Below, one piece after another: positions 1 to 30,447 of a stretch of 30,447 nucleotides of DNA. Position 1 is the stretch's first letter. Each line of letters starts with the position of its first letter. The notes under the pieces were generated by a model. The model was given only the letters and a program-made list of their open reading frames with translations, did no database searches and was not told where the DNA came from. A program made the translations under genes and the position numbers. This DNA comes from a virus, in the IMG/VR virus record IMGVR_UViG_3300025099_000091, positions 1 through 30,447 of that record; one strand, given 5' to 3'.

Positions 1-170
1 TTAGCACTGGTGTTATAGGAAGTTCTTTTACAAGTCTGTCCTCTAAAATCTCCATACCATTCTTCCCAGTCAGCAAAGCCTTCTGGTAAAGTTTCTGTAT
101 TGTCCTCATTAATACCAACAATGACTTCTGTCACTATGTTGTTATCGTTTATAAATGCGTAATGTGCCAT
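1..170 (-). CDS. Tail-associated hypothetical protein, cut by the left window edge
   Basis: I translated the reverse strand from the ATG at 170-168. It reads MAHYAFINDNNIVTEVIVG and stays open to base 1 (56 codons), so the C-terminus is missing. An AGGAG ribosome binding site lies 6-7 bases before the ATG. From memory, proteins starting MAH-x-A-x-(I/L)-N-x-N-N-I-V-T-E-V-I-V are common beside tail fibre genes in marine phages, where they are usually annotated hypothetical or tail-fibre associated. The G-x-T-C-K-R-T-S-Y-N-T stretch near the cut also fits that family. It follows the glycine-rich tail genes in the same direction, so it is probably the last or one of the last tail genes of the late unit. 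The family call is memory-based and the function is unknown. Confidence 0.8.
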   Translation of the reverse strand, partial: MAHYAFINDNNIVTEVIVGINEDNTETLPEGFADWEEWYGDFRGQTCKRTSYNTSA

Positions 171-225
171 ATCTATCTCCTATTATATCAGCTAAAACTG
201 ATTGTACCTGTGTTAATTCTTTTCA

Positions 226-1161
226 TTATGCAAAGCTCACTGTTCCTGTTCCTGCAGTAATTACTGTATATTTATCATCTCCAACTACTACATTTTTACT
301 GCTTGTTGTCATAGATGTTGTAAGGGTAAAATCACTTGGGTATCTTAGTATCACTACGCCACTATCTCCAGCAGTACCTGCATTACCACCACCACCTAGA
401 TTAACTGAACCTCTACCACCTTGGTCAGAACTACCTGTTCCTGCACCACCACCAGCTCTACTAACAGCAGAACCTGTAATTGATGAAGATAAAGGCAAAC
501 CACCACCATTTGGATTTTGTGTTGTACCAGCTCCACCTGCACCACCACCAGAACCAGAATAATTATCATTGTTTCTTACAGAACCAGAAAAACCTTGATT
601 AGTAGTTCCACCACCAGCACTACCACCTTGTCCACCTGCTCCACCACCAGAACCTCCAGGACCTCCAGACTCAGAGTTATTACCACCACTACCACCACCT
701 GTTGATATTACATCAGCAAAAGTTGTGTTGCTTCCTGCACCACCTCTGTTAGAACCAGAACCACCAGAACCTCCACCACCTATTGACACTGCATAGTTAA
801 CTCCTGTATCTCCTACTAATGGCATTTCACCACCTGTATTACCACCACCAGATGCTTCAGTAGAAAAAGAGTTTCTGTAACCACCAGCTCCACCTGCACC
901 ACCATAAGAACCTGCTCCTCCTCCACCACCACCTATTACTAGGTATTCTATTTTTAATATTGCAGCAGAACCAGTTTGACCCCAAGCAGAACCATTATAA
1001 AAAAATACTTTATTTTCTGTAGTGTTGTAAATCATATCTCCAGCAACAGAAGTCAGTGCATTCATACCAGTTGTATCGTATGACTTTAATCCAAGTGCAT
1101 TATCTATAGCTACATTGTTTGTATCATTTGTTGAAATCTTATTTGTTTTTAATTCACTCAT
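226..1161 (-). CDS. Glycine-rich tail tip/fibre protein (paralogue 3, 311 aa)
   Basis: About the first 60 residues form a module with LKSYDTTG, AGDMIYNTTENKV and FFYNGSAWG, shared with the two genes upstream. A short strand (ILKIEYLVIGGGGGGAGS) then leads into about 150 residues of Gly/Ser/Asn-rich sequence, followed by a beta-type end (GVVILRYPS ... GTVSFA). This layout matches the glycine-rich domain of phage tail tips and adhesins, where stacked polyglycine loops bind receptors; that is family knowledge, and the receptor role here is inference. The start codon overlaps the previous stop (TAATG), so translation is probably coupled. The C-terminus ends in the same TVSFA as the neighbouring paralogue. 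I am confident it is a tail protein and unsure which part of the tail. Confidence 0.85.
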   Translation of the reverse strand: MSELKTNKISTNDTNNVAIDNALGLKSYDTTGMNALTSVAGDMIYNTTENKVFFYNGSAWGQTGSAAILKIEYLVIGGGGGGAGSYGGAGGAGGYRNSFSTEASGGGNTGGEMPLVGDTGVNYAVSIGGGGSGGSGSNRGGAGSNTTFADVISTGGGSGGNNSESGGPGGSGGGAGGQGGSAGGGTTNQGFSGSVRNNDNYSGSGGGAGGAGTTQNPNGGGLPLSSSITGSAVSRAGGGAGTGSSDQGGRGSVNLGGGGNAGTAGDSGVVILRYPSDFTLTTSMTTSSKNVVVGDDKYTVITAGTGTVSFA

Positions 1162-2195
1162 TATGCAAAGCTCACTGTTCCACTTGTTTGTATTTCTACA
1201 TATTTTCTTGCACCAACTGTTTGTTCTCCAGCAGAACTAGATGCTCCACCATGAAACGAAATAGTTTTTGTTGAAGGGTAACTAAGTATTACTATACCAC
1301 TACCACCTGCACCAGCAGCAGAAGCATTACCATTACCTCCACCACCAGAACCAGTAAAAATTGTTCCTGCACCAGATTGTGCTGCACCACCACCACCAGA
1401 ACCACCATTACCAGTAGCTGTACCACCTTGTTTACCTCCACCACCTCCACCAGCTCTTGTGACTGGTGTGTTAGTTATTGTTGAAGCTACACCATTACCA
1501 CCATGACCAGCTTGACCAGCTGTAGCGTTACCACCATTAGCTCCTGCACCACCACCACCACCACCACCATAATATCCACTAGAACCATGTCCACCACCAC
1601 CAGCATAACCTTGATTTGCAGTACCAGCTTGACTAGAAGAAGAACCAGAACCAGAACCTCCACCAGAACCAACAGTTCCAGTAGGTGTTCCTGAAGGAGC
1701 AGCTCCACCACCTTTTAAAGAAGTTACAGTAGAAAAAACACTGTCATTTCCAGAAGGAGATTGACCTATAGCACTATTATCTGGAGCACCTCCAGCACCT
1801 ATAGTTACAGTTACATTAGTATTATCAGTAATAGTTAAAGCAGTTTCGCTAGAACCTCCACCACCAGAAGTTTCTGAATTGTAAGAAGAACGATAACCAC
1901 CAGCTCCTCCACCACCACCAGGAGCAACTTGACTATTACCAGCTCCTCCACCACCACCAGCGATTACTAAAAAATCTACAACTGTAACAAAAGTACTATC
2001 ACTTGTAGCAAACCAAGCTGTACCATTGTAATAATCTATTGTTCCTGTTTGAGAGTTGTATATTGTATCACCAGCTTGTGGGCTTGATAAACCATCTCTA
2101 CCTGCTGTGTCGTATGACTTTAGATTTAAAGCATCATCAATAGATACATTGTTAGTAGAGTATTTACCTATAGCGTTAGTTTCTAGTGTACTCAT
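1161..2195 (-). CDS. Glycine-rich tail tip/fibre protein (paralogue 2, 344 aa)
   Basis: Same architecture as the next gene. The N-terminal module has LNLKSYDTAGRDGL and AGDTIYNSQTG ... YYNGTAW. A strand ending VVDFLVIAGGGGGAG follows, then a Gly-rich core of about 190 residues, and a C-terminal beta section (GIVILSYPS ... KYVEIQTSGTVSFA). The DNA of the core is a run of GGT/GGA codons; 1549-1569 is seven uninterrupted CCA units on the plus strand. The gene starts in a TAATG overlap with the 64-residue gene upstream. It probably supplies a receptor-binding tip of the tail. Having two full paralogues in tandem suggests a duplicated adhesin with different host contacts. Family assignment is strong; specificity is unknown. 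Confidence 0.85.
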   Translation of the reverse strand: MSTLETNAIGKYSTNNVSIDDALNLKSYDTAGRDGLSSPQAGDTIYNSQTGTIDYYNGTAWFATSDSTFVTVVDFLVIAGGGGGAGNSQVAPGGGGGAGGYRSSYNSETSGGGGSSETALTITDNTNVTVTIGAGGAPDNSAIGQSPSGNDSVFSTVTSLKGGGAAPSGTPTGTVGSGGGSGSGSSSSQAGTANQGYAGGGGHGSSGYYGGGGGGGAGANGGNATAGQAGHGGNGVASTITNTPVTRAGGGGGGKQGGTATGNGGSGGGGAAQSGAGTIFTGSGGGGNGNASAAGAGGSGIVILSYPSTKTISFHGGASSSAGEQTVGARKYVEIQTSGTVSFA

Positions 2196-2389
2196 TATAA
2201 ATCATTCCAAGTAGTGCCATTATAAAACTGCACTTTATTATCTGTTTCGTTATATATCATATCTCCAGCAGCAGATGTCAAACCATTTCTTGCTGTTGTA
2301 TCATAAGACTTTAAATTTAAAGGCACTTGCATAGCAACATTATTGCCAGATGCAGTTGCAGATATTGTGTTTACTTTTACATTAGCCAT
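2195..2389 (-). CDS. Short tail protein made only of the shared N-terminal module (64 aa)
   Basis: The whole protein aligns with the first 60 or so residues of the two glycine-rich genes downstream (LNLKSYDTTARNGL, AGDMIYNETDNKV, FYNGTTWNDL) and stops where their glycine-rich part begins. It could be an attachment or capping unit that binds the same partner as the long proteins, or the remnant of a third adhesin that lost its body. There is no frameshifted Gly-rich tail behind it, because the next ATG overlaps its stop. No Shine-Dalgarno is visible: its ATG lies 2 bases after the fibre gene's stop, inside a GTTTAAACATG sequence, so translation probably depends on reinitiation. Confidence 0.75.
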   Translation of the reverse strand: MANVKVNTISATASGNNVAMQVPLNLKSYDTTARNGLTSAAGDMIYNETDNKVQFYNGTTWNDL

Positions 2390-2391
2390 GT

Positions 2392-4326
2392 TTAAACAAC
2401 TACCATTGTTCCATTGTTTGTAACTGTACCTGTGATTGTGATTGGTCCAGCTAAAACAGCTCCTTCATCTGTAGCAACTGTGTATGTTGCAGCTTGTGTT
2501 TGATGATGTCTAAATATACCACCACTAGTTGTAAGTGCTATACCACCAGCTTCCCAACTACCTACATCTGTACCACTGATGTCATAATCTAAACCTGTAC
2601 CATCTGTAATAGTTAAGTCTGATGTACCATCAATAAGTGCATTAGCAGAACCAGATGCTATCTGGTCTGGATTAACTTTGTAAACTGTACCATCTGTTAC
2701 ATCTTCCATAATTAAAAAGTCAGCAGCAGTATCTACTGTAACTCCTGTACCATCAGCTAAATTAGATGGGTCAACTGTAAGACTTGCATCTCCAGTAGTT
2801 TGACCACCTGATAAACCTGAATTAGCTGCTGTGTTTACTGCTGTAATATCTCCTGAACCTTTAGCATCTAATTGTGTTTGTATGTCTGATGTAACCCCAT
2901 CTAGTCTTTGAAACTCTGCATTACTTACTGAGCCATCTGCAATTTTAGAAGCATCAATAGCAGCAGCAGCTTTAATATTGGCATCTTCAATATTTGTTAT
3001 TGAGTTACCAGTACCATCTGCATCAATAGTTTTATTTGTAAATGTATCTGTAGATGAAGCTGTTACATCTCCAATCTTAGCATCTAACTGTGTCTGTATA
3101 TCAGAAGTAACACCATTTAATCTTTGAAACTCTGCGTTGCTAACACTTCCATCTGCAATTTTACTTGCATCTATTGCTGCAGCAGATTTGATATTAGCAT
3201 CTTCAATGTTTGTAATACTGTTTCCTGTGCCATCAGCATCTATTGTTTTGTTTGTTAAAGAATCTGTAGTAGATGCAGTTATAAATCCACTATCGTTTGT
3301 AAGAGTAGATACATTATCACTAGGTTGTGTAGCACTATCTGCCAAAGCACCTTGTGCTGATGTAGCTAATCCTGCTTCACTAGCTGTTTGATTTATAAAT
3401 TCACTTGTTCCATTGTCGTATGCTATTACTTCGTTATCTGCAACTGAAGTAATAGTTACATCATTTAGTTCTGCAAGAGTGTCTTTAGTCTCTACTTGTG
3501 CATCAACATAACTTTTTACAGCTTTAGCTGATGGTATTGTAGTATCAGTACCTGCAACAGAACTTATATCTGTATCTAATACACCTGACTTTAGGTTATC
3601 TACTTCAATGTTTTGTACTGTAGCTTCATCTGCATCTACAGTTATTGTATTGTTAGCACTATCTATTGTTTTATTAGTAAGTGTATCTGTAGAGCTTTCA
3701 GTAACAACTGTGCTATCAATATTTATTTCTACTTGATTGCCAGAACCTGCAGTCTGAATACCTGTGCCACCTGCAACAGTGAGTGTTTCAGTATCTAAAT
3801 CTATATTTAATGCACCACCACTATCTGCTTGAAAATCTAAATCTTGTGCAGTAACTGTATCGTCTACATATTTTTTAATTGATTGTTGTGTAGCAAGATG
3901 TGTAGCACTATCAGATGACATGTTATCTTCATCTTTTACTACACCAGTCGCAGTGTTTAAACTGCTACCATCTGTGTTTATAATCTTATCTACTCTGTCA
4001 TGGATGTCATCAAAGTGTTGTGCTTGTGCTGTTTGTCTAATCTTTGCACCAGCTGCATGAGTCCTTAATCCTCCACCACCAGTGTCAATGTTTCTAGTTA
4101 CTGTTAAAGTTGTGCCAGATATGTTCGTTACTTTTACATATTCTCTTTGACTATCGCTATCTGGGTCTAAAACTAAATACATTATTACAGCTCCAGATAT
4201 AGCTGTATTGCTACTATCTGTTGGTGCTGTATCTACTGATATAGTTATGCTACTTCCATCTGCAGTTAACGCACTTGTTATTGTGCTCTCATAACCATTA
4301 CTTAATTTACTTTCTTGTGCTGTCAT
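2392..4326 (-). CDS. Tail fibre protein with internal repeats (644 aa)
   Basis: Residues about 20-110 form a beta module (E-Y-V-K-V, ISGTTLTVTRN, LRTHAAGAKI) that resembles the middle of the 313-residue protein upstream in the operon. The centre is built of repeats with T-N-K-T-I-D, I-E-D-A-N-I-K, IDASKIADGSVSNAEFQRL and VTSDIQTQLDAK; two copies are nearly identical and one is diverged. The C-terminus (GGIFRHHQTQAATYTVATDEGAVLAGPITI ending VTNNGTMVVV, here split) is a typical fibre end of marine phages. It likely forms a trimeric fibre or links the tail to the tip proteins encoded next. Its start follows the upstream stop by a few bases. The fibre role is well supported by composition and position. 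Confidence 0.85.
   Translation of the reverse strand: MTAQESKLSNGYESTITSALTADGSSITISVDTAPTDSSNTAISGAVIMYLVLDPDSDSQREYVKVTNISGTTLTVTRNIDTGGGGLRTHAAGAKIRQTAQAQHFDDIHDRVDKIINTDGSSLNTATGVVKDEDNMSSDSATHLATQQSIKKYVDDTVTAQDLDFQADSGGALNIDLDTETLTVAGGTGIQTAGSGNQVEINIDSTVVTESSTDTLTNKTIDSANNTITVDADEATVQNIEVDNLKSGVLDTDISSVAGTDTTIPSAKAVKSYVDAQVETKDTLAELNDVTITSVADNEVIAYDNGTSEFINQTASEAGLATSAQGALADSATQPSDNVSTLTNDSGFITASTTDSLTNKTIDADGTGNSITNIEDANIKSAAAIDASKIADGSVSNAEFQRLNGVTSDIQTQLDAKIGDVTASSTDTFTNKTIDADGTGNSITNIEDANIKAAAAIDASKIADGSVSNAEFQRLDGVTSDIQTQLDAKGSGDITAVNTAANSGLSGGQTTGDASLTVDPSNLADGTGVTVDTAADFLIMEDVTDGTVYKVNPDQIASGSANALIDGTSDLTITDGTGLDYDISGTDVGSWEAGGIALTTSGGIFRHHQTQAATYTVATDEGAVLAGPITITGTVTNNGTMVVV
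2862..3258 (-). repeat. Tandem repeat within the tail fibre gene (two copies of about 60 codons)
   Basis: Copy A (about 3258-3070) and copy B (about 3042-2862) encode nearly the same peptide, from TNKTIDADGTGNSITNIEDA to TSDIQTQLDAK. I see only two substitutions in the core (S to A after NIK, and N to D in RLNG/RLDG). The DNA copies differ at many third codon positions. Limits are approximate. Confidence 0.8.
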
Positions 4327-4327
4327 A

Positions 4328-6301
4328 TTATCCTAATCTTACTACTCCTAATGTTCCAATTCCTGCTGTATTTGTAAATTGTGATATAACATCTTCTGCT
4401 CTAACACCTCTTATTCTAACAGTACAATATTGTGTTACAGAACCTATATTAGCATCATTTATCACAGGATAGGCAACACTTTCAACAACTCCTCTAATAG
4501 TTTCTTGTGGGTCAAACAGTTGTAAGGTAACACTGTCACCTTCTTTTTGTTTAAGCTCTTGATATACTGCTTCTCCTAAGTTTCTTACTTTTAATTTTTT
4601 TCTATTTGGTCTTTCTATTTGGTCAGAAATATTTACAGGTATATCTACTACCACTAACTGTGGTCTAGGTAATGCCCTAGCAGATATACTTCTAAATACT
4701 GGTGTACCTGTAAAATCATCTGTAGCTTGTATCACTACTTTCATGTTTAGGTATCTTGCGTTTCTGTTAATCTGTACTTCTTCTCCACCAAATCCTTGTG
4801 TGCTATCATTTGATAGCTCCCAGTTACCACTGTCTGGGTTGTCTATATTACCTTCTCTTGTAGAAATAAAACATTGTACTCTTCTGGTATCTACTATCTC
4901 ATCATGTTCAATAGTTGTACCAACCCATTGTTTAACTTCTGATGTAAAGAAGTCTATGTTAGGAAGTATGATGTACCCAGTATCTTCATATAAATTTGTT
5001 TCTTTATATACATCAGAACCTGATACAACAACAATAAACTTCCCATTAGTATTTGTTATACCTTCAACGAAACCTGCAGTAGTAGTTATTTTTAAATCTC
5101 TAGCTATAGATGCTGTTGGTAAATAATATCTCCATAAAAATGTTTCTGTAGGACTCTCTGCTATTCCTGTGTACACACTATCTCTTGATGCAAACATAAA
5201 CTTAGGTGTTGTATCAATATTATCTATAGTCCATTCTTTAACTAATTGTCTATTAGCTATTACATAAAGGTTGTCTGCAGTAACAAGTTCTGCTCTATAG
5301 AACCTACCTACATTTCTACTAAATTCTTTTGTTCCAAAAAATACCTGACCTTCTGTTGCAGTTATACAATGTACTTCTTCAAATGGTATGTTTGTTTGAC
5401 CAAACAATGTCATTGTTCCAGTTACATCTTTTATAGAGTATATATCTCCATTAGTAGAAGCTGCTAGTACAACTGCACCTGCGTCTACTACTTGTGATAT
5501 GTGGTGGCTGTCTTCAAATGTAACTATTGCATCTGCATCTTGTAAGTCTGAAGATGTCCAAGTTTGTTGAAATGGTGTTATACCCCATAATAATTCTACT
5601 GTTCCATTATCTCCAGATATAAACAACTGACCTTTTGCAAACCATATACCAGTAAGACCAGCAGAACTTGCTTGTGCTGTGGTCAATGTACTCCAAGAAC
5701 TACCATCATATTTAATTAACTGAGACCCTGTTGTACCACTTGCTGTAGTTAAGTATATTTCATTACCAACTGCTGCTATACCAGTAAAGTTATCTGTTGC
5801 TCCATTAGTACCTGCTGCAATAGGATTCCAACTATCTCCATTGTCAGAGCTTTCATATACAGTTGTAGCATCTGTTACATATAACTTACCATTTGTAAGT
5901 TGTGCAAGATAGTTATTGGTACTACTAAAGCTAATATTTTTTGTTGCTGTCTGATAAAGTAAATGCACATTGTAAGAGCTATCCTCATCTCCATGAAAAA
6001 CATCTACGCCCTTACTATCAAAAAACCTAGTAACATCTTTCTCTGCATTGTTTCTTTTATGTGCATAATCTAAACCTTGACCACCAGAAAAATCACCACG
6101 AGAAAATATTTGTCCTATGTTAGTAGTTATATCTTCTGGGTTCTGTCTTAAATCTATTTGTTGATTAGGGAACTCTGCAGTACTTATTGTTAATGGTCTG
6201 TCATTAGATATAGCAGTTCTAAATAATAGATTATCTAGTCTAAACCCATAACCTTTTCTTTGTGGGTTTGTTACATCTGCAGTGGTTGGTACTCTAGGCA
6301 C
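4328..6301 (-). CDS. Beta-propeller-like tail protein, possible nozzle/hub (657 aa)
   Basis: The start is a GTG (MPRVPTTADV) whose first bases overlap the previous stop (GTGCCTAG). Residues about 120-420 are a series of short beta motifs with alternating hydrophobic strands (NGKLYVTD, GNEIYLTT, KGQLFISG, VVLAASTNGDIYSI, GQVFFGT), as in propellers. An Asp-box S-S-D-N-G-D-S-W sits at 151-158. The C-terminal 200 residues look like a beta domain that could bind the tail or fibres (EEVQINRNARYLNMKVVIQA and following). Nozzle proteins of short-tailed phages such as T7 and P22 contain propellers and sit at the same place in the operon, between head-tail genes and fibres. This is an inference from architecture; no specific family was recognised. 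Confidence 0.65.
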   Translation of the reverse strand: MPRVPTTADVTNPQRKGYGFRLDNLLFRTAISNDRPLTISTAEFPNQQIDLRQNPEDITTNIGQIFSRGDFSGGQGLDYAHKRNNAEKDVTRFFDSKGVDVFHGDEDSSYNVHLLYQTATKNISFSSTNNYLAQLTNGKLYVTDATTVYESSDNGDSWNPIAAGTNGATDNFTGIAAVGNEIYLTTASGTTGSQLIKYDGSSWSTLTTAQASSAGLTGIWFAKGQLFISGDNGTVELLWGITPFQQTWTSSDLQDADAIVTFEDSHHISQVVDAGAVVLAASTNGDIYSIKDVTGTMTLFGQTNIPFEEVHCITATEGQVFFGTKEFSRNVGRFYRAELVTADNLYVIANRQLVKEWTIDNIDTTPKFMFASRDSVYTGIAESPTETFLWRYYLPTASIARDLKITTTAGFVEGITNTNGKFIVVVSGSDVYKETNLYEDTGYIILPNIDFFTSEVKQWVGTTIEHDEIVDTRRVQCFISTREGNIDNPDSGNWELSNDSTQGFGGEEVQINRNARYLNMKVVIQATDDFTGTPVFRSISARALPRPQLVVVDIPVNISDQIERPNRKKLKVRNLGEAVYQELKQKEGDSVTLQLFDPQETIRGVVESVAYPVINDANIGSVTQYCTVRIRGVRAEDVISQFTNTAGIGTLGVVRLG

Positions 6302-7235
6302 TAGGATATACCACGCTGTTTAAACTAACTGGCTCTGGGTACCTTGCTCTCAAATCTTTTCTTGCTTGTTGTATTAATATTTGTTGATACTGCAACAAGG
6401 AGTTTCTTATACTTGTAGAAGAACCAACAGGATACACACTAGCTTGTATAGAGTCTGATATATATTCTGTGGTTGCTGCAGGTATATCTTTACCTGCAAT
6501 CATTTGAGCAGCAACACCTGCCATAATAATTGGTTCGTATTCTGTTTCTAATCCTATGTCTGATAAGGTACTTTGTTCGTTAGTTACTTCACCAAATTTT
6601 TTTCTAAAAGTACAATGTACATTTACTCCACTAGCTATCCCAGAAAACTGTACTACTTTACCTGTAGATGTTACAGTTGTTGGCACATCAATAAGCTCTA
6701 TTGATACACCTCTAAATTGTATAGATGTTTGGTCTCCAGATATAGATGTATATTGTGATACTGCTTTAAGTGGTGCAACTATTCTACTGTCATCAGCACC
6801 AGTTAACGCAACATACCCACTAGCACTTGTAATGGTTTGGGATTCCACTGCAAATAATGTAGGGTATAAATTTTCTATTTGGTCTTTGACTGCATTAAAA
6901 ACATTAAGTCTTATAAAAGGTGGGTTGATTTTTATTAAATCTGTCTCAGCATGTGTCGTTGCTGTTGTTCCCCTTGCACCTCTTTTAACAGTTAAGGTTT
7001 CGTCTGCTGTATTCAATGATAGAACTAACATAAGTTCTTGATTTATTTCTATGAATGCTCCTGAACCCATAGCATCTTCTTCTTCAGTTGTAAGAAAATC
7101 AGATTCATAAGCCACAGTTGTTGTAGTCGTATCTGTGATTGCTGTTCTTAAATTAGAAAATGACTGTATGTCATCATTGGGTTCTAAATATTCTCTGTAA
7201 ACTCTATCTACTAGGTTGCCTATAGTGCTACTCAT
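6294..7235 (-). CDS. Head-tail adaptor or tail protein (313 aa)
   Basis: It is encoded directly after the capsid gene. The N-terminus is helical (IGNLVDRVYREYLEP). At about 55-105 a beta module follows (GAFIEINQELMLVLSLN, TLTVKRGARGT, TH...DLIKINPP) resembling the first domain of the fibre protein. A helical section (NVFNAVKDQIENLYP) and a C-terminal helical region (LLQYQQILIQQARKDLRARYP) come next. Capsid-adjacent genes of this size often encode connector or adaptor proteins; that is context, not proof. No good Shine-Dalgarno precedes the ATG, and a strong hairpin lies just upstream, so expression should be lower than that of the capsid. The last codons overlap the GTG of the next gene by 8 bases. 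Confidence 0.6.
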   Translation of the reverse strand: MSSTIGNLVDRVYREYLEPNDDIQSFSNLRTAITDTTTTTVAYESDFLTTEEEDAMGSGAFIEINQELMLVLSLNTADETLTVKRGARGTTATTHAETDLIKINPPFIRLNVFNAVKDQIENLYPTLFAVESQTITSASGYVALTGADDSRIVAPLKAVSQYTSISGDQTSIQFRGVSIELIDVPTTVTSTGKVVQFSGIASGVNVHCTFRKKFGEVTNEQSTLSDIGLETEYEPIIMAGVAAQMIAGKDIPAATTEYISDSIQASVYPVGSSTSIRNSLLQYQQILIQQARKDLRARYPEPVSLNSVVYPSA

Positions 7236-7251
7236 AATTATAAATTCTAAC

Positions 7252-7290
7252 AGAACTTAGGACAGTGTGGTGGCACTGTCCATAAGTCCT
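7252..7290 (-). terminator. Strong hairpin after the major capsid gene
   Basis: Two stacked stems: GGACAGTG (7260-7267) pairs with CACTGTCC (7274-7281) around the loop TGGTGG. The outer arms AGAACTTA (7252-7259) and TAAGTCCT (7283-7290) pair with one G-U type mismatch and one bulged base. That gives about 16 pairs 15 bases after the capsid stop. There is no clean U-run after it on the minus strand, so it may be a partial terminator, an RNase processing site or a 3' stabiliser. It would uncouple abundant capsid mRNA from the tail genes. Confidence 0.7.
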
Positions 7291-7304
7291 AATTAAATTA
7301 TCTT

Positions 7305-8303
7305 TTAGATAACTCCTGTAATAACGCCATGGTATTCTGCTGGACCTTTGTCCAAGCCAATTTCCATGTAAACACGCTTTGATATTGCTGCTGCATCATC
7401 ATTGTCTGTATCCTCTACGAATACTGCACCCTTACCTGGGATGTTTAAGAAACAAACATCAAGGTAGGATAAGTCAAGGACGAATGCTTTAGAAGCTGGA
7501 ACGAATTCGTTCACAACTAATCCAATGTTACCAAATGGTGTGATGATACTATCAATATCAACACCAGCGACATTTCTGTCTCTTGGTAATACTGCCATTT
7601 GAGCATTTCCAGAAGCTGCTAGTCCTTGGTTTAAGTCAAGGATAGAGCCTGGTCTTGCAAAAAGAACAGGGTTTTGCATTGGTGCACCATTATCGTACAT
7701 AGCTTTAAGTATCTCTGCTACTGCATCAAAATCTAATGCTGTGTCTGCAGATGAAACTTGGTTATCAAATGTAGATGAACCATTACCTGATGCTACCCAT
7801 TCGTCAATGCCACGCATTTCCCTTGGGTTGCCATCTGTTCCATCATTGAAAGTAGCATTAAAGAATTCGTACTCAACTTCTCTTGCGATTTTGCTAAGTA
7901 GTTCTTCAATTTGAAATGCCATTTCATCATTGATTGGGTTTGAACCTTCAAAAGCTGCTGTTCCAGATTCCATAGCTTGGGAGTTCAAATATCCTGTTGA
8001 ACCTAGAGCTGAGTATGTTAATTTCACACCCTGATTCCAGATTTGTACACAGTCTATTGCTGAACTTCTGCTTCTACCAAAATATGCTGGAGTTCCACCT
8101 TCTGCAACTGCTGTATAGCTGTTGACTGTAGGTGTATCCACTTTTTGGGTTTGGAATACTGGAGAACTAAGAAGTTTACCACCTGTTAAACCACCCACCA
8201 TGGATAGTAAAGGTGTTCTTCTTGCACCAACTTTAAATAGTTCACCTGTAAAGTTGTTAATCTCAGCTACTGAGATTGGGTCTGGTGAGCCTATAGCTGC
8301 CAT
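7305..8303 (-). CDS. Major capsid protein (332 aa)
   Basis: It forms the capsid shell. Length, position after a scaffold-like gene, strong Shine-Dalgarno (TTAGGAG, 7 bases before ATG) and the composition support this. Sequence traits include PISVAEINNFTGELFKVGARRTPLL near the N-terminus (split here: PISVAEINNF, then GARRTPLLSMVGGLTGGK), GTPAYFGRSR, an acidic helix with EELLSKIAREVEYEFFNATF, and DNDDAAAISKRVYMEIGLD near the C-terminus. These resemble the HK97-fold group typified by phage SU10 capsids; the subfamily call is from memory. There is no sign of an N-terminal protease domain. It contains two cysteines, unlike the internal virion block. The gene is isolated by hairpins on both sides and by its own upstream promoter candidate, as expected for the most abundant protein. 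Confidence 0.88.
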   Translation of the reverse strand: MAAIGSPDPISVAEINNFTGELFKVGARRTPLLSMVGGLTGGKLLSSPVFQTQKVDTPTVNSYTAVAEGGTPAYFGRSRSSAIDCVQIWNQGVKLTYSALGSTGYLNSQAMESGTAAFEGSNPINDEMAFQIEELLSKIAREVEYEFFNATFNDGTDGNPREMRGIDEWVASGNGSSTFDNQVSSADTALDFDAVAEILKAMYDNGAPMQNPVLFARPGSILDLNQGLAASGNAQMAVLPRDRNVAGVDIDSIITPFGNIGLVVNEFVPASKAFVLDLSYLDVCFLNIPGKGAVFVEDTDNDDAAAISKRVYMEIGLDKGPAEYHGVITGVI

Positions 8304-8325
8304 TTTATTCTCCTAATAAATTTTA

Positions 8326-8346
8326 TCTAGGAGCTTTTCTCCTAGA
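8326..8346 (-). promoter_or_regulatory. Intercistronic hairpin before the capsid ribosome binding site
   Basis: TCTAGGAG (8326-8333) and CTCCTAGA (8339-8346) form a perfect 8-pair stem with a 5-base loop, just after the scaffold stop and before the capsid Shine-Dalgarno AGGAG. The CTCCTA arm could alternatively pair with that Shine-Dalgarno, so the hairpin may tune scaffold-to-capsid ratio or mark an mRNA cleavage site. No U-run follows. Confidence 0.65.
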
Positions 8347-8347
8347 C

Positions 8348-8797
8348 TTACTTGTCGTCTAGCTCGTTAAGAGCCATCATTTTAGACGCAATACTGTCTC
8401 TAACTCTGCCTGTTTTCTGTGCTTGGGCTATTTGGTCAGTGACATTTGGAGTTTCGTTAATGGCTTTTGCTGATTGCTGTAAGGCATCCAGTCTATTTTG
8501 ACCTTCGTTTACTGTACTACGAATACTGTCTTGTTGTCCACTAACAACCTCTTCTCCAAACTCTGCTGACAAAAACTCCTTCAAAGCATTTGCTTCAAGG
8601 TCGCCTTCGTACATCAAATCTGCAGCTTTTCCAACACCCTTAGTTCTATCTAATCCAACTTCTTTGAACAAGTTGTCTCTCTCTTTGGACTGATATGAAA
8701 TCAACTCCTCTTTAAGAGCTTTGTTCTCTTCACGAATTGCTTTCCAATTCTTGTCAGATTCAACTGAACCTTCTGTGTTATCAATATTTTCAGACAT
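8348..8797 (-). CDS. Capsid scaffolding-like protein (149 aa)
   Basis: I place the start at the ATG at 8797 (MSENIDNTEG) because AGGAG lies 8 bases upstream; an in-frame ATG at 8839 has no such site. The protein is short, acidic and mostly helical. A coiled-coil-like N-terminal part (NWKAIREENKALKEELISYQ) is followed by GVGKAADLMYEGDLEANALKEFLS (split) and a Gln/Asn-rich C-terminus ending LNELDDK. Scaffold proteins are typically of this kind and are encoded immediately before the capsid gene, as here; they fill the procapsid and leave on packaging. No family was recognised with certainty, so the call rests on composition and position. Confidence 0.75.
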   Translation of the reverse strand: MSENIDNTEGSVESDKNWKAIREENKALKEELISYQSKERDNLFKEVGLDRTKGVGKAADLMYEGDLEANALKEFLSAEFGEEVVSGQQDSIRSTVNEGQNRLDALQQSAKAINETPNVTDQIAQAQKTGRVRDSIASKMMALNELDDK

Positions 8798-8922
8798 TTG
8801 CTGTCTCCTATCTATAAATAATTTTTTTGCAAGTGCCATCTATGTAATGCACTGAGCCTTATCTACTTATTATTTATTTTCCATGTCTTGTTAGTAGGCA
8901 TCAAGACAGTGTTCGTATGTAT

Positions 8923-8951
8923 CCTGGTCAAGTTTAACCCCCAGACCTAGG
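8923..8951 (-). promoter_or_regulatory. Hairpin in the leader of the scaffold/capsid mRNA
   Basis: CCTGGTC (8923-8929) pairs with GACCTAGG (8944-8951) leaving one bulged base. On the minus strand it lies between the promoter candidate at 8967-8975 and the scaffold start, in a leader of roughly 160 bases with no gene. Confidence 0.5.
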
Positions 8952-8966
8952 AATAGGGTCGTATTT

Positions 8967-8975
8967 ATTATATCA
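8967..8975 (-). promoter_or_regulatory. Candidate extended -10 promoter for scaffold and capsid genes
   Basis: The minus strand reads TGATATAAT, an extended -10 element with a perfect TATAAT, in very AT-rich DNA in the 209-base gap between the 288-residue gene and the scaffold gene. No good -35 at 17 bases is visible. The identical 9-mer occurs before the first gene of the late unit. Confidence 0.55.
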
Positions 8976-8992
8976 TAAATTAAAAATATACA

Positions 8993-9008
8993 AGTTGTTT
9001 AAACAACT
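8993..9008. repeat. 16-base perfect palindrome at the stop of the 288-residue gene
   Basis: AGTTGTTTAAACAACT is its own reverse complement and includes the stop codon. On the minus strand it is followed by TTGTATATTTTTAA, so it may work as a weak terminator; equally it could be a protein binding site, because its core GTTTAAAC recurs in other gene junctions. Confidence 0.6.
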
Positions 9009-9873
9009 ATTGTTCTAGGATACCTGTAACAGCACCTGTTTGTGTTGTCCTTGCTCCTGCTTGTGCAGAACTACCTGCGACCTGTTGTCTAAGTATGTTA
9101 GACACTGCTTGAAAATCTTGTACATCACCTAGCTGTAATCCTTCAACTATATCTTGCACATCAGGAATATCTCTGCCTTGTGCTAGAGCTTGTTGTTGAA
9201 TATTCTGAACTTGATTGAATGCTTGTCTTGCAGCTTGTGGGTCTATCCCTTGTTGCCTAAGTGCTTCAACTGCTTCTATAGATATGTTTGTTCCAGATAA
9301 TAATGCTTGACCACCAATCTGTGCTCTTACAACATTTTGTGATACAACATCTCTAGCTGCAATAGTACCTGCTAATAATTGTTGCCCTATCGTTGGGTCA
9401 ATAGCACTGGCTATAATCTCTTCATCTGTTAATGTTCTTGCAAAATTTCTTTGATAAAATTCTTTTACTGCAGGTATACCAGTAAGTATATTTGTATAGA
9501 CAGTATTAACCCTTGTTCCTAATTCATCTGGAGATACAACATTTTCTATTAGTTGTTTCTTTCTATCGTTAGTCAAGATTATATCTGGGTTAATTCCTAT
9601 AGCTTCAAACTTTCTACTATAACCATCAACAACTTGTGTATACTCTGCTTCATTGTATTTAGTAGTAATACCATCTGGATTTAAGTTACCAGGATAATAA
9701 GTTTGATAAGCGTTAGATGTACGAACAGCTTGTATAGCTTGTTGTTCATCATTACCTGATTCAACAAATGCTGTGACATAAATATTTAATAGTTCATCTG
9801 GTAACAAATTACCATATTTTTTCTTAGCTGCATCTTTTAAATTATTTAAACCTGCTGTAGTTATGTTTGCCAT
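9007..9873 (-). CDS. Putative internal virion protein, Gln-rich (288 aa)
   Basis: I do not recognise a family. The protein is helical, with a Gln/Ala-rich second half (AARQAFNQVQNIQQQALAQG) and a low-complexity end (SSAQAGARTTQTGAVTGILEQ, split). The first part has a Tyr-rich patch (NAYQTYYPGN). It has no cysteine. Its ATG overlaps the stop of the 616-residue gene (TAATG), so the two are probably translated together and may interact. It is the last gene before the separately promoted scaffold/capsid pair. Position in the block of large unknown genes between portal and capsid makes a virion role likely, for example an internal core or ejection protein. Function unknown. Confidence 0.6.
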   Translation of the reverse strand: MANITTAGLNNLKDAAKKKYGNLLPDELLNIYVTAFVESGNDEQQAIQAVRTSNAYQTYYPGNLNPDGITTKYNEAEYTQVVDGYSRKFEAIGINPDIILTNDRKKQLIENVVSPDELGTRVNTVYTNILTGIPAVKEFYQRNFARTLTDEEIIASAIDPTIGQQLLAGTIAARDVVSQNVVRAQIGGQALLSGTNISIEAVEALRQQGIDPQAARQAFNQVQNIQQQALAQGRDIPDVQDIVEGLQLGDVQDFQAVSNILRQQVAGSSAQAGARTTQTGAVTGILEQ

Positions 9874-11723
9874 TATGTACTAAATCCTCTCTGTACTCCT
9901 GTTTGAGTTACACCAACAGAATTAGCAATATTGTCTGACAATGTATCTACAACTTTTACTATGTTATTGTTTAAACCATAAGCTGTTAACTCTTGGTCTG
10001 CTGTATTTTGGTCATTAGATAATAATACATTTAACCAGTTCTGTGAAGTCTCATCCATTCTCTCACCTAAGAATTGAAATGAATAGTTTTGCCATGGTGA
10101 TGCTATTTGTTTATAAGTTAAATTCTCATCATAGATGTCTGTATTAAACAAAACTTTTCTTTGTGATTTTAAATCTTCTTGTAATAAATCTGCACCTACA
10201 TCTGGGTTCTCTGCGTTTCTAATTACTGATGCGTAGTCTTGTAATGTGGCTTCATCTAATGCACCATATACAGGACCTAACCACTCTAATGCTAATGCTC
10301 TAGCAGATGCGTAACCTGCTCTAGTTTGGTCTACTTCACCTTTACCTTCTAACCAGTTTGTAAGTCTCTCATCTACTTGTATTCCTGATGTTACATCTGA
10401 CAATGCTTGTATTTGTTCTGATGCTTTGACTGCATCAAACTCACCAAATGTAACTTTGTCTGCAAACCATTCAGCTAATGAATTACCATTAGCATCTCTT
10501 ATAGTATCTGCATTAGCAATACCAGCATTTTTCATAGTTTCTAAATATAATATTCTGTTTTGGTCTAGTAGTGTTTTAGCATCAGCAGGAAAATCAGCGT
10601 CTCCAATTCCTCTACCCTTAGAAGTTACTAACCAATCTCTTTCTTCTTTTGTGCTGTTGTTCCACCATTCTGTGTTAGACCATTCTTCAGTAGTTATATC
10701 TCTATCTTCTACATATCCTTCTACCCATAATGAAAACATTTCATCATCATCTTTGAGCCAAGGTCTACCTAATGTTGCTTTTTCAAAATTGTCTACGAAG
10801 CCTACAAAAGGACTATCACCAGTAGTAATAACCTTCTCATCTAATTCGTTTACATTTCCAAAATATACTGAGCTTGTCCACATAGTATCTGATGCCTGTA
10901 CCTCATCTGGTCTTTCTCTACCACTGTATAACATATCTAATTCTGAATCAGATGCAGCATAACGCATATACATCATAGTTCCTGGAACTTGCCATACAAC
11001 AAACTTGTTACCTTCATACTCCCATATCTGACTGTCTACAAAACCTGTACTTAATTCTGCACTACCTGATGTTACACCAGAAGTTACTTCTGCTGCTGAT
11101 GTACCTGCATCTGGTCCTTCTGTAATATCTACTGCTGTTAATGAATAACCATTGTTAAATGCTTGTTTTAAATCTGCATTACTAAATACTCTTTCACCAC
11201 CAGCAGGTGCATCTTTTCTATAAATAACAATACCTGCTTTATATTGTGATGGAGTAAATCCATATTCATCTGGTGTCTCTGTAACAGTTTCTTCTTCTTG
11301 ACTTCCATTATCTTGTGAACCTGGAGGAGGTGTAGTTGGAGAAGAAGTAGTTGGAGGAGGTGTAGTAATAACAGGGTCTACTGTACCTATTCCACCACCT
11401 TGTGCATAGATGTCTCCTAAAGATGGCTCATCCAAATCTTGTGGTGGTGTTCCAAATTGATTAGTAGTAGAACCTCTAGTAGTTGTGTCAATAGTAGATA
11501 CATCTATAACACCTTGACTATTGACTGTTGGCTTTGTTGATTGTGCAGCCCTAGTAAAAAGTCTTTTCTCTGTTTCTGTTAATAAATTAGGTGTTTTGTT
11601 TTGAGCTGTTCTTAAATCTCTAATCCTTTGATTATATAAAACTTCATCATATTCTGATTTTGATATACGACCACTAACTAAATCCATTAACAACTGTCTA
11701 TTCTCTTGTGGTGTTAGTGCCAT
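9873..11723 (-). CDS. Putative internal virion protein with Pro/Thr linker (616 aa)
   Basis: No family recognised. The N-terminal 70 residues are helical (ENRQLLMDLVSGRISKSEYD). A low-complexity linker at about 110-150 (PPPTTSSPTTPPPGS, then QEEETVTETPDE) joins it to a larger globular part rich in Trp, Asp and Glu (EEWSNTEWWNNSTKEERDWL). The C-terminus is again helical. It has no cysteine and no signal peptide. It begins 4 bases after the 968-residue gene and ends in an overlap with the 288-residue gene. A role in the capsid interior or ejection apparatus is inferred from position, size and composition only. Confidence 0.6.
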   Translation of the reverse strand: MALTPQENRQLLMDLVSGRISKSEYDEVLYNQRIRDLRTAQNKTPNLLTETEKRLFTRAAQSTKPTVNSQGVIDVSTIDTTTRGSTTNQFGTPPQDLDEPSLGDIYAQGGGIGTVDPVITTPPPTTSSPTTPPPGSQDNGSQEEETVTETPDEYGFTPSQYKAGIVIYRKDAPAGGERVFSNADLKQAFNNGYSLTAVDITEGPDAGTSAAEVTSGVTSGSAELSTGFVDSQIWEYEGNKFVVWQVPGTMMYMRYAASDSELDMLYSGRERPDEVQASDTMWTSSVYFGNVNELDEKVITTGDSPFVGFVDNFEKATLGRPWLKDDDEMFSLWVEGYVEDRDITTEEWSNTEWWNNSTKEERDWLVTSKGRGIGDADFPADAKTLLDQNRILYLETMKNAGIANADTIRDANGNSLAEWFADKVTFGEFDAVKASEQIQALSDVTSGIQVDERLTNWLEGKGEVDQTRAGYASARALALEWLGPVYGALDEATLQDYASVIRNAENPDVGADLLQEDLKSQRKVLFNTDIYDENLTYKQIASPWQNYSFQFLGERMDETSQNWLNVLLSNDQNTADQELTAYGLNNNIVKVVDTLSDNIANSVGVTQTGVQRGFST

Positions 11724-11726
11724 AAT

Positions 11727-14633
11727 TTACCTACTCTCCTGCATTGTAGCATACTGTTCAAAGGCATAATCAATTATAGGTTCACTTATCTTCCATGACA
11801 ACGACCATGTATCAGAAACTTCACCAAATTCTTGCCATGCATCTTTACCTAATTGTTTCCAATCATAGTCATTGTAAATTGGTTCTTCACCCTCTAGTGT
11901 TTTACCACCCATAAATGATGGTACAAAATCATTTTGACCACCTTGTTTCTCTACTGCTTTATTAAATGCTTGACCTGCATCTATAGCAAGTATTGCCAAT
12001 TCATATCCTACATAAGCTGCTAGTGCTGCAGGTGCTATCGCTGCTAGTCCTAACCTAGGTAGTAACCTAGCTATCCCTGTAGTTATTGCTAAATCACCTG
12101 GGTCTAATACAGTTCCTGCTGCACCAAACGCTTTACCTACAACCCTCTTAGCAGATTTAAAGATGCCATCTACAACCTCTGGTTGTGCATTAGCTAATTC
12201 TTTTACCTTGTTTAAACTGTCACTATCTACAAGGTCAGCAGCATCTTCTACTACAGTACTAGCAACATTAATTATTTCTTCTGGCATCAATGCTACTTTC
12301 TGTGGAGCAAATGGTCTATCAGCTGGTCTAATATAATTAGGGTCTCCAGGCTTTATTAAGTTACCATCTACATCTCTCATGTGTTGTCCATAATTTGTAT
12401 ATGTGTTCTGACCTAATGTTTCTGTAGTCATAATTCTTCTAGCGTCTGGAGAATACATCTCTTTATGAGCTAACCATGCGTTGTACTCACCTATTGGACC
12501 AAAGGTATTACCTCTCATACCATGTCCAAATGTGTCATGCACAGCTCTAAAGACATCATTCTCTAGCATTATTTTTCCATTTACATCTGTGTATCTTGAT
12601 ACAGCTAACATAGGGTTTCTTACATCAGCTTTAACAATGCCTTCTGGAGTAGCTAATGGATAACCAAAAGCTGTATCTGTAGCTAATACTTTTAAAGTTC
12701 CAGATTCCATATCAGCTATCATTTGTTGATGACCAGCTTTATTAGGTGTATAAGGGTCTACATCTACTAATTCAAACTTTATACCTGAATCTAACAATAC
12801 TTGATATTGCATATTAGTTTCCCCTATGAACTTCTTGTAATAAGGTATCGCAGTGTCATCAAACATAGGTAGTCTTTCAAATATATCTGCTGCTATTGCA
12901 CCCACTTCATCATTAAATACCATAGCTGGTTTAAACTGTGGGTCAGAGTATCCCATTATTTTGTGATAATCTTGTGCTATTTTTCTAATCCTATCACTGT
13001 GTACAGATAGGCTAACATCATCCATAACTCTTAATGTTCCTCTAGTTTGTGCTCTGTATCCACGACTACCATCACCCATATCTATAGTTCTTAAATCTTT
13101 AGGAACAAATAATTCTAAAGTACCATTTACAGGTATTCCTCTTTTTAAAATATTTGTAATCCCTACTTCTTTTAAAGCTCCATTTTCCATTACAATTAGT
13201 TTCAATCCTTGATTTTGTAAATCATTAACTAAACCTGCAGCAGGTCTTGCATGTAATCCTGCAGGGTCTGTTACTTCTAAAGTAAAAGGTTTATAATCAT
13301 CTATGTTTAAAGTTTCTACAGCAGGTACAACATTTGTTGGTGTGTCCACTACATTTGTAGGTGTATCTAATTCACTGACATTACCTTCCAAAATATTTTT
13401 TACATCAATTCTATTTTTAAAAAGTTGTGTTTCTAGTACTGGACCATTAAGATTTTCGTATATTGTAGTGCTTGGATACATATTAGTCATTCCACCTATT
13501 TGTACTTCAGGATAAATAACTGGTAACAAGTCATCAGAAGCACTTGAATTAGCTTCAATAAATTCTATTACCTTTTCTTTTGTTAGTTGTTTAACTGCTT
13601 CACGACTGCCATCTCCCAACTTTTCATAAGCATCCAAATCTTGGGGAGATATTCCAGCATTACTACGCATCTCATCAAAAACTTCAACACCTTTTTTTCT
13701 GGTTAACTCTTGCAAGAACTCTGTTAATTTCTCATCTATTAATTGCACAATAGGAGGAGCAGGTGTATTTCTTTGACCCATACCTGCGTATTGATAATAG
13801 GCATCATTATTAATTATGTTATCAGTCAAGTCATCCATTAATAAAAATACATTGTCTCCTAATATAAACTCTTTAGCTTTTTTATTAAATTCGTTTGTCC
13901 ACCAAGTGTGAAGTTCACGCAACTGACTTAGGTTTTCAGGTGGAGTATATAACCTGTTACCTTTAAAATTTTCTTGGGGTACAGCAATTCTATTCCAATC
14001 TATTTCTACATCAAGTTCATCTGGATGATAAAGTTCTCCTTCAGCATTTTGTAAAAATTCAATTATGTCTAAACCATGATTCATCAACACTCTCTGTTCA
14101 AGACTTTCAGGAAAGACATGTCTAACACCCAATGCAATTTCTTCTCTGTTTATATTTCTTGTAACACTATCAAGTATTTCTCCTGCAGCTTTTTTGTAAT
14201 TGTCACTTGATTCAGCAAAAAGAAAATCTCTTTCGTTGGATTCTTTTAAAGAATTTATAGCAAACTTAACATATTTTTTAAATTTATCTGCACCATCTCT
14301 TGTTGCTTTTTGTAATAATTTACTGACACCTTGACCTTGCATCCTAAAAACATCTTTACCTGAATCAATATTTAATTGAGCTGCATCTGTAAAAAATTCT
14401 GTAAGTCTTTTTTCTATTTCTTTTGTAGATAGTTTTGACCATGGTTCTGTAGAAAGTTTAGTCATTTCATTACCTAAATCATTATGGTGTAAATTATTAC
14501 CATACATCATTAAGCTCAAAGCCTTTTGTCTATATGTTTGTATTACTGAATTACCAGGTACAGTGTCTAATATACCTTCTAGAAGATTACTAAGAATCCT
14601 ATCTTTCTCTTTAATAATCTGTTGTTTGTTCAT
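11727..14633 (-). CDS. Multidomain virion protein with HPr-like segment and HDTFGH domain (968 aa)
   Basis: Four parts are visible. Residues 1-400: helical, charged, with no recognised domain. About 425-440: a linker with a duplicated DTPTNVV. About 453-515: a segment like HPr of the phosphotransferase system, with G-L-H-A-R-P-A-A placing His461 where HPr carries its phosphorylated histidine, then ITNILKRGIPVNGTLELFV in the place of the second helix and last strand; the HPr C-terminal helix is not evident. About 560-780: a domain with HDTFGH (His699, His704), NAWLAHKEMYSP and TTETLGQN, which I recall from other phage virion or polyvalent proteins without assigned activity. About 857-884: a hydrophobic, membrane-type segment. 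It contains no cysteine. It could be ejected and insert in the cell envelope. Domain identity of the HPr part is a motif-based inference. Confidence 0.7.
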   Translation of the reverse strand: MNKQQIIKEKDRILSNLLEGILDTVPGNSVIQTYRQKALSLMMYGNNLHHNDLGNEMTKLSTEPWSKLSTKEIEKRLTEFFTDAAQLNIDSGKDVFRMQGQGVSKLLQKATRDGADKFKKYVKFAINSLKESNERDFLFAESSDNYKKAAGEILDSVTRNINREEIALGVRHVFPESLEQRVLMNHGLDIIEFLQNAEGELYHPDELDVEIDWNRIAVPQENFKGNRLYTPPENLSQLRELHTWWTNEFNKKAKEFILGDNVFLLMDDLTDNIINNDAYYQYAGMGQRNTPAPPIVQLIDEKLTEFLQELTRKKGVEVFDEMRSNAGISPQDLDAYEKLGDGSREAVKQLTKEKVIEFIEANSSASDDLLPVIYPEVQIGGMTNMYPSTTIYENLNGPVLETQLFKNRIDVKNILEGNVSELDTPTNVVDTPTNVVPAVETLNIDDYKPFTLEVTDPAGLHARPAAGLVNDLQNQGLKLIVMENGALKEVGITNILKRGIPVNGTLELFVPKDLRTIDMGDGSRGYRAQTRGTLRVMDDVSLSVHSDRIRKIAQDYHKIMGYSDPQFKPAMVFNDEVGAIAADIFERLPMFDDTAIPYYKKFIGETNMQYQVLLDSGIKFELVDVDPYTPNKAGHQQMIADMESGTLKVLATDTAFGYPLATPEGIVKADVRNPMLAVSRYTDVNGKIMLENDVFRAVHDTFGHGMRGNTFGPIGEYNAWLAHKEMYSPDARRIMTTETLGQNTYTNYGQHMRDVDGNLIKPGDPNYIRPADRPFAPQKVALMPEEIINVASTVVEDAADLVDSDSLNKVKELANAQPEVVDGIFKSAKRVVGKAFGAAGTVLDPGDLAITTGIARLLPRLGLAAIAPAALAAYVGYELAILAIDAGQAFNKAVEKQGGQNDFVPSFMGGKTLEGEEPIYNDYDWKQLGKDAWQEFGEVSDTWSLSWKISEPIIDYAFEQYATMQESR

Positions 14634-14743
14634 TACTTTTCGTTAGATGTTATTTCATCAGGTATTTCAAAATCATTTAACTCAAAATCTTCAAGGTCCT
14701 TTAAGATTGTTTCCATAACACTTTTTTCTTTATTAGGTGCCAT
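14633..14743 (-). CDS. Small acidic protein (36 aa)
   Basis: The reading frame from the ATG at 14743 gives MAPNKEKSVMETILKDLEDF and ends EITSNEK. Both ends overlap neighbours by one base (TAATG at the start and at the stop), which is the same coupling used throughout this operon and argues that the frame is real. It is strongly acidic in the middle (DLEDFELNDFEIPDE). Such a peptide could be a chaperone or assembly partner of the 968-residue protein encoded next, but nothing in the sequence shows this. Confidence 0.65.
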   Translation of the reverse strand: MAPNKEKSVMETILKDLEDFELNDFEIPDEITSNEK

Positions 14744-15603
14744 TATCTTGACAACAACTTTAGTGCAGCTTTTACACTATCACTTAGATTAGGTTTAGGC
14801 ACAACTGTGTTAAGAGGTTCTTGTCCAACTGCTTTCTTTTGTTTATTAACTTGTGCTTCCAACATCTGTCTGACTCTACCATACATTTTACTTTGTGCTT
14901 GTAGTGGAACTTGTGTTGTATATTGTGTCATCTCAGGTGGTGTTAGAAAAGGAGTCCTTTGTGGTTGAGGTTGTCTTGGGTCATAACCATCTTCTGGCTC
15001 TGGTATTCCTCTGTCAGGTGCATTATCATCTGCAGGAGAACTAGCCATAATTTCTTTCACTTCATTTTCTATTTCTTGTTTTAATTTTTGTGCGTCTGTA
15101 TTGTTTGGGTCATTAAATTTATTAATAGTTAAAACATATAACTCTTTCATAGCTTCTTTGTAGTCATCTGAGTTTATATCTTTTAACTTTTGTTCTAACA
15201 TATATTTAAATACAAGTGCATTATCTTTTAAATTTGCTTGTGTCTTAAACCATTCAGCAGCAAACTTCTTTTGTTCACTAGAAAATTTAAGTAAACTTTC
15301 TTGTCCTGGTTGTGCAACATTACTTAACAAAACTTTATCTTGTTCATCTGTAATTCCTGGTAATTCAACACCAAGTTCTTTCATGGCTTTATAAATAGCA
15401 GGTGCCATTGAATTTAAGTTAGCTTGGAATATACCCCATGAAGGAGATTCTTTATCTAGTGCATCTCTAGTAAAAGGTACACCACCAACTCTTGATTCAT
15501 AACCAGCTATTGGAACGACATACTCTATGACTTCTTCTGCTATGCCAACACTTTGTAGTGCTTCAATAACTTCTTCTACTGTATAGTTTGTTTCTTCCAT
15601 CAT
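14743..15603 (-). CDS. Lytic transglycosylase-like virion protein (286 aa)
   Basis: Residues about 25-65 carry the two landmarks of the soluble lytic transglycosylase/lysozyme-like fold. AGYESR has Glu36 as the likely catalytic acid, and S-W-G-I-F-Q at 55-60 corresponds to the conserved G-(L/I)-(M/F)-Q that lines the glycan site. The rest is helical, then a Pro-rich linker at about 200-230 and a basic C-terminus (VNKQKKAVGQ ... AALKLLSR). Enzymes of this type cleave peptidoglycan glycan strands; as a virion component it would open the wall locally during DNA entry. The gene lies inside the internal-protein block, not in a lysis cassette, which favours the entry role. Start at 15603 or the next Met (15600) cannot be separated; it overlaps the preceding stop. 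Confidence 0.7.
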   Translation of the reverse strand: MMEETNYTVEEVIEALQSVGIAEEVIEYVVPIAGYESRVGGVPFTRDALDKESPSWGIFQANLNSMAPAIYKAMKELGVELPGITDEQDKVLLSNVAQPGQESLLKFSSEQKKFAAEWFKTQANLKDNALVFKYMLEQKLKDINSDDYKEAMKELYVLTINKFNDPNNTDAQKLKQEIENEVKEIMASSPADDNAPDRGIPEPEDGYDPRQPQPQRTPFLTPPEMTQYTTQVPLQAQSKMYGRVRQMLEAQVNKQKKAVGQEPLNTVVPKPNLSDSVKAALKLLSR

Positions 15604-16616
15604 CCTATCCTTGGTACTGGTTGTGCTTCAGCAGTTTTAAGCCCTGCTAAATTTCTTTGCATCCTGTAGAAAGTTTCATCTTCTACATCTGCTTGTCTTT
15701 GTATCTCTTCTCTTGGTTCAAATATTTCATCTAATACATCTTCTCCACCTTCTGTAAGTATATCTACATCTGGTTCTTCTGCTTCCATACCAGGTGTTTG
15801 TATCGCTTGACCTGTTGTAACATCATAACTAAGTGAAGGTGCAGAACCTGCTCCTAATCCTGTAAGTGATTGTTTAAACTGCTCTACTGGTCCTTCTACT
15901 AATTTACCTGTAATGTATTGTTTCTCATAGTCTGACAAAGGAGCACCTTTTCTAGCTTCTGCTTTTTTCTTTAAATCTTCTACATACTCGTCTAGGGCTT
16001 CATCACCAAATGTATATCCTCCACCTAGTCCACCTAAAGCTGCAGCTTGTGTTTGACCTGCTAGTACTTTTAGTCCTGCAGTCCATGTAAAGGTACCACC
16101 ATTATTCATACTAAATTCCATAGCTGCTTTAAGTCCTTTAAGAAACTCATCATCTATTTCAGCTCCTACAGTTTTATTTAAATCTATAAGACCTGCAGCA
16201 GATAATAAATTTTTTGTTTGTACTCTAAGGTAAGGAGTTAATTGTCTTGCTTGTGCTCCTATATCTGTAGGAAAGTAAACATAACTATAAGCAGAACCTG
16301 TTCCTAATATATCTCTGCGTTGTGTTTGCCATTCATCACTTGTTAAAAACTCTTCAGCAGAAATTAATTTAACTACTGGTCCTTCTTCTGGGTCAGTTAT
16401 TCCTGTTTGTACTTCATACTCTTTAAGATAACCATTACCTAATGGTGTCTTAGTTGTTGCACCTGCAGTATCTAAGATACTGGCAATCCTTATATAAAAA
16501 TCTTCATCTATAGAACTATTGTTTGCTGCTCCTTGACCACTTCCTACTCCACCAAATGGTCCTTGTGGAACAGTTGTATTTGTAGTTGTTTCGTAATGTC
16601 CTGGTATATGTACCAT
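15600..16616 (-). CDS. Putative internal virion protein (338 aa)
   Basis: I do not recognise a family. Residues 1-35 are Gly/Thr/Asn-rich and probably disordered. The middle is mixed helical, with a hydrophobic Gly/Ala stretch near 190-205 (AGQTQAAALGGLGGGYTFG). It then has a charged helix (EYVEDLKKKAEARKGAPLSD) and an acidic tail (EEPDVDILTEGGEDVLDEIF). It has no cysteine. It starts 2 bases after the stop of the giant gene and overlaps the start of the transglycosylase-like gene by 4 bases. A role in the same internal complex is inferred from context. Confidence 0.6.
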   Translation of the reverse strand: MVHIPGHYETTTNTTVPQGPFGGVGSGQGAANNSSIDEDFYIRIASILDTAGATTKTPLGNGYLKEYEVQTGITDPEEGPVVKLISAEEFLTSDEWQTQRRDILGTGSAYSYVYFPTDIGAQARQLTPYLRVQTKNLLSAAGLIDLNKTVGAEIDDEFLKGLKAAMEFSMNNGGTFTWTAGLKVLAGQTQAAALGGLGGGYTFGDEALDEYVEDLKKKAEARKGAPLSDYEKQYITGKLVEGPVEQFKQSLTGLGAGSAPSLSYDVTTGQAIQTPGMEAEEPDVDILTEGGEDVLDEIFEPREEIQRQADVEDETFYRMQRNLAGLKTAEAQPVPRIG

Positions 16617-16617
16617 A

Positions 16618-19600
16618 TTATCCTTCTAATCCAAATCTCGTAAGCTCGTAAGAGAATACCTTATCAAATATTACCAAAAATTTAGGATTATTTCTTCCTA
16701 TTTCCTGTGCTTTAGTATACAACTGATTACGAACTTCTTGTGCTTGTATAGTATCACTTGTACTAATCCATCTCATAGCATCTTTTTCTATAGGATAACC
16801 CCTACTATCTGCTACAGCATCTATTGCCTGAGCTCTAAAATTGAGATATAAAGCTATTTCATTTCTGTTATCAAAGTTATCTAGTCTTGGGTCCTTAACA
16901 GCTCTTTCTAAATAATCTATAAGTACATCATTAGGTACGCCTGTTTCATAATCAGAACCTAGAACTTTGTTTAACTCTGCAGAATTACCATAAGCCATTG
17001 GAAACATTTTTTCTAAATCAGCTTCTATTAATGCAAACTTAGCTTTCTTTCTAGCAACTCTTTCTCCTGGGTCAGCAGTACTATTGTCTATAACTTTAGA
17101 CCAGTAGTCTTTTGTTGCTACTTCTATTGCACTGGCTAAGAATGTTTGTGTAGATACATAAAACTCATCTGGTGTTTTTGGTGAAAACAATCCTAAGTTA
17201 GATATATAACTAACTCCACCATAATCAACATTACCCTCATCTAATCCTGGAGCAAACAATGTTAGGACTGGTCCATACTCAGCAGCTAGTTCTGGGTTAT
17301 CTAAAACAAAATCATACTCTGGTGTAGTTCTTGGTAAGATACCACCTTGTGATATATTCTTACCTTTTAGTTGTAAAGCAGTAGAAGTAAAACCTTCTGA
17401 CAAATCTCTATTATCTAAACCTAATAGTTTAGCTACTTCTAGCAACGCATAGAACTCACCTTGTGGTCCTAGTGTCATTACATACTCATCTTTAATATCT
17501 TGATAGAAACCATGTATAACAGAAAGCTCTACAAAGTTGTTGTACACTAATCCACTATCTTCACCTTTAGTTCCATACCATTCTCCAAATGCAACTTCGT
17601 TACCTTCTATTGCGTACATAATAGATAGCCTTGGTATGAATGGGTTTACAAATCTATCCCATGCTTTAAGTTGAAAGAAGTTAGCTGCTAGTGTCATAGC
17701 AACAGTTTCTAATGCTTGTTGGTCATCTGCTAAATCTGGTCTTAATATACCTGCTACTTGATAACCAGTGTTTATAGAGGACAACCATTGGTCCTCATCT
17801 AAACCTTTTGTATCTAAATTTGTAGCAAGTTGATTGAAAAGATTCTTACCAACTGATGGTATTGTAGTTTCTGCTAATATTCCAGGAATATCTTCAAGAG
17901 AATCATACCTTGCACCTGTTAATTCAAATCCACCAAATACATATTTTTCTAAATTCTTTTTAGCTTTAGGTTTATTTTTAACTAACACACCTACAGGTAA
18001 TGCTATTGCAGGTCCTACTGGTGGGAATAATCCTCCACCACCAACATTTAATGCACTAAGTGGTATTCCTCTTTTAGCAATAATCTTAGAATCAGCAAGT
18101 GACATATCATCAGTAAACGCACCTCTACCTTCAGTCTTTACATAATCTTCAAATGGTGTTCCACCTACTGGTACTATTAAATACTTTTCTCCAGAAGGGT
18201 CTTCATATATAAAGTTATGTTCTATACCTTTTCTATAACCAAATCCTATTTGTGCTATTGCTTTAGGATTAGCTAAACCTAGGTTGTAATATCTACCTAA
18301 CACTTCTCGCCATGCTTCAAAGAAAGCAAAGCCTACTCTATATGCTTGTGAGAAAAACCCTCGTTCTGTTAGGTTATATAATAACCTAGAGTGTAACTCA
18401 AAAGCATACTCTACAGCTCTTTCATGTAAATCTTCCATAGACATAACTCTTGGTGTAGATGCAGATTTTATATCTGACAAATCTAACATAGATTGATAGT
18501 CTCCACTAAATGTTTTTTCATTTAAAATTGGATTAGTTTGTGGTTTTAATATTTTAACAATACCTGCTTTTTCATCTACAATCGCTCTGATTCCTGCAGC
18601 TTGTAATACATCATTACCAATAACTGCTCCTGCTCTTGGAGAGGTAATAGCTCTATTAGGCTTCAGTATTTTTTTATTAGAACCTATAAGTAAATCTTGA
18701 CCTGCTCTTCTTATAACATCAAATGCTCCTGCAGTATTGCTAGGTATAGCTCCTTGATAACCAGCACTAGTTATATTACCTATAGCTTTTTGGTCTGCTA
18801 GTATCGCTATGTATTGTGCTTTAGCAAGTGCTTCATCTGTTCCATCTATCACTTGTGCAGCAACACCCTTTTTAATTTTTATAGAAACATCTAAATAAAG
18901 TTTGTCATTTTCTATCCAACCACCTAACACATGGTCCTCTTTCTTTAACAATGTTTTATTTTTAATAATAAAATCTTCTATTTGTTTTCTTGTTACAGGA
19001 GTATCCAATATTAATTCTCTAGTTTTATATGGTGAAACATAATAACCAGGTATGTTTGTATTATTTTTTCTTCCTAAATCTATACTCCATCCTTCTGGAT
19101 TAGCTTTTATGTATTCGTATGCTCTATCTATAGCATCTTCTACATCTGCTTTTTTTCTAAGTATTGGTCTTGCTACTTTTTTACCTACTACTCTATTTAA
19201 TGTACTAATACCTACATCATGGGTTATTTCACCTTGTGCATTTTTAACTTTCTTAGTTGTCTTACCTTTTTGTAATTTTACTTTTAATCCAACAACATTA
19301 GGTGTAGAACCATCTATACCTAGAACTTCAAATAATTCTTGTTTAGTTATTGTTTTATCAAACTTACCTTGACTACTAGCTAAATACTCTATGGCATCAT
19401 CTACTAATGCTTCTGCATCTACGCTTTCATCTAGTGCATTAGTTACTGCTCTAACAAGTGCGTCTCTGTCTGGTATAGAACCATTAATAATAGCTTCTGA
19501 TTTATTAATAGAAAAGTTATATACACCTATAGCATCACCATCATCACCTAATCTGTAATCAGCTACAGCAGATTGTTTTTTAAATACTTTAAGTTCTGTA

Positions 19601-22600
19601 TTATATAAGTTTAAATCAAAAGTAAGTTCATTATTAAATGTATCTAATCTTTTTAAAGATGTAATTTGTTTTTGTCCATTATCACTGTAAGCAATTATGG
19701 ATAACGAGTCACCATTATCAAATACTTTAACTGGTACAGTTCTTTCTACTACAGCTAAATCAGGTGCTAAATTTTTAATAGCATTATATTCATCTTGAAC
19801 TAATCTAAATATTTCATCACTAAGTTTTATAGGAGACTCTGGGTCTTTATGTGCATTCATTATTTTGTTAAGACCTTGTTTAGAAGTGAATGGTATACCT
19901 GCTTCTATAAAATGTTCGTAACCTTGTTTAAACAAAGGTACTCTAATTAAATCAGCTTCCATTTGTGCAGTGGCAAAAAACAAACTATCTAATCCTTTTT
20001 GAAATGCAGTTCTTTCATCTAATTCTGGTTTCTGTTTTGGCATTTGATTAGGCATATTAGTTTGATTTTTAACTGTAAGTTTTTTCATTTTTGCATTATA
20101 AATAGCCAGATTTTCTGGGGTCATAGAATCTGCACTACGCAAATCAACTCTTCCTACTTTACCTGTAGCAATAATATCTATCATATCTGCACTACCACCA
20201 GTCACATTGTTTATGCTTTGTACATAATGTTTAGCTAACTCATCATAGTCTTCTGTCTTATATGCAATAGGTAGAGTTCCTCTTGAATACACATTTCTTG
20301 ACTGCATCATTTTATTTGCTTGTTCTATAATTGCTTGTACTGAAGGAGTCTCTTGATAAAACTTAGCAATATCTGTGTAATCTAAACCTTGTTTCATTAA
20401 TGCTGCTGTAATCATAGCTAAATCATCATCAATATATTCAAAGAAATATTCTTGTACAGCTTCTATATACTCATCTGACAATTTAAAATCTAACACGCCA
20501 TCAGGCATAGGAACATTTTTTGTTCCCACTTTATTAATTAAGTCATAACCAGTATCTGGGAATCTTCTACCAAACGCAAATGTAGGTGAAGCAGATGACA
20601 ACGACTGTAATTCTGGTATACCATATTCTGCACTGTCTTGTAGAACACCTAATGCTTTTCTTACAGGCATAGGTAATTTTTCATTTAATCCTTGTAAACT
20701 TTTACTTTTAAATTCCAATGGTCTAGTTATTTTATATGGACCAACTAGAGATGTTTCTGGTGTGTATCCTAATGCTCTAGCTAATGCACCATTTGCATCA
20801 TTTAATAAGAACCTAAGAAATTTTACAGGGCTTCTAAATGCAGACCTGACACCCAGTAAAGATGCTCTTATGTGTCCATCTACTGTTAGTTTTGCTGGAT
20901 AAGAAAATCTACCTAGCAACTGTAGTGGGTAAAATACACCTCTTACTATTCCAAATGTTCCTTTTTCTATAGATGACAAAACCTTTTCTTGACCTTTAAA
21001 CAAGATTCCTGGGTCTCCTAAACCTTTAGAAATAGCTGCTATCTCTGCACCCATAGGAGTCTCTTCATCCCAAAAGGTTCCTCGTTTACCATCTTCAAAT
21101 GCTTTTCTAGCTTTATCAAATACTTTATCAATACCTTCTTTTTCAATTAATGCTTTAGCTCTTAATCTTCTTCTTTGTGATGTAGTTTTAATTATATCTA
21201 CTACATCTGGTATCTCTATGCTGTAACCTCTAAATTGATTTAAAAGTTCTATAGAGTTTTTTGTAAATTCTTGTGGTATTTCTATACCTTCTACTTGTCC
21301 ACTGAATTGTCTCTTTGTAAGAATATCTATCTCATCTACTGGGTAAAACTCATTTGTTCTTGATGGTGTTAAAAAATCTCCTACATCATCACTAAACATT
21401 CTTGGACCTTGTTTCATTTTTCCAAAAAACTCTGTTATTTCTCCATCTGATAAACCATACAAATACCTAAGTTGTAATGCACCTTCTGTTCTAAGCAAAC
21501 CATCATAATAAATATCTTGTGCTTTTGTATACAAACCTTCGTCTGCTGCATTATAGAAATCTATTAACAACTTGTTTAAACGAGTTTGTGGTACTTTAAA
21601 TACATTTCCAACTCTTGCAAACATTACTACAGCTTCTTGTATGTTTCTTAAATCTACTTGTCCACGATTAGGCAATCTTATATCTGTACCATTTACCATT
21701 TCTTTTAATGTAGAACCTAATACTTTATTGCCAGTTGCAGTGATACTGTTGTCTATATCTTTTGCTCCAAATGTATTAATTAAATTATCTGATATTACTT
21801 TTGATTGTATTCTAAATTGACCTGTTTTACCTAGAGAAGATTTTCCAAACACCATATCTGATACATAACCATTATTAAATCCATCTATAAGACCTTCTTT
21901 AATAATTGCAGGGTCAGTTGCATCAGCTACAGTCTTTGCAAACTTATGATTAAATCCTGAGTTAATCATATTTAAAAATGTAGGTTGATTTGCATTGTTA
22001 GCTTCTACAAGAACAGTAGCTATACCATCTAGTATTTCATCATTGTTTTGCCAAAACTCTGCTACAGTTCCACCTTCATCAATAAACCTTTTCATTTCTT
22101 TTTGTGCACCAGCAAGTACTTCATCAAATTTCTCTGGAACTTTACCTGCTATTCCTACACCTTTAGCAAACATAACAACTGGGTCTGTGAAATACATAGC
22201 AACTAAATTCATAGCACCACCCATAATTCCTGCTATACCTTTGTTAGGGTCAAATGCTACCTTACTTAATTCTTCATCTCTTTCATCTTCTAATTTATCA
22301 ACAAGTTCATTTTTTTGTGTAATAGATATTTGACCTGTATCAAATGCTTGTTCTGCTTGTAATACTTTTAAATCATATAGTTCTTGCGTTTCTTCATAGA
22401 TTACATTTTCAGGTGAATATCTACCTGGCATATTTCCTGTAACTAAGTAACTAGCAAAATCTCCTATGTTAGAAGATATTTGTGCTTTTTCATAACCTTC
22501 TCTTAACTTTCTATTTTCTGCTACTGGTGTAGACTCACCTAATATATTTAATAAAGGATTTGTTGCTGTTTCTTCTGTCATAATGTCATACCAGTTATTC

Positions 22601-23466
22601 AAAGCTAAACTAGCTTTTTCTGTTTGTGTAAGTTCTCTTTGCAATTCTTTTTCTTGTATTCGTATTTCATCAAGAGTATTTTCTTTTGTCGCTTGTATAG
22701 CAGCTTCTATATCAGTTTGCTGAACATATCCTTCTCCATCAGCATCTACTACACCTTGTGTAGCTAACCATGCTTTTGATTTAACTTCTACATCAACTAA
22801 AGAATCTACTGGTGTATCTAAACCAAAGATGTTTAACAAAGTTTCTGGAGCTGTTGTAACATAATTATTTAAGGTTAGTAAAAATGCTCTTGCTCTTACA
22901 CTTGCTGCTTTCCATTCTTGTTGATTATCATTACGACCTTTTTTTTCAAACTCAATCATGTCTTGTCTAGTAAGACCATCTTCAGCAAGTATCTGTTCTT
23001 CGTATTGTGCATAAGGCACACCTAATTGATTGACTACACCTCTCTGAAGAATATCAAAAATGCTATTAAGACCCATAAAAAGAGTGCCTGTCATAAACTT
23101 ATTACTTTTGTCGTAACCTAAATCTTTTCTTGTTTTCTTTAATATCTCATCATTGTTACGAACTATTTGTTGTACTTTCTTTAGATAATCTGTAATAGCA
23201 TTTGGTTTGCCATTAGTTAAATTAACTTGTATAGGTTTAGTAGTTTTATATAAGTCATAATATTGTTCTGGTGTAACATTTAACTCTGCTGCTGATACTA
23301 CTAACTCATCCATTTCTAATGAGTTTAAATCTTTTAAGTCTTGGAAGTTTTGAGTAAGTGCATCTAAATCAGTATTAGCTTTAGTAGCATCTTTCTTTTT
23401 AGTATATGCAATACTTTCGTTTTGTTTCTCAAAGAAGTCTTTGTTCCATTTATGATAAATGCTCAT
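16618..23466 (-). CDS. Giant putative ejection/internal virion protein (2282 aa)
   Basis: This gene takes up over a fifth of the window. I recognise no enzyme motif. The protein is mainly helical and charged, without cysteine. Two hydrophobic stretches stand out: GIAGIMGGAMNLVAMYF (about 410-430) and GGGGLFPPVGPAIALPVGVL (near 1800), the second Gly/Pro-rich like a fusion or pore segment. About 1270-1560 is a beta-rich part with repeated charged strands (ERTVPVKVFDNGD and later KLYLDVSIKIKKG). Size, place after the portal and neighbours recall the very large internal proteins of short-tailed phages (T7 gp16, N4 virion RNA polymerase), but I see no polymerase or lysozyme motif. It could also be a polyvalent protein carrying several effectors. 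Starts in a TAATG overlap. Confidence 0.6.
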   Translation of the reverse strand: MSIYHKWNKDFFEKQNESIAYTKKKDATKANTDLDALTQNFQDLKDLNSLEMDELVVSAAELNVTPEQYYDLYKTTKPIQVNLTNGKPNAITDYLKKVQQIVRNNDEILKKTRKDLGYDKSNKFMTGTLFMGLNSIFDILQRGVVNQLGVPYAQYEEQILAEDGLTRQDMIEFEKKGRNDNQQEWKAASVRARAFLLTLNNYVTTAPETLLNIFGLDTPVDSLVDVEVKSKAWLATQGVVDADGEGYVQQTDIEAAIQATKENTLDEIRIQEKELQRELTQTEKASLALNNWYDIMTEETATNPLLNILGESTPVAENRKLREGYEKAQISSNIGDFASYLVTGNMPGRYSPENVIYEETQELYDLKVLQAEQAFDTGQISITQKNELVDKLEDERDEELSKVAFDPNKGIAGIMGGAMNLVAMYFTDPVVMFAKGVGIAGKVPEKFDEVLAGAQKEMKRFIDEGGTVAEFWQNNDEILDGIATVLVEANNANQPTFLNMINSGFNHKFAKTVADATDPAIIKEGLIDGFNNGYVSDMVFGKSSLGKTGQFRIQSKVISDNLINTFGAKDIDNSITATGNKVLGSTLKEMVNGTDIRLPNRGQVDLRNIQEAVVMFARVGNVFKVPQTRLNKLLIDFYNAADEGLYTKAQDIYYDGLLRTEGALQLRYLYGLSDGEITEFFGKMKQGPRMFSDDVGDFLTPSRTNEFYPVDEIDILTKRQFSGQVEGIEIPQEFTKNSIELLNQFRGYSIEIPDVVDIIKTTSQRRRLRAKALIEKEGIDKVFDKARKAFEDGKRGTFWDEETPMGAEIAAISKGLGDPGILFKGQEKVLSSIEKGTFGIVRGVFYPLQLLGRFSYPAKLTVDGHIRASLLGVRSAFRSPVKFLRFLLNDANGALARALGYTPETSLVGPYKITRPLEFKSKSLQGLNEKLPMPVRKALGVLQDSAEYGIPELQSLSSASPTFAFGRRFPDTGYDLINKVGTKNVPMPDGVLDFKLSDEYIEAVQEYFFEYIDDDLAMITAALMKQGLDYTDIAKFYQETPSVQAIIEQANKMMQSRNVYSRGTLPIAYKTEDYDELAKHYVQSINNVTGGSADMIDIIATGKVGRVDLRSADSMTPENLAIYNAKMKKLTVKNQTNMPNQMPKQKPELDERTAFQKGLDSLFFATAQMEADLIRVPLFKQGYEHFIEAGIPFTSKQGLNKIMNAHKDPESPIKLSDEIFRLVQDEYNAIKNLAPDLAVVERTVPVKVFDNGDSLSIIAYSDNGQKQITSLKRLDTFNNELTFDLNLYNTELKVFKKQSAVADYRLGDDGDAIGVYNFSINKSEAIINGSIPDRDALVRAVTNALDESVDAEALVDDAIEYLASSQGKFDKTITKQELFEVLGIDGSTPNVVGLKVKLQKGKTTKKVKNAQGEITHDVGISTLNRVVGKKVARPILRKKADVEDAIDRAYEYIKANPEGWSIDLGRKNNTNIPGYYVSPYKTRELILDTPVTRKQIEDFIIKNKTLLKKEDHVLGGWIENDKLYLDVSIKIKKGVAAQVIDGTDEALAKAQYIAILADQKAIGNITSAGYQGAIPSNTAGAFDVIRRAGQDLLIGSNKKILKPNRAITSPRAGAVIGNDVLQAAGIRAIVDEKAGIVKILKPQTNPILNEKTFSGDYQSMLDLSDIKSASTPRVMSMEDLHERAVEYAFELHSRLLYNLTERGFFSQAYRVGFAFFEAWREVLGRYYNLGLANPKAIAQIGFGYRKGIEHNFIYEDPSGEKYLIVPVGGTPFEDYVKTEGRGAFTDDMSLADSKIIAKRGIPLSALNVGGGGLFPPVGPAIALPVGVLVKNKPKAKKNLEKYVFGGFELTGARYDSLEDIPGILAETTIPSVGKNLFNQLATNLDTKGLDEDQWLSSINTGYQVAGILRPDLADDQQALETVAMTLAANFFQLKAWDRFVNPFIPRLSIMYAIEGNEVAFGEWYGTKGEDSGLVYNNFVELSVIHGFYQDIKDEYVMTLGPQGEFYALLEVAKLLGLDNRDLSEGFTSTALQLKGKNISQGGILPRTTPEYDFVLDNPELAAEYGPVLTLFAPGLDEGNVDYGGVSYISNLGLFSPKTPDEFYVSTQTFLASAIEVATKDYWSKVIDNSTADPGERVARKKAKFALIEADLEKMFPMAYGNSAELNKVLGSDYETGVPNDVLIDYLERAVKDPRLDNFDNRNEIALYLNFRAQAIDAVADSRGYPIEKDAMRWISTSDTIQAQEVRNQLYTKAQEIGRNNPKFLVIFDKVFSYELTRFGLEG

Positions 23467-23801
23467 TAGAACCTCTGATTAGTTACTGGTGCTTTTTCCT
23501 TAATTAACTCTATAAGTATTTGAGTATCTGAACCTACTGGCAAACTAACTGTTTTTTGTGGGTTACTATCAAATGTTCCAGGTTCATCTTCCCTTTCAGT
23601 ACCTTTAGCAAATATATCTTCTGGTGTATATTGCATAGGTGCTCCACCTTGTGGTAATGCTTCTGCTGTAGAAGATTGATTTACTGCAGCTATCTGTTCT
23701 TCTTGTTGTTTGTATCCACCAAATTCATCAGAACCTGGTATAGGTTTTAAAACTAAATCTTGATATGCTCCATCTATTTTAGGTTTTCTACCACCTGGCA
23801 T
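23466..23801 (-). CDS. Small structural or assembly protein (111 aa)
   Basis: I choose the ATG at 23801 (MPGGRKPKIDGAYQDLVLKP) because GAGG precedes it at a usable distance; an in-frame ATG at 23816 would overlap the upstream gene more deeply. The protein starts basic, becomes Gln/Glu/Pro-rich and disordered in the middle (EFGGYKQQEEQIAAVNQ), and ends with a short helix (TQILIELIKEKAPV). It has no known motif. Between portal and internal proteins, such a protein may be a portal-binding or head-completion factor. That is inference from position. Confidence 0.6.
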   Translation of the reverse strand: MPGGRKPKIDGAYQDLVLKPIPGSDEFGGYKQQEEQIAAVNQSSTAEALPQGGAPMQYTPEDIFAKGTEREDEPGTFDSNPQKTVSLPVGSDTQILIELIKEKAPVTNQRF

Positions 23802-24024
23802 TGTTATCATCCTCATCTGGTTCTTCTATTTCAAACCCCATACTTATACTAAACCATACACCAGGTAATGGTGTAGGTAAAATAAATGCACCTAAAGGAA
23901 CATCCCCTTGTACAAATAAATCTCTAACCATTGTTGAATCAGATTCTATTTCTGGAATATCCCAATCTTCGTTATTTATAATATTAAAAAATCTTGCATT
24001 TACTTCTGCTGGGTTTTTAGCCAA
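23788..24024 (-). CDS. Small hypothetical protein with TTG start (78 aa)
   Basis: An ATG in this frame at 24084 would put 68 bases inside the portal gene. A TTG at 24024 has AGGAGG a few bases upstream and overlaps the portal stop by only 8 bases, so I take it as the start (MAKNPAEVNARFFNIINNED). The protein is acidic at its end (EIEEPDEDDNNARW) with a hydrophobic central stretch (GAFILPTPLPGVWFSISMGF) that could be a beta hairpin. There is no recognised family. It shares 14 bases with the next gene. Confidence 0.6.
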   Translation of the reverse strand: MAKNPAEVNARFFNIINNEDWDIPEIESDSTMVRDLFVQGDVPLGAFILPTPLPGVWFSISMGFEIEEPDEDDNNARW

Positions 24025-25810
24025 GAGGTCCTCCTGGTGGGAGTCCTGGTCCTGCTGATAATTGTTCAGGTGGTAATCCTCCACCTAGTTGTGCTAAAAC
24101 AGAAGCAATATCTGGTTCACCTTGTGGAACCTGTGGTCCACCTGCACCACCTAAAGCAGCTTCTTGTGGTGTCATTTCTGGTTCTTCTGGTGTGTAAAAC
24201 TTATCAAGAATCTCTGACATATTTTGTGGGTTTTTTCTTATCTCTATAGCTGCCATAGTTGCTTTACTATCTCCTTGTGCAGCTTGTGCCATTAATGATT
24301 CAAATAATACATTCTCTGCTTTTTCAGAGTTAACTCTGTTTTGTACTTGGGATATATTATCTATACCATCAAGGTTCTCTTGTAATGTTTGCATATCTAT
24401 TACGCCCTGTTGTTTTAGTTGCAGCCCTGTTATTATTTTTTGTGGTTCATCAAATCCTGCCATAACGCCATAGACTCTTCTAGTCTTGTACATTTCAGCA
24501 ATATCTGTTCCTGGGTCATAAGATTCTTTGAATGCAGTTCCTTTTCTAAATCCTGCAATAGGTTTTCTTTGACCTTTATACATAATCTCATCCCACTCTA
24601 ATCTCTTAGCATCTACTTCTTCTAGTGCATCAGTTAATACTGTTTGATATTCTCTTACATGTAATGATGCTGACTGTCCTAGTTCTTCTAATCCTCTACC
24701 AGTAACAAAAGCATTAGGGCTTTGTCCATCATCAGATACTGGATAAGATGCACCAAGTCTTAAATGTCTTTCAAGTCTATCTATTTGTTGGAACAACTGA
24801 TAAGGCAAATTATTAGTTGGTTTGCTAACTTGCGAACCAGGTGTCAAGTAATTGACAGCGAATCTACCTTTTCTATATTGTCCAGATTCTATCTCGCCAA
24901 TGATGTTGGTTTCTGTGAACACAGCATCTTCCATAGCAATAACAGATAGAACATTGATTTTTGCCATATTTGACATCAAGCCAATAACATGATGAAACTG
25001 ACTTTGCATTTGGTCAAAGCTGTAACGCTTTGCTATGACAAATCTTGGTCCTGATTTAAGAGGGTTAGGAATGAAATCTAATATTATTCTATTTTCAGGT
25101 AAGAAAACATAAGTACCTTCTTGGTCATAATACTCTGCAACTACTTTACCTGTACCATCTGCGTTAGCCCATCCTTCGTCATAACTAGAAGCATACGCCA
25201 TAGTATTATATTCTGTACTTACTTCATCAAGTATTACATTTTTGTGTTTTGGATACATCTCTGCAAGTGTTTTATGAGGTACTCTTTGTACTACAGCCAA
25301 CTCTGTTGGTTGTTGGTCTACGCCAAAGTATCCTGGATAACATAGATAAGGGTCTCTTATCTCTGCTACTGGATATGGTATTCCATTAGCATCTTTCTTT
25401 TCTTTTAGTATCCATACAGCAAAACCATAACCAGGTAACCACCTACCTATTTGTGGTAGTTGTTTTTCTAGTTTTTGCATATCATCATACGCATGTACGA
25501 TTCTCTCTAGCTTTTCTGCTCTCTTAGTAGCTCTCTCTGAATCTTTATCATTGTATATATCTACTTTTAAATCTGGGGCTCTACCTAATTTTTGTGCAAA
25601 TCTTTCTAATGCAGACATTAACAAGTTAGGTGCTGGTAATTGTTTGTAGTCCATATCACGCATATCTTTACCTAGTAATGCTTTTAATCCATCTGCACCA
25701 CCATTCATAATTGCTCTTATGTTTGCTTTATCAGATACAAAATCTGAGTGCATAGCTCTCAGTTCATATACTCTTGAATAAAGCTCGTCAACTGTTTTCA
25801 TGTTCTCCAA
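24017..25810 (-). CDS. Portal protein (597 aa)
   Basis: It forms the dodecameric ring at the capsid vertex through which terminase pumps DNA. The assignment rests on length, on location directly after the large terminase (13-base overlap), and on portal-like features. The N-terminus is helical. A middle part has strands (FVIAKRYSFDQMQSQFHHVIGLMS, split) followed by a long helix (PYQLFQQIDRLERHLRLGAS). The region EYQTVLTDALEEVDAKRLEWDEIMYKG resembles the stem helices. The last 50 residues are Pro/Gly-rich (PQVPQGEPD, LPPGGPLG) and probably flexible. One cysteine is present (YLCYPGYF). No protease or other enzyme is fused. I am fairly sure of the role, but did not match a particular portal subfamily. 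Confidence 0.82.
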   Translation of the reverse strand: MENMKTVDELYSRVYELRAMHSDFVSDKANIRAIMNGGADGLKALLGKDMRDMDYKQLPAPNLLMSALERFAQKLGRAPDLKVDIYNDKDSERATKRAEKLERIVHAYDDMQKLEKQLPQIGRWLPGYGFAVWILKEKKDANGIPYPVAEIRDPYLCYPGYFGVDQQPTELAVVQRVPHKTLAEMYPKHKNVILDEVSTEYNTMAYASSYDEGWANADGTGKVVAEYYDQEGTYVFLPENRIILDFIPNPLKSGPRFVIAKRYSFDQMQSQFHHVIGLMSNMAKINVLSVIAMEDAVFTETNIIGEIESGQYRKGRFAVNYLTPGSQVSKPTNNLPYQLFQQIDRLERHLRLGASYPVSDDGQSPNAFVTGRGLEELGQSASLHVREYQTVLTDALEEVDAKRLEWDEIMYKGQRKPIAGFRKGTAFKESYDPGTDIAEMYKTRRVYGVMAGFDEPQKIITGLQLKQQGVIDMQTLQENLDGIDNISQVQNRVNSEKAENVLFESLMAQAAQGDSKATMAAIEIRKNPQNMSEILDKFYTPEEPEMTPQEAALGGAGGPQVPQGEPDIASVLAQLGGGLPPEQLSAGPGLPPGGPLG

Positions 25811-27720
25811 ACATCTATATCTATATCTAGCCCTGAGTATCCACTAAAGCTAGGTTCGTATTCCATACCCATTGTAGCAAGTCTTTCTTTTTGTAAACGC
25901 CTTATTGTTTTCATTGGAAACCAACTTGCCATAACTAAATCAGATTTCTGTCCAACGCTTCTACTCTTGTTTTGTGCAGAACTAAAATATACTAACTGAC
26001 TTGTATATAAGTTTACCTTTTCTTGTGCTTCAAAGCTACGATAAGGTAAATTAATTAGCTTTTGTTCAAACAATGGTCTCATAGCTGTAACACCATAAAC
26101 TGGGTCATGCTTGTTGCCATAAGTTTGTGTACCTTCTAAAAAGATACCATGCTTACCTGCGAACTCTCTAATTGATTTATCTTGTCGTATCGCTCTCTGA
26201 AATCCATTCTCTTCAATAACCCAGTGTGCTAGGTTATATTTTTGAAACCAACTCTTTATTATTTCTAATGCTACTGGAATACCTCCACCTAAACTATTCT
26301 CCATATCTATCATAAAGAGTTTATCTGTCTGTTGGTCATATCCCCACAAAAACGCAGCTTGGTATCCTGTTGACGCAGGGTCAAGTCCTGCAATAAGTCT
26401 TACATTATTTGGTATGTGTCCTATGTCTCTGTTTTGGTCTCTACATTCTTCTATCTCTGGTCTGTCAAATAAACTCATACCATCTGGCATAGCTACATTA
26501 AGATACACCATTTCATAGATTGCTCTACCACCTGTAGTCTCTGCAGCTTTCTTTCTATCCATAAGCCATTTGTATGTTCTCTTCTTAGCCCATAACATAC
26601 ACTCTTGATGTAACTCATTATCCCAATCAGATTTTGTACAAGCAGTATCATGTGCTTCTTCTACAATAGTTAACCATGATTCGTTGTCTAACAAGTGTGA
26701 ATACAAATCGTCATAGTGTTGTCTTGAACCTATTACAACCATAGCTGTATGTTCCTCTTTACGACTTGACAATGTTGTAGTCCACCAGTTTCTTGTGTTC
26801 TCTCTTGATGCAGGTTGCATAGTAGAACTGTGGTCCTCAATGTCATCTGCAATAATTATGTCACAGTCACGAGAAAGAATCTTTCCACCTCTACCAATAC
26901 CTACCATAGTAGGAGATTTAATACCAGTAACAGTACGAGTACCAACAGTAAAACCATTCTGTGACCAAGACTTACCAGTTCTACTTGTAGGTTTAAACTT
27001 AGGTCCAGGTCCACATATCTCTTCTATTAATAATTCGTTACTCTCTAGTTGGTCAAGTACAGAACTGACTGCGTTCTTTGAAATCTCTTCGTTACCACCA
27101 ACCCATAATATTCTTATGTTTGGTTTTGTGCATATTAACCATACTGCAAAATGTATTAACAAATCAGTTTTACCATGTCGTGGTGGTGATAATATCATCT
27201 GCTGATTACCATGCTCTATTGCTTCTAAGATAGAATTAATCCATTTGATGTGAAAGTCTGGTGTTTCGTATGGGTCGCCTGTTTCTGTTTGAAAATATCT
27301 GTCTCTAAAATTTCTAAAGTCTTCTAATGATTTCTCTGCTACCTGTGGTAACTCCCAGGTCTTTCTTGCTTCTTCTTGTTCTAAATCTTCTATGTATGCT
27401 TGATACGCCATAGATACTGCTGCTACAGAAGTTTCAAGTATCTTTGCTACATCTTGTATAGTTGTTTTTTGTCTCAGTATATCTTTACCTAAACCTGATT
27501 CTTTTAGGTCGTTATAAACTACACCTCTACGACTTTGTACATTTTGTTTACTAGGTATAACTAATTCGTCTTCTGTTTGTACCCATTCAACACCTTTAGC
27601 TTTAGCTCTTTTCTTTTGTGTCTGTATTCTGTTAGCACATCTATCGCTACAATATTTTGTACGCTTACCACTAAGAACTCTTTTACACCCTGCAGCGTAA
27701 CATAATTTTCTATCTGGCAT
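25798..27720 (-). CDS. terL: Terminase large subunit with N-terminal zinc-finger-like and HTH-like extension (640 aa)
   Basis: It is the packaging motor: an ATPase that drives DNA into the capsid and a nuclease that cuts it. Residues 178-185 (SPPRHGKT) are the Walker A loop. RDCDIIIADDIED is Walker B with the acidic pair. LIAGLDPASTGYQAAFLWGYD (split) is the start of the RNase H-like nuclease with its first Asp. Unusually, residues 7-28 contain Cys7, Cys12, Cys24 and Cys28 in a basic context, like a small treble-clef or zinc ribbon. Residues about 86-110 (TIQDVAKILETSVAAVSMAY) read like a helix-turn-helix. No separate small terminase is recognisable nearby, so the extension may recognise DNA. 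The gene starts inside the end of a zinc-ribbon microprotein gene and lacks a strong ribosome binding site. Confidence 0.92.
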   Translation of the reverse strand: MPDRKLCYAAGCKRVLSGKRTKYCSDRCANRIQTQKKRAKAKGVEWVQTEDELVIPSKQNVQSRRGVVYNDLKESGLGKDILRQKTTIQDVAKILETSVAAVSMAYQAYIEDLEQEEARKTWELPQVAEKSLEDFRNFRDRYFQTETGDPYETPDFHIKWINSILEAIEHGNQQMILSPPRHGKTDLLIHFAVWLICTKPNIRILWVGGNEEISKNAVSSVLDQLESNELLIEEICGPGPKFKPTSRTGKSWSQNGFTVGTRTVTGIKSPTMVGIGRGGKILSRDCDIIIADDIEDHSSTMQPASRENTRNWWTTTLSSRKEEHTAMVVIGSRQHYDDLYSHLLDNESWLTIVEEAHDTACTKSDWDNELHQECMLWAKKRTYKWLMDRKKAAETTGGRAIYEMVYLNVAMPDGMSLFDRPEIEECRDQNRDIGHIPNNVRLIAGLDPASTGYQAAFLWGYDQQTDKLFMIDMENSLGGGIPVALEIIKSWFQKYNLAHWVIEENGFQRAIRQDKSIREFAGKHGIFLEGTQTYGNKHDPVYGVTAMRPLFEQKLINLPYRSFEAQEKVNLYTSQLVYFSSAQNKSRSVGQKSDLVMASWFPMKTIRRLQKERLATMGMEYEPSFSGYSGLDIDIDVWRT

Positions 27721-27808
27721 AACCAGTACACTTTTTATTCATACACTTCATGTTGTCCTTGGGTTTTAGTACCTCTCCACATTTTGGACAGGGTATAGTA
27801 ATGGTCAA
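27710..27808 (-). CDS. Zinc-ribbon microprotein upstream of terminase, TTG start (32 aa)
   Basis: The frame begins with TTG directly after the preceding stop (TAATTG) and reads MTITIPCPKCGEVLKPKD and on to NKKCTGYAR. Cys7, Cys10, Cys22 and Cys27 give a CPKCGE knuckle plus a second CxxxxC, a classic zinc-ribbon layout. It overlaps the terminase start by 11 bases, so it may couple terminase translation. An AAGAAA stretch is the only ribosome binding site candidate. The start codon is therefore the weak point, while the cysteine pattern makes chance coding unlikely. It may bind nucleic acid or the terminase. Confidence 0.6.
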   Translation of the reverse strand: MTITIPCPKCGEVLKPKDNMKCMNKKCTGYAR

Positions 27809-27949
27809 TTATTTTTTCTTTTTTTTGGGAAAGCCTTTTTTCATGTTAGCGTAAGCCTTTGGACTAATTGTAGAATTCTTTTTAGACCTACTTGTTCCTG
27901 CTTTTTTACGCTTGTTCATGTTGTAGTATAAACCTTTTTTAGCTGCCAT
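27809..27949 (-). CDS. Small basic protein (46 aa)
   Basis: Translation from the ATG at 27949 gives MAAKKGLYYNMNKRKKAGTS, then RSKKNSTISPKAYANMKKGF and a PKKKKK end. AAGGA lies 6-7 bases before the start. Tiny Lys-rich proteins with this MAxKKGLYxN opening recur in marine phage genomes near packaging or structural genes, by memory. The charge suggests DNA or RNA binding, perhaps inside the capsid. The gene follows the 85-residue gene by 9 bases and touches the TTG of the next. Confidence 0.8.
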   Translation of the reverse strand: MAAKKGLYYNMNKRKKAGTSRSKKNSTISPKAYANMKKGFPKKKKK

Positions 27950-27958
27950 AACTCATCC

Positions 27959-28216
27959 TTACCACATTTTACAAGACCAATATCTTGGACTTGTTTTATC
28001 TTTAGCTGTATCACATTTATGTCTTGCTCTGAATGATTTTCTAGCTTCTGGGTTATCTTTACGAATCTCCATATTAGGGTCTCCAAACATAACCTTTTTA
28101 ACTTTGCCACCATCTTGTACAAAGACTTTAAACTTTTTACGACCATGACCTGGCTCACCCTTACCAATCCTAGATGGACTGTTGAGTTTGACAGATTTAC
28201 CTTGATACTCAGCCAT
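27959..28216 (-). CDS. Conserved small phage protein (85 aa)
   Basis: MAEYQGKSVKLNSPSRIGKG starts the protein. The middle holds KKFKVFVQDGGKVKKVMFGD, and the C-terminus has SFRARHKCD and YWSCKMW, with His66, Cys68 and Cys82 as possible metal ligands. I recall the pattern GDPNMEI ... R-x-S-F-R-A-R-H-x-C ... R-Y-W-S-C-x-x-W as widespread in phages of several types, without a firm function; it is often found near head genes. Strongly basic. It is the second gene in the string of small basic proteins before terminase; its ATG lies 2 bases after the stop of the 23-residue gene. Confidence 0.85.
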   Translation of the reverse strand: MAEYQGKSVKLNSPSRIGKGEPGHGRKKFKVFVQDGGKVKKVMFGDPNMEIRKDNPEARKSFRARHKCDTAKDKTSPRYWSCKMW

Positions 28217-28218
28217 AT

Positions 28219-28290
28219 TTACTTCTTTTTCTTTTTACCTTTTTTGGATTTTTTCTTCATCCCTTTTGGGTAACCAATACCTTTTGGCAT
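28219..28290 (-). CDS. Tiny Lys-rich protein (23 aa)
   Basis: MPKGIGYPKGMKKKSKKGKK followed by KKK. It has a near-ideal ribosome binding site (TTAGGAG, 6 bases before ATG) and sits 2 bases from the next gene. Half of the residues are lysine. Similar MPKGxGYxxGxxKK peptides occur in marine phage genomes by memory. It probably binds nucleic acid electrostatically; nothing more can be said. Confidence 0.75.
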   Translation of the reverse strand: MPKGIGYPKGMKKKSKKGKKKKK

Positions 28291-28312
28291 AATTGCTCCT
28301 AACTTATAATCT

Positions 28313-28402
28313 TTATAATAACACAAAACGCCACACATGGTGGCGTTCTGTTCGTACAGTTGTCCAAACTGTTATGAAAAATATAACAATCCACAAAAAC
28401 AT
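28313..28402 (-). CDS. Possible hydrophobic microprotein (29 aa)
   Basis: The frame MFLWIVIFFITVWTTVRTER and nine more residues has one membrane-type segment (2-14) and a basic end, like a very small membrane peptide. Evidence against: the ribosome binding site is poor (AGAGAA, too close), and its last third is also the arm of a strong hairpin at 28327-28347. I list it as possible only. Confidence 0.22.
   Translation of the reverse strand: MFLWIVIFFITVWTTVRTERHHVWRFVLL
28327..28347 (-). terminator. Hairpin with U-rich tail before the basic-protein genes
   Basis: AACGCCAC (28327-28334) and GTGGCGTT (28340-28347) form a perfect 8-pair, GC-rich stem with a 5-base loop. On the minus strand it is followed by TTGTGTTATTAT, a broken U-run. 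It could end or attenuate the transcript of the zinc-ribbon microproteins, leaving a fraction to read into the packaging genes. Confidence 0.55.
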
Positions 28403-28472
28403 TTCTCTATTACACTGTACACCACATACTGTTCCTAGATGAAAAGTCTTCCTTTCTTATTATAAAATTGAA

Positions 28473-28524
28473 GCGTATCCTCATACGCAGCACCTGGATT
28501 TTCCAGGTACAAGTACTATAGTAC
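28473..28524. repeat. Three consecutive hairpins in a 265-base gap
   Basis: GCGTAT/ATACGC with a 4-base loop (28473-28488), ACCTGGA/TCCAGGT with a 3-base loop (28492-28508) and the perfect palindrome GTACTATAGTAC (28513-28524) follow each other with 3-4 base spacers. The gap 28291-28555 otherwise holds the hairpin at 28327 and only a doubtful microprotein frame. On the minus strand this array lies in the mRNA just after the second zinc-ribbon gene. Confidence 0.65.
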
Positions 28525-28555
28525 GCCCCCTGATTTAGTAGTGAAAAAAATTTTT

Positions 28556-28660
28556 TTATATATGCCCTCTGTTGCAGTCGTAACATAGATTAGTTTTGCC
28601 ATCAAGTAAAGTAACCTTGTAGCAGGATTCACAAGTGTATTGGTCCTTTGATTTGCTCAT
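28556..28660 (-). CDS. Zinc-ribbon microprotein (34 aa)
   Basis: It reads MSKSKDQYTCESCYKVTLLD and ends NLCYDCNRGHI. Cys10, Cys13, Cys26 and Cys29 make a C-x2-C-x12-C-x2-C zinc ribbon that fills almost the whole protein. The start overlaps the stop of the previous microprotein (ATGA), a tight coupling. It may bind nucleic acid or host transcription or packaging proteins. No family name can be given. The paired CxxC knuckles and the overlap make the gene credible despite its size. Confidence 0.75.
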   Translation of the reverse strand: MSKSKDQYTCESCYKVTLLDGKTNLCYDCNRGHI

Positions 28661-28764
28661 TCTTCTTCAAACTCTCTGCAACCTGCACACACACCATTGA
28701 TGAGCTCGTCCTCCCAGTAGGGATGTAAGCATATATCACAATCAGTAACATAAATAAAATCCAT
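28657..28764 (-). CDS. Zinc-ribbon microprotein, first gene of the late unit (35 aa)
   Basis: It reads MDFIYVTDCDICLHPYWEDE and ends CAGCREFEEE. Cys9, Cys12, Cys26 and Cys29 form C-x2-C-x13-C-x2-C. Unlike the next microprotein it is acidic, so direct DNA binding is less likely and protein contact more so. TTAGGA precedes the ATG by 6-7 bases. About 90 bases separate it from the promoter candidate, and that leader contains three hairpins. As the first gene of the minus-strand unit it could have a regulatory role; that is inference. Confidence 0.72.
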   Translation of the reverse strand: MDFIYVTDCDICLHPYWEDELINGVCAGCREFEEE

Positions 28765-28784
28765 GTTTGTATCCTAACAGATAA

Positions 28785-28853
28785 ACCCTCTATTGCTAGA
28801 GGGTCTATACTGAACAAACAATCAGGAGGGTTTCCTGAAGCTACGAATGTAGC
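28785..28853 (-). promoter_or_regulatory. Hairpin-rich 5' leader of the late transcript
   Basis: Three hairpins: GCTAC/GTAGC (28840-28853), TCAGGA/TCCTGA (28822-28838) and ACCCTCTA/TAGAGGGT (28785-28804, 8 pairs, 4-base loop). The first would lie at or within a few bases of the predicted 5' end of the minus-strand mRNA, a position known to protect messages from decay. The leader ends at the ribosome binding site of the first microprotein. Confidence 0.6.
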
Positions 28854-28859
28854 ATAAAC

Positions 28860-28868
28860 ATTATATCA
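28860..28868 (-). promoter_or_regulatory. Candidate promoter of the late minus-strand unit
   Basis: TGATATAAT on the minus strand is an extended -10 with perfect TATAAT, in AT-rich DNA between a terminator (28888-28953) and the first late gene. No convincing -35 is present at 16-18 bases, so an extended -10 or phage-modified polymerase is likely. The same 9-mer precedes the scaffold gene. Confidence 0.6.
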
Positions 28869-28887
28869 CATTAATTATTTAATAGAT

Positions 28888-28953
28888 AAAAAAAAGGGGG
28901 GTTACAAGGTGTAGGCGAAAGGAGGAAACTCCTACTTGTAATACGCAACCCCC
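28888..28953 (-). terminator. Complex intrinsic terminator or structured RNA end
   Basis: On the minus strand GGGGGTT and AACCCCC (28947-28953 with 28897-28903) close a stem directly followed by eight U (28888-28895). Inside, TTACAAG/CTTGTAA (28902-28908 with 28935-28941), GTAGG/CCTAC (28911-28915 with 28931-28935) and GGAG/CTCC around a 4-base loop (28921-28932) offer further, partly alternative stems. It ends a minus-strand transcript coming from the right and insulates the late promoter. No minus-strand gene is visible upstream of it. Confidence 0.75.
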
Positions 28954-29482
28954 TAAAGTAATACTACCATTAAATCTTGTGGTATGATAAGATACAAGTA
29001 ACAAGCAAGAGGTTCTTCCTGCTTTAAGAAAAGGACCTTTGACAATATACAGTCAATCAAGTGGATTAGCAGGACCATGGTAACTAGCGTAATAGGCTAT
29101 TACTTCACACATTTAAATGTTACTTATTTTAGTTCATTCTGGTTTTTGGGAGGGAGTGACACAGGGTTAGCTGTACTTACTCCTAGTTTTAATAGACTTA
29201 CTTTAAAGAGTACTACTACTTACAGTAACAAATGGTACACCCCAATATGTAGTACCACTATATCTTGTACCTACTTAACAGCATATATTTAGAGGGTACA
29301 TCAACTGTAACTATGGGTAGCAGATTGAACCCCCCCAATGTTATATGCCTATATTATTGGTGTACCCAGTATAAGAATAATTCAGTATGACTAAAACTGT
29401 TTAAACAATTACATAGGTATGAATAGATACTGACTGGATTTGTACCAGATTAATTTTAAACAAGAAGGGGGTAGCCCATTAA
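28954..29482. other. Non-coding control region
   Basis: I find no convincing gene in this stretch. It holds an inverted repeat TTGAC/GTCAA (29039-29056) whose left arm is a perfect TTGACA without a good -10, a GTTTAAAC site (29399-29406), several GGTAC/GTACC words around 29233-29365, and TTGAAC (29325-29330) with TATATT 19 bases on. A plus-strand frame at 29077-29292 has only a weak start and looks like chance. Since genes diverge on both sides, it likely holds early promoters and possibly an untranslated RNA that ends at 28888. Confidence 0.5.
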
Positions 29483-29508
29483 TTAATATCCAGTATTTAA
29501 TATCCAGT
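29483..29508 (+). repeat. Direct repeat of TTAATATCCAGT
   Basis: Two perfect 12-base copies at 29483-29494 and 29497-29508, a 14-base period, just before an AAAGGAG ribosome-binding-site-like sequence (29516-29522). It could be a repressor or initiator binding site for the plus-strand genes. Confidence 0.65.
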
Positions 29509-29560
29509 GAACAAGAAAGGAGCTGACAGAGTGGGAAAAAAAAACTAAAAGAAATACCCT

Positions 29561-29585
29561 GTTTAAACCAGAGTTGTCATATAAT
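29561..29585 (+). promoter_or_regulatory. Possible plus-strand promoter with GTTTAAAC box
   Basis: A perfect TATAAT at 29580-29585 lies 90 bases before the first well-supported plus-strand start. There is no -35 match; instead the palindrome GTTTAAAC (29561-29568) is centred about 18 bases upstream and might be an activator site. Confidence 0.35.
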
Positions 29586-29675
29586 GGACTCATGCAAACA
29601 TATACAGACCTTCTAGACCAACCCACTACATATAGTGGTACTACATCTAGTAGGTCCTTAACAAGAGGAGACGAA

Positions 29676-30065
29676 ATGAAACTAAGTGGAATAATACTAA
29701 GTAGAGACCTATGCGAATTGAATGACCATGAGCTAGAAGTCCTATCTCAATCAGTTAGAGAACAGAAGGACGCGAGACAAAAAAGATTCATGGAGCAATT
29801 CCATGCTGGTATGCCAATAGCTATTACTACTGCTAGTGGTAAGACTTACCCAGCTTATATCTACAAGACTAAGAAGGCATCCATAGATTACAAATATACT
29901 GTGGATGAAGATTATGTAGAATCATATCAAGCTATGAGAACAGTTACAGAGAAAGATTTAAGAACATGGGTAGAGGTTGGATATATCAACCCAGCTTTCT
30001 TCTCATCTTTTGAAGGTAGCGATACATATAACTTTGATAACAAGCATGAGATACTAGGGTTATAA
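29676..30065 (+). CDS. Early-region protein of unknown function (129 aa)
   Basis: I use the ATG at 29676 (MKLSGIILSRDLCELNDHEL) because AGAGGAG lies 5-6 bases before it. The frame stays open upstream to 29511, so an N-terminally longer form is possible. After a helical, charged first half (VLSQSVREQKDARQKRFMEQ) there is a short beta section (GMPIAITTASGKTYPAYIYK) that resembles a small barrel for nucleic-acid or protein binding, then an acidic end. The layout is like small early proteins of many phages, but no family is recognised. It is the first supported gene on the plus strand, so it is probably expressed early. A hairpin and a palindrome follow it. Confidence 0.75.
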   Translation: MKLSGIILSRDLCELNDHELEVLSQSVREQKDARQKRFMEQFHAGMPIAITTASGKTYPAYIYKTKKASIDYKYTVDEDYVESYQAMRTVTEKDLRTWVEVGYINPAFFSSFEGSDTYNFDNKHEILGL

Positions 30066-30073
30066 TATTCTGG

Positions 30074-30116
30074 AAGGGTGTTTAAACAAGCACCCTTTAG
30101 GAATCTTATAAGATTC
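30074..30116 (+). terminator. Weak hairpin plus 16-base perfect palindrome between two early genes
   Basis: AAGGGTG (30074-30080) pairs with CACCCTT (30091-30097) around a loop that contains most of a GTTTAAAC site (30080-30087); only a short T-run follows. Directly after it, GAATCTTATAAGATTC (30101-30116) is a perfect palindrome. It could be an attenuator, a processing site or an operator for the next gene. Confidence 0.55.
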
Positions 30117-30147
30117 AAACAAACAAACAAAGAAAGAGGGAAACCTA

Positions 30148-30447
30148 ATGACTACTAAGAAAAAAACACTGAGAGCAAAAGATTACCCAGTATGGGTAAG
30201 TGAGTTAAAAGTAAGTAAGAAATCTCCTGAAGAGTATCTAACTTCATTCGCTAACTGGTGTGTGAAGTATGCAATCAAGAATGGTGTTGGAGATATTGAT
30301 AACCTAGGAGATAAGTTAAGCGTTCACATATCTAATACCAGAGGTAGAAAAACTGTGAGTAATCAAAATCAAGGTAAAGCCATAGGATTATGCTACTCAA
30401 CTGATTTCTCTGAAGGTAATAGCATAAGAAGAATAGAGATAGACAGA
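30148..30447 (+). CDS. Early-region hypothetical protein, cut by the right edge
   Basis: The frame starts MTTKKKTLRAKDYPVWVSEL, 7-8 bases after GAGGG in GAAAGAGGG, and is open for 100 codons to the window end. Middle sequence includes SPEEYLTSFANWCVKYAIKN and DKLSVHISNTRGRKT. It is basic at the start and mixed helical after. I do not recognise it. Same strand as and 82 bases after the previous gene, so it is likely part of the early operon. Confidence 0.7.
   Translation, partial: MTTKKKTLRAKDYPVWVSELKVSKKSPEEYLTSFANWCVKYAIKNGVGDIDNLGDKLSVHISNTRGRKTVSNQNQGKAIGLCYSTDFSEGNSIRRIEIDR

Follow-up and report, generated by a model that had tools for sequence, protein, structure and literature searches.

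We conclude that recombination exchanges the modules of a polyvalent-type phage protein at a linker whose DNA sequence is constant over 27 bp. One of these modules is HPr by descent, in a shortened form. The window analyzed, a stretch of 30,447 nucleotides, comprises the structural-gene half of a tailed-phage genome with about 35% GC. In it the protein is encoded by a 968-amino-acid ORF (11727..14633; all window features located here by coordinates lie on the minus strand) and consists of an N-terminal helical region, the linker, the HPr-like module and a conserved C-terminal part.

Gene neighborhood and relatives

The genes of the window are arranged in the order large terminase (25798..27720), portal protein (24017..25810), a 2282-amino-acid protein (16618..23466), two small ORFs, the 968-amino-acid protein, ORFs of 616 and 288 amino acids, a scaffold-like ORF, an SU10-type major capsid protein (7305..8303) and tail genes. 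The location of the 968-amino-acid gene between the portal and capsid genes is what suggests the label "virion protein" given to it in the initial annotation. The 2282-amino-acid protein, encoded between the same two genes, belongs to no known family and is by position a candidate internal or ejected protein. Another neighbor, a 286-amino-acid ORF (14743..15603), is transglycosylase-like by eye only and has no Pfam match. When the window was compared with a relative, G003, most neighboring structural genes were 71–96% identical, against 42% for the 968-amino-acid protein and 44% for the 286-amino-acid ORF, which identifies the 968-amino-acid gene as a hot spot of change. The rest of the genome can be seen in a 40.5-kb relative, G001, with early genes that include one for an Mre11-like exonuclease. 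Two early proteins (L058:8968-9870 and L061:6380-7348), the second of which is a match to the annealing protein PHROG 3290, have C-terminal halves that are alike by eye and different N-terminal halves, and they perhaps contain another exchanged module.

All close homologues are on uncultivated metagenome contigs. Within the clade, identity falls to about 57% for long portal matches and to about 36% for capsid matches. The closest head and exonuclease proteins from isolates belong to phages of Actinomycetota (24–35% identity), which hints weakly at a link to actinobacteriophages. A search for host clues found no tRNAs and no WhiB gene. Ca. Actinomarinales bacteria possess PTS transporters (PMC7771536) and were considered as hosts for this reason and for the low GC content; they were set aside, as nothing connects these contigs to them.

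A shortened HPr module

The initial annotation described an HPr-like segment at residues 453–515. The segment was confirmed, and its ends lie about four residues earlier, at 449–511 (13101..13289). The GLHARP motif occupies residues 459–464, with Arg463 present, and the codon for His461, the counterpart of HPr His15, is located at 13251..13253. The strand PFTLEVTDPAG before the motif and LKRGIPVNGTLELFV after it are both where they had been described. The profile search with the HPr family that had been proposed did return HPr: with the Pfam PTS-HPr model (PF00381, cut-off 23), the whole protein scored 19.0 bits and the segment alone, just over the cut-off, 23.6 bits. Matches to this model were found in all four phage records tested and ended at model positions 25–62 of 81. 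The NCBIfam HPr model, TIGR01003, matched all six of the first relatives (best E 1e-7), and the window version stayed under the model's strict cut-off. In a PDB search with a profile of six relatives, 32 of 35 matches were HPr, NPr or Crh (best E 9e-6). Profile-profile comparison with nine stand-alone HPr sequences, eight from database records and the ninth that of E. coli, gave a probability of 98.1% and E 1e-13 over 64 columns.

Structure prediction, also named as a check by the initial annotation, agreed with these results. The AlphaFold models, built from shallow alignments of 6 and 12 rows, reached a pLDDT of 78 for the segment and 56 for the whole protein. The segment is predicted to fold as strand-helix-strand-strand-helix-strand with the His just before helix 1, as in HPr, and Foldseek ranked HPr structures first (probability 1.00, TM-score about 0.65). 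In the whole-protein model the module forms an island between disordered stretches, and the only good PDB matches were again HPr. The b-a-b-b-a-b-a fold is not complete, its first six elements being present in HPr order and the third helix being absent, as in nearly all versions of the module. A chance likeness to the HPr motif, with which the whole-protein Pfam score under the cut-off would agree, is barely credible and can be ruled out on the independent evidence of the fold, the PDB profile search and the profile-profile comparison.

Among 13 divergent versions of the module, down to 28% identity, GLHxxP never varies at its Leu, His and Pro, and Asp14, Gly17, Leu26 and Gly43 (module numbering) are almost invariant. 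The Arg of GLHxRP is kept in 10 of the 13, the window included, and is replaced by Gly in L003, Ile in L005 and Gln in L145. Of the two residues whose conservation was to be checked, His461 is always present and Arg463 in most versions. Neither of the outcomes that the initial annotation had named as refuting, a fold unlike HPr or a His that varies, was seen. Inspection of the same alignment places a Gly at the Ser46 counterpart in the window, and a Ser is found only in L010 and L011. As the His and Pro never vary and the Arg is lost in three versions, selection acts on the loop around the His, and some members do without the full catalytic pair. Regional dN/dS values, which are noisy, have the HPr segment evolving faster than the C-terminal part. 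The version in L145 (1683-4559), located after a GNAT domain, has HAQP in place of HARP and may hold a third helix. Modules in L090:1347-3044, L109:2-1792 and L111:8302-10335 that share WHNTPTVxLI...IYVKNxxGE match the HPr profile weakly (E 0.0003–0.002) and are perhaps far-diverged HPr-like modules.

Module exchange at a constant DNA linker

The duplicated DTPTNVV linker noted beside the HPr segment in the initial annotation is a tandem at residues 423–436 (DNA 13367-13326). Copy 1, residues 423–429 (13347..13367), is GATACACCTACAAATGTAGTG, and the diverged copy 2, residues 430–436 (13326..13346), is GACACACCAACAAATGTTGTA. The two changes that separate copy 2 from the consensus preserve the dyad (CTACA-AA-TGTAG to CAACA-AA-TGTTG), a single case that may be due to chance. 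The duplication had been recognized, and the role of the linker as a recombination joint conserved at the DNA level had been missed.

A total of 119 linker copies were collected from 86 contigs and 76 sources, all of them from a single class of large protein whose genes lie near those for the portal and capsid; protein searches had yielded 14 loci only. The linker DNA is almost identical between phages whose flanking protein is 24% identical. Its exact 22-mer was found in 85 IMG/VR stretches, and a scan for (D/N)TPTNVVD with every synonymous codon allowed returned 94 stretches, nearly always with one DNA sequence. Seven extra contigs from the synonymous scan, L161-L164 and L167-L169, do not match the phage clade and probably measure the chance level of the scan. 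Within the clade, 80 of the 85 DTPTNVV copies are spelled with the same codons, where codon usage would predict 1.2%. In 82 of the 85, Asp is encoded by GAC, a rare codon that makes up 19% of Asp codons. Over 3104 pairs of copies with unrelated flanks the linker is 99.5% identical; the 14-base core used to collect the copies is conserved by construction, a bias from which the flanking positions and the synonymous-codon scan are free. The conserved block extends from -1 to about +26, with an abrupt left edge. Each of the 153 near-copies keeps the reading frame; for six of these the ORF is truncated by the end of a contig or locus. A nearly constant peptide between modules could also be a protease cleavage site for polyprotein processing, kept for its amino acids. 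However, a peptide site does not need frozen synonymous positions, and here they are frozen against the codon preference of the genome; moreover, the flanks switch at the linker. We consider this explanation quite improbable, cleavage at the linker in addition to exchange being possible.

The linker-bearing proteins combine several domains of different activity. Pfam analysis of 60 of them detected PTS-HPr in 10, more than any other family, followed by methyltransferases, GNAT acetyltransferases, one NUDIX and one aldolase. The last of these is a class II fructose-bisphosphate aldolase match with E 6.5e-36. A NUDIX-like module stands immediately behind a linker copy in L103:12674-14458, and GNAT and HPr occur together in L145. 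About 20 contigs besides the window carry the HPr module, and about a dozen of these were missed by protein searches and found through the linker. The module is flanked by the linker on one or both sides and its partners vary: the HDTFGHG domain in the window, the C-terminal part directly in L099, L132 and L157, another module in L154, a very different N-terminal half in L105, and the preceding GNAT domain in L145. The partner in the window is a conserved domain at residues ~540–790 (12264..13016) with an invariant HDTFGHG...HKE signature. It is also found (L041-L044) within giant cyanophage proteins and as Bixzunavirus mycobacteriophage proteins, the latter annotated as RelA/SpoT, lysin, glycosylase or hypothetical. 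A PDB sequence search gave no identification for it, and the full-protein model is weak in that region; the domain has no name and is possibly metal-dependent.

Exchange was seen in the flanks of the linker. At the place of HPr, some of the first relatives have HPr and others have nothing or another sequence. In all, 86 pairings were observed among 56 types of left flank and 55 types of right flank; the module counts make no use of a clustering of whole inter-linker segments, which lumped most of the segments together in a single group. Compared as DNA, the two copies agree in the left flank only (at least 75% identity, mostly above 90%) in 25 pairs, whose right flanks are unrelated; 40 pairs agree in the right flank only and have unrelated left flanks. 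Donors for both sides were found for 15 linker copies. L135 is such a chimera. Its left flank matches the window and its right flank L078, with the switch at the linker, where chimeras drop from above 90% to background identity. Both internal and terminal modules are exchanged, so that the process is not confined to the C-terminus.

As the relatives are all metagenome contigs, and some of them (L123, L079, L101 and L119) end at or near a linker, the diversity of junctions might be attributed to misassembly over a 27-bp repeat, and single junctions may indeed be errors. Misassembly nevertheless fails as an overall explanation, and we regard it as very unlikely: the 86 contigs come from 76 sources, 23 of 85 junctions recur in at least two independent metagenomes, and for five right-hand modules there are two or more different left partners, every one of them present in two metagenomes or more. 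Besides, the reading frame is always kept, and an artefact would leave unexplained why the linker exists in unrelated places.

Exchange may proceed by strand annealing at linker copies through phage recombination proteins, as suggested by matches to an annealing protein (PHROG 3290) in G002 and an exonuclease (PHROG 284) in G001. We also considered that the linker could be a dedicated recombination site, with its 27 bp and the dyad CTACA-AA-TGTAG, at which a phage-encoded in-frame exchange would diversify injected effectors, the HPr cassette serving as a mimic of the host PTS. We hold this more elaborate scheme to be rather improbable.

Proposed function and relation to known systems

On balance we lean toward a joint reading in which exchange at the linker, entry with the virion and docking on an HPr partner belong together. 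According to it, an HPr domain was captured from a bacterium, shortened, and is now carried as an exchangeable cassette of the polyvalent-type protein. The 968-amino-acid protein would be packed in the capsid and enter the cell with the DNA, as its gene position and its likeness to polyvalent proteins suggest (PMC5512222). In the cell, the HPr module would dock on a host HPr-binding protein, such as enzyme I, EIIA or another partner; we think that host PTS proteins are probably the ones bound. Partner contacts of HPr involve helix 1, helix 2 and the loop with the His, and not helix 3. The module retains all three of these elements, and the helix it lacks is not a contact part, which argues for docking. 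Where the Arg is retained, the module may also be phosphorylated.

A working phosphocarrier would go further: host enzyme I would phosphorylate His461, and the phosphate would be drained or handed on to host EIIA, or would serve to switch the other domains of the protein. The invariant His and Pro, the Arg kept in most versions and the modelled position of the His just ahead of helix 1 are all as expected of such an activity. Nonetheless, L003, L005 and L145 lost the Arg yet retain the module, the counterpart of Ser46 is gone from most versions, helix 3 is missing, and no PTS enzyme I was found in the eight phage records examined, G001 among them. A phosphocarrier is thus possible although doubtful. 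The module could instead be a structural spacer, its small and stable fold separating flexible linkers and playing no part in the PTS. Low-confidence, flexible stretches flank it on both sides, and in some relatives it is missing or replaced by another module. A spacer, however, needs no invariant His, and conservation is concentrated in the active-site loop and not in the core; we find this explanation unlikely. The joint reading remains the one we prefer. If it is correct, phages have a way to build host-takeover proteins of several parts from ready-made domains exchanged at a constant DNA joint, with bacterial PTS signalling suggested as one target. The linker sequence is also a handle with which effector modules that lack known homologues can be found, and it makes the origin of the mosaic domains of polyvalent proteins directly testable.

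The initial annotation knew of no phage virion protein with an HPr domain, and as far as searched none was found in the large proteins of sequenced phage isolates, where the HPr segments of the window and L011 had no significant match. An ordinary auxiliary HPr gene was considered and rejected: stand-alone "phage" HPr sequences are ORFs of 89–120 amino acids, many on unannotated or "unverified" contigs, and none of 10 examined was embedded in a large protein. A stand-alone HPr-like ORF in the 142-kb record of Desulfovibrio phage 7757 (L073, OR395405 26750-26989) has GLHFRK in place of GLHxRP. A literature search for DTPTNVV, for an HPr domain in phages and for module exchange driven by a linker turned up no equivalent, which, the coverage being partial, is weak evidence of novelty. 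Polyvalent proteins are already known; in-frame exchange at a DNA linker looks undescribed.

The module shares with the HPr/PTS phosphocarrier family (PF00381, TIGR01003) the GLHxRP loop, the b-a-b-b-a-b order and the best sequence and fold matches. It differs in lacking the third helix (L145 perhaps excepted), in the loss of Ser46 from most versions and in being located inside a phage protein of about 700–1200 amino acids. Lambdoid phages have short conserved boundary or linker DNA at module borders, between genes. The linker described here is likewise a short conserved DNA at recombination borders, although it is intragenic, coding and in frame, and a single gene may hold as many as three copies or more. 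Polyvalent proteins are large, multi-domain proteins that mix unrelated enzymatic domains and are encoded beside portal and terminase genes, often between portal and capsid genes (Iyer et al. 2017, PMC5512222). The linker-bearing proteins resemble them in being multi-domain and encoded with portal, terminase and capsid genes, and depart from that survey in the HPr cassette and the conserved linker; the words "HPr", "phosphocarrier" and "linker" occur 0 times in it. Polymorphic toxins owe their diversity to cassette recombination, in which the C-terminal toxin end is exchanged (PMC3482391). The diversity of the phage proteins also comes from recombined cassettes, but here both internal and terminal modules are swapped, at repeated copies of one DNA linker.

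Follow-up and report, generated by a model that had tools for sequence, protein, structure and literature searches.

In a tailed marine phage fragment of 30.4 kb (an IMG/VR virus record, analysed over its whole length and called the window below), we identified a candidate free hairpin small RNA whose loop would block early ribosome-binding sites with strong Shine-Dalgarno (SD) sequences, favoring the late genes, a reading to which we give a probability of about one half (0.52). Its own promoter at 28969-28961 would drive leftward synthesis of a small phage RNA of ~67 nt, which would fold at once into a two-part hairpin displaying a rigidly conserved 15-nt loop, a putative copy of the 3' tail of 16S rRNA; in the window, the hairpin and the eight U that follow it would also terminate the RNA. 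The loop most likely pairs with early phage mRNAs at their strong ribosome-binding sites, which are of the GGAGGAAAC type, and perhaps with host mRNAs, so that ribosome loading on early mRNAs would be blocked and the late genes, with their weak SD sequences, would be favored. Sequence comparison among relatives established the hairpin, its pairing and covariation, its promoter and its free-standing copies (Table 1); preferential pairing of the loop with early sites is supported by calculation, and we infer the expression of the hairpin RNA, the repression, its timing and the choice of targets.

The genes for the large terminase and an SU10-type major capsid protein were both on the minus strand of the window, and the nearest isolates for terminase and capsid were distant, mostly phages of Actinobacteria. 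The early-type genes ran rightward from ~29.6 kb. Through the terminase, at least 80 relatives were gathered from IMG/VR. A virion-region protein of 968 amino acids (11727-14633, minus strand) had a short match to an HPr-like phosphorylation site, under the cut-off of Pfam.

Table 1. Positions in the window of the hairpin RNA, the divergent structured RNA and associated elements.
Feature	Position	Strand	Basis
Hairpin RNA, ~67 nt, predicted complete small RNA (~28954 to end of U tract)	28888..28954	-	Folding, stem covariation, fixed promoter spacing, separately terminated free-standing copies
Extended -10 promoter TGGTAGTAT of hairpin RNA	28961..28969	-	Motif in relatives
Outer stem, 5' arm GGGGGTT, pairs with 28896-28903	28947..28953	-	Sequence
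Inner stem, 5' arm GTAGG, pairs with CCTAC at 28915-28911	28931..28935	-	100% paired
15-nt loop AGUUUCCUCCUUUCG, nearly invariant, holds anti-SD sequence CCUCCUUUC	28916..28930	-	Comparison of copies, pairing with early ribosome-binding sites
Inner stem, 3' arm CCTAC	28911..28915	-	Covariation
Outer stem, 3' arm AACCCCCC	28896..28903	-	Sequence, relatives
U8 tract, putative terminator of hairpin RNA in the window's clade	28888..28895	-	Sequence; weaker in relatives
Next minus-strand promoter (TGTGATATAAT), directly past hairpin	28860..28870	-	Conserved in alignment
Extended -10 promoter TGGTATGAT of divergent structured RNA	28980..28988	+	TGnTAT[AG][AGC]T in relatives
Structured RNA, ~175 nt; stems P1, P3, P4, P5, kissing loop L4-L5, alternative stem P2	28995..29172	+	Covariation, wobble, single copy
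Predicted loop target: ribosome-binding site plus start codon (GAGGAGACGAAATG) of first early gene	29665..29678	+	Computed duplex

The left-facing hairpin with eight U that the initial annotation had reported at 28888-28953 was present on the minus strand, with a fold far beyond that of shuffled sequences (-22.7 kcal/mol, z -3.0 to -3.8; plus strand of the same locus, -27.5, z -4.4). The minus-strand RNA of 28954-28888 reads AGGGGGUUGCGUAUUACAAGUAGGAGUUUCCUCCUUUCGCCUACACCUUGUAACCCCCC-UUUUUUUU, AGGGGGUUGCGUAUUACAAGUAGGAGUUUCCUCCUUUCGCCUACACCUUGUAACCCCCC and then eight U. The outer stem varied among relatives (GGGGTT/AACCCC, GGGTTT/AAACCC, GGGTGA/TCACCC, GGGAGT/ACTCCC), and the inner stem, GUnnG/CnnAC, kept its pairing in all 20 distinct sequences (100%). 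Changes that compensate each other at the two variable positions of this stem (GTAGG/CCTAC, GTAAG/CTTAC, GTGGG/CCCAC, GTGAG/CTCAC and GTTGG/CCAAC, i.e., AG/CU, AA/UU, GG/CC, GA/UC and UG/CA) revealed the covariation in related phages that had been put forward as a check. A GGAG/CUCC stem with a 4-base loop (UUUC), pointed out earlier as an alternative fold, does exist and is the optimum fold of the single window sequence, but it showed 0 compensatory changes and was broken in 5 of the 20 sequences. Wobble pairs favored the minus strand (47 G.U vs. 27 A.C), a bias that is modest for the hairpin alone. Hairpin scans restricted to loops of ≤8 nt overlook a hairpin with a loop of 15 nt.

The loop AGUUUCCUCCUUUCG was the same in 80 of 83 copies, a set fetched in part with the loop as query; the same loop was also present in copies reached through the neighboring RNA or the terminase. 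It contains CCUCCUUUC, which we take to be the anti-SD tail of bacterial 16S rRNA. In the window, where a U-rich tract (U8) comes immediately after a G+C-rich stem, the hairpin resembles an intrinsic (Rho-independent) terminator, from which it differs in its conserved loop, the promoter at its foot and a U tract that is unconserved in relatives. U8 was confined to the window's clade, and in most relatives the 12 nt past the stem contained no T run longer than 3 or 4. Termination is therefore not the conserved feature, and a tract this weak (T3-T4) makes self-termination doubtful in most relatives.

A minus-strand extended -10 promoter of the form TG[GC]TA[GT][TG]AT occurred at 54 of 54 loci with the hairpin and at 6 of 57 without it (Fisher p = 4e-25, a value that ignores the relatedness of the loci), and in all 54 it stood 5-9 nt ahead of the first G of the stem. 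A looser form of the promoter was found at 69 of 75 loci, against 10.4 in shuffled sequences, and several of the misses carried an equivalent closer in. In one relative (L046), hairpin and promoter were jointly inverted relative to the terminase and late genes, and the neighboring plus-strand RNA was absent; L050, a record related to L046, was without a full match to the model of that RNA. Scanning with the hairpin pattern yielded at least 119 stretches, some of them in quite different phages, and in five other phages (L242, L252, L253, L258, and L268) the promoter came first, then the hairpin and a short spacer, and last an intrinsic terminator, perfect and with 7-9 T. This order fixes the transcribed strand and argues for a free-standing small RNA. 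The hairpin thus appears, from its sequence context, to be a whole transcript of its own rather than the end of a long antisense transcript. The untranslated minus-strand RNA proposed in the initial annotation very probably exists and ends at 28888, but it does not come in from the right as a long antisense transcript, given the conserved promoter at the hairpin foot and the plus-strand RNA beyond it; as the annotation had stated, the reading frames include no minus-strand gene to the right of 28953. No copy of the hairpin RNA or the plus-strand RNA was found in the isolated phages searched, and a search of the whole window against Rfam 15 returned nothing at the gathering threshold and nothing credible at permissive E-values (up to 10 for the hairpin).

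At the first early gene, whose leader sequence is GAGGAGACGAAAUG, the duplex computed for the ribosome-binding site was -12.4 kcal/mol with the loop vs. -8.9 with the 16S tail. Across six near-complete relatives, with gene starts set by a simple rule and early or late timing taken from gene direction only, loop pairing averaged -9.3 kcal/mol at early-direction sites vs. -6.7 at late-direction sites (p = 1e-5). The loop outdid the 16S tail by 1.2 kcal/mol at early sites with a clear SD sequence (p = 1e-4), with no preference at late sites, the tail used being a generic one that may differ from that of the host. The six genomes share homologous sets of early and late genes, and both p-values overstate the evidence because the loci are related. 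Of 400 loops with shuffled flanks and CCUCC kept, 15 equaled or beat the real loop on early sites; for the difference between early and late sites the number was 5, and for late sites it was 213. Since so few flank shuffles match it, the loop fits early sites such as GGAGGAAAC through its flanks and not through CCUCC alone.

Within this framework, the loop may tentatively be seen as a 16S-tail decoy in an RNA-only early-to-late switch, outcompeting the ribosome at strong early sites while late genes with weak SD sequences escape, and encoded back to back with a pseudoknotted RNA that is maybe its partner or counter-regulator. A near-invariant loop of 15 nt exceeds the needs of SD pairing, a hint that its partner might be a protein or the ribosome, and a protein partner or host targets are possible. 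The same small RNA might offer its loop, as a mimic of the 16S rRNA 3' tail, to a ribosome-associated protein (e.g., a maturation or initiation factor), or might mainly titrate host mRNAs for host shut-off instead of acting on phage early genes. The conservation of the loop across unrelated phages and the match of CCUCCUUUC to the anti-SD tail would suit both versions; the better fit of the real loop flanks than of shuffled flanks to early phage sites speaks against them, and we regard them as rather unlikely. A plain intrinsic terminator that halts stray minus-strand transcription ahead of the late operon would explain the G+C stem and the U8 of the window, yet it is improbable in view of the poor U tract of most relatives, an inner stem and loop kept far beyond the needs of a terminator, the promoter right at the hairpin foot, and the separate terminator carried by the free-standing copies.

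The position of the hairpin between two divergent promoters, and the fact that both strands fold about equally well as single sequences, would also be expected of a DNA element such as an operator, a cruciform or a replication origin. This is highly improbable, as the conserved loop is asymmetric and not a palindrome, G-U wobble is tolerated in the stems, and free-standing copies have a promoter and a terminator. The switchable attenuator between early and late regions, which had been suggested in the initial annotation, would act within a transcript entering the late genes; it agrees with a hairpin that stands ahead of the late operon and with the existence of the GGAG/CUCC fold. However, this fold is without covariation, leaving no pair of mutually exclusive conserved folds, and the hairpin unit is inverted in L046 and free-standing elsewhere. 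Moreover, a new conserved minus-strand promoter comes directly after the hairpin, so that transcription of the late genes does not have to pass through it, and we find the attenuator scarcely credible.

Small RNAs of staphylococci and listeriae such as LhrC aim unpaired UCCC motifs at SD sequences. The hairpin RNA is predicted to do the same with an unpaired motif of the UCCC type, but the known examples are chromosomal regulators, and no sequence relation between them and the phage RNA was found. Among the 6C/B11 RNAs of Actinobacteria, mycobacterial B11 blocks translation through C-rich loops that base-pair to ribosome-binding sites (PMC10470900). Like them, the phage RNA is a small hairpin with a C-containing loop predicted to pair with ribosome-binding sites, here favoring early phage sites. 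Unlike 6C/B11, with two stem-loops that each bear a C run, it is phage-borne and has a single hairpin with the loop AGUUUCCUCCUUUCG, and the 6C model of Rfam did not match it at the gathering score or at E-values up to 10.

The region to the right of the hairpin contains a second, previously undescribed phage RNA, judged from its covariation to be pseudoknotted, ~175 nt or somewhat longer and transcribed away from the hairpin, and perhaps the more interesting of the two. Covariation, plus-strand wobble, its own promoter, a single copy and the lack of an Rfam match mark it as a separate divergent RNA. Dozens of relatives shared positions 28995-29172 as conserved noncoding sequence, and a short pattern from this segment matched at least 120 viral stretches; in bacterial genomes, the same short core pattern gave 23 unrelated matches, within chance, and no homologue. 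In 38 diverse sequences, the stems and kissing loop had a covariation score of 0.375 (0.135 shuffled) and 163 double-change cells (51 for shuffles). The alternative stem P2, mutually exclusive with P1, was equally well supported, and triple covariation (U-A-A / C-G-G) was observed in the two mutually exclusive covarying stems. Non-Watson-Crick cells, in minus-strand letters, numbered 84 for A.C, which is G.U on the plus strand, and 4 for G.T; the functional RNA is therefore the plus strand, and on the 84:4 count a minus-strand antisense RNA to the right of the hairpin was rejected. In 63 of 102 relatives, where 0.4 was expected by shuffling, the motif TGnTAT[AG][AGC]T lay at a near-fixed distance ahead of the RNA 5' end. 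The RNA occurred once per genome, and in one clade a terminator-like hairpin came after it, with a separate promoter and gene beyond.

The put RNA of phage HK022 is ~70 nt long, with two stem-loops, and is present in two copies (PMC9378689). The plus-strand RNA is likewise a structured phage RNA right after an early promoter, but it measures ~175 nt, is pseudoknotted with a kissing loop, and is present in one copy. Its size, its copy number and the terminator-like hairpin that follows it in one clade argue against put-like antitermination in cis. A minor idea is that the hairpin loop might serve as a sponge for GGGAGGGAG of the plus-strand RNA, but the association was only partial (50/37 vs. 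7/21) and the loop was kept in relatives without that segment.

Other elements were also seen. On the minus strand at 28870-28822, the promoter TGTGATATAAT was followed by a short hairpin RNA again with CCTCC and a T-rich end, and relatives carried GCCCTCCTTTCTTTG. Further along that strand, a hairpin with a variable stem and a loop of the GCAA or UUCG type (28806-28785) stood just ahead of a tiny zinc-ribbon-like ORF without an SD sequence (28763-28659). A conserved noncoding minus-strand stretch at 28340-28570 held tandem hairpins (CCTGGAAAATCCAGG and GCGTATGAGGATACGC) with a terminator at its end, and it directly adjoined the plus-strand RNA in clades L087, L099, and L120. Repeated GGTAC...TATAGTGGTAC motifs at 29226-29290 and 29610-29650 are possible operator repeats. 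Where the 175-nt RNA was absent, as in L046 (positions 500-640), L240, and L243, other conserved RNA-like sequence (AGGACATCAGGCGTACAAAAGCTRCTGATAC...AAAGGCGAAAC) came after the hairpin RNA, with a T8 end in L046. In a diverged clade (L088, L133, and L134), a tRNA-like sequence ending in ACTCCTACCACCTCCA or similar lay directly past the plus-strand RNA.

The signature GUnnG-AGUUUCCUCCUUUCG-CnnAC can be used for locating similar RNAs in other phages. If the proposed reading is true, it yields direct and easily tested predictions, namely compensatory mutations in the loop and the ribosome-binding sites. The hairpin would then be a minimal anti-SD RNA that parts early from late translation without a protein, and abundant uncultured marine phages would carry, within a single control region, two RNA families that have gone unrecognised.
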